64,000 nucleotides of DNA from Hyphomicrobiales bacterium. GTDB taxonomy: Bacteria; Pseudomonadota; Alphaproteobacteria; Rhizobiales; Rhizobiaceae. Shown one piece after another: positions 1-64,000 of the stretch. Location of the stretch: contig UCAG01000002.1 in assembly GCA_900470285.1 (NCBI GenBank), positions 200,146 to 264,145 on the forward strand, in the 5' to 3' direction. Every line of letters begins with the position of its first letter. The first letter of the stretch is position 1. Both the position numbers and the translations under genes were made by a program. Under the pieces are notes generated by a model. It ran no database searches. It had not been told where the DNA came from and saw nothing but the letters and a program-made list of their open reading frames with translations.

Positions 1-113
1 GATTATATGCTGGTTAGAAGCGAAGCGTGTCGCATTTAAACACGGCTGCACACGCTCCGCTTTAATGCACCGCAGCTTTGCGATGATTACGTAAGGTTAA
101 TCTTGCAACGGCT
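1..113. other. Window edge without a gene; possible degraded palindromic repeat
   Basis: No coding region is supported here. The string AGCGTGTCGCATTTAAA at about 26-42 resembles the left end of the dispersed intergenic repeat found at 36026-36133, so this may be a decayed copy. The right-hand conserved part of the repeat is not recognisable. Confidence 0.3.
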
Positions 114-806
114 TTAGCCGAGCGCTTTTGCAGCCTCATCAATCAGATTTGCAACTTCTGCCGCGCGGGAAGCAAGCGAAGCATGGCTCGCATCCAGCTC
201 AATAATTTTACGCGGATTCATCCGTCCGGCCATATTTTTCTGATTGTCAGGATGGATCATGTGATCCTGCGTTGAAAGCTGATACCAGACCGGCTTATGC
301 TTCCATGCAGGGTCAGTTACATTATCACCAAATGTGGTTGCAACCGGTGCTTTCTGCGCCACAGCCATTACCAGAGCTTCATCTGCGCTCATGTCCTGAC
401 AGAAGCTTTCGTGGTATTTATCAAACTTAATCCAGAGATAACCGTCACTGTCCGGCTCCAGATTGGCGATGGCTGCAGGCGGCTTTGCCTGACTGATACC
501 ACCAGGACTTTCCCCTGCATCCGGGGCGAAAGCGGCAATATAGACCAGTCCGGCAACATTAGGCAGGTTACCCATTTCTGTTATAACGGCACCGCCATAG
601 GAATGCCCCACCAACAAAACTTTGCCTTCCTGCTGCCTGACCATTTTTCGGGTTCGCTCCGCATCTTCAGCCAGAGATGTCAGCGGCATTTCCACTGCGC
701 GGATTTTATCATATCCCTTACGGGACAATTCGAGAATAACTTTGCTCCAATGGGCGGCTCCGCCCCAAAACCCGTGCACTAATACAATTGTCAGCTGACC
801 ACCCAT
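114..806 (-). CDS. Alpha/beta hydrolase (esterase-like)
   Basis: A 230-residue single-domain alpha/beta hydrolase. Visible features are the oxyanion-hole motif HGFWGG (residues 11-16), the nucleophile elbow GHSYGG with Ser69, a probable acid Asp181 in STQDHM, and His208 in DASHAS. This spacing fits the small esterases related to pyrethroid hydrolase EstC and plant methylesterases; the substrate cannot be named. The start is the ATG at 806 because it follows a strong AAGGAG at the right distance; a TTG six codons upstream lies on that ribosome binding site. No signal peptide is present, so it is cytoplasmic. It lies 200 bases downstream of ureC on the same strand, with no sign that the two work together. 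Confidence 0.85.
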   Translation of the reverse strand: MGGQLTIVLVHGFWGGAAHWSKVILELSRKGYDKIRAVEMPLTSLAEDAERTRKMVRQQEGKVLLVGHSYGGAVITEMGNLPNVAGLVYIAAFAPDAGESPGGISQAKPPAAIANLEPDSDGYLWIKFDKYHESFCQDMSADEALVMAVAQKAPVATTFGDNVTDPAWKHKPVWYQLSTQDHMIHPDNQKNMAGRMNPRKIIELDASHASLASRAAEVANLIDEAAKALG

Positions 807-977
807 AGCTATCTCCTTTTGCAATGGTAATCCTGAATTATGCGATGTCTTTTGATGAACGACAGAATAGGGAATATTATTATTTTAGAATTATAAGATA
901 TTTATGTAAGAGCAGTGCATCGTAATTAGAGCGCCTGTTTTGTCCGGCAACCGGATGTCGATTATTTTTTGGTAGCA

Positions 978-1005
978 GCACGCCGCATATTTCTGTACGG
1001 CGTGC
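978..1005. other. Inverted repeat downstream of ureC
   Basis: Arms GCACGCCG and CGGCGTGC form an 8-bp stem with a 12-base loop just after the ureC stop. No clear T-run follows on the minus strand, so it is at best a weak terminator or an mRNA 3'-end structure. Confidence 0.4.
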
Positions 1006-1023
1006 CGCCCTTCTCAATAGCAA

Positions 1024-2739
1024 TCAGAACAGGTTGTAACGCTGCGCAAGCGGCACGACAGAAACCGGCTCCGCCCCCACCTCTGCACCATCAACGCTGA
1101 CTTTATAAGTCTTCGGATCAACCGTAATTGCCGGCAATGCATCATTGAGCTTCATGTCAGCCTTGGTCAGGCCGCGGCATTTAACGACCGGCTCAATGCG
1201 CTTTTTCAAGCCCAGATTCAGCACATTACCATCATTGACCGATGCCTGACTGACGAACAGGATTGAGGTCTTGCCGATACCGGAAGACAAAGCACCAAAC
1301 ATCGGACGCATAATCACCGGCTGCGGTGTCGGGATCGACGCATTGGCATCGCCGATCTGCGCATAGGCGATGAAACCGCTCTTCATTACCAGTTCCGGAC
1401 GCTGGCCGAAGAATGCCGGTTTCCACAGCACCAGATCCGCGACTTTGCCGGTTTCAACTGACCCAATGAGATGGCTGATACCGTGAGCAATGGCAGGATT
1501 GATGGTATATTTGGCGATATAGCGTTTGATACGGAAATTATCATTGCCTGCACCATCCTGCGGCAGGCTACCGCGCTGCGCTTTCATCTGATCGGCGACC
1601 TGCCATGTCCGCATAATCACCTCACCGCCGCGTCCCATCGCCTGACTGTCAGAGGTCATCATGGAAATCGCACCTATATCATGCAGCACGCCTTCAGCAG
1701 CAATCGTGTTGGCACGGATACGGCTGGCCGCGAAAGCCACATCTTCCGGAATATTCTTATCCAGATGATGACAGACCATCAGCATATCGAGATGCTCTTC
1801 CACCGTATTCACAGTGTAAGGCAGTGTCGGCGTGGTGGAACTGGTCAGCACATTGGCTTCCGCACAGATGCGCATCAGATCAGGCGCATGACCACCGCCT
1901 GCACCTTCCGCATGATAGGCATGGATCGAACGACCGCCAAAGGCCTTGATGGAATCCTCCACCGTGCAGCTTTCATTGACGGAATCCATATGAATGGTGA
2001 CCTGAATGTCATATTCGTCGGCCATATCCATACAGGTTGCAATTGCCGCCGGTGTTGTGCCCCAGTCCTCATGCAGCTTCAGACCAGCAGCACCGGCCAG
2101 TACCTGCTCGCGCATACCTTCAGGACGGGATGAACTGCCGCGACCGGTAAAAATCACATTGAGCGGCAGATCATCGGTCGCCTGCATCATATTATGCAGA
2201 TAATTCGGATTTGGCGTGCAAGTGGTCGCCATTGAGCCTGTTGCAGGACCGGTACCGCCGCCAAGCACAGTGGTCAGCCCGCTGGCAATCGAGGTGATTG
2301 GCTGAGACGGCGTGATATAATGGAAGTGTGTATCAATACCACCGGCGGTAACGATACAGCCCTCACCCGAGATCACTTCTGTATTGACCCCGATCACCAG
2401 ATCAGGATGTACACCGGCCATGATATCCGGATTACCGGCTTTGCCGATACCGGCGATTTTACCGTCTTTGATACCGATATCGGCTTTAACAATGCCGGTA
2501 TAATCAATGATCAGCGCATTGGTGATGATGCAATCCAGCGCCTTGTCACTGCTGACACCGGTGGCCTGCCCCATTCCATCGCGAATGACCTTACCGGAAC
2601 CGAAGATGCACTCATCACCATAGACAGTGTAATCGTGTTCGACCTCCGCATAGAGATTAGTATCGCCCAGACGAACTTTGTCGCCCTTGGTCGGGCCGAA
2701 AAACTTGGCGTAATCTGCACGGGTTATTTCATAAACCAT
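1024..2739 (-). CDS. ureC: Urease alpha (catalytic) subunit, Helicobacter-like
   Basis: A full-length 571-residue urease alpha subunit that would hydrolyse urea to ammonia and carbamate in the cytoplasm. All metal and catalytic residues are visible: His138 and His140 in DTHFH, the lysine that is carbamylated (Lys221 in LKLHEDWG), His250 and His276, the mobile-flap Cys323-His324 in MVCHHLD, and Asp364 in TSDSQAMGR. The N-terminus and C-terminus (ending LAQRYNLF) read more like Helicobacter UreB than like the usual three-subunit bacterial UreC. The ATG has an AAGGAT site upstream. It follows the fused gamma-beta gene by about 90 bases and must be cotranscribed with it. No ureD, E, F, G, nickel or urea transporter gene occurs anywhere in the window, so activation depends on factors elsewhere or on none. 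Whether the metal is nickel or iron cannot be read from the sequence. Confidence 0.96.
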
Positions 2740-2827
2740 GTTTTATCCTTATCGGCAGAGCACGGTGCAACAGCATCTCCGGCGCCCTGCAAGCTTAAAT
2801 TATTGTTTGAAATTGTGATGAAAGCGC

Positions 2828-3589
2828 TCATTCAGCATGGCGGCTGTCGGCAAAAGCCCGCTCATTCACGCGGGAAAGTGTGCGCGCTTTATTGTCCGCA
2901 TCCACCGCGCCATCGACCAGATTATTACCGCCGCGAATGATCTGATTGCCGGAAATCGCGACCAGTGTAACGTCCTTGGTTTCACCCGGCTCGAAGCGCA
3001 CAGCCAGCCCCGCTGGAATATCCAGACGCTTGCCATAGGCTGCTTCACGGTCGAATTTCAGACGCGGATTAGTTTCAACAAAATTGAAATGGCTGCCAAT
3101 CTGTACCGGACGGCTATCGGTATTGGTGACGCTGATCGTGACAGTTTCACGTCCTTCATTCAGCGCAATGTCACCCTCAGCGCAGACAACCTGACCGGCA
3201 ATACCAATCTCTTCATCATCCTGCATTTTCTCCGGAACCGGCAGGAAACTGCCATAGAGTGCCAGTTTCATATCGCCTTTGTCCGCGCTGATTGGCGTGC
3301 GCACGGCCACCAGCTTGGTGCCGTCTTTAAATGTGCCTTCAATTTGCACATCTTCAATCATCTCCGCAACACCAGACATGACTTCACGTCTGCCGAGAAT
3401 AGTGCTGCCGAGGTGCATCAGTTGCGCGACTGAATGCTGACCATCACGGATCAACTCCAGCATGACCAGTGAGATCAGAGCCACGGCTTCCGGATAATTC
3501 AAACGCAGGCCGCGTGCGAGACGACGCTGTGCCAGCTGACCGGTGGTTACAAGCATCAGCTTGTCAGTTTCATGAGGTGTAAGATGCAA
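2828..3589 (-). CDS. ureAB: Urease gamma-beta fused subunit
   Basis: A 253-residue fusion of the urease gamma subunit (about residues 1-100, starting [12 protein letters not shown] and including [11 protein letters not shown]) and the beta subunit (about residues 135-250, including [13 protein letters not shown] and [17 protein letters not shown]). This is the arrangement of Helicobacter UreA (about 238 residues). The linker between the domains is roughly 25 residues longer than in H. pylori as I recall it, with the run [18 protein letters not shown]. The start is most likely the TTG at 3589: it gives an N-terminus aligned to the family and sits behind AAGGAGACACCA. A longer reading frame extends to 3661 but encodes no family sequence. 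It is the first gene of a two-gene unit with ureC. Symbol follows the fusion; ureA is used in Helicobacter. Confidence 0.93.
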
Positions 3590-4265
3590 TGGTGTCTCCT
3601 TTGTTTTCGGGAAACACAGGCACAGCAAATCGTAAGGCGTGCCAAAGCCTCGGCAAGCCACTATGAATTAGCAAAAACCTGTGTGAAGAATGGACGGCTG
3701 CGAAAACGAAGCTGACGCGGCGGTTTGTACTGACCGATATCAATGACATCACAGCTCGTTCTGCGGAGCAGACAGAGTTACAGATTACACAGCATCACCA
3801 CCGCATATATTCATGACAGTGAGCATTCATAGCACTGATTGCCGGACGCAATACGCCCGCAAGCAGAGCCGGTTATGCCGGTAATTTTCGGATGATACGG
3901 ATTAGCAATACAGAAAGGGCATCAGCACTTCGCAGCGGCTGAAACTAGCCGACGTTAAGTCCTGAAAAATGTTCCATCATGTGATTAACGACAAAAAAAG
4001 TCAGCAATCTCGGCCCTGTCATTTCAACTCTGTATGAAGAAAAAACTGCGATGCAGACTGGTCAATCTGAGTCATCGCATGGCCCGATAAAGACAGCAGT
4101 ATAAACCGAAGTCAAGGGGACATTGCTGCGCTCTTCACGACTAAAAATTACAGCTGAACACAACGACAAATGTTGTTTTGTTAAATCAAAAAATGAAATT
4201 TTACACTGAATCCTAAGTCTTTCCCTGTATGGGAGGGAAGGCAAATTAATACGAAAGCCTTTGCA
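3590..4265. other. Intergenic region between ureAB and the EAL gene
   Basis: About 680 bases separating divergent genes, so it must hold the urease promoter and the EAL gene promoter. It becomes AT-rich from about 4130. I saw no tRNA, no NikR-type palindrome and no convincing small gene. An 85-codon frame on the minus strand across 4062-4319 overlaps the EAL gene start and has no family features. Confidence 0.5.
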
Positions 4266-5843
4266 GTGATTTGGCACCGCCAGTTTAAGTTCAGAAAAAG
4301 CAGTTATACAGCACGACATATTATTGTTGTTTTGCTGGCTTTTTTCACACCTATACTTCTGGGACTGCCGATTTTATACTGGCAATCAGGCAATGCTTTA
4401 CACGAAAGAGCCCGGTCAGCCAGTCGCGCCATTATTGAACATGTCAATAACATTCTCGATAATGCAAGGAAGGTGACAGAAGAAACCTCATCACTGATTG
4501 AGAAACCCTGTTCCGAGATTGTCGAGACGCTGCGCCTCAAAGCGACCACAACATCTTTTGTAAGATCTCTGTCCGTTATAAAAAATGATATCATAACCTG
4601 CAGCACTATTTACGGGGACACACGCCTGCCCTTAACAAATGCCCGTTTTTATGATGACCGGCTGGCTTTAATCGCAGGAAACAGAGTTTCTCCCGACCGA
4701 GCAATTCTGCTTTACAGGTGGAAAAGCGGCAACTCTTATATTCTGGCAGGGATTGACGGGCTACATATCATTCAGCTGCTCAACAGCCATGAGATGACAC
4801 CGGCAACAACGCTGATTATCGGATCTTACCGGCTAGAACAGGACGGCAAAGTCCGCAACATATCCGCAGGAACCAATAGCAGTATTCTGATCCGTGCCCG
4901 TTCTGATAAATATCCGTTTTCGGTTGAGACCGGTTTCCACCATGATGCATTACGGGATTATATTTTATCCCGTCACCTTCCGCTTATCATCCTTCTCATC
5001 ATTCTTGGCGGATTGAGCGCGGTGGCAACAAACCGGATGACTGTCAATGCCCGCAATATGACGGCTGAAGCCAAACGCGCCATCCGCAATAATGAATTTA
5101 TCCCTTATTATCAGGCGATTGTCCGGAGCGACACACATGGCTGGGTTGGAGCAGAAGTTCTGACCCGCTGGGATCATCCGCTTGAAGGCCTGATCCTGCC
5201 AAACAGTTTCATTCCTTTTATGGAGCGTTCCGGACTGATTATTCCGATGACTGCCGCCCTGATCCGGCGCGTTGCGGAAGAGTTTACGCCACTGGAGAAG
5301 CAACTTCCGGACGGTTTCCATATCAGCATCAATATTTCAGCAGTCTATCTGGCCGACCCGGAACTGATCAAAAGCTGTCATTATTTCCTGAACCAGTTTT
5401 CGCAGAACAAAATACGGCTGATGCTGGAACTGACCGAACGCGAAGCAATTGATCCAACACCGGAACTCTTACAGCAAATCCATACACTGCGTCAGGCCGG
5501 AATTCTGATCGCACTGGACGATTTTGGCGTCGGCCATTCCAATCTGAATTATCTGAAGGAATTTCAGGCCGACTTGCTCAAAATTGACCGTAGTTTTATT
5601 ACCGGCATTGGCAGTAATGACTTCTCCCGCCATGTTCTGCAAAGCATCATTGATCTGTCACAGCAACTGGAACTCCGGATCATTGCAGAAGGTATAGAAA
5701 CCCGCCAGCAAGCTGATTATCTTCAGAAAAGAGGCGTCCAGTATCTTCAAGGCTATTATTTCTCCACGCCGCAACCCATTGCTGTTTTCCAGTCCCATAT
5801 GCATAAACATTTATCAGGTCAGAAGCCGAAACGCGGCAAGTGA
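4266..5843 (+). CDS. CSS-sensor EAL-domain c-di-GMP phosphodiesterase
   Basis: A 525-residue inner-membrane protein. A first membrane segment lies at about residues 18-39, a periplasmic CSS-type sensor follows with Cys82 (PCSE) and Cys112 (TCST), a second membrane segment lies at about 240-258, and a C-terminal EAL domain fills about 275-515. The EAL domain keeps the residues needed for catalysis: EVLTRW for the ExLxR signature, NISAVY, ELTERE, DDFGVGHSN, LKIDRSF, IAEGIET and QGYYFSTP. It should therefore degrade cyclic di-GMP. In enterobacterial CSS proteins the periplasmic cysteines are known to control activity through a disulfide; the same is inferred here. The start is uncertain: the GTG at 4266 has no good ribosome binding site, while GGGAGGG lies 30 bases upstream without an ordinary in-frame start behind it. 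Confidence 0.9.
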   Translation: MIWHRQFKFRKSSYTARHIIVVLLAFFTPILLGLPILYWQSGNALHERARSASRAIIEHVNNILDNARKVTEETSSLIEKPCSEIVETLRLKATTTSFVRSLSVIKNDIITCSTIYGDTRLPLTNARFYDDRLALIAGNRVSPDRAILLYRWKSGNSYILAGIDGLHIIQLLNSHEMTPATTLIIGSYRLEQDGKVRNISAGTNSSILIRARSDKYPFSVETGFHHDALRDYILSRHLPLIILLIILGGLSAVATNRMTVNARNMTAEAKRAIRNNEFIPYYQAIVRSDTHGWVGAEVLTRWDHPLEGLILPNSFIPFMERSGLIIPMTAALIRRVAEEFTPLEKQLPDGFHISINISAVYLADPELIKSCHYFLNQFSQNKIRLMLELTEREAIDPTPELLQQIHTLRQAGILIALDDFGVGHSNLNYLKEFQADLLKIDRSFITGIGSNDFSRHVLQSIIDLSQQLELRIIAEGIETRQQADYLQKRGVQYLQGYYFSTPQPIAVFQSHMHKHLSGQKPKRGK

Positions 5844-6083
5844 CCGGCCGCACTGTTCCGGTTTCATTACACCTGAAACATTATTTCGTCAGTTGTCATT
5901 CTGTTTGACTGAACTCTGCCAAAACAGGCAACTTCACTCAGTTCTCTGCCCTGAGCAGTCCCCATGCGTTGCCAAAAAGATACCATCCTTCTGACATTTA
6001 CCCGATCTTTGTAAAAATAATTGATCGCTTGGTAAACTCTTTGTAGACGCTTAAGAAAACCTTAAGTATCGCAAGGGAGCAAG

Positions 6084-6839
6084 TTGTCTTCCTTGCTAAA
6101 AACTGGAGCCGGTTTGTCCGTGTCATTATCCCCGCTAAAATTATCCCTGTTATTCGCCTGCGCTGCTGCTCTTTCTGCCTGTACCACCGTTCAGAATCCG
6201 CCACCTGTCGTTAATGCCACGATCATTGAGCCGCAGCCGGTAAAGCCGGAACCGGTCTCCGAACCGGAGGCACCTGCAGCAACACCGGAAACCGACAGCG
6301 CCGCGCATATGTATCGGGCAATGACGGATCAGAATTACCAGATCCCTGCTATTGATCTGACCAAACTGAAGCCGGAGCACCGCCGGACTGTTGTTGATTA
6401 CCAAACCTCAGAAAAGCCGGGCACAATTATTGTCGACCAGCCTGCCCGCTATCTCTATCTGGTACAACCAGAAGGTAAAGCTATCCGCTATGCCGTAGGT
6501 GTCGGCCCTGCAGCACGCGGCTTTAACGGCGGCGATGCAATTATCGCGCATAAAGCAGCATGGCCGCGCTGGACGCCAACCCAGAACATGATCAAGCGCA
6601 ATCCGACCCAGTATCTGCGCTACAAAGACGGTGTTAATGGCGGCCCGAGCAATCCGATGGGAGCTCGTGCGCTTTATATGCATAAAGACGGTATCGATAC
6701 TTATTACCGTGTTCACGGCACCAACAATCCGTCTTCAATCGGTAAAGGTGTTTCTGCCGGCTGTATCCGCCTTATCAATCAGGATATTATTGACCTGCAT
6801 TCCCGCGTTAAAAACGGCGCACGCATTGTTGTGAAATAA
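6084..6839 (+). CDS. L,D-transpeptidase (YkuD) lipoprotein
   Basis: A 251-residue envelope protein that probably makes 3-3 peptidoglycan cross-links or attaches outer-membrane proteins to peptidoglycan. It begins with a lipoprotein signal (lipobox LSAC, lipidated Cys33), followed by a Pro/Glu-rich linker to about residue 75. The YkuD domain fills the C-terminal half and has the active-site motif HGTNNP...GVSAGCIRL with catalytic His and Cys. The start is a TTG at 6084 placed six bases after AAGGGAG; no ATG gives a better signal peptide. Several such paralogues are usual in Rhizobiales. It converges on guaA, with a shared terminator between them. Confidence 0.92.
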   Translation: MSSLLKTGAGLSVSLSPLKLSLLFACAAALSACTTVQNPPPVVNATIIEPQPVKPEPVSEPEAPAATPETDSAAHMYRAMTDQNYQIPAIDLTKLKPEHRRTVVDYQTSEKPGTIIVDQPARYLYLVQPEGKAIRYAVGVGPAARGFNGGDAIIAHKAAWPRWTPTQNMIKRNPTQYLRYKDGVNGGPSNPMGARALYMHKDGIDTYYRVHGTNNPSSIGKGVSAGCIRLINQDIIDLHSRVKNGARIVVK

Positions 6840-6901
6840 GCATAAATAATACCCTGCCCCGTGATCAGTGTATTTCGGGGCAACTTCAAACCTCGGACAT
6901 A

Positions 6902-6945
6902 AAAATACCGCCGCAGTTTTCACAACTGCGGCGGTATTTTTTATT
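6902..6945. terminator. Bidirectional terminator between the L,D-transpeptidase gene and guaA
   Basis: A GC-rich stem (ATACCGCCGCAGTT paired with AACTGCGGCGGTAT, loop TTCAC) is flanked by A-rich sequence on the left and TTTTTT on the right, so it can end transcription from both convergent genes. Confidence 0.85.
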
Positions 6946-6962
6946 CCAGTCATTAAGCGGGA

Positions 6963-8519
6963 TTATTCCCACTCAATGGTGCCCGGAGGCTTCGAAGTAA
7001 TATCATAGACCACGCGGTTGATGCCGCGTACTTCATTGATAATACGGGTCGCGGCCTTGGCAAGGAAGTCCATATCATAGTGGTAGAAGTCAGCGGTCAT
7101 ACCGTCAACCGATGTTACTGCACGCAGCGCACAAACGAATTCGTATGTGCGGCCGTCGCCCATAACACCAACGGTCTGCACCGGCAGCAACACTGCAAAA
7201 GCCTGCCAGATCTTGTCATAAAGACCGGCTTTGCGGATTTCATCCAGATAAACTGCATCAGCTTCGCGCAGGATTTCCAGTTTCTCACGGGTGATACCAC
7301 CCGGGCAACGAATTGCCAGACCAGGCCCCGGGAACGGATGGCGGCCGATGAAAGAATCCGGTAGACCGAGTTCCTTACCGAGAACACGCACTTCATCCTT
7401 GAAGAGTTCACGCAGTGGTTCCACGAGCTGCATATTCATGCGCTCAGGCAGACCACCGACATTGTGATGCGACTTGATTGTAACCGAAGGACCGCCGGTG
7501 AAAGACACACTTTCGATCACATCAGGATAGAGGGTACCCTGTGCGAGGAAGTCTGCGCCGCCGAGCTTAGCCGCTTCTTCTTCGAACACTTCGATGAACA
7601 GACGGCCAATGGTCTTGCGCTTCACTTCCGGATCAGTTTCACCTTCCAGAGCGGAGATGAAACGATCCTGTGCATTCACCAGAACCAGCGGCATGTTGTA
7701 ATGTTCTTTGAACATTGCAACAACCTGCGCCGCTTCATCCTTACGCATCAGGCCATGATCGACCAGAATACAGGTCAGCTGATCGCCGACCGCTTCATGG
7801 ATGAGCAGCGCTGCAACGGAAGAGTCCACGCCGCCTGAAAGCGCGCAGATAACCTTGCCTTTGCCAACCTGTTTGCGGATGGCTTCAACAGCCTGTTCGC
7901 GATAAGCGGACATTGTCCAGTCCGGCTTGATACCGGCAATATTATGGACGAAATTCTGCAGGAGTTTCGCACCGTCCGGTGTGTGCACCACTTCCGGATG
8001 GAACTGCACCGCAAAATATTTGCGTTTTTCATCGGCAATGGCTGCAAATGGTGCATTCGGCGATGTGCCGACAACTTTGAAGCCTTCCGGCAGCGCTGTT
8101 ACACGATCACCGTGGCTCATCCACACCTGATGGCGGGTGCCTTTGGCCCAGATGCCGGAAAACAGTGCGCTGTCCTCGTTCACTTCGAGGAACGCACGGC
8201 CGAATTCACGGTCATGGCCGCTTTCGACCTTGCCACCCAGCTGCTCGCACATGGTCTGCTGACCATAGCAAATGCCCATAACCGGAATACCGGCTTCAAA
8301 CACTGCCTGTGGTGCGCGAGGACTACCGATATCGGTGGTCGAATGCGGGCTGCCGGACAAGATCACAGCTTTCGGATTGATGCGCTTGAACGCTTCATCT
8401 GCCAGCTGGAACGGCACGATTTCGGAATAGACTCCAGCCTCGCGCACACGCCGCGCTATCAGCTGCGTGACCTGACTGCCAAAGTCAATGATAAGGATAG
8501 TATCGGGATGGGTGCTCAT
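6963..8519 (-). CDS. guaA: GMP synthase (glutamine-hydrolysing)
   Basis: Converts XMP to GMP with glutamine and ATP, the last step of guanine nucleotide synthesis. The 518-residue protein has an N-terminal class I glutamine amidotransferase ([16 protein letters not shown], catalytic Cys in MGICYGQQ, His-Glu in FHPEV), a PP-loop ATPase core with SGGVDSS, and the C-terminal dimerisation domain ending KPPGTIEWE. The ATG at 8519 gives the family N-terminus [14 protein letters not shown]; another ATG three codons upstream is also possible, and neither has a strong ribosome binding site. guaB lies 6 kb away on the same strand with unrelated genes between. Confidence 0.97.
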
Positions 8520-8607
8520 GGGCAGCATCTAGAGAATTATGTTGATTGTTGCAAGCCGGAATCGAAACCCGCGACAATATATTAGGGTACAAACAGTGGA
8601 GATAAGA

Positions 8608-9378
8608 TCAGTCGCCGGATTTTACCGTCAGCGGCACTGTACGCTCAAGATCAGCCTTGTAAAGACCCGGATCCGGATGACCGGTTGTTTTAACCAATGT
8701 GCTCTGTAACATTGCCGCTTCCAGCAAACGCACAGCCTGTGCCAGTTTCTCATCAATAATATGCAGATAACGTGTCCAGTCAGACACCTGCTTCACGGCT
8801 TCATCACCATCAGAAATACCACGCAGACCGATCAGCGGCACGGCAAAACGCTGACAGGTGCGCAGGATCGCAAAGCTCTCCATATCCACCATATCCGCAT
8901 CAATGTCATTATAGGCAGAACCGGTGACGATATTTGCACCTGTGGACAAGGACGCGCTGGCAACACCCGGAATATGATATGGCAGAGGAATGATGATCGG
9001 GAAATCGGCAGATGGTGTCTGGCCTTTGGCATAGCCGAGAGCCGAAGCATCCATATCGCGGTAACCGACATTCACCGCCTGATAAATCTCAGTCTGCACC
9101 AGCTTTGCCGAACCGGCAGACCCAAGCGACACCACCAGATCAGGCAAAGCGCCGCGCATGGAAAGATCGGCCAGAACAGCAGAAACCACAACAGCCGCCT
9201 CAACAGGACCAATACCGGTAATCAGCGGCTTGAACATAGCCTGCAAATGCGGACCGTATTCTGAAGGGGACGCCATAACAAACAGAACTTTTTTGCCACC
9301 GAAATCATGCACATATTGCAGCATCGACATAGCATTTTCTGAAGCACCCTGTACCGGCGCGGACATAATCTTGGTCAT
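8608..9378 (-). CDS. mtnN: MTA/SAH nucleosidase family protein
   Basis: A nucleoside phosphorylase-fold protein (about 256 residues) that probably cleaves 5'-methylthioadenosine and S-adenosylhomocysteine in the methionine and quorum-signal cycle. The family regions are visible: ITGIGPVEAA, VSLGSAGSA, the substrate strand DMVDMESFAI with its catalytic Glu, and RGISDGDE with the purine-contacting Asp. N-terminal and C-terminal extensions make it longer than E. coli Pfs (232). The start is unclear: ATG at 9378 (MTKIMSAP) is chosen, but ATG at 9396 or a start at 9417 is possible since none has a strong ribosome binding site. Confidence 0.85.
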   Translation of the reverse strand: MTKIMSAPVQGASENAMSMLQYVHDFGGKKVLFVMASPSEYGPHLQAMFKPLITGIGPVEAAVVVSAVLADLSMRGALPDLVVSLGSAGSAKLVQTEIYQAVNVGYRDMDASALGYAKGQTPSADFPIIIPLPYHIPGVASASLSTGANIVTGSAYNDIDADMVDMESFAILRTCQRFAVPLIGLRGISDGDEAVKQVSDWTRYLHIIDEKLAQAVRLLEAAMLQSTLVKTTGHPDPGLYKADLERTVPLTVKSGD

Positions 9379-9472
9379 TCTAACACCTGAGGCCATCAAT
9401 ACAGACGATTGCGGCACACCCTTTTATTCGGACTTGCGCGGAGCTTTGGGATAAATCCGCACGAGGTTCAAA

Positions 9473-9510
9473 TCAAAAAGCTGTTTACGGAAATTCTTCT
9501 GTAAACAGCA
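9473..9510 (-). terminator. Terminator of the hotdog thioesterase gene
   Basis: GCTGTTTAC and GTAAACAGC form a stem with a 12-base loop; read on the minus strand it is followed by TTTTT. It lies 30 bases past the stop codon of the thioesterase gene. Confidence 0.75.
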
Positions 9511-9538
9511 CACTCAGGACAGGTGTTCAGAGGATAAC

Positions 9539-9994
9539 CTAGTCCTGCAAATCTTCACGATCTTTCACCACCATCAGCGTCGCTGTCATCGTGGCTACCA
9601 ATTTCACTTCAGTCTCACCAACGGCAAATGCCTGACCGTCGCTGACCATAATCGTACGTCCCTGCTTGGTTACATTACCGCGGAACAGAAAATGGTCGCC
9701 TTTACCGGGTGCCAGCAGATTGACCTTGAACTCGATGGTCAGCACTGCGGCATCCGCCGGCATCATTGTCAGCGCCGAATAAGCGCAGACAGCATCAAGA
9801 GCCGTAGACACAATTCCCGCATGTAAAAAACCATGCTGCTGGGTCAGATCGGCACGAAACGGCAATTCTACTTCAACCACACCCGGTTCGCAGCGTGTGA
9901 GTTGCGCGCCAATCAGCTTCATCGCCGCCTGACGTGCAAAACTTTTCTCTACCCGTTCTTTGAAATCCGGTTCTGCTATTCTCGGTACTGCCAT
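9539..9994 (-). CDS. PaaI-type hotdog thioesterase
   Basis: A 151-residue acyl-CoA thioesterase of the hotdog fold. The core signature QQHGFLHAGIVSTALDA (residues about 53-69) contains the HG..HAG helix, and IEFKVNLLAPGKG matches the long central beta strand of PaaI-family enzymes. It probably acts on aromatic or short-chain acyl-CoA in the cytoplasm; the exact substrate is not readable. It stands alone, transcribed on the minus strand with its own terminator. Confidence 0.85.
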   Translation of the reverse strand: MAVPRIAEPDFKERVEKSFARQAAMKLIGAQLTRCEPGVVEVELPFRADLTQQHGFLHAGIVSTALDAVCAYSALTMMPADAAVLTIEFKVNLLAPGKGDHFLFRGNVTKQGRTIMVSDGQAFAVGETEVKLVATMTATLMVVKDREDLQD

Positions 9995-10256
9995 AATATC
10001 CCTCAGCCTTGCACACTGAATGTCAGTTTTATGGCATCTGCATAACAGTCTTCAGAACCTATTCCAACCACCGGCTCGCACAAAGCATGCCCATACACGA
10101 CCGGAAACAGGATATATCCTCATAGACATATATTTATATCGGATATTGCTATTCAAGCCCAGTTAATAGCGCAAACAGAAAAAAATACCAGCTTTAATGG
10201 CTAAAAAGCCCGTATTTTTTCAATATTGTGATCAGAATCAGAAAAACACCTGACAC

Positions 10257-11549
10257 TCAGACAGGCTGATTTTGCAAAACAGCGATATAGAAGCCGTCTG
10301 TATCCGTGGAAAGCGGCGAGAAGACGGCACCGAAATCCGGATAATGTGGTTGTGCCAGATCAGTTATGCCGTTCCACAAATCAGCCATCGGCAGCGCTGT
10401 ATAATCAGAGTTCTCGCTTAAGAAACGGGCAACCTGCCGGTTATTCTCGGAGGCAAACAGCGAACAGGTCACATAAACCAGTCGACCGCCCGGTTTGACA
10501 TAATGTTTCGCTGCTTCCAGCACTTGCATCTGGTCAGCAACGCGGCGCTCAAGCTGCACATCCGTCAAACGCCATTTGGCATCAGGACGACGGCGCCATG
10601 TGCCGGAACCGGTGCAAGGCGCATCGGTCAGTACAATATCCATCAGACCTTTATAAGGCTCCAGATTTTCCGGTCGGTTATGCACCTGTGTATTGCGCAC
10701 GCCCGCGCGGCTCAGGCGATCATGAATCGGATTAAGGCGCGAGCGCTCGGCATCATAAGCATGGATCTGCCCTTTATTCTGCATCGCAGCGGCTAATGCC
10801 AGCGTCTTGCCACCGGCACCGGCACAGTAATCCATAACCTGCTGACCGGGCTGCGCACCGACCAGTTTCGCGGCAAGCTGCGAGCCTAAATCCTGCACCT
10901 CATACCAGCCATCGAGAAAAGCCTGCTCGGTCTGCACATTCGGATGGCGGCCCAGCGCACGTAAAGGCGGAATACGCACTGCTTCCGGCAGAAAAGGTGC
11001 GGCTTCTGCACCGGCGTTTTTCAGACCCTCCAGTGCGGCCAGCACCTTATCGCGATTGGTTTTCAGCGTATTGACCCGCAGATCAACCGGCGGGCGTGTG
11101 GCAAGTTCAGCGGCCTGTTCAACCCAGTTTTCACCAAACAAGGCTGAAAATTCCGGCACCCAGCTCTCAGCAATATCCGCACGGATATAATCCGGAGCAT
11201 CTGCCAGATCACGGCCTTCCCAAGCCTGCAAGCGCTCCGCTTCAAGCGGTGCCGGTGCAAATTTATCACCAGCCAGATTAGCTTCCAGCCATTCGCCGCC
11301 CATATCCTGATCGCTCAGGACAGAGGCATAAACCAGTGCGCGGGCATCCTGCGCATCCATCCGCCAGCCGAGAGAAAGTTTACGACGCAGAACATCATAG
11401 ACAAGATTACCGATCACAGCACGGTCGCCGGCACCAGCAAAACGGTGCGCTGCGCCCCAGTCTTTCAGCGCATCGGAAGCAGCACGGCTCTGGCGTTCAA
11501 TATCTTCCAGCACTTCTATCGCTGCCTGCAACCGTCCGCCCAAACGCAT
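10257..11549 (-). CDS. RsmB/NOP-type 16S rRNA cytosine-C5 methyltransferase
   Basis: A 430-residue S-adenosylmethionine-dependent RNA methyltransferase. The N-terminal quarter resembles the NusB/RsmB RNA-binding helical part, and the C-terminal Rossmann domain shows the SAM-binding DYCAGAGGKTLALA, then DIVLTDAPCTGSGTWRR with the release/catalytic Cys, and VYVTCSLF with the second Cys of m5C methyltransferases. It probably modifies 16S rRNA. The ATG at 11549 is preferred because AGGA lies upstream and homologues start MRLGGRLQAA; a GTG frame extends 14 codons more. Confidence 0.9.
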   Translation of the reverse strand: MRLGGRLQAAIEVLEDIERQSRAASDALKDWGAAHRFAGAGDRAVIGNLVYDVLRRKLSLGWRMDAQDARALVYASVLSDQDMGGEWLEANLAGDKFAPAPLEAERLQAWEGRDLADAPDYIRADIAESWVPEFSALFGENWVEQAAELATRPPVDLRVNTLKTNRDKVLAALEGLKNAGAEAAPFLPEAVRIPPLRALGRHPNVQTEQAFLDGWYEVQDLGSQLAAKLVGAQPGQQVMDYCAGAGGKTLALAAAMQNKGQIHAYDAERSRLNPIHDRLSRAGVRNTQVHNRPENLEPYKGLMDIVLTDAPCTGSGTWRRRPDAKWRLTDVQLERRVADQMQVLEAAKHYVKPGGRLVYVTCSLFASENNRQVARFLSENSDYTALPMADLWNGITDLAQPHYPDFGAVFSPLSTDTDGFYIAVLQNQPV

Positions 11550-11634
11550 CTTTACCGCTTTCCTGTCTGTATCTTGTTCATCTGTTCTCACCGCATAGCT
11601 TAAAATACGCCAAAGTGAAACGACCTGAACAAAA

Positions 11635-11672
11635 GAAAAAGCCGGAGCAGTGATACTCCGGCTTCTTTGTAT
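11635..11672 (-). terminator. Terminator of katA
   Basis: Read on the minus strand, GCCGGAG and CTCCGGC pair over an 8-base loop and are followed by TTTTTCTTTT. It begins 15 bases beyond the katA stop. Confidence 0.85.
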
Positions 11673-11686
11673 TGCGCTTTCAGCAC

Positions 11687-13186
11687 TTATTCAGCAGCAG
11701 TCTGCTTTTCCTCATTGGAAATCGTATTGGCTTCATAGCCATGCGCTTCTTTGAGGGCTGCACGGACACCGGCTTCATAATCCGGATGGATCAGTTTGAA
11801 ATGACCAAGCTGACGCTCAATGATAAAGCCCGGCACACCGCCCATTGCCGCAGCAATATTCGAGAACAGACGGCTCTTCTGACCTGCATCAAACAGGTTG
11901 AACAGCGCGCGCGGCTGCGAATAATCATCATTACCGATACGATGATTGTAACGATCAACGTCACCGGAAATTTTCAGCGGCGGCTCTTTCGCCGATGGCA
12001 GCTCAACCGGACCATTGAATGAATTCGGCTCATAATAAGCATCGGAATTTCCCGTTGCGATGCCGCCATAAGTATTCATCTGGCCATCGCGGTGATAGTG
12101 ATGCACCGGACAAGCAGGCTTATTCACCGGAATCTGCTCATAATGAGTGCCGAGACGATGACGATGGGCATCCGCATAGGAGAACACACGCGCCTGCAGC
12201 ATCTTATCCGGCGAATAGCCGATACCCGGCACGATATTCGACGGCGAGAAGGCAGCCTGCTCGATTTCCGCAAAATAATTATCAGCGTTACGGTTCAGCT
12301 CCATAATACCGATATCCATCACCGGATAATCCGTATGCGGCCAGACTTTGGTCAGATCGAACGGGTTATAAGGTGTTTTATCGGCATCGAGTTCAGGCAT
12401 GATCTGAACCTGCACCTTCCAGCGCGGGAACTCACCCTTTTCAATCGCACCAAACAGGTCGGCCTGTGTGGATTCGCGGGTCTGGCCGACAATTTTTTCT
12501 GCTTCTCCATTGGTCCAATGTTTATGGCCCTGCATGGTTTTGAAGTGGAATTTCACCCAATAGCGCTCACCGGCATCATTCCAGAACGAATAAGTATGCG
12601 AGCCGTAACCATTGATGTGACGTACATCAGTCGGCAAACCACGGTCAGACATCAGGATGGTCACCTGATGTAGGCTTTCCGGCGATAATGACCAGAAATC
12701 CCACATGGCTGTGGCAGAACGCATATTGGTTTTCGGATGACGCTTCTGGGTATGAATGAAATCAGGGAACTTCACCGGATCACGCACGAAGAAGACCGGC
12801 GTATTATTGCCAACCAGATCCCAATTGCCTTCTTCAGTATAGAACTTCAACGCAAAACCACGCACATCGCGCTCAGCATCTGCTGCACCGGCCTCACCGG
12901 CCACAGTAGAGAAACGCGCGATCATCGGGGTCTTCGCACCCGGTTGCAAAGCTTTGGCTTTGGTATATTTGGAAATGTCACCGGTAATGGTCAGTGTACC
13001 ATGAGCACCCCAGCCCTTGGCATGCACCGCACGCTCAGGAATACGCTCACGGTTCTGATGTGCCAGTTTTTCGATCAGCTGGTAATCGGTCATCAGGACA
13101 GGACCGCGCTCGCCTGCAGTCAGGGAATTCTGGTTATCCGGTATTGGTGAACCGGCACTGGTGGTCATAATCGGACGATCGGCCAT
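11687..13186 (-). CDS. katA: Catalase, monofunctional haem type
   Basis: A 499-residue small-subunit catalase that breaks down hydrogen peroxide. The distal histidine lies in [13 protein letters not shown] (His55), the distal Asn in [12 protein letters not shown], and the proximal Tyr in [14 protein letters not shown]. Length and the absence of a C-terminal flavodoxin-like domain place it with the small catalases. The ATG at 13186 is set by the ribosome binding site AAGGGAG; the longer open frame to 13249 has no family sequence. It is divergent from an OxyR gene, the usual arrangement for peroxide induction. No signal peptide is seen, so it is cytoplasmic as written, although Brucella catalase has been reported as periplasmic. 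Confidence 0.95.
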
Positions 13187-13378
13187 TTTTAACTCTCCCT
13201 TGTATGATTGGCTCTGTTTTGAAACATTATAAAAAAACCTGCATGACAAGATTATGACGGGCGCAGAACCACCATCAGGGATCCCGCACCAGTCAAAACA
13301 TGTATTAAATATTCAATTTCAATCGCTTAATCATATGCATTGATCAGAACTGAAATTGCATTCTCATGCTCCTTCTAA

Positions 13379-13394
13379 AGAATAGAGCTATTCT
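13379..13394. promoter_or_regulatory. Candidate OxyR operator in the katA-oxyR spacer
   Basis: AGAATAG and CTATTCT form perfect 7-base inverted arms around AG, containing the ATAG/CTAT half-sites typical of OxyR boxes. It lies 53 bases before the oxyR start and about 190 before katA. Binding is inferred only. Confidence 0.45.
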
Positions 13395-13446
13395 AACCAT
13401 AATTTCCAATTGAATTTCCTGCAATTATTGATAGGATTTTCTTATC

Positions 13447-14379
13447 ATGTTTACAGTCAAACAAATGCGTTATTTCGATGCGCTCGCCACTCATCTGCAT
13501 TTCCGCAAAGCAGCGGAAACGGTATTCGTTTCACAACCCGCTCTGTCCGCACAAATTGCGGAAATGGAAAATCTCGCGGGCAGCCCGCTCTTTGAACGCG
13601 CCAATAAAACGGTTCTGCTCACAGAACTCGGCCACACACTCTGGCCGCGCATTAAAGTGATTTTGCAGGAAATCCGTGCGCTGGAAGAACTAACCGAACA
13701 GAAAAGCGGTATTTTACAGTCACGGCTGCGGCTTGGCATCATCCCAACCATTGCCCCCTATTTGCTGCCGGATCTTATTCAGGCGCTAAAACAGCAATAT
13801 CCGGCACTGACGCTGGAACTGCGCGAGGCACTGACCGACAAGCTGCTGGAAGAATTGCGCAATGGTGAACTCGATGCGGTGATTGCCGCTATGCCGGTGC
13901 ATGATCCCTATCTGACGGGTAAACACTTGTTTGATGACCGGTTTCTGATTGCCACTTCCAGCAATAATAATGATGTCCTGCCCTCACCACTCACGCAGGG
14001 CAATGCAGCATTGGAAAAACTGCTGCTACTTGAGGAAGGCCATTGCCTGCGCGATCAGGCACTTGAGGTCTGCGCTCTTCCGCGCGAGCGTACACTGGTG
14101 AATTTCGGTGCAACGAGCATGGCCACGCTGCTGCAAATGGTCAGCAATGATATGGGACTGACACTGATACCGGAAATCGCCATCCGCTCTGAGGTTCCGC
14201 ATAAACGCATCCGCATTGTACCGTTCTCGGATGATTGTCCGAAACGTCAAGTTGGTCTGTTCTGGCGTAAACAGAGCCTGCGCTTAGCTGATTTTAACGC
14301 TCTGGCTGAACTGGCCAGACAAGCAGCACAGCCTTTACTGCTTTCAGATAATGAAATCACCCAGCTTCCCAAGCAATAA
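13447..14379 (+). CDS. oxyR: Peroxide-sensing LysR-family regulator OxyR
   Basis: A 310-residue LysR protein. The winged-helix N-terminus (residues 1-60: MRYFDALATHLHFRKAAE, VSQPALSAQI) is followed by the effector domain. The peroxide-sensing cysteines are both present at Cys200 and Cys209 in GHCLRDQALEVC, nine residues apart exactly as in E. coli OxyR, so disulfide activation is expected. It probably activates the divergent katA and controls itself. The ATG is preceded only by a distant AGGA, suggesting modest translation. Confidence 0.94.
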   Translation: MFTVKQMRYFDALATHLHFRKAAETVFVSQPALSAQIAEMENLAGSPLFERANKTVLLTELGHTLWPRIKVILQEIRALEELTEQKSGILQSRLRLGIIPTIAPYLLPDLIQALKQQYPALTLELREALTDKLLEELRNGELDAVIAAMPVHDPYLTGKHLFDDRFLIATSSNNNDVLPSPLTQGNAALEKLLLLEEGHCLRDQALEVCALPRERTLVNFGATSMATLLQMVSNDMGLTLIPEIAIRSEVPHKRIRIVPFSDDCPKRQVGLFWRKQSLRLADFNALAELARQAAQPLLLSDNEITQLPKQ

Positions 14380-14406
14380 AAAAGGCCGGTTAAACCGGCC
14401 TTTTCG
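14378..14406. terminator. Bidirectional terminator between oxyR and guaB
   Basis: AAAAGGCCGGTT pairs with AACCGGCCTTTT over a very short loop, with A-rich and T-rich flanks on either side. It serves the two convergent genes. Confidence 0.85.
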
Positions 14407-14414
14407 TATTCGTC

Positions 14415-16022
<1,608 letters not shown>

Positions 16023-16063
16023 CTATTCGTGAAAATCGCGTAAATTTTACCAGATCTTGTGTA

Positions 16064-16172
16064 ATTAGAGCGGCTTCCGTTATGACTGAATCGTTGGAGC
16101 CGCTCTAATTATTTATTTCTACGCATTTGCCTCACGCAAAACCGGTTCCCACTTTTGCTGGAAATGCTTTAA
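16064..16172. repeat. Dispersed intergenic palindromic repeat, copy 1
   Basis: Contains AGAGCGGCT...AGCCGCTCT as an inverted pair at the left, then TTTCTACGCATTTGC, AAAACCGGTTCCCACTTTTG and the end CTGGAAATGCTTTA. Read on the other strand the right part is the well-known rhizobial form with CAAAAGTGGGAACCGGTTTT. The same layout recurs at 36026, 38071, 40818 and 46591. Confidence 0.8.
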
Positions 16173-16175
16173 GCC

Positions 16176-16859
16176 TTAATTACAGCTAAAGTGGCGGCTG
16201 AATTCCTTCCGTCCTGCCGATGTAAAATGCAAGGCACGCCCCTGTTCGCGGCGCAACCAGTTGCGCTCCAGCATCATATTCAGCATTGCCGCACCCAGCG
16301 CACCACCAAGATGATGGCGGCGCTCACTCCAGTCCAGACAATGCAGACAAAGCGGACGGCGTTTACTTTCCAGCGACTTCAACTCAAGCCCTAATCCACT
16401 GAAAAACTCTCGTCCCTCAGAAGTCAGTTGCAAATCTTCCTGCTCTGAAACCTCAAGATAATTACGCGCCGTCAGGCCGTTGAACAGCGTGACACCCGCC
16501 TCACCCGCCAGATGATCGTAGCAAATCCGCGCCTCACGCAAGGCTGCATCTTTAGGCCCTGTACGCACCCGCACAGCGCCCGTGCGTTGCGCCAACCCCA
16601 TCAAGGCTTCCAACACCTGCGCCACATCCGTGCCGGACAGGCGAAAATAGCGATGACGTCCTTGTTTTTCAGCCGTGAGCAAACCGGCGTCACTCAATTT
16701 AGTGAGATGTCCGCTGGCTGTCTGCACGGTGACGCCAGCCACGCCTGCCAGTTCACTGACCGTCAAAGCACGGCCATCCATCAGCGCAGTGAGGATGTTT
16801 GCGCGAGCGGGGTCGCCGATCAATGCAGCGACAGAAGCTATAACAGGACCATCTTTCAT
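16176..16859 (-). CDS. ArsR-type winged-helix transcriptional regulator
   Basis: A 227-residue regulator. The N-terminal ArsR-type helix-turn-helix (IGDPARANILTALMDG, LAGVAGVTVQTASGHLTKL, then the wing GRHRYFRL) is at residues 5-85. The C-terminal 140 residues form an additional domain with CLHCLDWSERRHHLGG, whose Cys-x2-Cys and His residues could bind a metal or thiol ligand; I do not recognise an established ligand. It is divergent from the monooxygenase-fold gene and fdhA, which it probably represses. The ATG at 16859 lies 76 bases from the opposite gene; a TTG ten codons upstream is an alternative. Confidence 0.85.
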   Translation of the reverse strand: MKDGPVIASVAALIGDPARANILTALMDGRALTVSELAGVAGVTVQTASGHLTKLSDAGLLTAEKQGRHRYFRLSGTDVAQVLEALMGLAQRTGAVRVRTGPKDAALREARICYDHLAGEAGVTLFNGLTARNYLEVSEQEDLQLTSEGREFFSGLGLELKSLESKRRPLCLHCLDWSERRHHLGGALGAAMLNMMLERNWLRREQGRALHFTSAGRKEFSRHFSCN

Positions 16860-16935
16860 AGTTCGATGATAACCGAAGCATTGATGCAACTCAATGGGGT
16901 ATTTGCCTGCTCAGAAACGAACTAGGAGACTCCCC

Positions 16936-17295
16936 ATGATCGCCGTTATCTTTGAAGTTTTCCCCGCCCGCGGACAGAAAAACACCTATCTGGACATTGC
17001 CGCCAGCCTGAAAGAGAAGTTGCAACAGATTGACGGGTTTATCTCCGTTGAGCGTTTTCAGAGCCTGAGTGATCCGGACAAAATTCTCTCCCTCTCCTTC
17101 TTCCGTGATGAAGAAGCCGTGAAAAACTGGCGTTCAAGCTTCATGCACCGCTCGGCGCAAGCTGCGGGGCGCAGCGGTGTTTTTGCCGATTACCGGCTGC
17201 GGGTGGCAGATGTTACCCGCGATTACGGCTTAAACAGCCGCACACAGGCACCGCAGGACAGCCGCAGCTTTCATCATGAGCGGGAACTGGCCTGA
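16936..17295 (+). CDS. Antibiotic biosynthesis monooxygenase (ABM) family protein
   Basis: A 119-residue ferredoxin-like fold protein. The ABM domain covers about residues 1-95, with YLDIAASLKEKLQQIDGFISVERFQS and the aromatic WR...FMHRSAQ helix. Proteins of this family oxidise quinols or similar small molecules without cofactors, but many have no assigned substrate. The ATG is fixed by AGGAGACTCCCC. It is divergent from the ArsR regulator and followed after 154 bases by fdhA, suggesting a joint response to an electrophile such as formaldehyde or a quinone. That role is inference. Confidence 0.8.
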   Translation: MIAVIFEVFPARGQKNTYLDIAASLKEKLQQIDGFISVERFQSLSDPDKILSLSFFRDEEAVKNWRSSFMHRSAQAAGRSGVFADYRLRVADVTRDYGLNSRTQAPQDSRSFHHERELA

Positions 17296-17449
17296 CCGCA
17301 AAACATCAGCCTGCCCATTCACCACATTAGATGTCGCGTCCAGAACGATATCTCATCAAACTTGGCATACACTTTGGCCAGCATTGCAAAGACCTTCATC
17401 CACTATTCGCACATTTATTCATCTGGTGATTTATCTGGGAGGAAAATCC

Positions 17450-18640
17450 ATGAGCAGTAACCGTGGTGTCGTTTATACGGGTCCGGGACAGGTTGAAGTA
17501 CAGAATATCGCAGATCCGGTTTTTGCCGACCCGACAGGACGCAAGATCGAACATGCGGTGATCCTCAAAGTCATTACAACGAATATTTGCGGCTCTGATC
17601 AGCACATGGTGCGCGGCCGCACCACAGCGGAAGCGGGTCTTGTTCTCGGCCATGAAATCACCGGTGAAGTGATTGAAAAAGGCGCGGATGTTGAAATGCT
17701 GGAGATCGGCGATATCGTCTCCGTACCATTCAACGTGGCCTGCGGCCGTTGCCGCACCTGCCGCGCGCAGGATACCGGCGTATGTCTCACCGTTAATCCA
17801 TCCCGTGCCGGTGGTGCTTATGGCTATGTCGATATGGGCGGCTGGATCGGCGGTCAGGCCAAATATGTCACCATTCCTTATGCCGATTTTAACCTGCTGA
17901 AAATTCCGGATCGCGACCGTGCGCTGGCCAAAATTCGCGATCTGACCATGCTGTCCGATATTCTTCCAACCGGCTTCCACGGCGCAGTTAAAGCCGGTGT
18001 CGGCGTTGGTTCGATTGTTTATGTGGCCGGTGCAGGCCCTGTCGGTCTGGCAGCTGCAGCCTCTGCCCGTATTCTCGGTGCAGCCGTGGTGATGATCGGC
18101 GACTTCAACAAAGAACGCCTTGCCCATGCCAAGAGAGTCGGCTTTGAGCCGGTTGATCTCTCAGCTTCCGACCGTCTTGGCGATCTGATTGCCGATATTA
18201 CCGGCAGCAATGAAGTCGACAGTGCCATTGATGCTGTGGGCTTTGAAGCACGCGGCCATGCAGGCGGCGAGCAACCGGCAATTGTTCTCAATCAGATGAT
18301 GGAGATCACCCGCGCGGCTGGCAATATCGGTATTCCGGGGCTCTATGTGACCGAAGATCCGGGTGCAGTGGACAAAGCCGCCAAAGTTGGCAGCCTTTCC
18401 TTACGCTTCGGCCTCGGCTGGGCAAAAGCACAGAGCTTCCACACCGGCCAGACACCAGTGCTGAAATATAATCGCCAGCTGATGCAGGCCATTCTCCACG
18501 ACCGGCTGAATATTGCGGAAATCGTCAATGCGCAGCTGATCTCGCTGGATGACGCACCGAAAGGCTATGAAAGCTTTGATCAGGGTGCCGCGAAGAAATT
18601 CGTCATCGACCCGCATGGCGATCTACTGAAATCAGCCTGA
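17450..18640 (+). CDS. fdhA: Glutathione-independent formaldehyde dehydrogenase
   Basis: A 396-residue zinc- and NAD-dependent dehydrogenase closely matching the Pseudomonas putida enzyme that oxidises formaldehyde to formate without glutathione. Visible are the catalytic zinc residues Cys47 (TNICGSDQH) and His68 (GHEITGEV), the structural zinc cluster Cys98, 101, 104 and 112 (CGRCRTC...GVC), the Rossmann VYVAGAGPVGLAA, and the family end FVIDPHGD. The start ATG follows GGGAGGA. The open frame upstream to 17276 overlaps the preceding gene and is not part of the protein. Formate made here could feed formate dehydrogenase, whose maturation factor fdhD is also in the window, though far away. Confidence 0.95.
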   Translation: MSSNRGVVYTGPGQVEVQNIADPVFADPTGRKIEHAVILKVITTNICGSDQHMVRGRTTAEAGLVLGHEITGEVIEKGADVEMLEIGDIVSVPFNVACGRCRTCRAQDTGVCLTVNPSRAGGAYGYVDMGGWIGGQAKYVTIPYADFNLLKIPDRDRALAKIRDLTMLSDILPTGFHGAVKAGVGVGSIVYVAGAGPVGLAAAASARILGAAVVMIGDFNKERLAHAKRVGFEPVDLSASDRLGDLIADITGSNEVDSAIDAVGFEARGHAGGEQPAIVLNQMMEITRAAGNIGIPGLYVTEDPGAVDKAAKVGSLSLRFGLGWAKAQSFHTGQTPVLKYNRQLMQAILHDRLNIAEIVNAQLISLDDAPKGYESFDQGAAKKFVIDPHGDLLKSA

Positions 18641-18658
18641 GAATGATTTGATACGAAA

Positions 18659-18696
18659 CAGCCCCGCATGATAGCTCATGCGGGGCTGTTTTTTGT
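18659..18696 (+). terminator. Terminator of fdhA
   Basis: AGCCCCGCATG and CATGCGGGGCT pair over a six-base loop and are followed by GTTTTTTG. It lies 20 bases past the fdhA stop. Confidence 0.85.
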
Positions 18697-18699
18697 TTC

Positions 18700-18796
18700 C
18701 GTCTCTTCGAGGTACCTTTAAATTTACGCCTCTTCGAGGCCTTTTCTTAGTTCACGCCTCTTCGAGGCTTCTTTTATTTCACGCCTCTTCGAGGCT
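18700..18796 (-). repeat. Tandem copies of the livF 3' end (four units)
   Basis: On the minus strand AGCCTCGAAGAGGCGTGA, which is the last five codons and stop of livF (SLEEA-stop), recurs after 27 bases, again after 27-28 in the form GCCTCGAAGAGGCGTAA, and a fourth time decayed as CCTCGAAGAG. Spacers are A-rich. Each unit can fold as GCCTC-GAA-GAGGC. The first repeats are in the same reading frame as livF. Confidence 0.9.
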
Positions 18797-19498
18797 GGCA
18801 CCAAGAAACAGCTGCCCGACACGCGGATCAGCCAGCAACGCATCTGCCTTGTTATGCATCCGTGTCTGCCCCTGCTCCAGCACCAAACCATAGTCAGACA
18901 TCGCCAGTGCCGCCTTGGCATTCTGCTCAACCATCAGCACCGTCACGCCTTCATCGCGCAGACGGATCAGCGTACGGAATGTCTCGCTCACCATTTGCGG
19001 TGACAGGCCAATGGACGGTTCATCAATCAGGATCAGTTTCGGATCAAGCAGCAGTGCGCGGGCAATTTCCAGCTGCTTCTGCTGACCACCGGAGAGTGTA
19101 ATCGCTTGCTGATTGGCTTTCTCTTTGAGGATCGGAAATTGCTCCATCACCTCATCAATGCGGCGTGCAACCCTGCTCTGATCCGGTGCGGAAATACCGC
19201 CGATCTCCAGATTATGCTTCACCGATAGCATAGGAAACAGGTTACGCCCCTGCGGCACATAACTCACGCCATGAGCCAGCATTTTTGCAGGCGCCTGCCC
19301 TGTCACATCCTTGCCGTTGAGCAGAACCTGACCTGAGCGGATATTCAGAAGGCCGAAAATCGCTTTAAAAACCGTAGACTTGCCCGCACCATTAGGGCCG
19401 ATCACTGTGGTGATCGTGCCTTTTTCAATGCGAAAAGACGTACCGTTGAGAATGGTCATTTTGCCGTAGCCGCCAAAGACCTGTTTCAGTTCCAGCAT
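18779..19498 (-). CDS. livF: Branched-chain amino acid ABC transporter, ATPase LivF
   Basis: A 239-residue ABC ATPase of the LivF class. Walker A GPNGAGKST, the signature LSGGQQKQLEIARAL, Walker B LILIDEPSIGL and the switch His region (MVEQN) are all visible. It pairs with LivG to power uptake through LivH-LivM. It is the last gene of the operon, three bases after livG. Its C-terminal codons (SLEEA) and stop are repeated downstream as short hairpin units. Confidence 0.94.
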   Translation of the reverse strand: MLELKQVFGGYGKMTILNGTSFRIEKGTITTVIGPNGAGKSTVFKAIFGLLNIRSGQVLLNGKDVTGQAPAKMLAHGVSYVPQGRNLFPMLSVKHNLEIGGISAPDQSRVARRIDEVMEQFPILKEKANQQAITLSGGQQKQLEIARALLLDPKLILIDEPSIGLSPQMVSETFRTLIRLRDEGVTVLMVEQNAKAALAMSDYGLVLEQGQTRMHNKADALLADPRVGQLFLGASLEEA

Positions 19499-19501
19499 GG
19501 C

Positions 19502-20245
19502 TCAGCCTCCCAGATAGGCTTCAATGACGTCCGGATTGTTACGCACAGTTTCCGGATCGCCTTCGGCAATGATACGCCCGTTTGCCAGCACAATAATGCG
19601 CGTGCAGAGCGACATGACAAATTCCATATTATGCTCGATCACAACAAAGGTTGCTCCGCGCTCACGGTTGAACGCCTTGAGCCGCTCTTTGAGGTCGGCC
19701 AGCATGGTGAGATTAACCCCGCCTGCGGGTTCATCCAGCATCACCAGCTTCGGCCCCGCCATAAAGGCCATAGCCGCGTCGAGCAATTTCTGCTGCCCGT
19801 AAGACAGAGAACCTGCTTTTTCATGGGTCTGATGTGTGAGACGGAAGAACTCGATCATCGTCTTCGCTTCTTCAGTCAAACCGGCATCCGGACGACCGAA
19901 CAAACGCGACAGCATCGAGCCTTTATGCTCCTGACCGGCCAGAATGATATTATCCAGCACGCTCATATCCGGAAACACCTGCAGCATCTGGAAGGTGCGG
20001 CCGACGCCGAGCTTATTGAGATCGCTTGGGCGTTTGCCCGCAACATTCTGCCCGTCCACCAGCACCGTGCCATTTGTGGCAGGCAATTGCCCGAGAATAC
20101 AGTTGAACAAAGTGGATTTGCCACTGCCGTTCGGCCCGATCAGGCCGAGGATTTCCCCTTCATACACCTCAAAGGATACATCATCCACAGCGGTGACCCC
20201 GCCGAAATTCTTGCTCAGATTACGCACGGAAAGAACGGGATTCAT
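19502..20245 (-). CDS. livG: Branched-chain amino acid ABC transporter, ATPase LivG
   Basis: A 247-residue ABC ATPase with Walker A GPNGSGKST, signature LSYGQQKLLDAAMA, Walker B LVMLDEPAGGV and VIEHNMEFV, plus the LivG-specific C-terminal segment ending NPDVIEAYLGG. The ATG at 20245 follows GGGGAGAAAAACC and overlaps the livM stop by four bases, which indicates translational coupling; the frame to 20290 lies inside livM. Confidence 0.94.
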   Translation of the reverse strand: MNPVLSVRNLSKNFGGVTAVDDVSFEVYEGEILGLIGPNGSGKSTLFNCILGQLPATNGTVLVDGQNVAGKRPSDLNKLGVGRTFQMLQVFPDMSVLDNIILAGQEHKGSMLSRLFGRPDAGLTEEAKTMIEFFRLTHQTHEKAGSLSYGQQKLLDAAMAFMAGPKLVMLDEPAGGVNLTMLADLKERLKAFNRERGATFVVIEHNMEFVMSLCTRIIVLANGRIIAEGDPETVRNNPDVIEAYLGG

Positions 20246-21243
20246 TGGTTTTTCTCCCCGTTGCTGTCGAGCGCAGCTTTTGTCGTCCATGCGGTTGCCT
20301 GCGGATTACGGCGCTGCTTCAATGCATTCTTGGCACGCTCAGCCAATCCCAAAAGTCCTGTCGGGCAGAATACCATCAGCACAATCACCAGTACCGCATA
20401 GAGCATCAGATAATAGCCCTCGGTAAAGCGCAGGAATTCCGGCGCCAGCACGATCAGGAAAGCCCCCAAGACCGGCCCGAAGAAGAAGCCAGCACCGCCG
20501 ACAATCACCATCAGCAGGATTTTAAGCGAGATCGGCAAACCGAAAGAATGCGGCTCGATATATTGGGTGAGCTGCGCAATCAGACCACCCGCAAAACCGC
20601 CATAGGCAGCACCGATAGCAAAGGCCAGCAAGGTCATTTTACGAACATCAACGCCAAGACTATTGGCGCGGATCGGGTTCTCACGCAGGCCTTTAAATGC
20701 CCGCCCCCAAGGAGAGCGGATAATGCCGTAAAGCGCCAGTGCCGTCAGCACAAACAGGCCAAGCACGAAATAATAAAACGGCGTGGCCATCATGGTTTTC
20801 ATACCGAAAATTTCCGGACGCGGAATACCCGTCAGGCCATAAGTCCCGCCTGTGAGCCATTCTTCATTGCGCAGCACGAGGATAACCAGCGCATTGAAAG
20901 CCAGCGTGACGAAAGCCAGAAAATGATGCTGCACCCGCAAGGCCGGATAGCCGAGCAGCAGTCCCAGCACAAAACACAGCAGCATGGCTGCAAGCAGTGC
21001 AAACGGCCATGCAATGCCGGCCATCGTCATCAGCGCCACAGTATAGGCACCCAGCGCCATAAAACCGGCCTGCGCCAGCGAAATCTGCCCCGCATAGCCG
21101 AGCGTCAGATTAAGCCCCATGGCAGCAATGGAATAGATCAGCCACGACGACAGTACCAGCAGTCCATAATTGGATTGCGAGAATGGCAGAGCGATCAGAA
21201 TTGCCAGACCGGCCAGCAGAAGGAGTATTTTGCGAAGGCTCAT
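20242..21243 (-). CDS. livM: Branched-chain amino acid ABC transporter, permease LivM
   Basis: A 333-residue polytopic inner-membrane protein with about ten hydrophobic segments. The family regions GLNLTLGYAGQISLAQAGF, the EAA-like loop GRAFKGLRENPIRANSLGVD and GGAGFFFGPVLGA are clear. It forms the transmembrane channel with LivH. Four-base overlaps at both ends show tight coupling in the operon. Confidence 0.94.
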   Translation of the reverse strand: MSLRKILLLLAGLAILIALPFSQSNYGLLVLSSWLIYSIAAMGLNLTLGYAGQISLAQAGFMALGAYTVALMTMAGIAWPFALLAAMLLCFVLGLLLGYPALRVQHHFLAFVTLAFNALVILVLRNEEWLTGGTYGLTGIPRPEIFGMKTMMATPFYYFVLGLFVLTALALYGIIRSPWGRAFKGLRENPIRANSLGVDVRKMTLLAFAIGAAYGGFAGGLIAQLTQYIEPHSFGLPISLKILLMVIVGGAGFFFGPVLGAFLIVLAPEFLRFTEGYYLMLYAVLVIVLMVFCPTGLLGLAERAKNALKQRRNPQATAWTTKAALDSNGEKNQ

Positions 21244-22118
21244 ATTGTACGTCCTTCCGCCTTGCCGAGCAGCCCCTGCGGGCGCACGAGAATAATCACA
21301 ATCAGCAGGATCAACGGCACTGCCGAGCGATAGGATGCGGAAATATAAGCAGCCGAGAGATTATCAATCACGCCGATCAGCAGACCACCGGCCAGCGCCC
21401 CGCGGATCTGATTAAAGCCACCGACAATCGCCGCGATAAAGGCGATCAGCCCCAGCGTCTCACCATTGGAGAATTTCGCCAGATAGATCGGTGAGATCAG
21501 AACAGAAGCCAGCAGAGCCAGCGCACCATTGATCAAAAATGTATAAAGAATCATGCGCTTAACCGGCACGCCGAGAATTTCCGCCACCTGCGGGTTTTGC
21601 GCTGTTGCCTGCATACAGCGCCCCGTCTTGGTGCCATTGAGGAAGAATTGCAGCAGTGCCACAGTGCCAAGCGAGATCGCCAGAACCGCAATATCCTGAA
21701 CCGAGATCGCCGCTCCTAAAATATTCAAAGTGCGGTCGGTAAACAGCGCCGGAAACGGCATGGCTTCCGCCGTATAGAATTGTTTGACGCCTTCTTTCAG
21801 CAAAATGCCCAGCGCAATTGTCGCAATAACAATCGGCAGCACGCCATGCGGCAGCAACGGATCAATGATGATACGCTTGAAACCATAGCCCAGAAACAGC
21901 AGTGTAAGCACCAGTGCCAGCAAAATAGCGACCGGAAAACTGAGACCTAAAATCTGTGTGCCTGCCAGAACAAAAAATGCGGGCAGCATGACAAATTCGC
22001 CCTGCGCGAAATTGATCGTCTGTGAAGCCTGCCAGAGCAACGTAAAGCCGATTGCCACAAGGGCATAGATCGAGCCTGTTGCCAGACCCGATACCAGCAA
22101 CTGAAAGAAAGTAGCCAT
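21240..22118 (-). CDS. livH: Branched-chain amino acid ABC transporter, permease LivH
   Basis: A 292-residue polytopic permease with GLATGSIYALVAIGFTLL at the N-terminus, INFAQGEFVML, the coupling-loop sequence TKTGRCMQATAQNPQVAEILGV and GGFNQIRGALAGGLLIGV. It partners LivM. It is separated from the binding-protein gene by 63 bases that include a hairpin. Confidence 0.94.
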   Translation of the reverse strand: MATFFQLLVSGLATGSIYALVAIGFTLLWQASQTINFAQGEFVMLPAFFVLAGTQILGLSFPVAILLALVLTLLFLGYGFKRIIIDPLLPHGVLPIVIATIALGILLKEGVKQFYTAEAMPFPALFTDRTLNILGAAISVQDIAVLAISLGTVALLQFFLNGTKTGRCMQATAQNPQVAEILGVPVKRMILYTFLINGALALLASVLISPIYLAKFSNGETLGLIAFIAAIVGGFNQIRGALAGGLLIGVIDNLSAAYISASYRSAVPLILLIVIILVRPQGLLGKAEGRTI

Positions 22119-22147
22119 CAGGAAAAGTCCGTTTTGCGGGCATAATC

Positions 22148-22166
22148 CGGCGGGACATACCCGCCG
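22148..22166 (-). other. Intercistronic hairpin between the binding-protein gene and livH
   Basis: CGGCGGG and CCCGCCG pair over five bases. No T-run follows, so it is more likely an mRNA-stabilising or processing structure that lets the binding protein be made in excess of the permeases. Confidence 0.6.
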
Positions 22167-22181
22167 AATTATACGATCAGC

Positions 22182-23324
22182 TTAAAGCTTAGGCAGGGTG
22201 GAAACGACAGACTGCTTGCCGTCTTTGACTTCCACAAGGAAACTCTCACGGTTCACTTCGCCTTTGTCGTCCCATGTGGTTTCCATCAGAATGCCCGGCT
22301 CATTAGCAGGGGTGATGGTCAGCCCGTGAAGCGCATCAGCAAAGGCCTGACGGTCAACTTTGCCGTTCTTCACAGTCACATATTTCACGATATAAGCACC
22401 CATATAGGCTTTAATCGCATTGTGATCCGGCTTGTAGCCATATTTGCCTTCGAATTTCTTGGCAAAATCCTGCACACCCTGCACCGGTGCATCGGCTGTC
22501 AGCCCGACATGGCCGCGCACGCCGTTCACTGCATCACCGGCCAGATCAATCACCTTCTGGTTCATCAGCGTGGTTTCACCAAAGATCGGCTGCTTCACGC
22601 CCTGCTTCTGCATTTCTTTCAGCAAACGTGCGCTTTCTTCTTCATGCAGATAGGCAAAGATCACATCGGCATTGCTGTCTTTAAGCTTCACCACGTCAGC
22701 CGCGAAATCCGCCTGACCGACTTCACTGGACACATCTCCGACAAGTTTGATGCCGCGTTTGTCGAGTTCAGTAACAAACGCATCGCGTCCGCCTTTGCCG
22801 AAATCATTATTGACCCATGCAACGGCAACGGTTTTAGCGCTCAGTTCATCGGTGAGATATTTCACCAGTTTCGGCATCGACTGCTGCGCACCGAAGGATG
22901 TGCGGAAAATATAAGGATTACCGAGATCGGTGATGAATGGTGCTTCCGCACCGGTCAGTTGCGGCACACCATTCTGCATGGCAACCATCATATTAACCTT
23001 GACCGAGCCGGAATAAATCGGCCCCATAATCACATAAGCGCCGTCGTCAATCGCCTTCTGCACCATAGCGCGCGAAGTCGTTGCATCGGTCTGCGTGTCA
23101 TAGTCTGTGACTTCGAGCTGCTGTCCGAGCACGCCGCCTGCGGCATTAATCTCTTCAACAGCCAGCTTCAGACCGTCACGCCAATTCGTGCCAACGGTCG
23201 CGCCTGCGCCGGACAGTTCGATCACGTCTGCGATTTTGATGGTTTCCGCCGCAAAACTCATTTGCGGCAATGCTGCCGACAATGCAGCTGCTGCAGTTAA
23301 AGCCAGTAAATGTCTTCTGTTCAT
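22182..23324 (-). CDS. livK: Branched-chain amino acid ABC transporter, periplasmic binding protein
   Basis: A 380-residue type I periplasmic binding protein. A Sec signal peptide (MNRRHLLALTAAAAL, cleavage near SFAAET) precedes the mature domain, which shows ELSGAGATVGTNWRDGLKLAVEEINAAGG and the hinge region typical of the LivK/amide-binding group. The ligand may be leucine-type amino acids, amides or aromatic acids; the motif does not decide. The ATG at 23324 follows GGGAGGGG. It is the first gene of the operon. Confidence 0.88.
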   Translation of the reverse strand: MNRRHLLALTAAAALSAALPQMSFAAETIKIADVIELSGAGATVGTNWRDGLKLAVEEINAAGGVLGQQLEVTDYDTQTDATTSRAMVQKAIDDGAYVIMGPIYSGSVKVNMMVAMQNGVPQLTGAEAPFITDLGNPYIFRTSFGAQQSMPKLVKYLTDELSAKTVAVAWVNNDFGKGGRDAFVTELDKRGIKLVGDVSSEVGQADFAADVVKLKDSNADVIFAYLHEEESARLLKEMQKQGVKQPIFGETTLMNQKVIDLAGDAVNGVRGHVGLTADAPVQGVQDFAKKFEGKYGYKPDHNAIKAYMGAYIVKYVTVKNGKVDRQAFADALHGLTITPANEPGILMETTWDDKGEVNRESFLVEVKDGKQSVVSTLPKL

Positions 23325-23710
23325 AAACCCCTCCCAAGGCTCCCCGACCGGATGGGATTTCATTCTGTCTGCACAATCATTCACATCATTATTGTCAGCA
23401 CAAAAACAACATATGTTTTTCACCATACAGAAATGTATATTCAATGACCGGAGTTTCAGCCCATCATAATCTGATTTAACGGCTTGTTTGCACAGTTGCA
23501 AGCACAGGCTTAACCAATAAAGCCCGATATTTCCGCATTGCCGGAATGCTCAGATTTTATCCCCGTAAAACATATATAATTGTCAGTATTTCACCGGCCA
23601 AAACTGTCTATGGTGCGGATTGTTTTTATTTAACAGACCCAAAGAGAAATACAGCTGCCGGATTTTGGAATATCCGTCAGCCATTCAATGAAACGGGGGA
23701 GAGCAAACTG
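23325..23710. other. Intergenic region between liv operon and IalB gene
   Basis: About 390 bases between divergent genes, AT-rich in the middle, holding both promoters. I see no RNA gene and no clear operator. Confidence 0.5.
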
Positions 23711-24250
23711 ATGAACAATAAAAATATCCGCAAAATAATATCCGGAACTGCCATGATACTGATGCTGCACACCGTTTCAGTATCTGCTGCCACCGGATTA
23801 CCAGGCGGTGCATCATCGCTTTCTGAAACTTACGGCAACTGGACAGTCTCCTGCCTTGTTCAAAAACAGGATGAAGCGCCAAAAGTCCTCTGCTCCATGT
23901 CCCAGCAGCAGGTTGATGATAAAAGGCAGCGGGCACTTGCCGTTGAACTCAGCCCCGATAAAAGCGGTGCATCCGGCGCTTTTGTTCTGCCATTCGGCCT
24001 CAATCTCAGCGCCGGAGCGGTTTTGCAGATTGATGAAACAGCTACTGACAAACCTGTCGCATTCTCAACCTGCCTGCCTGCCGGTTGCATTGTACCCGCC
24101 AGTTTTGATGCTGCGAAAACAGATGCCTTAAGTAAGGGGCAGAACCTGTCTGTCCTCATACAATCTGCGGACGGAAAAGATCTTAAACTCACAGTCCCGC
24201 TGGATGGCTTTGCCTCCGCCATAAAACGCACCAGAGAATTGCTGAAATAG
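23711..24250 (+). CDS. Invasion-associated locus B (IalB) family protein
   Basis: A 179-residue exported protein with a signal peptide (about residues 1-28, cleavage after SVSAA). The mature part matches the IalB family: YGNWTVSC near the start, a second Cys in VLCSMSQQ, and the conserved CLPAGCIVP region with two more cysteines, probably forming disulfides. Bartonella IalB is linked to erythrocyte invasion, but the family is widespread in Rhizobiales and its cellular role is not settled. The start ATG follows GGGGGAG. It is monocistronic and ends at a strong terminator. Confidence 0.87.
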   Translation: MNNKNIRKIISGTAMILMLHTVSVSAATGLPGGASSLSETYGNWTVSCLVQKQDEAPKVLCSMSQQQVDDKRQRALAVELSPDKSGASGAFVLPFGLNLSAGAVLQIDETATDKPVAFSTCLPAGCIVPASFDAAKTDALSKGQNLSVLIQSADGKDLKLTVPLDGFASAIKRTRELLK

Positions 24251-24271
24251 TGCCCGCTTATAGCACAAAAC

Positions 24272-24304
24272 AAAAAAGCTCCGGCAAACCGGAGCTTTTC
24301 TTTT
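24272..24304. terminator. Bidirectional terminator between IalB gene and sugar operon
   Basis: AAAAGCTCCGG and CCGGAGCTTTT pair over a four-base loop with A and T runs outside, ending both convergent units. Confidence 0.87.
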
Positions 24305-24318
24305 CAGGTACAACCCGA

Positions 24319-25263
24319 TCAATATGGTGAATCAGGGAAGTAGAATTCCTGCGCATTGTCCTTAGTGACAAGGGTTGCATCCAGAATATAACGTCCGCGC
24401 ACCGGCACCTGATCGTAGAAATTGGCAACGGTCAGTTCCATTGCAGTTGCGATCATTGCAGGCGGATAGAGCACATCAACCGGCACCAACGCATCGCCGT
24501 CGGCAACCTTTTTGATCATTTCTTTCATACCGGCACCGCCGACAACCATTTTAATATCTGTGCGTTTGGCCTGCTGAATGGCTTCAAGAGCGCCAACGCT
24601 CATATCGTCATCCTGCGTCCAGACCGCATCGATTTTCGGATATTTAACCAGATAGTCCTGCATCACTTTAAAGGCATCATCGCGCGACCAGTTACCAAAC
24701 TGCTTGTCCAGCACCTTGATATCGCTGCCGGCAACCGCACCGTCAAAACCCTTCTGTCGCTCTTCATCAATCACGATCGGCAGGCCACGAATAACCACGA
24801 CATCGCCTTTGCCGAGCGTGTCTTTGAGATACTGACCGGCAACGCGGCCGAGTTCTTCATTATTACCGGCAACATAAAGATCCTGAATGGACTGGTCAGA
24901 CAATGCGCGGTCAACAACGGTAATGAAAATGCCCTTATCCTTCACCTGACGGATCGGATCGGTCAGCTCATCGGAATTATGCGGCAGCGTTACCAGCGCA
25001 TCCATGCCTTGCGTGGTCAGATCTTCCAGAGCGTTGGCCTGCGAAGCGCCGTCCGGCGAGGTTTTGATAACAATTTTCAGACCCGGATGGTTCTTCTCCA
25101 GAACCGCTTTTGCACGTTCTGCGTGATAGACAACGCCGCCGGTCCAGCCGTGGTCAGCCGCCGGTATCGACACGGCAATCGTGACTTTCTTTTCTTCCTG
25201 TGCCTGAGCCGCTGTCCCGAACAGGGCAGCAGCACAAACAGCACCTAACAGAATATTTTTCAT
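24319..25263 (-). CDS. Sugar ABC transporter, periplasmic binding protein (RbsB-like)
   Basis: A 314-residue type I binding protein with a Sec signal peptide (MKNILLGAVCAAALFGTAAQAQ). The mature domain starts KVTIAVSIPAADHGWTGG and carries NNEELGRVAGQYL, a typical pattern of the ribose/galactose/xylose cluster (Peripla_BP_4). The ATG at 25263 is set by AGGGAGTGAGATC. It is the last gene of the operon, separated from the permease gene by about 100 bases with a stem-loop, which probably raises its level. The sugar is not readable; the xylA neighbourhood suggests a pentose or related aldose. Confidence 0.9.
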   Translation of the reverse strand: MKNILLGAVCAAALFGTAAQAQEEKKVTIAVSIPAADHGWTGGVVYHAERAKAVLEKNHPGLKIVIKTSPDGASQANALEDLTTQGMDALVTLPHNSDELTDPIRQVKDKGIFITVVDRALSDQSIQDLYVAGNNEELGRVAGQYLKDTLGKGDVVVIRGLPIVIDEERQKGFDGAVAGSDIKVLDKQFGNWSRDDAFKVMQDYLVKYPKIDAVWTQDDDMSVGALEAIQQAKRTDIKMVVGGAGMKEMIKKVADGDALVPVDVLYPPAMIATAMELTVANFYDQVPVRGRYILDATLVTKDNAQEFYFPDSPY

Positions 25264-25312
25264 GATCTCACTCCCTGATATTTGGCCTGACAACACGGCG
25301 GTCCGGCCTCCC

Positions 25313-25337
25313 CTCCGCCGCTTTTGCGGCAGCGGAG
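25313..25337 (-). other. Intercistronic stem-loop before the sugar-binding protein gene
   Basis: CTCCGC-type arms pair across a TTTT/AAAA loop (CTCCGCCGC with GCGGCAGCGGAG). There is no following T-run on the minus strand, so it is read as an mRNA stability or processing element. Confidence 0.5.
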
Positions 25338-25367
25338 CCACAGCCCCGCCACCAAGTACACCTGCAA

Positions 25368-26381
25368 CTACTGTCGCCGCGACAATGAACGCTGCACCAG
25401 CATCGCAATGATAATGATTGCCCCTTGCACTGCGCCGATCAGATATTCACTGACCAGATCAGACAGAACCATAATATTACCGACAACTTCCAGAATGAGC
25501 GCACCGCAAACAGTGCCCCAAATGCGCCCGACACCGCCACGCAAGGCTGTGCCACCGATTACCACCGCTGTAATTGCCTGCAATTCCCACATCAGTCCCG
25601 TGGTTGGTGTGGCCGCCCCCAAACGCGGAATGTAAATCAGAATAGCGATAGCAACACAGATACCCTGAATGACAAAAGCCATCGTGCGCACGCGGTTAAC
25701 CGGAATGCCGGAATAACGCGCCACATCCTGATTGGAACCAACCGCGATAATATGGCGGCCAAAAGCTGTGCGGTAGAGAATGAAGGACGCAATCAGCGCT
25801 ACTACAATGATCGCAACAATCGGCACCGGAACGCCCAGAATATTGCCGAAATAAACCGGACGATAGGCTGCCCGCAGCTCCTGCGATTTCATAGCAATGG
25901 AACCGCCTTCAGCCAGATAGATGGTGAGTGCGCGGAATATCCCCATTGTACCAAGAGTTACGATAAACGGCTCGATGCGTCCGAGTGTCGTCGTGACACC
26001 ATTGGCCAGTCCGCAAAGCGCACCGACAACAATGGCGATACAGGCAGCCACCAGCAGCATCGGCAGAATGCCGGTGATAATGCCGGAATTCATAAACATG
26101 ATCGTGACAGCTGCAACAAAGGCAGACATAGAGCCGACAGACAGATCAAGACCGCCGGATGAAATGACAAAGGTCGCGCCGATAGCGATAATCGCGATGA
26201 AGGCGCTGCGGGTTGCAATATTCAGCAGATTGTCCACACCGATGAAATTGGAATTCACCAGCGTTCCGAAGACCAGCAGAGCAGCCAATGCCACGAAAGG
26301 GGCAACAGCGCGCAAATCCATATCCTGCCAGAAGCGGCGTTCTGTTGTATTTTGCGGAGTGGTTTTAGCCTGTTCTGTCAT
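25368..26381 (-). CDS. Sugar ABC transporter, permease (RbsC-like)
   Basis: A 337-residue polytopic permease of the RbsC/XylH group. The conserved IVISSGGLDLSVGSMSA-type segment (here FVISSGGLDLSVGSM) and the coupling region GSNQDVARYSGIPVNRVR are visible, and GGTALRGGVGRIWGT is the family's C-terminal motif. It overlaps the upstream ATPase gene by four bases. Confidence 0.93.
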   Translation of the reverse strand: MTEQAKTTPQNTTERRFWQDMDLRAVAPFVALAALLVFGTLVNSNFIGVDNLLNIATRSAFIAIIAIGATFVISSGGLDLSVGSMSAFVAAVTIMFMNSGIITGILPMLLVAACIAIVVGALCGLANGVTTTLGRIEPFIVTLGTMGIFRALTIYLAEGGSIAMKSQELRAAYRPVYFGNILGVPVPIVAIIVVALIASFILYRTAFGRHIIAVGSNQDVARYSGIPVNRVRTMAFVIQGICVAIAILIYIPRLGAATPTTGLMWELQAITAVVIGGTALRGGVGRIWGTVCGALILEVVGNIMVLSDLVSEYLIGAVQGAIIIIAMLVQRSLSRRQ

Positions 26382-27916
26382 AGCGCCTCTGCAAAAATTG
26401 CAGCCTCTGAAGATGTAACACCGGTAGCGTGCACAACAATTTCATTCTCGGTCATTTTGTCTCCGCTGATTTCCGCAACGATACGGCCATTGCGCATCAC
26501 CAGTGCACGGTGACACAGGCCGATCAGTTCCGGCATTTCCGAAGAAATCACGATAACGGCTTTGCCCTGTGCGGCCAGCTCGGCAATAAAGCGGTAAATC
26601 TGCTCTTTGGTGCCAATGTCGATACCGCGTGTCGGCTCATCAATGATCACAATATCCGGCTCGAGCAGCATCATCTTTGCCAGCAGCAATTTCTGCTGAT
26701 TACCGCCTGAAAGCTGTCCTGCGAGAAGATCAGGATTACGGGTACGGATATCAAAGTCCCCGATTGCCTTTTCCAATGCTGCGGCCTCGGCAGCGCGGTT
26801 GATCTGCAAGCCTGAAAACTGACTTAAAGCGGCCAATGTCAGATTGGTGCGCAAATTTTGTGCCAGCAACAGTCCTTTGCCTTTGCGATCTTCACTCAGG
26901 TAAACAAGTCCGGCATCCATACTTTCACGGGCATTGTGAAAGCGCTTCACTGTTCCGTTCACACGCACAGTACCATGCGCGTGACGCAAGCCCACAACGC
27001 CCTCGCACAGCTCGGTGCGACCCGCGCCAATCAGGCCTGCAAAACCGAGTATCTCGCCTTTATGCAGCGTGAAAGCACAACCGGATGCATAGCCCGGAAC
27101 GTTAAAATCCGAGACTTCCAGCACGGGCGTTTTGACCTGCGGGATGACACGTTCCGGATAAAGCTGGGACATATCACGCCCGACCATCAGCTGTGCCATA
27201 TCCAACGGCTCCAGCCCTTCTGCCTCACGCGTTGTAATCATCTGCCCGTCGCGCAACACTGTCACACGATCGGCAATGGCTTTCACTTCCGGCAAGCGGT
27301 GTGAAATATACAAAATCGCTGCACCGCGATTACGGATAGCCATGATGACTTTGAGAAAAGCTTCAGTTTCAACCGGCGTCAGTGAAGCAGTAGGCTCATC
27401 AAAAATCACCAGTCTGTGCGGCACCAGCAAAGCACGGGCAATCTGTACCAGCTGACGTTGCGCAATCGACAATTGTTCAACACGCATAGTCGGCTCGATA
27501 TCCGCACCGAGATCTGCAACTGCCGCTCTGGCCTGTGCATTCATGGCACGGTCATTCAGCATCAGGCCTTTGCGCTGCTCGCGGCCGAGGAAAATATTCT
27601 GCGCAACCGTCATATCCGGTGCCAGCAAAACTTCCTGATGCACCAGCACAATACCACGTTGCTCCGCATCAACCGGCCCTGACAGCACAACCGGCTGCCC
27701 ATCAATAAAGATTGTGCCTTTGCTCGGACTTAGGTGTCCGGCCAGCAATTTCATCAATGTCGATTTACCAGCGCCATTCTCCCCGATAACCGTGTGAATT
27801 TCACCCTCACGGATATCCAGCGTAATATCGCGCAGCACTTCCACCGGCCCAAAACTTTTGGCCAGTCCCTCAACACGCATAAAAGGTGGTTTGCTGCTCG
27901 TGTCAGTTTCTGTCAT
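26378..27916 (-). CDS. Sugar ABC transporter, double ATPase (RbsA-like)
   Basis: A 512-residue protein with two fused ABC ATPase domains. The first has Walker A GENGAGKST, signature LSIAQRQLVQIARAL and Walker B LVIFDEPTASL. The second has a degenerate Walker A (GLIGAGRTELCEG), signature LSGGNQQKLLLAKM and Walker B IVIIDEPTRGID, exactly as in RbsA/XylG/MglA proteins. It overlaps the genes on both sides by four bases. Confidence 0.94.
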   Translation of the reverse strand: MTETDTSSKPPFMRVEGLAKSFGPVEVLRDITLDIREGEIHTVIGENGAGKSTLMKLLAGHLSPSKGTIFIDGQPVVLSGPVDAEQRGIVLVHQEVLLAPDMTVAQNIFLGREQRKGLMLNDRAMNAQARAAVADLGADIEPTMRVEQLSIAQRQLVQIARALLVPHRLVIFDEPTASLTPVETEAFLKVIMAIRNRGAAILYISHRLPEVKAIADRVTVLRDGQMITTREAEGLEPLDMAQLMVGRDMSQLYPERVIPQVKTPVLEVSDFNVPGYASGCAFTLHKGEILGFAGLIGAGRTELCEGVVGLRHAHGTVRVNGTVKRFHNARESMDAGLVYLSEDRKGKGLLLAQNLRTNLTLAALSQFSGLQINRAAEAAALEKAIGDFDIRTRNPDLLAGQLSGGNQQKLLLAKMMLLEPDIVIIDEPTRGIDIGTKEQIYRFIAELAAQGKAVIVISSEMPELIGLCHRALVMRNGRIVAEISGDKMTENEIVVHATGVTSSEAAIFAEAL

Positions 27917-29067
27917 CGCAAATTTGTCCAGACATTGCCCGCTTTGGATGAAGCCACAGAAGCTTCAATAAAGCGCATTCCTTCAAGCCCATCCTCAACA
28001 GTCGGATATAACACTGCCGCATCCGGTTTTTCACCGTTGCGCGCTGCGCGGATAGCGCGTGCTGCTTCCGTGTAAATCGTGGCAAATCCTTCGAGATAAC
28101 CTTCCGGATGTCCGCCCGGAATACGGGTAACACGAGCGGCTGAGGCTCCGGCTCCGGCACCACCACGAGTGATGAGTTGCTTCGGTTCGCCAAAACGAGT
28201 GAACCACAGATAATTCGGATCAGACTGCGACCATTCCAGCCCGCCTTTGCTGCCATAGACGCGCAGTTTCAGCCCGTTTTCATTGCCGACTGCAACCTGA
28301 CTTGCCCATAACATGCCGCGCGCGCCGCCTTTGTAGCGCAGCATAATCTGCACATCATCGTCCAGCGCCCGCCCTTCAACAAAACTGGTCAGCTGCGCAA
28401 GCACTGCCTCGGCTTCAAGACCGCTGACAAATCCGGCCAGATGATAGGCATGGGTGCCGATATCACCGATTGCGCCACCGGCGCCGGAGCGTTTCGGATC
28501 AGTGCGCCATTCAGCCTGTTTATTACCGCTCAGCTCACTGCGCTCTGTCAGCCAGTCCTGCGCATATTCGGCCTGCACAACACGGATATCTCCCAGATCA
28601 CCATTGGCGACCATTTCCCGCGCTTGCCGGATCATCGGATAGCCACTGTAATTATGGGTCAGCACAAAGATTTTTCCGGATTGCTGAACAGTTTCAACCA
28701 GTTGCTCGGCTTCAGAAACTGTTGTTGTCAGCGGCTTATCGCAAATCACGTGAATGCCTGCGGCCAGAAAAGCACGGGCAGCTGCGCCATGCAGATGGTT
28801 TGGCGTGACTATAGCCACAGCCTCAATCCCATCCGGCCTTTTGCTTTCCGCCAGTGCCATTTCTTCAAAAGACGCATAGGAACGCTCAGACGAAATGCCC
28901 AGCTCTTGCGCAGAAGCACCGGCGCGTGCCGGATCGGATGAAAGCGCACCGGCGACCAGTTCATACTGATCGTCAATCCGCGCTGCAATGCGATGCACGG
29001 CGCCGATAAAAGCGCCCTGCCCGCCGCCGACCATGCCAAGTCTGATACGATGTGCTGCGTTTCCCAT
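27913..29067 (-). CDS. Gfo/Idh/MocA family sugar dehydrogenase
   Basis: A 384-residue NAD(P)-dependent oxidoreductase. The Rossmann motif is [16 protein letters not shown] near the N-terminus and the family motif with the catalytic lysine is CDKPLT (residues about 103-108). [15 protein letters not shown] matches the active-site helix with the catalytic Asp/His pair. Members oxidise sugars, inositols or their glycosides. Coupling to a TIM-barrel isomerase gene upstream and a transporter downstream points to oxidation then isomerisation of an imported sugar. Confidence 0.9.
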
Positions 29068-29078
29068 AGCCGCCTCCC

Positions 29079-30137
29079 TTAGCTCAGACCGAGCATTTTA
29101 CGGTTTGCCGCATCATCAGTGCCCGCATCGGCAAAATCATCAAAAGCACGCTCTGTAACGCGGATAATATGATGGCGGATAAATTCCGCACCTTCTCGCG
29201 CACCGTCTTCAGGATGCTTCAATGCGCATTCCCATTCAAGCACCGCCCAACTGTCGAAGTCATGCGTTGTCAGTTTTGAGAAAATTCCGCCGAAATCGAC
29301 CTGTCCATCCCCCAATGAGCGGAAACGGCCTGCGCGGTTCACCCAGCTCTGGAAACCACCATAAACGCCCTGCCGTCCGGTCGGATTAAATTCCGCATCC
29401 TTGACATGGAACGCTTTGATACGTTCGTGATAAATGTCAATGAAATCAAGGTAATCAAGCTGCTGCAGCACGAAATGCGACGGATCATACAGGATATTAG
29501 CGCGGGTATGATTTTTCACCCGATCCAGAAACATCTCATAGGAAATACCGTCATGCAGGTCTTCCCCCGGATGTAATTCGTAGCAAACATCCACACCGTT
29601 TTCGTCAGCATAATTGAGCAGCGGTGTCCAGCGTTGCGCCAGTTCATCAAAAGCTGTCTCGACGAGACCGGCAGGCCGCTGCGGCCACGGATAGACATAG
29701 GGCCATGCCAGCGCACCGGAGAAGGATGCCATCGCATTCAGACCAAGATGTTTTGAGGCTCGCAACGCACGGCGCACCTGATCTTCCGCCCATGCCCGAC
29801 GTGCCTGCGGATTGCCACGCACATCCTCATCGGCAAAGCCGTCAAAGGCTGCATCATAGGCCGGATGCGCCGCAACAAGCTGCCCTTGCAAATGCGTTGA
29901 AAGCTCGGTGATCTCCAGGCCGTTATCAGCGGCGATGCCTTTGATTTCATCGCAATAGGTTTGCGAATCTGATGCTTTTTTAAGATCGAACAGACGCTTA
30001 TCCCATGTCGGAATCTGCACGCCCTTATAGCCCAGCGAGGCTGCCCATTTGCAGATATTTTCAAAGGAGTTAAACGGTGCCGTATCCCCCGCAAACTGCG
30101 CCAGAAATATCGCCGGCCCTTTAATCGTTTTCATCAT
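29079..30137 (-). CDS. Sugar isomerase/epimerase, xylose isomerase-like TIM barrel
   Basis: A 352-residue AP endonuclease 2/xylose isomerase-like barrel. Metal-ligand candidates are Glu in CYELHPGEDLH, Asp-His in LYDPSHF, His-Asp in FHVKDAEFN and Glu in AVLEWECA, the pattern of DUF6379-free sugar phosphate isomerase/epimerase proteins. Such enzymes often act with a Gfo/Idh/MocA dehydrogenase on 3-keto or inosose substrates. The start is one of two adjacent ATG codons (30137 or 30134) after GGGAGTGGG. It lies 85 bases after xylA, across a tandem repeat. Confidence 0.87.
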   Translation of the reverse strand: MMKTIKGPAIFLAQFAGDTAPFNSFENICKWAASLGYKGVQIPTWDKRLFDLKKASDSQTYCDEIKGIAADNGLEITELSTHLQGQLVAAHPAYDAAFDGFADEDVRGNPQARRAWAEDQVRRALRASKHLGLNAMASFSGALAWPYVYPWPQRPAGLVETAFDELAQRWTPLLNYADENGVDVCYELHPGEDLHDGISYEMFLDRVKNHTRANILYDPSHFVLQQLDYLDFIDIYHERIKAFHVKDAEFNPTGRQGVYGGFQSWVNRAGRFRSLGDGQVDFGGIFSKLTTHDFDSWAVLEWECALKHPEDGAREGAEFIRHHIIRVTERAFDDFADAGTDDAANRKMLGLS

Positions 30138-30175
30138 CCCACTCCCGAATTTTCTGTATCGTTTCAGATGTTCAC

Positions 30176-30234
30176 CGTTGCCAGAAGTGCAACTAAACGT
30201 AACGCCGTTGCACGAAGGGCAACTAAACGTAACA
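30176..30234 (-). repeat. Tandem duplication of the xylA 3' end (two units)
   Basis: On the minus strand GTTACGTTTAGTTGC (including the last codons and stop of xylA) recurs exactly 30 bases later, and the unit continues through GCAACGG in both copies. Each unit carries GTTGC...GCAAC arms around seven bases. The second copy reads CGT TAC GTT TAG, coding RYV-stop in frame with xylA. Confidence 0.88.
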
Positions 30235-31533
30235 ATTCACGATATTTTCCAGATGTTCCTGACGACCGGAAACCGGCTGCGGCTCAATCCCGCTGTCACG
30301 CACATAGGCAGCAATGTCCTCCAGTGATTGATTGCCCTGCAACATGGCCTGCGCCTGCGGCTGCTGCCATCCGGCATAACGTGCATCAAGCGGAGCGGAC
30401 AAAGCTTTATCCTCAATCATTTTCGCTGCGGCTTTAAGCCCGCGTGCACAGCAATCCATCGCGCCGATATGCGCAATCAGCAGATCCTGCGGGTCGAGCG
30501 ACTGACGCCGCAGCTTGGCATCAAAATTTGTGCCGCCGGTGGTAAAGCCGCCGCCTTGCAGAACCTGATAATAAGCCAGTGCCATTTCCGGCACATTGTT
30601 CGGAAACTGATCTGTATCCCAGCCGGACTGGTAATCATTGCGGTTCATATCGATGGAGCCGAAAATACCCAGCGCATTGGCCATTGCCAGTTCATGCTCA
30701 AATGAATGACCGGCAAGAATGGCATGCCCCTGCTCGATATTGACCTTCACTTCGCCTTCCAGACCATAGCGCTTGAGAAAGCCGTAAACAGTAGCAACAT
30801 CAAAATCATATTGATGTTTGGTCGGCTCCTGCGGCTTAGGCTCGACAAGGATTGTGCCTTTGAAACCGATTTTATGCTTGTAATCGACCACCAGCGAGAG
30901 AAAGCGTCCCATCTGGTCAAGCTCACGCCCTGCATCGGTATTCAGCAGGGTTTCGTAGCCTTCACGTCCGCCCCAGAGCACATAATTCTCACCATTCAGA
31001 CGATGCGTCACATCCATGCAATGCTTAACCGTGGCGGCAGCATAGGCAAAAATTTCAGGATCAGGATTGGTGGCAGCACCAGCCATATAGCGGCGATGCG
31101 AGAAAAGATTGGCTGTTCCCCAGAGCAGTTTGATGCCCGTCTGGTTCATCTTCTCCTGAAGATAATCAGCCATGTGGTCGAGATTGGCCGATGTTTCCGC
31201 AAAATTTTTGCCTTCAGGGCGGATATCCGCATCGTGGAAACAATAATAAGGCGTACCGAGCAGCGTAAACAGTTCAAAAGCCACATCAGCTTTGTGTTTC
31301 GCATGATCTAATGTATCACCGAACCACGGGCGTTCAAATGTCTGTCCGCCGAACGGATCGCCGCCAGCCCATGCAAAACTGTGCCAATAGGCAATGGCAA
31401 AGCGCAGGTGATCTTCCAGTCTTTTGCCCAGTACAATCTCGTCCGGATTGTAGAAACGATAGGCAAGCGGATTGGTGCTTTTCTCACTCTCATAGCGGAT
31501 GGGCTTGTCCAATCCGAAAAAACCTGTGCTCAT
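30223..31533 (-). CDS. xylA: Xylose isomerase
   Basis: A 436-residue class II xylose isomerase that interconverts D-xylose and D-xylulose. The signature [15 protein letters not shown] and the metal-binding [16 protein letters not shown] are present, and the active-site His lies in [11 protein letters not shown]. It overlaps the ROK regulator gene by four bases. Its last codons read N-C-Y-V-stop, while a tandem copy just downstream reads R-Y-V-stop. No xylulokinase gene is in the operon or window, so the product must be phosphorylated by an enzyme encoded elsewhere. Confidence 0.96.
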
Positions 31534-32828
31534 GCCGTTACCCTCTGTGCGTTATTATTATTTGTCACCAGCAATTTTGATTTCTGAACTTCCGTTTCCG
31601 CATCAACGCGGAGCAAAGATGTGATTGCACAGCCTTGCAGGATCAGCGGCTGTTCCGACGGATAGCAACGGATAGTCAGATTTTTTGGCGACTGCAGACC
31701 ATTACGCGGCCCGACCTGCCGTCCATCAGCAAGATCGCCACTGATCGTCTGGCGCAATTCATCCTCAATGAGATCAAAAGCGTGCACACCGGGACCGACA
31801 AAAGCCAGCGGCACCGGATCAATCAGCGAGAAAATGCTGCGCAAGGCAAAACCAAGCGCCTTGCCTGCCTGCTGGAAAGCCTGCCGCGCAACGCCGTCTG
31901 CCGTTCTGGCCTCATGCGCGAGCGCATAAAAATCGCTTTCCGGAATCATCGCCACAGGCGCACTGTTTTCATCAACACCATGCGCCTTACGCCAGATGCC
32001 ATAGTCACTGGCATAGGCCTCAAGACAACCGTGGCGACCGCAGCGGCACAAAGCGCCGTCCGGCATATAGACCACATGACCGAATTCCGCAGCGGACGAG
32101 CGCGCACCGGAAAATGGTTCGCCTTTCAGATACAGCCCCATGCCGATTCCAGAAGAAAACAGGATAGCAGCAAAATCACCATGGAAGATGTCTGGCTGCG
32201 ACCAGCGCAAAGCTTCGGCGATCATCAGACAGTCGTTGAAAACCATCACCGGAACATCAAAAGCCTGTTTCAGAAAATCCGCGATAGTTACATTTTCCGC
32301 ACCGATGGTCGGCGACCAGACCAGCATCTGATGGGCTGCATCGGTCATGCCCTGCACACTCACGGAGATATGGCGCAGATTTTCAGCCTGTTCAGAATAA
32401 CGGCTGAGCAATCCGCTGATCTGCAGTTGCAAGGCAGCGAGAAGAGTATCCGGCGCTATAGTCAGCGTATCGATCTGCAATTGCTCAAAGGCAACTCTCT
32501 GTCCCGTATAATCGAACAGGTCTACGTCAATCACATTCAGCGCGATATTGACCGCAACGACAGATGCGCATTGAGGATTGAGCCCGAGCAAAACCTGCGG
32601 ACGGCCGCGCTTACCCTCGGCATTATTCGCGGTTTCTGTTTCAGGCACTTCAACGAGCACCTGCTCTGTCAGCAACATGGCACTGATAGCGGAAATTGTG
32701 GAGTGGCTCATACCAGTCATGCCGGCGATATCCGTGCGCGACAGACTGCCGGACTGCCGCAGCAATCGCAGAATCCGCCGCCGGTTTTGCCAGCGCAACT
32801 CTTCAGATCGTGAAACGCCTCCCGTCAC
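31530..32828 (-). CDS. ROK-family transcriptional regulator (XylR-like)
   Basis: A 432-residue regulator with an N-terminal winged helix (residues about 12-70: [33 protein letters not shown]) and a ROK sugar-kinase-like domain. The ROK zinc motif [12 protein letters not shown] and the upstream His in EFGHVVY are intact. The phosphate-binding and catalytic features of true kinases are weak, fitting a sugar-sensing repressor. It is the first gene of the sugar operon and probably represses it by binding upstream; a good palindrome lies about 100 bases before its start. Confidence 0.9.
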
Positions 32829-32924
32829 ACGACACCTCCCTTATAACGGAACGGTTCTTGCCGACCTGCTTCCGTCTGTCTCCTCTGCAGATAAGACTGG
32901 CACGGATTTTTCTGCTTGTCATCT

Positions 32925-32947
32925 ATTTTTCGAGCATCGAAAAAAAT
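32925..32947. promoter_or_regulatory. Candidate ROK-regulator operator upstream of the sugar operon
   Basis: TTTTTCGA and TCGAAAAA form perfect 8-base arms around GCA, with further A/T symmetry outside. AT-rich arms with a TCGA core resemble NagC/Mlc/XylR operators. Position is about 97 bases upstream of the ROK gene start. Confidence 0.5.
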
Positions 32948-32948
32948 A

Positions 32949-33184
32949 AGATTTCTATGTATCAGCAATAAAATCATGCCGGATAATTAAAAATGAAGGC
33001 TGATGTCCGAGAAATGAAAGAATCACATGCCGCATCCGCTGGTGCGATTCGTATGGATTACAGTTTTCGGAAAATTCGGTTCTTCTTCAGAAAACACCGC
33101 CGACACGGAAATATACCATATCAAAACAATGGATTACCGCATCAAACCGGTAAATCACTATATTCTATGAATTGAGAAGAAAAT
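32949..33184. other. Intergenic region between sugar operon and tRNA
   Basis: With 32829-32948 this makes about 360 bases without a gene. Apart from the palindrome at 32925 nothing further is recognisable; short open frames here lack ribosome binding sites and family features. Confidence 0.4.
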
Positions 33185-33258
33185 TGGCTGGGGAACCTGG
33201 ATTCGAACCAAGACTAACGGAGTCAGAGTCCGTCGTTCTACCATTAAACTATTCCCCA
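33185..33258 (-). tRNA. glnT: tRNA-Gln (anticodon CUG)
   Basis: A full cloverleaf of 74 bases including the encoded CCA. The acceptor stem is TGGGGAA with TTCCCCA, the anticodon stem ACGGA with TCCGT encloses loop CTCTGAC, giving anticodon CUG for codon CAG, and the T arm has GGTTCGAATCC. The TGGGG 5' end is typical of glutamine tRNAs. The gene symbol is nominal. Confidence 0.95.
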
Positions 33259-33469
33259 GCATCGCTGCTCTGTGAGAGCGAAGCGGTGACGCTCGCGGCG
33301 CCGTGGGTGGTCATATAATTGATATTTTCACAAATGCAAACCCTCTTTGCACTGATTTCAATATATTTTTCCACAGATCACAAAATTCTCCTTTCTCTTA
33401 GCAATTTGCGCCCCTTGGTAAATCGACAAAGGACTGTTACATTAAGGGCAACGTGAAATAGTCTGCACC

Positions 33470-35200
33470 ATGCCTGCGTCCCTGAAGGGTTCGCGCGGTG
33501 CCAAAAGGACAAAAACTTTGAAGAACCCCGATCTGCACACCCCAAAGGTGTCTATCAACGGGGCGTCTGGCGGCAAAGAAGGAAGAACATCTTCCTCTGA
33601 ACCACCGAATACAGGGCAACGGTCAGGCCGTTCTCCTGTCGGCTCATCGTCACCAAAGCCCGTGGCAGATGAATCGGGACGCTTCGATAAAAAACAGCGC
33701 AAACGTGCGCGCCGGCGAAAAGCCGGGAAGCATAATGGCTCGGAAACGATGTCAGCCGGTGCACAAGGTTCTTCTCTTGCCACCGAACGGGTTTCTGCGA
33801 ACAGCGATAAGTCATTTGCAGCCAAATCAGCGCGTGCAGAAAACAGTTCCGGCAACCATGCACCGAAGAGCGAGCAGAAAAACGGCCAAAGAAACGGGAA
33901 GAAACTCTCGAACCGCCGCAGACGTTCGCGTCGTAAAAAGCAGCAGGACAATCCGGCCGCAGCCAATAATATAGCTGCGGCACCGTCGGCACAATCTGCA
34001 TCACAAGTTCAAACCGCCAAGCACGGGCATGCGCCGAACCGCCAGAGCCCGAAAACAAGTGCGGCCAGAGCAGAGCATAATTCCGGTCATGCAGGTGAAA
34101 ACCGTGCGCCGCAGGCCGCGCAGCCGCGTGCCTATGAGCCGCCGCTTTATGCTGCCCTTGATCTCGGCACCAATAATTGCCGTTTGCTGATTGCCACACC
34201 AAGCAGACCCGGACAATTCCGCGTTGTCGACTCTTTCTCGCGTATTGTGCGTCTTGGTGAAGGCTTCGGCACCAGCGGCCGCCTGAGCGATCAGGCCATG
34301 AACCGTGCGATTGAAGCGCTGAAAATCTGCCGTGATAAGCTTGAGAGCAAGAATATCCGCCGCAGACGCCTGATTGCGACAGAAGCCTGCCGTTCGGCCA
34401 GCAATGGTGCGGATTTTCTGGAGCGGGTACGTGAAGAAGCCGGTCTTGAGCTGGAAATTGTAGACCGTCAGACTGAAGCAAGCCTTGCGGTTTCCGGCTG
34501 CGGTACACTGGTCAATCGCGAGACCGATGCGCTTGTGCTGTTTGACATCGGTGGCGGCTCTTCGGAAATCGCTCTGATTGATGTGACCTGCCGCCGCTCT
34601 TCGCGCCTTGCAGAACATATCACCGCATGGACCTCCCTGCCCGTAGGTGTTGTTACCTTGGCGGAGAAATTCGGCGGACGTGATGTTACGCCGGAAAATT
34701 ATGCGGAAATGGTTGCCTATGTTGCCGGTATGCTGAATGATTTCAGCGAACGCCATAAGCTGGGTGAGCTTGCTCAAAGTACGCATTTCCATTTGCTTGG
34801 CACATCCGGTACGGTAACCACTCTTGCGGGCATTCATCTGGGGCTCGAACGCTATGACCGCCGCCGCGTGGATGGCATGTGGATGGGGTCACAGGATGTG
34901 ACAGACATGACCGCCAAGCTTCTGTCATGGGATTTCAAAACCCGTGTGGCCAATCCATGCATCGGTGCAGACCGTGCCGATCTGGTGCTGGCCGGTTGCG
35001 CTATTCTGGATGCCATCCGTCAGATCTGGCCGAGCGAAAGATTGCTGGTTGCCGATCGCGGTTTGCGCGAAGGTATCCTCACTGAATTGATGTCCCGCGA
35101 TGGTGCTTGGCGCCATCGCCGCCCTCATCAGGCAAAAGAAACTTATATGAAAAACGGTTCCGGCAGGGACACGCAGCTAAAGGGCAGACAGTCGATATGA
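33470..35200 (+). CDS. ppx: Exopolyphosphatase/guanosine pentaphosphatase (Ppx/GppA) with long basic N-terminal extension
   Basis: A 576-residue protein. Residues from about 226 on form a Ppx/GppA domain with the actin-like phosphate 1 motif [15 protein letters not shown], the catalytic Glu in [10 protein letters not shown], the phosphate 2 motif [14 protein letters not shown] and [14 protein letters not shown]. It should hydrolyse polyphosphate or pppGpp. The first 225 residues are low-complexity and rich in Ser, Lys, Arg, Asn and Gln, with clusters such as [14 protein letters not shown] and [12 protein letters not shown]; these look disordered and nucleic-acid-binding. The ATG at 33470 has only a weak ribosome binding site, so a later start inside the tail is possible. 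It overlaps rlmE by four bases. Confidence 0.88.
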
Positions 35201-35955
35201 GCGGTTCTGGAAGCAAATCCGGCAAATCAAAATTCGGCAATACCACCGGTGGTCGTGGCGGCGCAGGCACGCGCGGTATGCATGTGCGCGTCAAGAAAAA
35301 GGCCGGTACGATCAAAGAAACATCGCGCCGGTGGCTGGAACGCCATCTCAACGACCCTTATGTGCAGCAGTCCAAGGCAGACGGCTACCGCTCCCGCGCG
35401 GCCTATAAGCTGATCGAGATTAATGAGCGCTATAATATTCTGAAAAAAGGCCAGAAGATTATCGATCTCGGCGCCGCCCCCGGTGGCTGGAGCCAGATTG
35501 CAGCGAAGATCGTCGGCTCCAATGATGAGCAGCCTCATGTTGTCGGCATTGACTATCTCGACGTTGATCCGTTACCAGGTGTTGCGCTCCTGAAAATGGA
35601 CTTTCTGGATGATGAAGCACCGAATGCAATTATGAATGCATTGGGCGACTCACCTGATCTGGTAATTTCTGATATGGCAGCACCAACGACTGGTCATCGC
35701 CGCACCGACCATTTGCGCACCGCGCATTTGTGCGAAGTTGCAGCGCATTTTGCCGTTTCGGTGCTGAAACCGGGCGGTCACTTCCTGACCAAAACCTTTC
35801 AGGGCGGCACCGAGAACGACCTGCTGACCATGCTGAAGCAGAATTTCCGCTCTGTGCATCACGTTAAACCGCCGGCATCGCGTGCTGAATCCGTTGAGCT
35901 TTATCTGCTCGCCCGTGATTTCAAAGGCCGTAAGGAAGATGACAGCGAAGAGTAA
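35197..35955 (+). CDS. rlmE: 23S rRNA 2'-O-methyltransferase RlmE (FtsJ/RrmJ)
   Basis: A 252-residue methyltransferase that modifies U2552 of 23S rRNA during 50S maturation. The K-D-K-E catalytic tetrad is visible in [29 protein letters not shown] and SRAESVELY, with the SAM motif [13 protein letters not shown] 35-residue Ser/Gly/Lys-rich N-terminus precedes the domain. The ATG overlaps the ppx stop (ATGA), so the pair is translationally coupled; the longer frame to 35107 is inside ppx. The ppx-rlmE pairing is usual in Rhizobiales. Confidence 0.95.
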
Positions 35956-35977
35956 TTTCGCTTAGCAGACCAATAAA

Positions 35978-36005
35978 TAGCGCGGTATAACCGCGCTTTT
36001 TTTTG
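35978..36005 (+). terminator. Terminator after ppx-rlmE
   Basis: AGCGCGG and CCGCGCT pair over five bases and are followed by TTTTTTTT. Confidence 0.87.
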
Positions 36006-36025
36006 TTTCACCCTGTAGCAAATAC

Positions 36026-36133
36026 TTAGAGCGTGTCGCGTTTAATTGTATCCACTGCGCTTGCTCTATTTCCTTGTTTTTACCCATATCGTCATCGGAG
36101 AACCGTTACCCACTTTTCCGCGACATGCTCTAG
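36026..36133. repeat. Dispersed intergenic palindromic repeat, copy 2
   Basis: Ends TTAGAGCGTGTCGCG and CGCGACATGCTCTA are near-perfect inverted repeats. The inside holds TTGTTTTTACCCAT and GGAGAACCGTTACCCACTTTT, the same order as the other copies. The MFS gene stop codon lies within the right end. Confidence 0.8.
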
Positions 36134-37530
36134 TGTATCTTTTTCACTCTGGGCGCGAATTTCTTTTCATAAAGCTCCTGCCCTGCTTCCGGCTTCAGTT
36201 TGATAAAAGAGAAAAAAGCCAAAGCTGAAATAGCGCCGACAATATAAAATGCGATATGGAAATCCTGCAATTGCAGCACAGACCCGCGAATGATTGTACT
36301 CAGCTCCAGTATCACACCGGCCAGCGCCACCCCCATCGCAATGGAAACCTGCTGTGCAACCGCAGAGATCGGTGTTGCCTGACTGGTTTTGTCGTCGGGA
36401 ATTTCTGCAAAACCAAGAGCATTGACACCGGTAAAGAACATAGAACGCAGGAAGCCGCCAAACAGCAAGGCAATCAGGATCAGCGTCATCGGTGTTTGCG
36501 GCGTGAAAAAACCGTTCAGGATAATGAAACATGCTGATGCGAGAGAGCCGAACATCAGCAACCGGCGAAAGCCGAAACGGGAGAACACCCGTGTCGCTCC
36601 GAACTTCATCAGCAATGCTCCGATTGCCGAAACAAAAGTGATCATGCCGGATTGAAACGGATCAAGCCCGAAGCCCAGCTGCAACATCAGCGGCAGCAAA
36701 AACGGAATGGCACCGATACCCAAACGAAACAGGCTGCCGCCGACAACGGAAATACGGAACACATCATTCTGAAACAATGACAAATCCAGCAGCGGATTTT
36801 CCACGCGCTTTGCGTGGCGGATATACAAAACTGTCGACAGCAGACCAACACCAAGTGTGATGATACCCACCGCAGGCGGCAGTGCCGGAAGACTGACCAC
36901 AGAAAGCCCGAATACCACACCGGACATTGCCAGCCCCGACAGGATAAAACCGGTTACGTCCAGCTTGCGCGGCATCGGCACATCCAGCACCGGAAGATAT
37001 TTGGTTGCAAACCAGATCCCCGCCAGACCAATCGGTACATTAATCAGAAAAATCCAGTGCCAGCTGAAATAGGTTGTGATGAAACCGCCGACCGGTGGCC
37101 CGACCAGAGGTCCGACCATGCTCGGTATCGCCAGCCATGCCATGGCATTCACCAGCTGATTACGTGGTGTGGAGCGCAACAAAACCAGACGACCGACCGG
37201 CGTCATCATCGCCCCGCCCATACCCTGCAGGAAACGCGCGACCACAAAGCTCATCAGAGAGTTGGATGCAGCACAGGCCACAGAGCCGATCACAAAAACT
37301 GCAATCGCTGCACGAAATACATTGCGGGCACCATAACGGTCGGCCATCCAGCCGCTGACCGGAATAAACACCGCCAAAGATACAAGATAGGATGTGAGCG
37401 CCAGTTTCAGTGCAATCGGACTGGTGCCGATATCTGCCGCAATTGCCGCCAGAGAGGTCGAAATCACATTCGAATCCATCTGCTCCATAAAGAGCGCGAC
37501 GGCCAGAACCAGCGGAATAATGCGATTCAC
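36130..37530 (-). CDS. MFS drug exporter, DHA2-like
   Basis: A 466-residue polytopic transporter of the EmrB/QacA (DHA2) type, probably a proton-driven multidrug exporter. Family motifs include MDSNVISTSLAAIAAD in the first helix, the loop motif GWMADRYGARNVFR (motif A, residues about 60-73), the GVGPxxGPxxGG-like motif C as MVGPLVGPPVGGFI, and WHWIFLINVPIG. No membrane-fusion partner gene is adjacent. The end of the gene runs into the palindromic repeat at 36026-36133, which supplies its TAG stop. Confidence 0.9.
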   Translation of the reverse strand: MNRIIPLVLAVALFMEQMDSNVISTSLAAIAADIGTSPIALKLALTSYLVSLAVFIPVSGWMADRYGARNVFRAAIAVFVIGSVACAASNSLMSFVVARFLQGMGGAMMTPVGRLVLLRSTPRNQLVNAMAWLAIPSMVGPLVGPPVGGFITTYFSWHWIFLINVPIGLAGIWFATKYLPVLDVPMPRKLDVTGFILSGLAMSGVVFGLSVVSLPALPPAVGIITLGVGLLSTVLYIRHAKRVENPLLDLSLFQNDVFRISVVGGSLFRLGIGAIPFLLPLMLQLGFGLDPFQSGMITFVSAIGALLMKFGATRVFSRFGFRRLLMFGSLASACFIILNGFFTPQTPMTLILIALLFGGFLRSMFFTGVNALGFAEIPDDKTSQATPISAVAQQVSIAMGVALAGVILELSTIIRGSVLQLQDFHIAFYIVGAISALAFFSFIKLKPEAGQELYEKKFAPRVKKIH

Positions 37531-37919
37531 AATACGAATCCTGAATGTCAGATATGTTTCATTATGGCCATTATATAAACCAGCCGCACCGGATTACACG
37601 CAGAATTGACCATAGCCGCAAAGTTTTTTGACGGGCACAAATATAGTGTCACAAAATTTAACACCGGCAACAAACCGTGTGCGAACATCCTTAATTTCAA
37701 CTTAAAAAACAATGGATTGTGATGAGCACATCACAATTGGCAGGCCAGCTTATCCTTACCTGCAAAGGCTGGAAAACAAGGCTCAAACCATAATTGTCAT
37801 TGCCGGAACGGCAGAAAAAAGCGCTTTCGGGTTGCGCGACCGGTTACACACTGTTACATTTGGTGAGTAAACAGAACTGAGCAAAGCATCGATAAGGGGC
37901 CGATGCGTAGAGGTGTGAG
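37531..37919. other. Intergenic region upstream of the MFS gene
   Basis: About 390 bases between the MFS gene and the small ORF; AT-rich stretches near 37620-37720. No RNA gene or known operator is recognised. Confidence 0.4.
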
Positions 37920-38021
37920 ATGACTGAGATCACCAAAAGCGCAATTATTTATACCATGATGATTATCACGCTAAATACGGCCATTGCCATTAGTGTGATA
38001 GGTCTGGACTTCCTGCCATAA
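37920..38021 (+). CDS. Possible 33-residue single-pass membrane peptide
   Basis: An ATG preceded by GAGGTG six bases upstream opens a 33-codon frame ending TAA. The peptide begins MTEITKSAIIYTMMIITL and continues as a hydrophobic helix (about residues 8-29) ending GLDFLP. This is the pattern of a small inner-membrane peptide with a charged N-terminus. No homologue is recognised. The A/T-rich Ile codons could arise by chance, so expression is not certain; a terminator-like hairpin lies 250 bases downstream on the same strand. Confidence 0.5.
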   Translation: MTEITKSAIIYTMMIITLNTAIAISVIGLDFLP

Positions 38022-38070
38022 CCATCATGACGGATGAGCATAGCGGCGCTGTATTGATAAGCGAATGAAT

Positions 38071-38223
38071 GCTCTTACAGCGGTTTCAGTTAGGATTGAA
38101 TCGGTTACTTCGCTGTAACTTTTTTTGTTTTTACGCATTATCCTACGCATCGTAGCGGGACAATCAATCCTGTGAATTGATTGTCCCGCGAAGGCGGTTC
38201 ACATTTTTGCTGGAAATGCTTTA
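38071..38223. repeat. Dispersed intergenic palindromic repeat, copy 3, with inserted hairpin
   Basis: Starts TTACAGCGGTTTCAG, contains TTTTTGTTTTTACGCAT and GGCGGTTCACATTTTTGCTGGAAATGCTTTA as in copy 1. Between these it carries an extra 14-base inverted repeat, GCGGGACAATCAAT and ATTGATTGTCCCGC (38155-38189), which is absent from other copies. Confidence 0.78.
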
Positions 38224-38267
38224 ACCTGTTAATGCGGGAGAACTTCCTGCGCTGCAGATTTCACAAG

Positions 38268-38301
38268 AGGTCTGCCGGAAGTGCTCCGGCAGACTTTTTT
38301 A
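38268..38301 (+). terminator. Terminator-like hairpin
   Basis: GTCTGCCGGA and TCCGGCAGAC pair over a short loop and are followed by TTTTTTA on the plus strand. It may end transcription from the small ORF region, and could also cap the convergent acetyltransferase gene. Confidence 0.75.
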
Positions 38302-38314
38302 ATGCCTGTCAGGG

Positions 38315-38764
38315 TTACAGGTCGCGGCACATATGGATGACTTCAAAAGGCAGGCCTTCCGCATCCTGCGGATCACGTGCGGTTTCCATAAAACCGTTAC
38401 GCAGATAGAAATTATGTGCCTGCGTGTTCAGTGCGTAAACTTCCAGCGACAGCGTTTTCTTTAATTGCAATGCATGGTCGAGCAATTGACGGCCAAGACC
38501 CTTGCCATGAATTTTAGTGTCGATGAAAAGACCGCCGATAAACTGATCCATCAGGCCGATAAATCCGGCCGGCTGTCCGTTTTCGAGGATCACCCAGTTT
38601 TCAGCTTGTTTCAGATAAATATCCCGCACCTGTTCAGACTGTAATTGCAGGCGCTCCTGCCCCAGAAAACTATGGGCGAATTGTGAGGCCTCCAGCCAGA
38701 TAGCGACCAGAGTTTCCGTATCCTCATTGCGGATCGGGCGGATTTCATTTCGTATTTGTATCAT
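38315..38764 (-). CDS. GNAT-family N-acetyltransferase
   Basis: A 149-residue acetyltransferase with the acetyl-CoA pyrophosphate loop KIHGKGLGRQLL (R/QxxGxG/A pattern) at about residues 84-95 and the C-terminal NTQAHNFYLRNGF segment typical of YjaB/YiaC-like enzymes. The substrate is unknown. It is monocistronic. The start ATG lacks a strong ribosome binding site. Confidence 0.85.
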   Translation of the reverse strand: MIQIRNEIRPIRNEDTETLVAIWLEASQFAHSFLGQERLQLQSEQVRDIYLKQAENWVILENGQPAGFIGLMDQFIGGLFIDTKIHGKGLGRQLLDHALQLKKTLSLEVYALNTQAHNFYLRNGFMETARDPQDAEGLPFEVIHMCRDL

Positions 38765-39027
38765 GATATTTTTTGTCCGTTGAAAGATATTATACGCGCC
38801 CTGCTATGGGCTGCAAAAGGCGCAACTCAACCTTCAGCCGTGTATGAAAGGCTGTCGGGGAAACTCTTGTTATGAGTTGCTGCGCATAAGTCTCCTGATT
38901 GGACTGTGCCTCCATATCACCGGCACAAAAGTGAAACAAGATTGTAAAGTAAAACAGCAACACATTGTCTACTCGACTTCCCCCTCAGCTGTCTGTATGA
39001 GACATGCGTCGCGCAATAGTGCGCGAT

Positions 39028-39178
39028 GTTGTTCTCGGGGCGGGGTGCGATTCCCCACCGGCGGTATGAAGAGGAAACTCTTTGAGCCCGCGAGCGTCTG
39101 AATAAAGCGATTTGTTCAGAGTCAGCAGATCCGGTGCGATGCCGGAGCCGACGGTATAGTCCGGATGAAAGAGAGCAA
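39028..39178 (+). ncRNA. FMN riboswitch (RFN element)
   Basis: All conserved blocks are present in order: TCGGGGCGGGGTGCGATTCC, CCACCGGCGGTATGAAGAGG, GAGCCCGCGAGCG, TCAGCAGATCCGGTGCGATG, CCGGAGCCGACGGTATAGTC and CGGATGAAAGAGA. It lies about 90 bases before ribH2 and should lower its expression when FMN is plentiful, probably by sequestering the ribosome binding site or by termination; the expression platform is not clear by eye. Confidence 0.96.
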
Positions 39179-39265
39179 AGACACGGTTAAACAGCACACT
39201 TGTTATGGGTGTGATCTGTCTATTTGTGAATTTGCGCCCTGATTCTAGTATCAAGAGATGAAACT

Positions 39266-39736
39266 ATGAACCAGAGCTTGACCAACCCATCTTCCCTCAA
39301 AGTTGCATTCATTCAGGCGCGCTGGCACGCCGATATCGTAGATGAAGCACGCAAATCCTATATTGAAGAACTGGCTAAACTGACTGACAACGGCATTGAG
39401 GTCGAAGTCTTTGACGTGCCGGGCGTATTCGAAGCACCGCTTCTTGCCCGCACACTGGCCGGCACCGGCAAATATGCTGCTGTTGTTGCGGCGGGCTTTG
39501 TGGTTGACGGCGGCATTTACCGCCATGATTTCGTATCCGACGCAGTTATCAAAGGCCTGATGCAGGCACAGATGGATACAGATGTGCCGGTTCTCAGCGT
39601 TGTACTAACTCCGCACCATTATCATGACAGCAAAGAGCATCATGATTTCTTCCATGCGCATTTCAAAGTCAAAGGCCGTGAAGCGGCTCATGCAACCGTG
39701 CAGATTTTGAATACTTACAGCAAAATCGAAGCGTAA
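39266..39736 (+). CDS. ribH2: Type II 6,7-dimethyl-8-ribityllumazine synthase
   Basis: A 156-residue lumazine synthase, making the riboflavin precursor from dihydroxybutanone phosphate and the ribitylamino pyrimidine. Sequence blocks KVAFIQARWHADIVDEARKS, FDVPGVFEAPL, VDGGIYRHDFVSDAVI, VPVLSVVLTPHHYHDSKEHH and FFHAHFKVKG match Brucella RibH2, the decameric, strongly immunogenic paralogue, rather than the RibH1 of the rib operon. It stands alone under an FMN riboswitch, as in Brucella. Confidence 0.96.
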   Translation: MNQSLTNPSSLKVAFIQARWHADIVDEARKSYIEELAKLTDNGIEVEVFDVPGVFEAPLLARTLAGTGKYAAVVAAGFVVDGGIYRHDFVSDAVIKGLMQAQMDTDVPVLSVVLTPHHYHDSKEHHDFFHAHFKVKGREAAHATVQILNTYSKIEA

Positions 39737-39742
39737 CTTAAA

Positions 39743-39775
39743 GAAAGCGGCTTGTATCGGCAGGCCGCTTTTTAT
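39743..39775. terminator. Bidirectional terminator between ribH2 and fdhD
   Basis: AAAGCGGC and GCCGCTTT pair over 12 bases, followed by TTATT. It overlaps the fdhD stop codon. Confidence 0.8.
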
Positions 39776-40638
39776 TCCGTAATGCGCTGCGGATGGGTAT
39801 AGACGTCAAATTCCGAGCCGCGCACCAATGCCACCAGCGTAATATTCAATGCGTCAGCTGTACGGATTGCCAGAGCCGTCGGTGCGGAAATCGCCATGAT
39901 CACCGGCGAGCGGATCGCCGCTGTTTTCTGTACCATTTCCAGTGAGACACGACTGGTCACAACCACTGCACCACGCGACGGATCGGCATTTTCAGCCTTG
40001 CCATTCCCGCTTAACAAGAAGCCTGCCAGTTTGTCCAATGCGTTATGCCGCCCGACATCCTCGCGCACGGCCAGTATCTCGCCACTGTCCCGATACGCCT
40101 GATAGAAACCGGCCGCATGCACGGCTCCGGTTGCCCGATGCAAGACCTGCGAATGCCACATCTGCTCTGCAGCTTGCACAATCTGCTCAGAACGCAGCTT
40201 GAAATCGCTATCCCCAACCGGCGGAAACTCCCGCACAGCCTCAGTGATCGATTCAATACCGCACAAGCCACAGCCGACCGGCCCTGCCATATGGCGGCGA
40301 CGGGCGGTCAGTGCATCACGCTGCTGATCAGATAACTGCATCTGCACATCAATACCGGCGGGAAAGCTCTGAATATCCATCGTTTCGATTTCAGAAGACT
40401 GTGCAATAATGCCTTCGCAGAGGCTGAAACCAACGGCAAAATCCTCAATATCCTGCGGGCTGGCCATCATCACCGCATGGGTGGTACCGCCATAGGAAAA
40501 TGCCACAGGCAGCTCTTCTGCCACCTGCCGATGCGAAGCTTGCAGTACGCCCTGACGACGGATAATATTACTGACCTCAGATGTAGCGGGCGGAATATCA
40601 TCCTTCCCCTCTCTCTCAAGTCCGCAGGTTTTATCCAT
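39772..40638 (-). CDS. fdhD: Formate dehydrogenase accessory sulfurtransferase FdhD
   Basis: A 288-residue protein that transfers sulfur from a cysteine desulfurase to the molybdenum cofactor of formate dehydrogenase. The redox-active CGLC motif is present in GCGLCGIESI, together with VAFSYGGTTHAVMMASPQDIEDFAVGF, VREDVGRHNALDKLAG and SRVSLEMVQK. The ATG at 40638 follows AAGGGAGAGCT; the open frame to 40692 is upstream sequence. No formate dehydrogenase structural gene is in the window. Confidence 0.94.
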   Translation of the reverse strand: MDKTCGLEREGKDDIPPATSEVSNIIRRQGVLQASHRQVAEELPVAFSYGGTTHAVMMASPQDIEDFAVGFSLCEGIIAQSSEIETMDIQSFPAGIDVQMQLSDQQRDALTARRRHMAGPVGCGLCGIESITEAVREFPPVGDSDFKLRSEQIVQAAEQMWHSQVLHRATGAVHAAGFYQAYRDSGEILAVREDVGRHNALDKLAGFLLSGNGKAENADPSRGAVVVTSRVSLEMVQKTAAIRSPVIMAISAPTALAIRTADALNITLVALVRGSEFDVYTHPQRITE

Positions 40639-40817
40639 AGCTCTCCCTTTCAACCCTCTGACTGCATGACTATATGCTTTTATTGAAAGCATATACCAGC
40701 ATCTTTAGTGTCGCTTCTTCGGTGAAATTTCCGCCGTTACGTGGCAGTTTCAACAGGCAATAAGCGCTTTCGGGGTGGTAAGCACATCACGATGGTATAT
40801 TCTGAAAACAAACCCAC

Positions 40818-40923
40818 CAGAGCGTGTTGTATTTGATCTCAGCCACCGCACTCGCTCTGGATTCTTTTAATTGTCGCATGTTCGCGGTAGCTCAAATGAC
40901 TCTATTTGAGCCGACATGCTTTA
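40818..40923. repeat. Dispersed intergenic palindromic repeat, copy 4
   Basis: Starts AGAGCGTGTTGTATTTGATC, holds CGCTCTGGATTCTTTTAATTGTCGCATG and ends GAGCCGACATGCTTTA. It is more diverged inside than copies 1 and 2. Its right end abuts the ribosome binding site of the next gene. Confidence 0.7.
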
Positions 40924-40938
40924 ATGAGGTTCCGACTT

Positions 40939-41280
40939 ATGGACATTCGTCTGATTGATGAAAATTTTGCTGTCACCGGCCAGCTGTCACCGGAAGATAT
41001 TGCCGGGGTTGCGGCACAGGGTTTCAAGACCCTGATTTGCAACCGCCCGGATCACGAATCCGACGGTCAGCCACTCTATGATGCCGTTGCACAGGCTGCA
41101 GCTGCAGCCGGTCTGCAAACCTATTTCATTCCTGTAGCTGGTGGCCAGATCACGCAGGAAAATCTGGACGAGATGACTGCAGCCGTAGAAAATGCACCAA
41201 CGCCAATTCTGGCCTATTGCCGCTCTGGCACCCGCTGCACCAATCTTTATGGCATTGTGCAGCAGCAGAAACAGCGCTGA
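40939..41280 (+). CDS. TIGR01244/DUF442 family phosphatase or sulfur transferase
   Basis: A 113-residue protein of the beta-lactamase hydrolase-like family (the domain fused to sulfur dioxygenases as Blh). The dual-specificity phosphatase-like loop CRSGTRC is at about residues 93-99, with VTGQLSPEDIAGVAAQGFKT at the N-terminus. Natural substrates are not settled; links to sulfide and persulfide metabolism are known for the family. The ATG at 40939 follows TGAGGT, and the upstream repeat ends only a few bases earlier. Confidence 0.85.
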   Translation: MDIRLIDENFAVTGQLSPEDIAGVAAQGFKTLICNRPDHESDGQPLYDAVAQAAAAAGLQTYFIPVAGGQITQENLDEMTAAVENAPTPILAYCRSGTRCTNLYGIVQQQKQR

Positions 41281-41352
41281 TTAAACTCCGTGATGATGTG
41301 CGAATACACTCCGCACATCATCTGACTTCTACAAAACGCAGCGGATCATTCT

Positions 41353-43287
41353 ATGTCTATCAGGCTCCTGAGCGAAACCATTATCAACCAGATTGCTGCC
41401 GGTGAGGTTATTGAACGCCCTGCCAGCGTGGTGAAAGAGCTGGTCGAAAATGCAATTGACGCCGGTGCCACACGCATTGAAATTGTCACCGCAGGCGGCG
41501 GCAAGAACCTGATCCGCGTAACTGATAATGGCGGCGGCATTCCCGCTGATGAACTGACACTCGCTGTCTCACGCCATTGCACCTCAAAACTCACGGATGA
41601 TGTACATGACATCCGCGCCCTTGGTTTTCGTGGCGAAGCCCTGCCATCCATTGGTTCTGTTGCACGATTGAGCATTAAATCACGCACTGCTGAGGCAGAT
41701 TCCGGCTATGAGGTCGTGGTACGCGGCGGTCATCTGGAAGGCCCGCGCCCGACAGCCATCAATCGCGGAACCATTGTTGAAGTCAGCGATCTGTTTTATG
41801 CCACCCCTGCCCGCCTTAAATTTATGAAAACCGACCGCGCTGAATCCACCGCCATAACTGAAGTGGTGAAGCGCATCGCGATTTCTTTCCCACAAATCCG
41901 TTTTTCCATCGCCGGTACGGATCGCAGCCCGCTGGAATTGCCTGCCACATGCAGCGCCGGCGAAACTGTTACTGAAGCCGCCATGCTGGAGCGCATTTCG
42001 CAGGTACTTGGCGCAGATTTTTCCGAGAATGCGCTGGCACTCGACAGCGAGCGCGAAGGTGTGCGCCTCACCGGTTTTACCGCTATTCCGTCTTTCAACC
42101 GTGCCAATTCTTTGCACCAGTTTGCCTATATTAACGGCCGTCCGGTACGCGACAAACAGGTTTTTGGCGCATTGCGCGGCGCCTATTCCGATGTGATCGC
42201 CCGCGACCGTCATCCGGTCGGCGTATTGTTTCTCCAGCTTGATCCGGCTCATGTTGATGTCAATGTGCATCCGGCCAAGGCCGATGTGCGCTTCCGCGAT
42301 CCGGGACTGGTGCGTGGTCTGATTGTCGGCACCATCCGTCATGCCTTGGCGCAGTCAGGCATCCGCCCTGCGACCAGCGGTGCCGAAGCCATGCTGAAAG
42401 CTTTTCAGGCACAGGGATTCGGAACCAAGGGTTTTGAAACGCCGGAACCTTCATCAAGCTCATTCACCTCACCCCCTGCCCGCAACTGGCAATCAGCCTC
42501 GAACTACCGGCCTGAACCGCCGCGTCAGGAATGGTCACCGCAGACCGCACATCCTGCACAGCGCCCGCTGCATCTTGATACACAACCGGTACCACGCTTT
42601 GAACAGGTCGGTTTCGGCGAAGCGATGCAAGCAACGATTTCACAATTCACGGCGCCCAGTGCTGACAGCCGTGCAGCCGAAATTGAAGCGCCCGCAGAAT
42701 TGCTGCGTGCGCCGCTCGGTGCAGCACGGGCACAAATTCATGCCAATTATATTGTTGCCCAGACGGAAGACAGTCTGGTGATTGTGGATCAGCATGCCGC
42801 CCATGAGCGACTGGTTTATGAAGCGTTGAAAACCGCTCTTGACGCCAAGCCCATGGCTGCGCAGATGCTGCTGATCCCCGAGATCGTCGACCTGCCGGAA
42901 GAAGATGCGGAACGTGTTGTCGCCCATGCGCAAACACTGGAGCGTTTTGGTCTGAGTGTTGAACAGTTCGGCCCCGGTGCTGTAGCTGTGCGTGAGACGC
43001 CAGCCATGCTCGGCGAAATGGATGTGCAGCAGCTGATCCGCGATCTGGCGGATGAAATTGCCGAACATGACACCGCCAACGGGTTGAAAGATATGCTCAA
43101 TCATGTGGCTGCGACGATGGCCTGTCATGGTTCCGTGCGTTCCGGTCGCCGTATGAAAGGCGAGGAAATGAACGCGCTTCTGCGCCAGATGGAAGCGACA
43201 CCCGGTTCCGGTACCTGCAATCACGGGCGGCCGACCTATATAGAATTAAAACTCAGCGATATTGAACGTCTGTTCGGACGCAGGTAA
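41353..43287 (+). CDS. mutL: DNA mismatch repair protein MutL
   Basis: A 644-residue MutL. The N-terminal GHKL ATPase shows [17 protein letters not shown] and [11 protein letters not shown] Pro/Ser-rich linker spans about residues 360-440. The C-terminal domain keeps the endonuclease site [12 protein letters not shown] together with ACHGSVRSG and CNHGRP, so this MutL should nick DNA itself, as in bacteria without MutH. It is first in a cluster with DUF2093 and a GNAT gene. Confidence 0.96.
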
Positions 43288-43317
43288 AGAGACCTTCAAG
43301 AAGGTTTACAGGAAAGA

Positions 43318-43557
43318 ATGATGAATATGTTTTCCAGCAATCGCAGTGGTGAAGCCAAATTGCGCTATCTCGATGGTGATTATCAGGTTCTTGAGCCAGG
43401 CTCCTATGTGATTTGTGCAGTGACGGCCGAAAAAATCGAGCTGGATGATCTGCGTTACTGGAGCGTTGCCCGTCAGGAAGCCTATGTAAACGGCCTCGTC
43501 TCCTATCAGCGCGAACTGGAAGCCAATCCTGAACTGCGCCAGCGCAGCAAAAATTAA
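43318..43557 (+). CDS. DUF2093 family protein
   Basis: A 79-residue protein with EAKLRYLDGDYQVLEPGSYVICAVT and LDDLRYWSVARQEAYV, the family pattern of DUF2093, which is confined largely to alphaproteobacteria and of unknown function. It follows mutL by 30 bases behind a CAGGAAAG site and is probably cotranscribed with it. Confidence 0.88.
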   Translation: MMNMFSSNRSGEAKLRYLDGDYQVLEPGSYVICAVTAEKIELDDLRYWSVARQEAYVNGLVSYQRELEANPELRQRSKN

Positions 43558-43568
43558 TAAGAGTTAGA

Positions 43569-44030
43569 ATGTCGAAGACATATACAATATCCGACCTTAA
43601 AGCCCGACCAGAGTTTCTTGGCGATGCAGCCGACCGCGTGTGGAATGCATGGTGGCGGCAGGATGGTCATGAACTGGACTTTATCAAAGGCCTGTTCGAA
43701 GAAAACCTCACCGCAGAGAGCACACCAGTTGCTCTTATCGCTCATGACGGTGCTGAATTTCTCGGGACTGCATCACTGATTGACAGTGATATGGAAGCCC
43801 GCCCGCAATATACGCCATGGGTTGCAGCTCTCTGGGTTGATGAACAACAGCGCTCGCATGGCATCGGCAGCGCGCTGATTAAAGCGGCGATTGAAAAAGC
43901 CCGTGCACAAGGTTTTCCGGAAATTTATCTCTGCGCGGAAGCCGATAAACATGAGTATTATGCGGCACGCGACTGGGTGCTGATTGAAGAGAATATTGAT
44001 GATCTCAATATTTACCGCATCGCGCTTTAA
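43569..44030 (+). CDS. GNAT-family N-acetyltransferase
   Basis: A 153-residue acetyltransferase. The acetyl-CoA loop is QQRSHGIGSALIKAAIE (residues about 97-113) after the strand PWVAALWVDE. It follows the DUF2093 gene by 11 bases. Its stop codon directly abuts the stop codon of convergent lpxK with no spacer. Substrate unknown. Confidence 0.87.
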   Translation: MSKTYTISDLKARPEFLGDAADRVWNAWWRQDGHELDFIKGLFEENLTAESTPVALIAHDGAEFLGTASLIDSDMEARPQYTPWVAALWVDEQQRSHGIGSALIKAAIEKARAQGFPEIYLCAEADKHEYYAARDWVLIEENIDDLNIYRIAL

Positions 44031-45095
44031 TTAAAGCTCAAGACTGCGTTCGAGAAAATTTTGCCGTGTTGTTTTTATAATGCGCTGCAAAATTTTCTCG
44101 CGGCCAAAATCAAGCCGCACATCAAAAACTGCGATCTCGCGCAACCAGTTTCCCTCAACCGACGACTGCATTTCTCGCAGGCGCACATAATCTTTCGCCG
44201 TTGTGGCCAAAATCAGATCAGCTTCCCGCGCATCGGACAAAAGCTGACGAATATCTTCCGGCTTATAATTATAATGATCGCCAAATGAGCGGTTGATGAC
44301 CACTTCCCCGCCCAGTTCGGTCACACTGTCATAGAATTTCTGCGGATTGCCTATGCCTGCAAAAGCGAGAAACTTTTTGCCCTCAACCGGTTGCTCCGCC
44401 ACCGAAACCAGACGTGCATCAAAAAACGGCTTATTACTGCGTGCCGCCATGCGGATCACATTTTCCGAGGCATCCTCACCTTTCAGATGGTTCGGCGTTA
44501 TGCGCAGCAGTGCCGATGCCTGCTGCATCTGCGCCATCAAAGGCGCACGCAAAGGTCCTGCCGGAATGATTTTTCCGTTGCCGATCCCGCGTGAAGCATC
44601 CACCACCAGCAGCGCGTAATCATAAAACAGACGCGCACTCTGAAAACCATCATCCATAATGATGAAGTTGCAGCCATGCTTTTCCAGCAATTGCGCGGCA
44701 TGCAAACGATTGGCCGAAACCGCGACCATGGCATGTCTTGCCAGCAGCAGCGGCTCATCGCCAGTCAGTCTGGCTGCATCCTGATCCGGATCCACCAGAT
44801 GCACATCTTTAAAAGTACCGCCATAACCACGCGAGACTATACCGGGCTTAAAGCCTTCGGCTTTTGCAGCCTCAGCAAAGGCGATACATGTCGGCGTTTT
44901 ACCCGCTCCGCCAACGGTGAAATTGCCGATACACAAAACAGGCATGGCAATTTCCGGCGGCTCCGCATTCACCATCCGCTTTTTAGCAACCGAGCCATAA
45001 ATCGCAGCCACCGGCGACAGTAATGCAGACTGCCAGCCAGCCTTACGCCACCAGAAGCCTGAAATATCTGCCGGTGTCTTATTTGCAGCCATCAC
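44031..45095 (-). CDS. lpxK: Tetraacyldisaccharide 4'-kinase LpxK
   Basis: Phosphorylates the 4' position of the lipid A precursor at the inner membrane. The 354-residue protein has an N-terminal hydrophobic stretch (LLSPVAAIYGSVA), the P-loop GNFTVGGAGKTPT, RGYGGTF, DEPLLLARH and the conserved DDGFQ motif. The start is GTG at 45095 or ATG at 45092; both overlap the waaA stop, so the two lipid A genes are coupled. Confidence 0.95.
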   Translation of the reverse strand: MMAANKTPADISGFWWRKAGWQSALLSPVAAIYGSVAKKRMVNAEPPEIAMPVLCIGNFTVGGAGKTPTCIAFAEAAKAEGFKPGIVSRGYGGTFKDVHLVDPDQDAARLTGDEPLLLARHAMVAVSANRLHAAQLLEKHGCNFIIMDDGFQSARLFYDYALLVVDASRGIGNGKIIPAGPLRAPLMAQMQQASALLRITPNHLKGEDASENVIRMAARSNKPFFDARLVSVAEQPVEGKKFLAFAGIGNPQKFYDSVTELGGEVVINRSFGDHYNYKPEDIRQLLSDAREADLILATTAKDYVRLREMQSSVEGNWLREIAVFDVRLDFGREKILQRIIKTTRQNFLERSLEL

Positions 45096-46441
45096 GGCTG
45101 CTCCGCTGAATCTGTCTCAGTCAGAGGTTCAACAACTGTCGTATCCAGACGGGATTTGACAGCCAGTGGCCGGATAAAAGGTTCAAGCGCCGTAAGAGTG
45201 CGTTCCAGCGCACCGCGCATATCACCGACCGTGCGTTTTCCGGCCTCGGTCATGGCTTTCAGCTTTTCCGGATTATTGAACAAAAAATTCACCGCGCCAG
45301 CCAGCATATTATGATCGCTGACAAGTTTTGCGCCGCCATTTTTAATCAGGCGCTGATAGGATTCACGGAAATTCTGTACATTACGACCGGACAAAACTGC
45401 TGTGCCGAGCATTGCCGGTTCCAGCGGATTTTGTCCGCCCTCACCGGTCAGGGATTTGCCAACAAAGGCAATCTGTGACAGGCGCAGATACAAGCCCATT
45501 TCGCCGATTGTATCACCAAGATAGACAGCCGTTTGCGGAGTGACCTCCTCATTACGACTGCGCTGTGCAACAGTAAGCCCCTTGGCTTCGATCATCGTAC
45601 GGATTGCCTCGGCGCGATCCGGATGACGTGGCACAATCATAGTCAGCAAATCCGGATGGCGGGTACTGAGCATTGTATGCACTGTCGCAGCAATATCTTC
45701 CTCACCCTCATGGGTGGAAATCACAGCCCAGACTTTGCGCTTGCCAATTTGCTGTTTCAGGCGTTCCAGCTCCTTCGGATCAACCGGCGGGGCATCCGTA
45801 TCCACTTTGAGATTACCGGAAATCGTGACCGGACGCGCACCAAGCTGGCGAAAGCGTTCACCATCCGCATCAGACTGCGCCACCACATGGGCAAAATTTT
45901 CAAACAAAGCCTCAGCAACGGAACTGCGCTTTTTCCATTTTGCATAGGAACGGTCAGACATGCGTCCGTTGATCAGGATTTGCGGAATATGGCGTTTGCC
46001 AAGTTCCAGAATGGTCATCGGCCAGATTTCGGATTCACATTTAATCGCCACATCCGGTTGCCAGTGATCCAGGAAACGGCGCACGGCAGGTAGTAAATCC
46101 AGCGGTACATATTGGTGAATAACCCGGTCACCAAGACGTTCCCCCACCAGCGCAGCAGAAGTGCGCGTGCCGGTCGTCAGCAGAATGCGGATATCCTGCG
46201 CCAGAAAGTGCTCGATCAGTGGCAGAATAGCGGTAAACTCGCCCACACTCGCGGCATGCATCCAGACCAGCGGCCCGTCAGGACGGGCGATCTGGCTGCG
46301 GCCGTAACGCTCGGCACGGCGGGTACGGTCTTCTTTGCCTTTCGAAACACGATAGCTGATATAGGGCCCGATCAGCGGATAGGCCGCACAACCGGCAGCC
46401 TTGTAGATTTTAAGAACAGTACGGGCCCATTTTTCACTCAT
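45092..46441 (-). CDS. waaA: 3-deoxy-D-manno-octulosonic acid (Kdo) transferase
   Basis: Adds Kdo residues to lipid A. The 449-residue membrane-associated GT-B enzyme shows MHAASVGEF near residue 60 with the catalytic Glu, TTGTRTSA, CESEIWP, NGRMSDRSY, ISTHEGEE, VPRHPDRA and FVGKSLTGEGGQNPLEP. The ATG at 46441 is preferred because GGAGACAAGA precedes it; an ATG four codons upstream would overlap that site. It precedes lpxK as usual in Rhizobiales. Confidence 0.95.
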   Translation of the reverse strand: MSEKWARTVLKIYKAAGCAAYPLIGPYISYRVSKGKEDRTRRAERYGRSQIARPDGPLVWMHAASVGEFTAILPLIEHFLAQDIRILLTTGTRTSAALVGERLGDRVIHQYVPLDLLPAVRRFLDHWQPDVAIKCESEIWPMTILELGKRHIPQILINGRMSDRSYAKWKKRSSVAEALFENFAHVVAQSDADGERFRQLGARPVTISGNLKVDTDAPPVDPKELERLKQQIGKRKVWAVISTHEGEEDIAATVHTMLSTRHPDLLTMIVPRHPDRAEAIRTMIEAKGLTVAQRSRNEEVTPQTAVYLGDTIGEMGLYLRLSQIAFVGKSLTGEGGQNPLEPAMLGTAVLSGRNVQNFRESYQRLIKNGGAKLVSDHNMLAGAVNFLFNNPEKLKAMTEAGKRTVGDMRGALERTLTALEPFIRPLAVKSRLDTTVVEPLTETDSAEQP

Positions 46442-46590
46442 TCTTGTCTCCATACCGGTCAGTTCAAATCAAATAAGAGCTTGTTTTGCCCCGCAAAACT
46501 TAAAATGCCGGAAAACACGGAATACGGAAATGGCTGCCACAGAATGCAACCCGTTGAAATCTTGCACGAAGATGCACAGTACACCAAGCC

Positions 46591-46695
46591 AAGAGCATTT
46601 CCAGTTTATCTTGTATCATAGGAAACGTTCTATCTTTTTGTTTTTGCGCGTATCTTATCCGAAAACCGCTTTGCACTTTTCGGAATACGCTCTAA
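46591..46695. repeat. Dispersed intergenic palindromic repeat, copy 5
   Basis: Begins AGAGCATTTCCAG, contains TTTTTGTTTTTGCGCGTATC and CCGAAAACCGCTTTGCACTTTT, and ends CGGAATACGCTCTAA. It occupies much of the spacer between waaA and the DUF374 gene. Confidence 0.75.
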
Positions 46696-46768
46696 TTTCA
46701 GCTTATGCACCAATAACTGAGACTCCAGCCATTATACAAAAAACGCCGGAGACTATCATAATTTATTA

Positions 46769-47545
46769 TCAGCGTGCGGGAGGTGGCAGCATTCCCAATT
46801 GTTGATAGGCTGCAAAGGTGGCAGCATCGAGTTTGCGGGTCAACTCCAGTCGTTTTTCCTCAAGTAAATTTTCATCCGCATCTGCAGGCACCCAAACCGG
46901 ATCGGTTGTGGTTGCAGCAGAACGCCCGAAAGGCAGCGGAATTGAGGTTTTGTCCCAGCTTTTTTCCAGAATTTTGCTTCGTGAAAAAGCATAGGCAACC
47001 GGCAGGATCGGGCGTCCCGATAATTTGGCCAACAAGATGATCCCCTGTCCCGCCTCACGCAGCGGACTATGTGCCACATCAGCAATCATGCCGGTACTGG
47101 TGCCCTGATCCAGCGCCCGTTTCAGGGTGAGCAAAGCACGCGCACCGCCCTTACCACTATTATCGCTGTCGGCGCGTCCACCGGAACCGCGAACCGTTTG
47201 CAAACCGAGCTTTTCCGCCACACGGGCATTGAGCTCCGCATCGGCACTGCGTGAAAACATAGCCACAACCGGCACGGATTTATCACGCACAAACGGTCCC
47301 ATCAAATGCTGGCCATGCCAGAAAGTGACGATATAGGGCGTTTGCTTTTTTTGGGATGCAATCGTTTCGTAAAATCCCGGCAGGCGTTTATTGGTTGCAT
47401 AAACCAGCCGGAGATAGCCCGAAATCAAATTGACCAGCACCGTCTTCAGAACTTCTGAACGCGCCAAGGGCCCGCGAATACGCTGCCAGGCGCGTTTCAA
47501 AAACTTGGTCAGAAATCCGGTGCGGTGCGGTTTGTCACCTGCCAC
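46769..47545 (-). CDS. DUF374 lysophospholipid acyltransferase-like protein
   Basis: A 258-residue protein of the lysophospholipid acyltransferase superfamily (DUF374). The motif FWHGQHLMGPF holds the His of the HX4D-like acyltransferase site, followed by SRSADAELNARVAEKLG, GSGGR and ADVAHSPLREAGQGI. It sits in the lipid A gene block and probably acylates a lipid A or phospholipid intermediate at the membrane; the reaction is inferred. The start is a GTG at 47545, 15 bases after the DUF4170 gene. Confidence 0.85.
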   Translation of the reverse strand: MAGDKPHRTGFLTKFLKRAWQRIRGPLARSEVLKTVLVNLISGYLRLVYATNKRLPGFYETIASQKKQTPYIVTFWHGQHLMGPFVRDKSVPVVAMFSRSADAELNARVAEKLGLQTVRGSGGRADSDNSGKGGARALLTLKRALDQGTSTGMIADVAHSPLREAGQGIILLAKLSGRPILPVAYAFSRSKILEKSWDKTSIPLPFGRSAATTTDPVWVPADADENLLEEKRLELTRKLDAATFAAYQQLGMLPPPAR

Positions 47546-47559
47546 AGTCAGAACGCACG

Positions 47560-47829
47560 TCAGGCTTTGTCAGCAGAGCGCACAGCTTCAGCAACTGCAC
47601 TTGCAGGATCGAGCAGACGATGCATATGCACGATGAAATAACGCATATGGGCGTTATCAACGGTCTGTTGGGCCTTGGACTTCCAAGCCATTTTAGCGGC
47701 TTCATAATTCGGATAGATGCCGACGATATCCAGCTTGTCCAGATCGCGGAATTCCATGGAATTCAGCGTCTTCAATTCACCGCCGAATACCAGATGCAGC
47801 AGTTGTTTGTTTTCACCAGATGCGGTCAT
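47560..47829 (-). CDS. DUF4170 family protein
   Basis: An 89-residue soluble protein with LHLVFGGELKTLNSMEFRDL, VGIYPNYEAAKMAWKSKAQ and AHMRYFIVHMHRLLDP, the conserved body of DUF4170. The family has no known function but nearly always lies between cysQ and the DUF374 gene in Rhizobiales, suggesting a link to envelope biogenesis. Confidence 0.87.
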   Translation of the reverse strand: MTASGENKQLLHLVFGGELKTLNSMEFRDLDKLDIVGIYPNYEAAKMAWKSKAQQTVDNAHMRYFIVHMHRLLDPASAVAEAVRSADKA

Positions 47830-47994
47830 GTTTCTAATCCTGTCACTGAGATTATGTTTTGCCGGAGGCAGAGCATTTATAACCTGCCTTTGTTGCCGCC
47901 CTCTTTAGAGCGGTTTACGTTCAAGTTCAACCGGAGTGCTTATTGCACACTCTTTAATTTATCGTATTTTCTAAAGCACCCGCGACAAGCCGGC
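47830..47994. other. Spacer with a possible degraded palindromic repeat
   Basis: TTTAGAGCGGTTTACGTTCAAG at 47904 and TCTAAAGCAC near 47970 resemble the ends of the dispersed repeat, but the middle is short and diverged. No gene is seen. Confidence 0.35.
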
Positions 47995-48849
47995 TCAGGA
48001 ATAATTCTGATCCGACAATAACTGCCGTACAACGCTCAGCATTTCTTCTTCAAAACCCGCAACCGCAGCCACCAGCACATCATGGCTGAACGGTTTTTGA
48101 CCCGCAACTGCACCACCTGCCGCGCCATAGCTAAGCGCCTGCCCCTCAAGGGTCAAAAGCCTGCCTCCGGCCTCGGAAAGCAGCAGATCCGCCGCAGCCA
48201 GATCCCAGTCATGAGCACCGCCGCGCACGAAAGTTCCGGCCAGTTCACCGCGTCCGACCATGGCAATACGATAAGCCAGCGACGGCACATAGGGAGAGAA
48301 TGCTGCCTTACTGCGAAAACCTTCCGGCAGATCATTAAAATGTGAGCGCGACATCGCCACAGGATAGCTGCGGCCATCCGCAGGCAGCAGCGCTGCAACC
48401 GGCTTGCCATTCTGGAAAGCACCCTGACCGCTGACGGCGCTCAGCACCTCTTTACGCACAGGAACATCCAGTACACCGCAACGCGGCTTGCCCTGATCGA
48501 TCACTGCAATGCTCACGCACCAGCGGTCATCACCGGCAAGAAATGCGCGGGTGCCGTCAATCGGATCGACCACAAATGCCCGTTCTCTGCCAGTGCGCTG
48601 CTGATCTGTTGCCGTTTCCTCTGAAATCCAGCCATAATCCGGCCGAGCCTGCAACAAAAATTCCTGAAGGAAACGATCAACGGCTAAATCCGCCTCACTC
48701 ACCGGAGACTGACCGCCTTTCAGCCAGACTTCCGGATTATTACCGTAATAGCGCAAGGCAATTTTACCCGCTTCCGCTGCCGCTTCACGGATGAGTTGCA
48801 GGTCATCGCTGTCTGCTATTTGATTGGTTGCTTCTTTAGTTTCCGGCAA
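47995..48849 (-). CDS. cysQ: 3'(2'),5'-bisphosphate nucleotidase, inositol monophosphatase family
   Basis: A 284-residue lithium-sensitive phosphatase-fold enzyme, probably recycling PAP from sulfate assimilation. Metal-binding residues are in SEETA, the DPIDGTRAFLAG motif (Asp-x-Ile-Asp-Gly-Thr) and HDWDLAAADLLLSEAGG. The start is a TTG at 48849 inside the end of pmbA, after GAAGGA, giving a 14-base overlap and coupling. An inositol monophosphatase role is possible. Confidence 0.87.
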   Translation of the reverse strand: MPETKEATNQIADSDDLQLIREAAAEAGKIALRYYGNNPEVWLKGGQSPVSEADLAVDRFLQEFLLQARPDYGWISEETATDQQRTGRERAFVVDPIDGTRAFLAGDDRWCVSIAVIDQGKPRCGVLDVPVRKEVLSAVSGQGAFQNGKPVAALLPADGRSYPVAMSRSHFNDLPEGFRSKAAFSPYVPSLAYRIAMVGRGELAGTFVRGGAHDWDLAAADLLLSEAGGRLLTLEGQALSYGAAGGAVAGQKPFSHDVLVAAVAGFEEEMLSVVRQLLSDQNYS

Positions 48850-50185
48850 GCGTCATTCCTTCAATGACCAGCGTTGGTGCTGCGGTCCCGTAAGACCGGT
48901 CGAGATCGCTGGCAGCGGTCATATTCATAAACATATCTTTGAGATTGGAGGCGATAGTCACTTCACTCACCGGAAAGGTCAGCTCCCCGTTTTCAATCCA
49001 GAAACCGGAAGCACCACGGCTATATTGTCCGGTAATCATATCCACGCCCTGACCGAAAACCTCGGTGACATAGAAACCGGTGCCGAGCTCTTTCATCAGT
49101 TCTTCCGGTGTGCGTGCACCGGCTTCAATCGCCAGATTGGTAGAGGACGGCACAACAGTTGAACCGGAACGCACGCCACGGCCGTTAGTTTCCAGCCCCA
49201 GCTCCCGGGCGGTCGAGCCGGAGAGGAACCAGTGCTTCAGCACACCGTCCTCAATCATGGTCAGTTTTTCACCGGCAATCCCTTCACCGTCAAACGGACG
49301 GGAAGATGAACCGCGCAGGCGCATCGGATCATCAGTGATGCTGATCCCCTTGCGCAGAACCTGCTGCCCCATTTTATCTTTCAGAAAACTGCTTTTACGG
49401 GCGACCGATGCACCATTGATCGCACCGGCAATATGACCGGCCATGCCGCGCGCCACACGCGGGTCAAACATCACATTAACCGCGCCGGTTTTCACCTTGC
49501 GCGCGTTGAGGCGGCGCACAGCCCGTTCACCGGCGGTGCGGCCAAGATCTTCCAGCTCCGGCAAATCGGCAAAATGCAAACGCACGCGCATATCATAATC
49601 ACGCTCCATTGCGGTGCCTTCACCGGCAATCGCGCTGACAGAGCGGCCAAAACGGCTCAGTGTATAAAATCCTTCAAAACCGCCGGAGGTCACCAGCACC
49701 ATACCGCCCAAACCGGCAGAAGCTGTTGCACCGCCGGAATTGGTGACACCGGCAACTCCCCGCGCAGCTTCTTCCATTGCCAGCGCATCTTCAGTCATGC
49801 GTTTGCTGTCAATCTGCGTCGGATCGAACAGATCAAGATCGGCAATTTGTTTAGCCAGTTTCGACGGATCAGCCAGCCCCTCATAGGCATCTTCCGGCGA
49901 GACTTTTGCCATCGCAACGGCACGTTCTGCCAGCGCGACAGGATCAGCCCCTTTATTGGCACTGGCCGAAATACTTGCAATGCGCTTATCAACAAAAACC
50001 CGCAGCGAAAAATCATCACTTTCCGAGGCTTCAGTCGCTTCCACTTTGCCCAGACGTACACTGACATTGCTGGAACGGCTGCGTACAACCACCGCATCGG
50101 CATGATCCGCACCGGCTTTTTTAGCCGCGGCGACGAGAAACCGTGCCTGATCGGCGAGTTTTTGAGCAGAGCTTTGTGCGTCCAT
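48836..50185 (-). CDS. pmbA: TldD/PmbA family protein (TldE-like)
   Basis: A 449-residue member of the TldD/TldE protease family, cytoplasmic. It lacks the HExxxH zinc motif, as TldE/PmbA subunits do, and has LRVFVDKRIASISASANKGADP, GLGGMVLVTSGGFEG, NARKVKTGAVNVMFDP and GASGFWIENGELTFPVSE. With TldD it would form a heterodimeric protease acting on unfolded peptides, including modified-peptide precursors and antitoxins. The second of two adjacent ATG codons at 50185 has the better spacing from AGGA. Confidence 0.92.
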   Translation of the reverse strand: MDAQSSAQKLADQARFLVAAAKKAGADHADAVVVRSRSSNVSVRLGKVEATEASESDDFSLRVFVDKRIASISASANKGADPVALAERAVAMAKVSPEDAYEGLADPSKLAKQIADLDLFDPTQIDSKRMTEDALAMEEAARGVAGVTNSGGATASAGLGGMVLVTSGGFEGFYTLSRFGRSVSAIAGEGTAMERDYDMRVRLHFADLPELEDLGRTAGERAVRRLNARKVKTGAVNVMFDPRVARGMAGHIAGAINGASVARKSSFLKDKMGQQVLRKGISITDDPMRLRGSSSRPFDGEGIAGEKLTMIEDGVLKHWFLSGSTARELGLETNGRGVRSGSTVVPSSTNLAIEAGARTPEELMKELGTGFYVTEVFGQGVDMITGQYSRGASGFWIENGELTFPVSEVTIASNLKDMFMNMTAASDLDRSYGTAAPTLVIEGMTLAGN

Positions 50186-50608
50186 CATTCTTCCTGTCAT
50201 TAATCTGGCCCGGTGGTTTCGTGATAATTCACCGCTCGCATTTTGTAATCTGCGTGCAGTCAATTATCAGATTTTGTCGCCTGTATAGGTTCTATATACG
50301 GATAAGCCATGTATTTTTTAAGTCTCATTTTATGTTTGTGTGTGACAACTCAGTCCTGAAGAAACATCTACGGGAAAACAGACACTTTCTTCAAAATAAT
50401 AGCCTTAGTGTTTTAACCATATTTATGACTTCATATTTGAAAACGATGAACCCATAAACGTGATTTTTTTCTTTAAAAAACCGTTATCTGCACGCGTTAT
50501 TTCATATTATGTTCGGCATGATTTGCCTGCAGCATTGTATTTGATAATTTTCTGCCGGTAGTTTATTCCGCACCCGCCCCGACAAACGTAATATGTGATG
50601 TTTTAATT
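50186..50608. other. Intergenic region between pmbA and the antiporter gene
   Basis: About 420 bases, strongly AT-rich between 50290 and 50520, holding divergent promoters. No RNA gene or repeat is recognised. Confidence 0.45.
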
Positions 50609-52468
50609 ATGGAAAACAATATTTCCATCGGCAGTCTTTATCTGCAGACCCTGATGATCCTCGGCGGAGCAATCATTGCCGCACCGTTGTTCAAGCGTAT
50701 GGGGCTGGGAACCGTTCTGGGTTATCTGGCCGCCGGTGTGATTATCGGCCCGATTGCCCGTTTTATTACCGATGGTGAAGAACTGCTGCATTTCTCCGAA
50801 CTGGGCGTGGTGTTTCTGCTGTTCATCATCGGTCTTGATCTCAAGCCCTCCCGCCTCTGGTCTCTGCGTCATGCGATCTTCGGCCTTGGTCTGGCACAGG
50901 TAGCACTGTGTGCTGTCACTCTTGCCTTTCTGGGCGTTTATGTTGCCGGTCTTCCCGTACCGGCGGCGATTATCGTCGGCTGCGGTTTTGCACTTTCCTC
51001 AACCGCCTTTGCTATGCAAATTCTGGAAGACAAAGGCGAAACCAGCCAGAAATACGGGCAAAAAGCCTTTGCAATTTTGCTGTTTCAGGATCTGGCGATC
51101 GTCCCTATTCTGGCGCTTATTCCTGCATTGTCACCGGGCGAAAGCTCGCAAAGTGCTGCGAATTTCCATGTGGCAGCCGCACTTGGTGCCATTATTATTT
51201 TGATTATTGCCGGACGCTATTTGCTAAATCCGATGTTCCGTATCATCGGTAATACCGGTGCACGAGAAGTGATGATCGCCGCCGCTTTGTTCGTCGTTCT
51301 CGGTTCGGCAGCGCTGATGGAAGCTGCAGGCCTGTCCATGGCGATGGGCGCATTTATCGCCGGTGTGCTGCTGGCAGATTCCTCCTACCGTCATGAACTG
51401 GCAGCCGACGTAGAACCGTTCCGCGGTATTTTCCTCGGCCTGTTCTTCGTCGCGGTTGGTCTGTCGCTTAATCTGGTGGTTATTCTCGATAACTGGCTGA
51501 TGATCCTGCTGTCAGTTCCTGTGATTATTGTTACAAAAATCGCGATCATTTATCTGCTGTGCCGTATTTTCCGCACCAGCCATAATGATGCTGTCAAAGT
51601 CGCCTTTCTGCTGCCGCAGGGCGGTGAATTTGCCTTCGTACTGTTCTCCACGGCCAGTGCCGCAGCGGTCATCACCGATGCGCTGGCCTCTGAACTGATT
51701 GCTGCTATCACCATTTCCATGGCACTGACTCCACTCTCTGTGACGCTCGGCAACCGCCTGCTGACGAATACGAAGCAGGAAGACGGCATGGAAGAAAATT
51801 TCGAAGGTGCCGGTTCCGATGTGCTGATGATCGGCTTTTCCCGTTACGGACAGATTGCCTCGCAGATTTTGCTGGCCGGCGGTTCGGACGTGACGGTGAT
51901 CGACAATTCCGCCAATAAAATCCGCGCAGCAGGTCGCTTCGGTTTCCGTATTTATTTCGGCGACGGGCAGCGTAAAGACGTGCTGGAAATGGCAGGTATC
52001 CGCAATGCCAAACTGGTTGCCATCTGTACCGAAAAGAAAGAAATCACTGACCGGATTGTTGATCTCATTCAGGCAGAATTTCCGGATGTGAAACTCTATG
52101 TCCGCTCCTTTGACCGTGAGCATACGCTGCAATTACGGGCAAAAGGCGTGGATTACGAGCTGCGTGAAACTTTTGAATCCGGTCTGTTGTTTGGTCGCAA
52201 AACACTGGAAGCGCTCGGCATGCCGGAAGACGAGGCTCAGACCATTGCTGATGATGTGCGTCAGCGCGATGAAGACCGCCTGCATGTACAGGCTTCGGAA
52301 GGTATTCTCGCCGGTCGTCACCTGTTGTTCAACAAGCCTGTTACGCCGGAACCTCTGGTCAAACCGACCCGTTCGGCAGTCCCGCTCGACAAAGCAACGG
52401 AAGAGACAATTGCACCTGCCAAACCCTATCCCGAAGCAGGTATCGTCCTCACTCCGGCAAGCGAATAA
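50609..52468 (+). CDS. Kef-type potassium/proton antiporter
   Basis: A 619-residue CPA2 transporter. About 12-13 membrane segments cover residues 1-385 and include GLGTVLGYLAAGVIIGP, FLLFIIGLDLKPSRLW and SMAMGAFIAGVLLADS. A cytoplasmic RCK/TrkA-N domain follows from about 405 (VLMIGFSRYGQIASQIL, VIDNSANKIRAAG, YFGDGQRKDVLE). It should exchange potassium for protons; the glutathione-adduct gating of KefB/KefC is possible but not proven. No KefF/KefG ancillary gene is adjacent. The ATG has no strong ribosome binding site. Confidence 0.9.
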   Translation: MENNISIGSLYLQTLMILGGAIIAAPLFKRMGLGTVLGYLAAGVIIGPIARFITDGEELLHFSELGVVFLLFIIGLDLKPSRLWSLRHAIFGLGLAQVALCAVTLAFLGVYVAGLPVPAAIIVGCGFALSSTAFAMQILEDKGETSQKYGQKAFAILLFQDLAIVPILALIPALSPGESSQSAANFHVAAALGAIIILIIAGRYLLNPMFRIIGNTGAREVMIAAALFVVLGSAALMEAAGLSMAMGAFIAGVLLADSSYRHELAADVEPFRGIFLGLFFVAVGLSLNLVVILDNWLMILLSVPVIIVTKIAIIYLLCRIFRTSHNDAVKVAFLLPQGGEFAFVLFSTASAAAVITDALASELIAAITISMALTPLSVTLGNRLLTNTKQEDGMEENFEGAGSDVLMIGFSRYGQIASQILLAGGSDVTVIDNSANKIRAAGRFGFRIYFGDGQRKDVLEMAGIRNAKLVAICTEKKEITDRIVDLIQAEFPDVKLYVRSFDREHTLQLRAKGVDYELRETFESGLLFGRKTLEALGMPEDEAQTIADDVRQRDEDRLHVQASEGILAGRHLLFNKPVTPEPLVKPTRSAVPLDKATEETIAPAKPYPEAGIVLTPASE

Positions 52469-52487
52469 ATACAGCGCTGGTCAAATA

Positions 52488-52526
52488 CAAAAACGGCGCG
52501 GTGGTTATCCACCGCGCCGTTTTCTA
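52488..52526. terminator. Bidirectional terminator between antiporter and M16 genes
   Basis: ACGGCGCGGTGG and CCACCGCGCCGT pair over four bases, with AAAAA on one side and TTTT on the other. Confidence 0.87.
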
Positions 52527-52543
52527 TGTGATTATAAAACCAA

Positions 52544-53905
52544 TCAATTCAGGCTTGGACCAACCACGAGAATGGCAGGATCTGCTTTGAGCAGTTTTGC
52601 AGCAACAGCCTTCACATCATCTGCGGTCACAGCATTGATGAGATCAGCACGGCGGTCGATATAATCACGTCCCAGATTTTGCTCCTGCAAGCCAACCAAT
52701 GTGCGGGCAACAGCCACGGAAGAGTCCAGATTATTGATCGCATAGGCACCGATTGCAAAGCTCTTGGCTGCAGCCAGTTCTTCCTCTGTCACGCCGGACT
52801 TCGCCATGCGGGCCACTTCCGCGCGGATCACATCAAGGCTCTGCTGTGCACGGTCAGGGCGTGTACCGGTGGCGATATTGAGACTATTGGAATAGTCCCG
52901 GCCACTGAGACCTGAGCTGACCGTATAGGCGAGACCGCGCTTCTCACGCACTTCATTATAAAGACGTGAAGTAAAGCCGACACCCAGCACCTGATTCATC
53001 AGATAGGCTGCGAAGAAATCCTTATCGCTGCGCTTTACGCCCGGATAAACCAGACTAACCGTTGTCTGTGGCAGATCATAGGTCACAGATGTTGTAGCGC
53101 CCAAAGCGAGTTTCGCCATTTCTACCGGCTTAAGCTCTGCTTTATCCTGCAAATTGCCAAAAAGCTTATCCAGCAGAGGTGCAAGTTCCTCAGCGCTGAT
53201 CGCACCGACCACACCGATTTTCAACTGATCTTTGCCAAACAGTTTCTTATGGGCACCCAGCAAATCTTCGCGGGTAATCGCCTCCAGCGACTGTACCGTA
53301 CCCTCATCACGGCGTGCATAAGGATGCTTGCCATAGAGTACTTCTGCAAACTTCTGCGATGCAATAGTTGACGGATCATTTTGGGATGCTTTAATTCCGG
53401 TCACAATCTGCGCACGGATGCGGTCAATTGCGGCCTGATCAAAACGTGGCTTCTGAATAGCCAGTGCCAGCATGTCAAAAGCAGCAGGACTGTTTTCTTT
53501 CAGCATCCGCATGCCGCCGGAAATATTATCCTGTGTGGCACTGAAACTCATTTCCGCACCGATATTATCCAGCCGCTCCTGATAGGCATCGGACGGCATA
53601 TCACCCGCACCTTCATCAAACAGGCCGGTCATCAGATTGGCCAGACCTTCTTTGCCTTCAGGGTCTTGTGCACTGCCGCCCTTAAACGAAAAACGCACGG
53701 AGATCAGCGGTACACTACCGTCTTCCACCAGCCAGGCTTTGATACCCTTCGGTGAAGTGACCTCCTGAATATCCAAAGCAAAGGCTGGCAGGGTCGCCAG
53801 AAGTGCGAAAGCACCGGCCAGAGCTGCTTTTAGACCAAAAAAAGCCTTGTTGCGCGCAGGAACAATCTTATTGCCCCCTGTTTCAGAGTGAAGAGAATAT
53901 ACCAT
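52544..53905 (-). CDS. M16 peptidase-like protein, non-catalytic partner
   Basis: A 453-residue exported protein (signal peptide region about residues 24-44, ending LPAFALD) of the insulinase/M16 family. The zinc motif is lost: the aligned position reads KEGLANLMTGLFDEG in place of HxxEH, so it is the inactive subunit. It keeps the Arg-Tyr-type C-terminal half (KRSDKDFFAAYLMNQVLG, SRLYNEVREKRGLAY). It overlaps the catalytic partner gene by one base (TAATG) and probably forms a heterodimer with it in the periplasm. Confidence 0.92.
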   Translation of the reverse strand: MVYSLHSETGGNKIVPARNKAFFGLKAALAGAFALLATLPAFALDIQEVTSPKGIKAWLVEDGSVPLISVRFSFKGGSAQDPEGKEGLANLMTGLFDEGAGDMPSDAYQERLDNIGAEMSFSATQDNISGGMRMLKENSPAAFDMLALAIQKPRFDQAAIDRIRAQIVTGIKASQNDPSTIASQKFAEVLYGKHPYARRDEGTVQSLEAITREDLLGAHKKLFGKDQLKIGVVGAISAEELAPLLDKLFGNLQDKAELKPVEMAKLALGATTSVTYDLPQTTVSLVYPGVKRSDKDFFAAYLMNQVLGVGFTSRLYNEVREKRGLAYTVSSGLSGRDYSNSLNIATGTRPDRAQQSLDVIRAEVARMAKSGVTEEELAAAKSFAIGAYAINNLDSSVAVARTLVGLQEQNLGRDYIDRRADLINAVTADDVKAVAAKLLKADPAILVVGPSLN

Positions 53906-55506
53906 TATTTTTTCACCTCTGATTTTGCATCTTTCGGCTTATTCTGATCAATTTCTGCCGGTTTACTCTCAGCAGCACCTGTTTCCGCATTACCCCCAGC
54001 GGCTGGTTTTGCTGCTTGCTGTGCTTCTTTCGCTGCCCCATCTGCCAGTGGCAGCAAGTAGCCGGTCACTGAAATGGATGGCTTCAGATAGCGTTCAGCC
54101 ACATCCCGGATTTGCTCCGGCTTCACTGCGCGGATTTTATCCGGCCAGCCCAGCACATCGTCAACCGTTTGGCCGGTTGCCAGTGAAGAGCCATAAATCC
54201 GTGCCATACCCGTCTGGCTGTCACGGGCAAAAATCATTGCTTTGAGGAAGCGATTACGAGCCTGATTGAGTTCGGTTTCAGTCACGCCCTCTGCAATCAG
54301 ACGATCAACTTCCACATTCGCGGCGACCTGAACATCTTCCAGCGTGGCATCACCGCGCGGTGAACCATAGATCATAAAAGTGCCGTCATCTAACGCATCA
54401 CCGGCATAATAGGCACCGGCGCTGGCTGCAAGCCCCTGCTCGACCACCAGCTCCTGATAAAGACGGCTGCGGATACCGCCACCAAGAATTTCACCCAGAA
54501 GATCAAGAGCTTCAGCATCGCCTTCACGGCCTTTGGCCTTGGCGTTGATATAAGACGGAACCACCCATGTGGAACTATAAGACGGCTGGTTCACACGGGC
54601 ATCACGCAAAATGACCGTACGTTCAGTATGCTTTTCAGGCTCCTGCGGGCGGATACGCGGCGCAACTTCAAAGCGCTTCGGCAATTTACCATAGGTGCTG
54701 AGTGCCAGATCACGGACGCGCTCCGGTGTCACATCACCGGTCACCACGAGAATGGCATTATTCGGCGTGTAATAGCGCTCATAAAAACCAATCGCATCGC
54801 TAAGGCTGAGTTTTTCCATTTCCTGCTGCCAGCCAATGATCGGGCGGCGATACGGATGATTGTAGAAAGTCGCAGCGTTAATTTCTTCGCTCAGCATGGC
54901 TGAAGGATTACTGTCCACACGCATGCGGCGTTCTTCGAGAATAACATCGCGCTCCGGTACAATCACATCTTCGGTCAGAACCAGATTGGCCATACGGTCT
55001 GACTCATATTTCATCACCATTTCCAGCGCATCGGGAGCAATCTGCTGGTAATAGCCGGTATAATCCGAGGAAGTGAAAGCATTTTCCTGACCACCGATCG
55101 CTGCAACCTTGGCAGAGAATTCACCGGCCGGAACATTCTTGGTTCCTTTAAACATCAGATGCTCAAGAAAATGGGCAATACCGGATACACCTTCCTGCTC
55201 ATCAGCGGCACCCACGCGATACCAGACCATCTGTGTGACAACCGGTGCACGATGATCGGGAATCACCACAACATCCATGCCATTGGTCAGCTTGAAACTG
55301 CTGACGCCTTTCTGGGTCCTGATTTCAGGCAGCGCGGCCGGCTGATTATCATTGGCCGGATTGGTCTGGGTGGTCGCAGCAGGGGCAACCTGCGCCTCGG
55401 CGGGCTTGGCAGCCTGCGCAAAAGATGCGCCCACAGTCGCAGAACTGACAATCAGCGCCAGCATGGATGTGCTGACCAGTTGCCGGCAAAAGGATAGATA
55501 TGGCAC
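53905..55506 (-). CDS. M16 zinc metallopeptidase, catalytic
   Basis: A 533-residue exported M16 peptidase. A Sec signal peptide (to about residue 31, TVGASFAQA) is followed by the inverted zinc motif HFLEH in VSGIAHFLEHLMFKGT and the downstream Glu region EMVMKYESDRMANL. The C-terminal 60 residues are a Lys/Glu/Ala-rich tail. The start is a GTG at 55506 about 12 bases after AGGAAGGG. With the inactive partner it should degrade peptides in the periplasm. Confidence 0.93.
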   Translation of the reverse strand: MPYLSFCRQLVSTSMLALIVSSATVGASFAQAAKPAEAQVAPAATTQTNPANDNQPAALPEIRTQKGVSSFKLTNGMDVVVIPDHRAPVVTQMVWYRVGAADEQEGVSGIAHFLEHLMFKGTKNVPAGEFSAKVAAIGGQENAFTSSDYTGYYQQIAPDALEMVMKYESDRMANLVLTEDVIVPERDVILEERRMRVDSNPSAMLSEEINAATFYNHPYRRPIIGWQQEMEKLSLSDAIGFYERYYTPNNAILVVTGDVTPERVRDLALSTYGKLPKRFEVAPRIRPQEPEKHTERTVILRDARVNQPSYSSTWVVPSYINAKAKGREGDAEALDLLGEILGGGIRSRLYQELVVEQGLAASAGAYYAGDALDDGTFMIYGSPRGDATLEDVQVAANVEVDRLIAEGVTETELNQARNRFLKAMIFARDSQTGMARIYGSSLATGQTVDDVLGWPDKIRAVKPEQIRDVAERYLKPSISVTGYLLPLADGAAKEAQQAAKPAAGGNAETGAAESKPAEIDQNKPKDAKSEVKK

Positions 55507-55647
55507 GAAAAGTGTCCCTTCCTGTTTTGCAAAACACCTTTAATTAAACGAGATTGCGGCAAATTCGCAACCAGCCATCAAGAATTATGTCATGATGACA
55601 ATAATTTAATTAATATGCCCCCAAAAAAGGCAGCACTATGCTGAAAT

Positions 55648-55677
55648 GCAAATTGCCCGCACAGAGCGGGCAATTTG
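55648..55677 (-). terminator. Terminator of rluB-rsmD
   Basis: AAATTGCCCGC and GCGGGCAATTT pair over a loop of a few bases; on the minus strand TTTG and CATTT follow. It lies about 20 bases past the rsmD stop. Confidence 0.7.
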
Positions 55678-55696
55678 TTATTTTATGATAAAATTA

Positions 55697-56251
55697 TCAG
55701 GCCAGTTCATAAAGCCTTATCGTGGTGATCCCGTAATTGCGTTCATCACGCAATATGAAGCGGTCATCCAGCGTGATAACGGCTTCCGACACTTCTTCCA
55801 GAATCAAAAGTGTATCCGGTTTGAGCCAGCCGCCCTCAAGTGCAGAAACAAAGGCCTGTTCACCCAAACCTTTACCATAGGGCGGATCGGCAAAAACCAG
55901 ATCAAATTCGCCCATTGTGCCGGTCGGACCCAATGCTGTTGCATTGCGGCGGAACACTTTTGTATGTCCCTGAAGGCCAAAAGCCTCCACATTCTGGCGC
56001 AGAAGACCACGCCCTTCTACGGATTCCTCGACGAAAACCGTATAGCGGCAACCGCGTGACAAGGCCTCAAGACCAAGCGCACCGGTGCCGGCAAACAGAT
56101 CCAGCACCCGTGTATTGTCCAGCTTCTCACGAAAACCATGCGTGATAATATTGAACAGACTTTCACGTGTCCGGTCGCTGGTCGGCCGGATTGCAGAGCT
56201 TTCCGGCGTCACCAGTGCACGTCCGCGGAATTTACCGCCGACTATGCGCAT
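55697..56251 (-). CDS. rsmD: 16S rRNA guanine-N2 methyltransferase RsmD
   Basis: Methylates G966 of 16S rRNA. The 184-residue protein begins MRIVGGKFRGRAL and shows RPTSDRTRESLFNII, the SAM motif VLDLFAGTGALGLEALSRG and the catalytic DPPYG motif. Its ATG overlaps the rluB stop by one base, so the two RNA-modification genes are coupled. Confidence 0.95.
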   Translation of the reverse strand: MRIVGGKFRGRALVTPESSAIRPTSDRTRESLFNIITHGFREKLDNTRVLDLFAGTGALGLEALSRGCRYTVFVEESVEGRGLLRQNVEAFGLQGHTKVFRRNATALGPTGTMGEFDLVFADPPYGKGLGEQAFVSALEGGWLKPDTLLILEEVSEAVITLDDRFILRDERNYGITTIRLYELA

Positions 56252-58188
56252 TAACGTTTATCTCCGCGCGGGCCGGAACGCGGTCCTGCGCCGCGAGGAC
56301 CTGCACCACGAGGGCCGGACGGACGGTTACCGGATGGTTTGCCACCCTGCGGGCCTTTGCCGAAAGGCTTGCCGCCGCGACCGCCTTCAGGTTTGCCACG
56401 GAATGGTTTGTCGCCCGACGGACGATCACCAAACGGCTTCTTGTCGCCAAATGGCTTCTTGTCAAAATTGCGCTCACCGGAGAAACGACGCTCTTCGCGT
56501 GCCGGACGATCGCCTTCATCAAAAGAACGACGGTTTTCCGAGCGGAAGCCTTCGCGCTTGAAACCGTCACGATTGTCTTCATCGCGGCGGAAACCCTGAC
56601 GCTTATAGCCATCTCTGTCCTCTGTACGGCCCTGATAACCACGACCACCTTCTTCACGCTGCGGACGGTCATCACCGTCACGGCGTGAACGGCGGCGATC
56701 ATCACCAGGGGTCGGCTTGGACGACGAATTATAGGCCTTGGCACCCGGTGCCATCCATACATTCACGCCGCGCGGACGCTGCGGCTGTGAACCAAACTTG
56801 TCATCATCCTTGTCACCACGGCCGCCTTTCGCAAAGCGCGGCTTGTCGAAGCCGCCGGAACGCGGTGCAGATGTGCTGAGGCGTGACAAACCATCTTCAC
56901 GCCAGCTCTTACCATCACGATCACGCTGGAAAGGCTTACGCTCACCATCACGCGGCGCACGGCCTTCTTCACGACGCTCACCTTCTTCACGGTCACGGCG
57001 GAACGGTTTACGTTCACCGTCCATACGCCCTTCGCCGCGCTTGGCACCAAAGCCGCCTTTGCCACCACGGCCACCGCCCGCATCCCGGCTGCTGGAAATC
57101 CAGTCGGATTTGTAACGGGAACGGCCTTCGCCTTCCTCGTCGCTGCCGCGCTCTTCATAAGCATCAAAACGCGGGCTGCGGGACGGCAATTCGCCCTTAA
57201 CAGCTTCATTGGAGAATTCATTGAGGATCGGCGCATCAAAATCCGCACCGGAATCTTCAACCAGTTTTTCACCGAGCTGTTCACGCAGGGTACGGCCACG
57301 GATTTCGCGTACCGCTCCCTCTTCCAGATCGCCCAGCTGGAACGGCCCGAAAGAAACACGGATCAGACGGGAAACAGCCAGACCAAGCGCACCAAGAATG
57401 TTCTTAACTTCGCGGTTTTTGCCTTCGCGCAGACCAATGGACAGCCAGACATTTGCGCCCTGCTCGCGCTCAAGAGTTGCTTCAACCGCGCCGTAGAATA
57501 TGCCGTCAACAGCGATACCGTTTTTCAGCTCATCAAGCTGTGCCTGTGTTACTGTACCATGAGCGCGCACACGATAACGGCGCAGCCAGCCGGTTGCAGG
57601 CAGTTCCAGAACGCGGGACAGACCGCCATCATTGGTCAGCAGCAACAGGCCTTCAGTGTTGATATCAAGACGACCAACCGACAAAACGCGCGGCAATTCA
57701 GCAGGCAGTGCATCAAACACTGTCGGACGACCTTCCGGATCACGGTTGGTTGTCACCAGACCGGCAGGCTTGTGATAGAGCCACAGGCGGGTACGCTCAG
57801 CCTGCTGCAGAACTTTATTATCAACGGTAATACGATCTGTGCGCAGAACATTCACAGCAGGGCTGGTCAGCACTTTGCCGTTCACAGCAACACGACCGGC
57901 AGCAATCATGCTTTCCGCTTCACGGCGCGAGGCAATACCCACACGCGCCAGACGCTTGGCGATACGTTCGCCTTCATCAGCGGCGCTCATATCAAAGCCG
58001 CGGGGCTTATCGCCGCGAGGTTCAAAACCACGAGGTTTGTCGCCGCGCTCACCAAAGCCACGCGGCTTGTCACCACGGGATTCACCTTCAAAACGACGCG
58101 GACGGTCAGAACCTCTGTCATCGCGCGTACGCTCACGCTTTACAAAAGGACGCTTGCCGCGTTCATTATCATGATCGTCACGGGTCAT
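56251..58188 (-). CDS. rluB: RluB-type pseudouridine synthase with long disordered tail
   Basis: A 645-residue protein. Residues 1-75 are Arg/Gly/Lys/Asp-rich with the repeat GDKPRGF three to four times. An S4 domain follows (GERIAKRLARVGIASRREAE, about 72-130), then the RsuA/RluB catalytic core with SVGRLDINTEGLLLLT carrying the catalytic Asp, ending near residue 315. The remaining ~330 residues are almost entirely Arg, Gly, Asp, Glu, Lys, Phe and Pro, with blocks such as DGERKPFRRDRE and GDKPFGDKPF. The enzyme should modify 23S rRNA; the tail is probably an RNA-binding or condensate-forming segment (inference). Tailed RluB proteins occur in other Rhizobiales, but tail length varies. Confidence 0.92.
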   Translation of the reverse strand: MTRDDHDNERGKRPFVKRERTRDDRGSDRPRRFEGESRGDKPRGFGERGDKPRGFEPRGDKPRGFDMSAADEGERIAKRLARVGIASRREAESMIAAGRVAVNGKVLTSPAVNVLRTDRITVDNKVLQQAERTRLWLYHKPAGLVTTNRDPEGRPTVFDALPAELPRVLSVGRLDINTEGLLLLTNDGGLSRVLELPATGWLRRYRVRAHGTVTQAQLDELKNGIAVDGIFYGAVEATLEREQGANVWLSIGLREGKNREVKNILGALGLAVSRLIRVSFGPFQLGDLEEGAVREIRGRTLREQLGEKLVEDSGADFDAPILNEFSNEAVKGELPSRSPRFDAYEERGSDEEGEGRSRYKSDWISSSRDAGGGRGGKGGFGAKRGEGRMDGERKPFRRDREEGERREEGRAPRDGERKPFQRDRDGKSWREDGLSRLSTSAPRSGGFDKPRFAKGGRGDKDDDKFGSQPQRPRGVNVWMAPGAKAYNSSSKPTPGDDRRRSRRDGDDRPQREEGGRGYQGRTEDRDGYKRQGFRRDEDNRDGFKREGFRSENRRSFDEGDRPAREERRFSGERNFDKKPFGDKKPFGDRPSGDKPFRGKPEGGRGGKPFGKGPQGGKPSGNRPSGPRGAGPRGAGPRSGPRGDKR

Positions 58189-58443
58189 TAGAATATCAGC
58201 CTTTCACCGGTATTTCTGCCCGGCGTCAAAAATCGAAAATCAGGATGCGGAAAGCCCTGCTGCAAAACCGCTGCGCGTTTTCGCCGGACATGCTTTATGC
58301 TAAATCATTCCGATCCGGCAAAATTTAGGATAAAGCTGGCACGATTGCAGCGCAGTTCTTATGCTACACACCTTATTAAAGCTACGCTCTAACAAATCAT
58401 CACCGCGCTTGCGAGTAAAATATCTGAAAGGCTGCCGCACATT
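58189..58443. other. Spacer between rluB and tadA
   Basis: Divergent promoters. AACCGCTGCGCGTTTTCGCCGGACATGCTTTA near 58266 and GCTCTAA near 58386 look like remnants of the dispersed repeat. No gene is seen. Confidence 0.35.
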
Positions 58444-59022
58444 ATGCAAAAAAACGCAACCGGCGGCAATTCCGGCAAGATGAACAATGAAAATTCACAA
58501 TCCCCTGCGGCAAGTTTGTCTCCTGCAGAAAATTTGGTTTCCGTGACACATCCGGCAAGCAGCACCGCAAAGAACAGACAAATATCTCCTATGCAGGTCG
58601 CGATGGAAGAAGCCCGCGCCGCAGCTGCACGGGGCGAAGTGCCAATCGGCGCGGTCATCACACATAAAAACCGGATTATCGCCCGTGCGGGTAACCGCAC
58701 CCGCGAGATTAATGATCCGACCGCTCATGCCGAAATTCTGGCAATCCGCATCGCTTGTGAGGCTCTGGAAAATGAGCGGCTCGGTGATTGCGATCTCTAT
58801 GTGACGCTGGAACCTTGCGCCATGTGCGCGGCCGCAATTTCTTTCGCCCGCATCCGCCGTCTTTATTATGCTTCAAGCGACCCGAAGGGCGGCGGCGTGG
58901 AATATGGCCCCCGCTTCTACAGCCAGTCGACCTGCCATCACACACCGGAGGTTTATTCCGGCATTGGCGAAGCCGAGGCAACCGACATGCTGAAACGCTT
59001 CTTTCAGGAAAAGCGCAAATAA
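58444..59022 (+). CDS. tadA: tRNA adenosine(34) deaminase
   Basis: Converts A34 to inosine in tRNA-Arg(ACG). The deaminase domain is complete from about residue 50, with the zinc and proton-shuttle motif HAEILA and the second zinc motif PCAMC. As written from the ATG at 58444 the protein has 192 residues, with a 48-residue Asn/Ser-rich leader that most homologues lack. ATG codons at 58480 and 58591 are alternatives; none of the three has a strong ribosome binding site, so the start is unresolved. Confidence 0.9.
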   Translation: MQKNATGGNSGKMNNENSQSPAASLSPAENLVSVTHPASSTAKNRQISPMQVAMEEARAAAARGEVPIGAVITHKNRIIARAGNRTREINDPTAHAEILAIRIACEALENERLGDCDLYVTLEPCAMCAAAISFARIRRLYYASSDPKGGGVEYGPRFYSQSTCHHTPEVYSGIGEAEATDMLKRFFQEKRK

Positions 59023-59058
59023 AAAAAGCCGCGTCTTTTGTCTGGACGCGGCTTTTTC
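59022..59058. terminator. Bidirectional terminator between tadA and lipoprotein gene
   Basis: AAAAGCCGCGTC and GACGCGGCTTTT pair over nine bases with A and T runs outside. Confidence 0.87.
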
Positions 59059-59078
59059 AAACTTCATTCAAATCCAAA

Positions 59079-59747
59079 TTAAAGACCGAGCTTATCGCGC
59101 CAGCTTTTTGAACCGGTGGCTTCAGCCTTACGACGGCGTTCTTTCTTCGCCTCGTCTTCACCCAGATCACCGACTGTAGCTGTGGCGGCTGGCTGGCGAT
59201 AGCTGACCGGCGGCTCACTCAGATATTTACGCTGTGTGGCAGAACCGCCTGCGCGATCAAGCTGCGCCTGTTTGGCGGCAGCGGCAACTGCCGGATCCGC
59301 AACAGAATCACGTGATGCATAATCTTCACGACGGCTGGCACCGCTTGGCAAAATCTGACGGCGCGGCGTGAAATCGCTCGGGCTGTCCGGTGCAATCGGT
59401 GAAACGAAATTCGGATTGTCGCGGTTTGCTTCAATCTCTGCACGCAGACGCTTGCGGCGTTCTTCCGGCGATTCCGGCCATGAAGGATCACCGGCGCGGG
59501 CAACACTTTCCTGCGGCTGCGGCAGGCTTTCTTTCTGCCCTGCAACAGGCTTCACCAGCTCCGGACGCGGCTTATATTCAATACCGGTTCTCTTTTTCGG
59601 ACCGATTGTAGCAATGGATGACATATCATCCAGCAATTGCGTGCTGGCTGACTTGCCTGTTCCATAGGTCGGATCGGACACGCAACCGGCAAGACCCAAA
59701 CTGGCCAGCACTGTTGCGAAAGCGAAAATGCGTCCTTCAATCTTCAT
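59079..59747 (-). CDS. Putative lipoprotein of unknown function
   Basis: A 222-residue protein with a lipoprotein signal (MKIEGRIFAFATVLASLGLAGC, lipidated Cys near residue 22). The mature part is hydrophilic and largely disordered, rich in Pro, Arg, Lys, Ser and Ala, with PEERRKRLRAEIEANRDNPN in the middle and a basic end KSWRDKLGL. I do not recognise a domain. A similar short envelope lipoprotein is often seen beside tadA/ileS in this family, as I recall. ATG at 59747 is chosen; GTG at 59756 is possible. Confidence 0.75.
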   Translation of the reverse strand: MKIEGRIFAFATVLASLGLAGCVSDPTYGTGKSASTQLLDDMSSIATIGPKKRTGIEYKPRPELVKPVAGQKESLPQPQESVARAGDPSWPESPEERRKRLRAEIEANRDNPNFVSPIAPDSPSDFTPRRQILPSGASRREDYASRDSVADPAVAAAAKQAQLDRAGGSATQRKYLSEPPVSYRQPAATATVGDLGEDEAKKERRRKAEATGSKSWRDKLGL

Positions 59748-59963
59748 GAGCACCACTTTTATCCGTATTCGGCCAGATTACCCAACCACCGCTACATTAA
59801 ATTTCATGCATTATGGCGTTATCCGTACTTTCCGGCAACTCCAAGGCATGAAAGCAGATTTTCACTGCCGACAAAATATTTCAATGCAGTGCCTTAGCAC
59901 GGCAGAAAATATGCGGCAATCACTGATAATTACTTGTTAACCGTGATCGCCGCAGATTCATAC

Positions 59964-62870
59964 CTATCCCAAACGACCAAGCGCTTTCAGCTCATGCAAT
60001 GCCGCAGCATCGCGTGCTGATACATCCGGGAACTCAGAATCACTGCCGACATCGTTGGTATAGCGCCATGAACGGGCGCATTTTGTACCTTCTGCCTTGG
60101 CAGGCACAACAGTTACACCCTTCACATCACTCAACGCGAATGCCTCACCGGCAACCGGCTGATCGCTGATGGTCAATCCGCTGGTGATGCAGATCTCAGC
60201 CATATCCAGACCCTGTACCGCAGAGAGCAGCGACGCATCAGTGATGTGAACCAGAGGTGCAGCTTCCAGCGACGAGCCGATACGCTTGTCCGCTCGTTCC
60301 AGTTCCAGAGCGCCGGTAACAACGCGGCGTACATCGCGCACCTTGTCCCATTTTGCAGCCAGAACCGGATTATTCCATTCGGCAGGAATGCTGCGGAACT
60401 GCTCCAGATGCACGGAAACCGCATCTTTATAACGGTCAAGCCATGCTTCTTCCGTTGTGAAAGGCAGCATCGGTGCGAGCCATGTCACGATATTATCGAA
60501 CAGGTGACGCACGGTCTGCAAAGCAGCTTTGCGGCGCAGGCTCGAAGGTGCATCGCAATAAAGCGCATCTTTGCGGATATCGAAATAGAAAGCCGACAGC
60601 TCGATATTGGTGAAGTCGATCAGTGCGCGGGTGATGCGTTTGAATTCAAATGCATCATAACCATTGCGAACAACTTCATCCAGCTCGCTCAGGCGATGCA
60701 GCATCAGCTTTTCAAGTTCCGGCAGATCGGCATAGGCAACTTCTTCGCCTTCATCATGCGCCAATGTACCCAGCATCCAGCGGATGGTGTTACGCAGCTT
60801 GCGATAAGCGTCGATATTGGTCTGGATGATGCTCTTGCCGAGACGCTGATCATCCCAGTAATCCGAGGTCATCACCCAGAGACGCAGAATATCTGCACCG
60901 GAATCCTTGATGATTTCCTGCGGGGTCACTGTATTGCCGAGCGATTTCGACATTTTCTTGCCGTGCTCGTCCATGGTGAAACCATGGGTCAGCACTGCAT
61001 TATAAGGTGCACGGCCACGGGTTCCGCAGCTTTCAAGCAGCGAGGAATGGAACCAGCCGCGATGCTGGTCCGAACCTTCCATATAAAGATCGGCAGGCCA
61101 TTTCAGATCAGGGCGGTCTTCCAGCGTAAATGTATGCGTGGAACCGGAGTCAAACCAGACATCGAGAATGTCAGTAACCTGCTCCCAAGCCTCGCCGGCG
61201 CGGTTGCTGAGGAAACGCTCACGCGCACCTTCTGCAAACCATGCATCAGCACCTTCCACTTCAAAAGCCGCGAGAATACGTTCATTCACAGCTTCATCAA
61301 TCAGCACTGTGCCGTCTTCAGCTGCAAAAACACAGATCGGCACACCCCATGCGCGCTGGCGTGACAGCACCCAGTCAGGACGGTTTTCGATCATGGCACG
61401 CAGGCGGTTCTGACCGGCAGCCGGCACAAAACGTGTATCATCAATGGCTTTCAGAGCGCGGGAACGCAGCGTTGTGCCGTCACCCAGTTCTTTGTCCATA
61501 TAGACGAACCATTGCGGTGTATTGCGGAAGATGATCGGCTTTTTCGAGCGCCATGAATGCGGATAGGAATGCTTCATGCGGCCACGGGCGAACAGCAGAC
61601 CACGCGCGATCAGTTCTTTGATAACCGCTTCATTGGCATCACCCTTCTTACCGTTATCATCGATAACACGGGCAGCACCGCCTTCACGGTCAGGGCCGAA
61701 ACCCGGTGCGTCAGCAGTATAGAAACCGGCATCATCCACAGGGAAAGGAATTGCAGGATTGATACCGCGTGCTTCGAGTTCACGCACAGCATCCATCCAT
61801 GCTTCAAAGTCTTCACGACCATGGCTTGGTGCAGTGTGAACGAAGCCTGTACCGGCATCATCAGTCACATGCTCACCGGCAACCAGCGGCACAGTAAATT
61901 CATAACCGCCGCCAAAGCCTTTGAGCGGATGGGCTGCGGTCATGCCATGCAGCTGTGCAGTGGAAACATCGCGCAAACGATTAAAAGTCAGCTTGGCTTT
62001 TTTGAAGCATTCCTCAGCCAGATTATCAGCGAAGATCAGCTTTTCACCGGCCTGCGGGCCAAAGTCATTTTCCGCACCGGTCACTTCATAAAGACCGTAG
62101 GAAACCTTTGGCGAATAGGCGATGGCGCGGTTGCCCGGAATTGTCCATGGTGTCGTTGTCCAGATGACCACATGCGCATCAGCCAGTTCCGGCACGGATG
62201 TGACAGGGAATTTCACCCAGATCATATCCGACTCAATATCGTGATATTCAACTTCCGCCTCGGCCAGAGCAGTACGCTCAACAACCGACCACATCACCGG
62301 TTTGGAACCCCGATAGAGCTGGCCGGAGCGGGCGAATTTCAGCAATTCACCGGCAATACGGGCTTCCGCATGAAAATTCATTGTGGTGTATGGCTGTTCA
62401 AAATCACCGGTGATTGCCAGACGTTTGAACTCATCGGTCTGAACCTTGATCCAGCCTTCAGCAAATTCACGGCATTCCTTGCGGAATTCATTGACCGGCA
62501 CTTCGTCTTTATTCTTGCCCTGCGCACGGTATTTTTCTTCGATCTTCCATTCGATCGGAAGACCATGGCAGTCCCAGCCCGGAACATAGTTCGAGTTATA
62601 GCCGCGCATCTGGAACGAGCGGGTGATCACATCTTTCAGTGTCTTATTCAGCGCATGGCCGATATGGATGTTACCATTGGCGTATGGAGGGCCGTCATGC
62701 AGCACCCAAAGCGGGCGATCTTTGGCATCTTCACGCAGCTTCTTATAAAGATTCATCTCTTCCCAGCGGGCGACCAGCAGCGGCTCACGCTGCGGAAGGC
62801 TGGCGCGCATCGGAAAATCGGTCTGCGGCAGGTTAAGCGTTTTGGAATAATCGATTTTTTCAGCAGTCAT
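59964..62870 (-). CDS. ileS: Isoleucyl-tRNA synthetase
   Basis: A 968-residue class I synthetase charging tRNA-Ile. The HIGH motif is in [12 protein letters not shown], the KMSKS motif in [10 protein letters not shown], and the editing domain lies between ([32 protein letters not shown]). The C-terminal zinc finger of typical bacterial IleS is degenerate: only one Cys remains (KCARSW) and the later Cys pair is replaced by VSARD. The ATG at 62870 gives the family N-terminus; an ATG four codons earlier is possible. It is transcribed alone. Confidence 0.96.
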
Positions 62871-63237
62871 TATTTTGAGCATTCAGTTGGACTGCCGGAG
62901 CATAATGCAGGCACTATGCTGCTCTCAGGCAGGCAGTCTTAAGAAAATATATATCCTGAAATTGCGGCAGAGTTCATCATACCTCAGGATGTCAGCTATT
63001 CTTCCCGGACCTTTCCCCCTGAACCATCCGGTCAGGCTTAAGAAAAGGCCGGGCCAATAATTCGGCCGGCATAGCGCAGCATTATAAATATCGAGTATTG
63101 TCTCATCATGGTGATGCTTTTACCAATGCAGGCGCGCAGAATAAAGAGGCAAGACAGATAAACTTTGCCCTTCCGGCAGATTTTCAAAGCAAATAAGCCG
63201 ATACTTTTCTAAAACCTGACGGTTTTCGCTTAAAACA
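62871..63237. other. Intergenic region between ileS and the porin gene
   Basis: About 370 bases. A weak inverted pair, GGCCG and CGGCC at about 63047-63067, may be a remnant terminator; nothing else is recognisable. No T-box is seen upstream of ileS, as expected for a Gram-negative. Confidence 0.4.
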
Positions 63238-64000
63238 TCAGTCCAGTGTAAAATCAAAACGGTAGGTTGCCGAAACACCAACCGTCAGCTGATGGCGCGA
63301 TCCGCGCTCGGATACAAGGCTGGAGCGTGCCGCTTTACCCTGCAATTTAGTATATTCGGCATAAAGGCTGGTTGTGATCTTATCGGTTGTCATCCATGTT
63401 ACTGCGCCGCCCAGTCCGGCAGACGTAATTCCCCCGCTATCCGGATCATAAACGGAAAGACCACTGGCAACGGATTCCTCAGCATTAATACCATAATAAG
63501 TATCCAGATATTTCTCTGAAGCAAAAGACATGCGCGGCCCGCCGGAAACACGAATAGCCGGCGTCACATCATAAAATGCATCCCCTGCCAGCTCGCCGAC
63601 AATACCATTATGCGCACGAACCCCGTGACGTAGTTCTGAGCGCAAACGAAACCAGTCTGTCGGGTAGAATTCCATGAAACCTCCGACCTCACCGCCCCAT
63701 GGCACATCTTTCAAGCCATCGGCCTGACTGCCGCCACGCGCCATCAAAAACTCGCCGGTCAATCCCACGCGAAAATCTTCCATATCCATCAGAGCGAAGG
63801 AAATATTGTCATTGCGGGATGAAAAGCGCTCTGCAACGCCTGTGCGGCCGAAGGAAATCAGAGGCTGCGCACTCATTATATATTTGCTGGAGCCTGTAAA
63901 ACGGGGCTGGCGGTAAAAGTCACCGCCGACGGTCAGCGACCAGTCTCCGGACCAGAAATGTTTTCCTGAGGATTGTCCGCTCTCTTCAGCCAAAGCCGGA
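63238..64000 (-). CDS. MipA/OmpV family outer-membrane protein, partial
   Basis: The 3' portion (about 254 residues in view) of an outer-membrane beta-barrel of the MipA/OmpV family. The frame runs off the window edge: the codons before AEESGQ read P-A-L, so the visible sequence starts at a signal peptidase site (PALA-EES) and the start codon lies outside. Alternating hydrophobic strands are visible throughout (GDWSLTVGGDFYRQPRF, PLISFGRTG, FMEFYPTDWFRLRSELRHGV), and the end TYRFDFTLD has the terminal aromatic pattern of porins. MipA links murein enzymes in E. coli, but many members are uncharacterised. Confidence 0.88.
   Translation of the reverse strand, partial: PALAEESGQSSGKHFWSGDWSLTVGGDFYRQPRFTGSSKYIMSAQPLISFGRTGVAERFSSRNDNISFALMDMEDFRVGLTGEFLMARGGSQADGLKDVPWGGEVGGFMEFYPTDWFRLRSELRHGVRAHNGIVGELAGDAFYDVTPAIRVSGGPRMSFASEKYLDTYYGINAEESVASGLSVYDPDSGGITSAGLGGAVTWMTTDKITTSLYAEYTKLQGKAARSSLVSERGSRHQLTVGVSATYRFDFTLD

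Follow-up and report, generated by a model that had tools for sequence, protein, structure and literature searches.

A two-gene urease of a Hyphomicrobiales bacterium that probably matures without UreD, UreF or UreG

Guarded nickel delivery has its textbook example in urease, which is matured by UreD, UreE, UreF and UreG, and to our knowledge ureases free of accessory genes are known from only two settings other than the one described here, UreA2B2 of Helicobacter mustelae and the urease of Bacillus subtilis. Helicobacter UreA2B2 has no accessory genes of its own. It is a known iron urease, and ureA2B2 has been traced to an ancient duplication (PMC11541087). Iron-dependent ureases have also been speculated upon in a cave Sphingobacterium that carries UreD-G (PMC9283089). 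The urease discussed here is read by us as a member of a putative accessory-independent lineage outside Helicobacter, of which no description was found in the titles and abstract openings of the open-licence literature.

The window, a stretch of 64,000 nucleotides, carries two urease genes on its minus strand. The gene ureC (1024..2739) encodes an alpha subunit of 571 residues (NCBIfam urease_alph, 896.7 bits against a cut-off of 680) and follows, after a gap of 88 bases, the upstream gene ureAB (2828..3589), which encodes a fused gamma-beta subunit of 253 residues (PRK13192, 'bifunctional urease subunit gamma/beta', 305.9 bits against a cut-off of 243). Both genes exceed the curated cut-offs, and the single ureAB frame carries both Pfam Urease_gamma and Urease_beta. 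The start codon of ureAB is TTG, not ATG, and stands behind a motif resembling a ribosome binding site, AAGGAGA (3595..3601, minus strand, read from the sequence), whose GGAG is kept in six genus genomes. A scan for promoters and terminators gave 7 promoter-like sites against 4.0 in shuffles and 3 terminator-like sites against 3.2. The neighbours are an alpha/beta hydrolase at 114-824 and, divergent from the urease genes, an EAL/CSS-motif cyclic-di-GMP phosphodiesterase-like protein at 4266-5843 (plus strand), and neither is a urease helper. The codons of His138, His140, Lys221, His250, His276 and Asp364, which we take to be the metal ligands of UreC, lie within 1648..2328 (minus strand) and are invariant in the 108 UreC aligned; the equivalent of Lys221 is carbamylated in known ureases. 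The 13 positions that we count as ligand or catalytic ones are invariant in the alignment, in the 8 UreC of the clade defined below as in 100 other UreC, which bears out the claim of the first-pass annotation that the active site is intact.

The same annotation had described a stand-alone urease with no accessory genes in its flanks, and for UreD, UreF and UreG this absence now extends to the genome and the genus. The window's genome (3.81 Mb, 99.76% complete) was checked for other ure operons and accessory genes, as had been proposed; it holds one UreC only, and UreG, UreD, UreF and NikR have no match in it at E 0.001. Home-made profiles of UreD, UreE, UreF and UreG were used on locus flanks and on the main contig of L188, a urease discussed below. 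They find no accessory gene in a further 14 kb outside the window and no UreE in the flanks of the window locus. In the genus, UreAB is present in 6 of 7 genomes, the exception being the incomplete G298 (L032), while UreF and UreG are each absent from all seven. UreD is absent from the six genomes of good quality, and in G298, which is 61% complete, it is represented by one fragment below the cut-off (21.3 bits) with one stop inside. Neither NikR (7 of 7 genomes) nor a HypB-like GTPase has a match in the genus genomes, and the one NicO protein found in each of them bears a weak resemblance to efflux transporters (23 bits, with a cut-off of 195). The control searches recovered UreF in both rhizobial comparison genomes and UreG in 2 of the 4 MAGs fetched through their loci; the UreG profile also matches in E. 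coli, where it presumably reflects HypB. A nickel urease of the accessory-dependent kind would have UreD, UreF and UreG encoded in its genome, and none of the three was detected here.

It could be argued that the accessory role is filled by proteins that escape the profiles or are not homologous at all, for example a general metal chaperone, so that unrelated proteins could replace UreD, UreF and UreG. Profiles can miss divergent homologues, UreE was searched for in the flanks only, and a ClpB-type AAA ATPase adjoins the Azobacteroides-type urease described below. We consider this unlikely, however, given that the controls were recovered, that UreG is highly conserved and that the tunnel acid needed by the accessory complex of H. 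pylori is gone from this enzyme.

The importance of that residue has been reported for H. pylori, where the substitution D336A in UreB leaves the accessory complex intact and abolishes activity, and where Y543A in UreB and E177A in UreA disrupt accessory binding (PMC10121161). The flanking motif, and the shift from Lys219 to Lys221, equate Asp336 with residue 338 of the window's UreC, at the mouth of the nickel tunnel (codon at 1726..1728, minus strand), which falls within residues 326-352 (1684..1764, minus strand), by alignment the switch II region that binds UreD in H. pylori urease (PMC10121161). What is new here is that this tunnel-mouth position is Ala across the clade, in 8 of 8 UreC. 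It is acidic in all 105 comparison bacterial UreC (Glu in 86, Asp in 19), a set in which the fetched flank holds an accessory gene in 86 cases and none in 19, the latter made up of 11 rhizobial loci with 1.5 kb flanks, 6 cyanobacteria, and L111 and L121, whose UreG lies elsewhere. An accessory-dependent nickel urease would be expected to keep an acidic residue at the position of UreB Asp336, and this clade has Ala instead; it thus has by nature the replacement that in H. pylori closes the chaperone route. Tyr545, the counterpart of UreB Tyr543 that UreFD binding requires in H. pylori, is retained in the clade. In plant ureases position 338 is His or Ala, and plants possess UreD, UreF and UreG, so the residue alone proves no accessory independence. 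The rule linking position 338 with accessory genes is also not perfect, as the urease of a Fibrobacter MAG (L073) has Asp there with no UreG match in its genome; its contig holds ureE and ends about 700 bases after ureC. Five further changes, G177N, K200R, G258C, I288L and P299T, are uniform in the clade and found only there, at sites that are invariant or nearly so in the 105 other ureases.

The urease is well conserved within its genus. For ureC the dN/dS lies between 0.006 and 0.027 at a dS of 0.26-0.66 (15 pairs from six genus genomes), and UreC is under strong purifying selection. All five other genus genomes compared carry the operon at this site; in L049-L051, three of the five, its similarity to the window exceeds that of the flanks. 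The clade's urease copies have no internal stops. These data bear on the idea that the urease is inactive or repurposed and is retained for some different role, for which one could cite the loss of the accessory genes and the departures at 16 of 239 near-invariant positions. We regard this as improbable, in view of the near-zero dN/dS, the uninterrupted frames and the retention, by all 8 clade members, of the 13 positions counted as ligand or catalytic.

UreC matches occur in 257 of 297 sampled genomes of the family. Identity to the window's UreC is 98% or 99% in the 4 other genus members sampled and 81% in a Paenochrobactrum MAG, and in this family sample all others reach at most 62% among the matches listed. 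Since the nearest genus with the gene is the one that this MAG represents, the window's genus is probably Pseudochrobactrum. A second genome of the MAG's genus (G078) lacks UreC, UreF and UreG. At E 1e-50, UreAB was found in 9 other genomes among 385 of the class, at 46-56% identity. The best of 164 plasmid records with a UreC match is pOT1-5 of Haematobacter massiliensis, at 76%, with the other plasmid UreC at 64% or less among the matches listed. On pOT1-5 nikR is followed by ureAB and then ureC, with integrases, toprim proteins and an IS110 transposase on the flanks; no accessory gene is found in a 25.7-kb stretch and no UreG on the whole plasmid. Toxin-antitoxin genes annotated as VapC/AbrB-type and AbiE-type are also found in this region (L132:5085-5677 and 23522-25250). 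H. massiliensis isolates have been reported as urease-positive (PMC5664910); these are other strains and may hold another urease. The urease of the Paenochrobactrum MAG is followed downstream, at L046:4268-4807 (minus strand), by a short and divergent gene resembling those of beta carbonic anhydrases (Pfam Pro_CA, 34.9 bits), and it is conceivable that this gene links CO2 supply with lysine carbamylation or pH control. A single viral-contig scan gave one partial match, at 61%, and virus-borne copies were rejected.

The window's genus, the Paenochrobactrum MAG and the H. massiliensis plasmid form one clade with support of 100/100 in a tree of 42 rows. This tree was hand-chosen from 115 rows and a second used 68 of 108 UreC rows (the 108 being drawn from 111 candidates, with L067, L084 and L087 left out); neither holds Helicobacter rows. 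Grouping with ordinary alphaproteobacterial UreC had been named in advance as the result that would speak against the first-pass reading, and it fails: with the 5 clade rows held together with 5 alphaproteobacterial rows, descent from alphaproteobacterial UreC is rejected at p-AU 2.15e-5, with a log-likelihood 75 lower. The origin of this urease is outside the alphaproteobacterial urease lineage, a position in the tree that supports the proposed acquisition by transfer. The neighbours of the clade in the tree are fused-type ureases of Acidobacteriota, Myxococcota and Verrucomicrobiota, in a neighbourhood of weak support.

The likeness to Helicobacter that had first been suggested does not carry over to descent. 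In phmmer comparisons with solved structures, whose organism names we partly presume, the window's UreC scores 821 bits with plant urease, 768 with Klebsiella and 758 with Sporosarcina, ahead of H. mustelae UreB2 (3qga_C, 751 bits) and H. pylori UreB (747 bits). On these scores H. mustelae UreB2 is not nearest, and Helicobacter descent was rejected. Nor is the fused gamma-beta subunit a mark of Helicobacter, since the fusion is present in 16 of 79 loci (L053-L131), 14 of the 16 having UreD, UreF or UreG nearby.

Outside the clade, a non-acidic residue at 338 was found among the bacterial UreC compared only in L064, from a Candidatus Azobacteroides MAG (Arg), and in L188, from genome G961 (Gln). 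Home-made profiles find no accessory genes in the fetched stretches of either. The genome of L064, for which no completeness is given, has no UreG match. In G961 the search covered the main contig; it found no UreD, UreE or UreF, and for UreG at best 17 bits, against 1077 for UreC. The same search yielded six further Bacteroidia ureases, which come with UreD, UreF and UreG and have Asp or Glu at 338. Of the 239 near-invariant sites of UreC, 16 are altered in the clade and 15 in the Azobacteroides pair, with 7 departures common to both (45, 254, 303, 338, 344, 381 and 384; hypergeometric p 7e-6, a post hoc value that ignores relatedness). None of the clade's 16 departures is shared by 98 of the 105 comparison UreC, and no comparison UreC shares more than 3. 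A common origin of the clade and the Azobacteroides-type ureases is not rejected by the AU test (p-AU 0.39), so a single event may account for both accessory-poor lineages. Like the window's urease, the Azobacteroides type has fused UreAB with UreC, lacks detectable accessory genes and has a non-acidic 338 (the UreC of L064 being 63% identical to the window's); it differs in having an operon with a urea-type ABC transporter and in having Phe in place of Tyr545. In L064 an aliphatic amidase (710 bits) and the ClpB-type AAA ATPase lie between the genes of this transporter and ureAB (L064:6474-8912, plus strand).

With the three main helper genes undetected, and with the loss of the acidic residue by which UreFD hands over nickel in H. 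pylori, the metal centre is probably assembled in another way. The explanation that we prefer, with a probability of about 70%, is that this is a functional urease that would complete its two-metal centre without UreD, UreF or UreG. The apoenzyme would take metal and CO2 straight from the cytosol. Its ancestor may have been a fused-type, accessory-dependent urease that later lost the accessory genes, and the two-gene module may then have spread by mobile elements. The metal could be iron, spontaneously loaded nickel or whatever a promiscuous site accepts. A stronger version, which we put forward only tentatively from these comparisons, would be a self-maturing family in three alphaproteobacterial genera (in one of them on a plasmid), perhaps also in termite symbionts, that has given up the UreFD nickel tunnel and uses iron or any available divalent metal.

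As to which metal is used, a nickel enzyme that is loaded spontaneously, taking up Ni(II) and CO2 without chaperones and perhaps inefficiently, is a real possibility that we place somewhat short of even odds. All ligands of nickel ureases are kept, the nikR beside the plasmid copy also fits nickel use, and there is a precedent in B. subtilis, whose ureABC is reported to have very low intrinsic activity without accessory genes (PMC8600894). Against it, the genus has no nickel-specific gene among NikR and UreG, and its NicO is weakly efflux-like.

Use of iron or of another non-nickel metal is possible too, though we would bet against it. The hints are indirect, namely the lost tunnel residue, the missing nickel chaperones and the nikR by the plasmid copy. 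As a sub-case of the preferred explanation, an iron urease convergent with Helicobacter UreA2B2 would bind Fe(II), would need no nickel chaperones and, in the NikR-switched copy on the Haematobacter plasmid, could serve as a backup enzyme for low nickel; we hold it no more than tentatively. The two-gene fused layout without accessory genes is that of UreA2B2, and the genus lacks a match to NikR, UreG or a HypB-like GTPase. H. mustelae ureases are reportedly under inverse nickel regulation, which the nikR directly upstream on the plasmid recalls. The scores in switch II can be added to this. In the segment of 27 residues, two comparisons rank H. mustelae UreB2 last among the ureases and a third does not list it, yet over the 76 residues on either side UreB2 scores higher than H. 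pylori, and judging by these scores its switch II may be altered as well. On the other side, the closest descent is not with Helicobacter UreB2, and the alphaproteobacterial hosts are probably aerobic, which would put an Fe(II) site at risk. There is also no NikR operator or iron-regulator box above chance: an E. coli-type NikR consensus and an Irr-type iron box both occurred at chance level.

If the preferred explanation is right, a conserved lineage carrying the change in the tunnel that inactivates H. pylori urease would be an experiment of nature on the tunnel model, and on the requirements for unaided metal loading by an enzyme. It may allow other chaperone-free ureases to be recognised from sequence. 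On the stronger version, a missing tunnel acid combined with the other shared changes would mark ureases freed from nickel chaperones. A ureC in a genome would also not need to imply a nickel-chaperone pathway.

Compared with the known systems, this locus resembles each of them in part. It shares with Helicobacter UreA2B2 (H. mustelae; PDB 3QGA, 3QGK) the two genes for a fused gamma-beta and an alpha subunit and perhaps, judging by the nikR on the Haematobacter plasmid, a link with nickel regulation; it differs in descent and in that the window's genus has no second, accessory-equipped urease to act in trans. The ureABC of B. subtilis likewise consists of structural genes without accessory genes (PMC8600894), but these are three separate genes where the window has the fused ureAB. 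The fused-type ureases of Acidobacteriota, Myxococcota, Verrucomicrobiota and Hymenobacter have the same gamma-beta fusion, and their UreC, at 64-67% identity, come nearer than any other in the 80 genome loci kept once the clade and its plasmid member are set aside. They differ from the window's urease in having UreD, UreF and mostly UreG nearby, and in carrying Asp or Glu at position 338.
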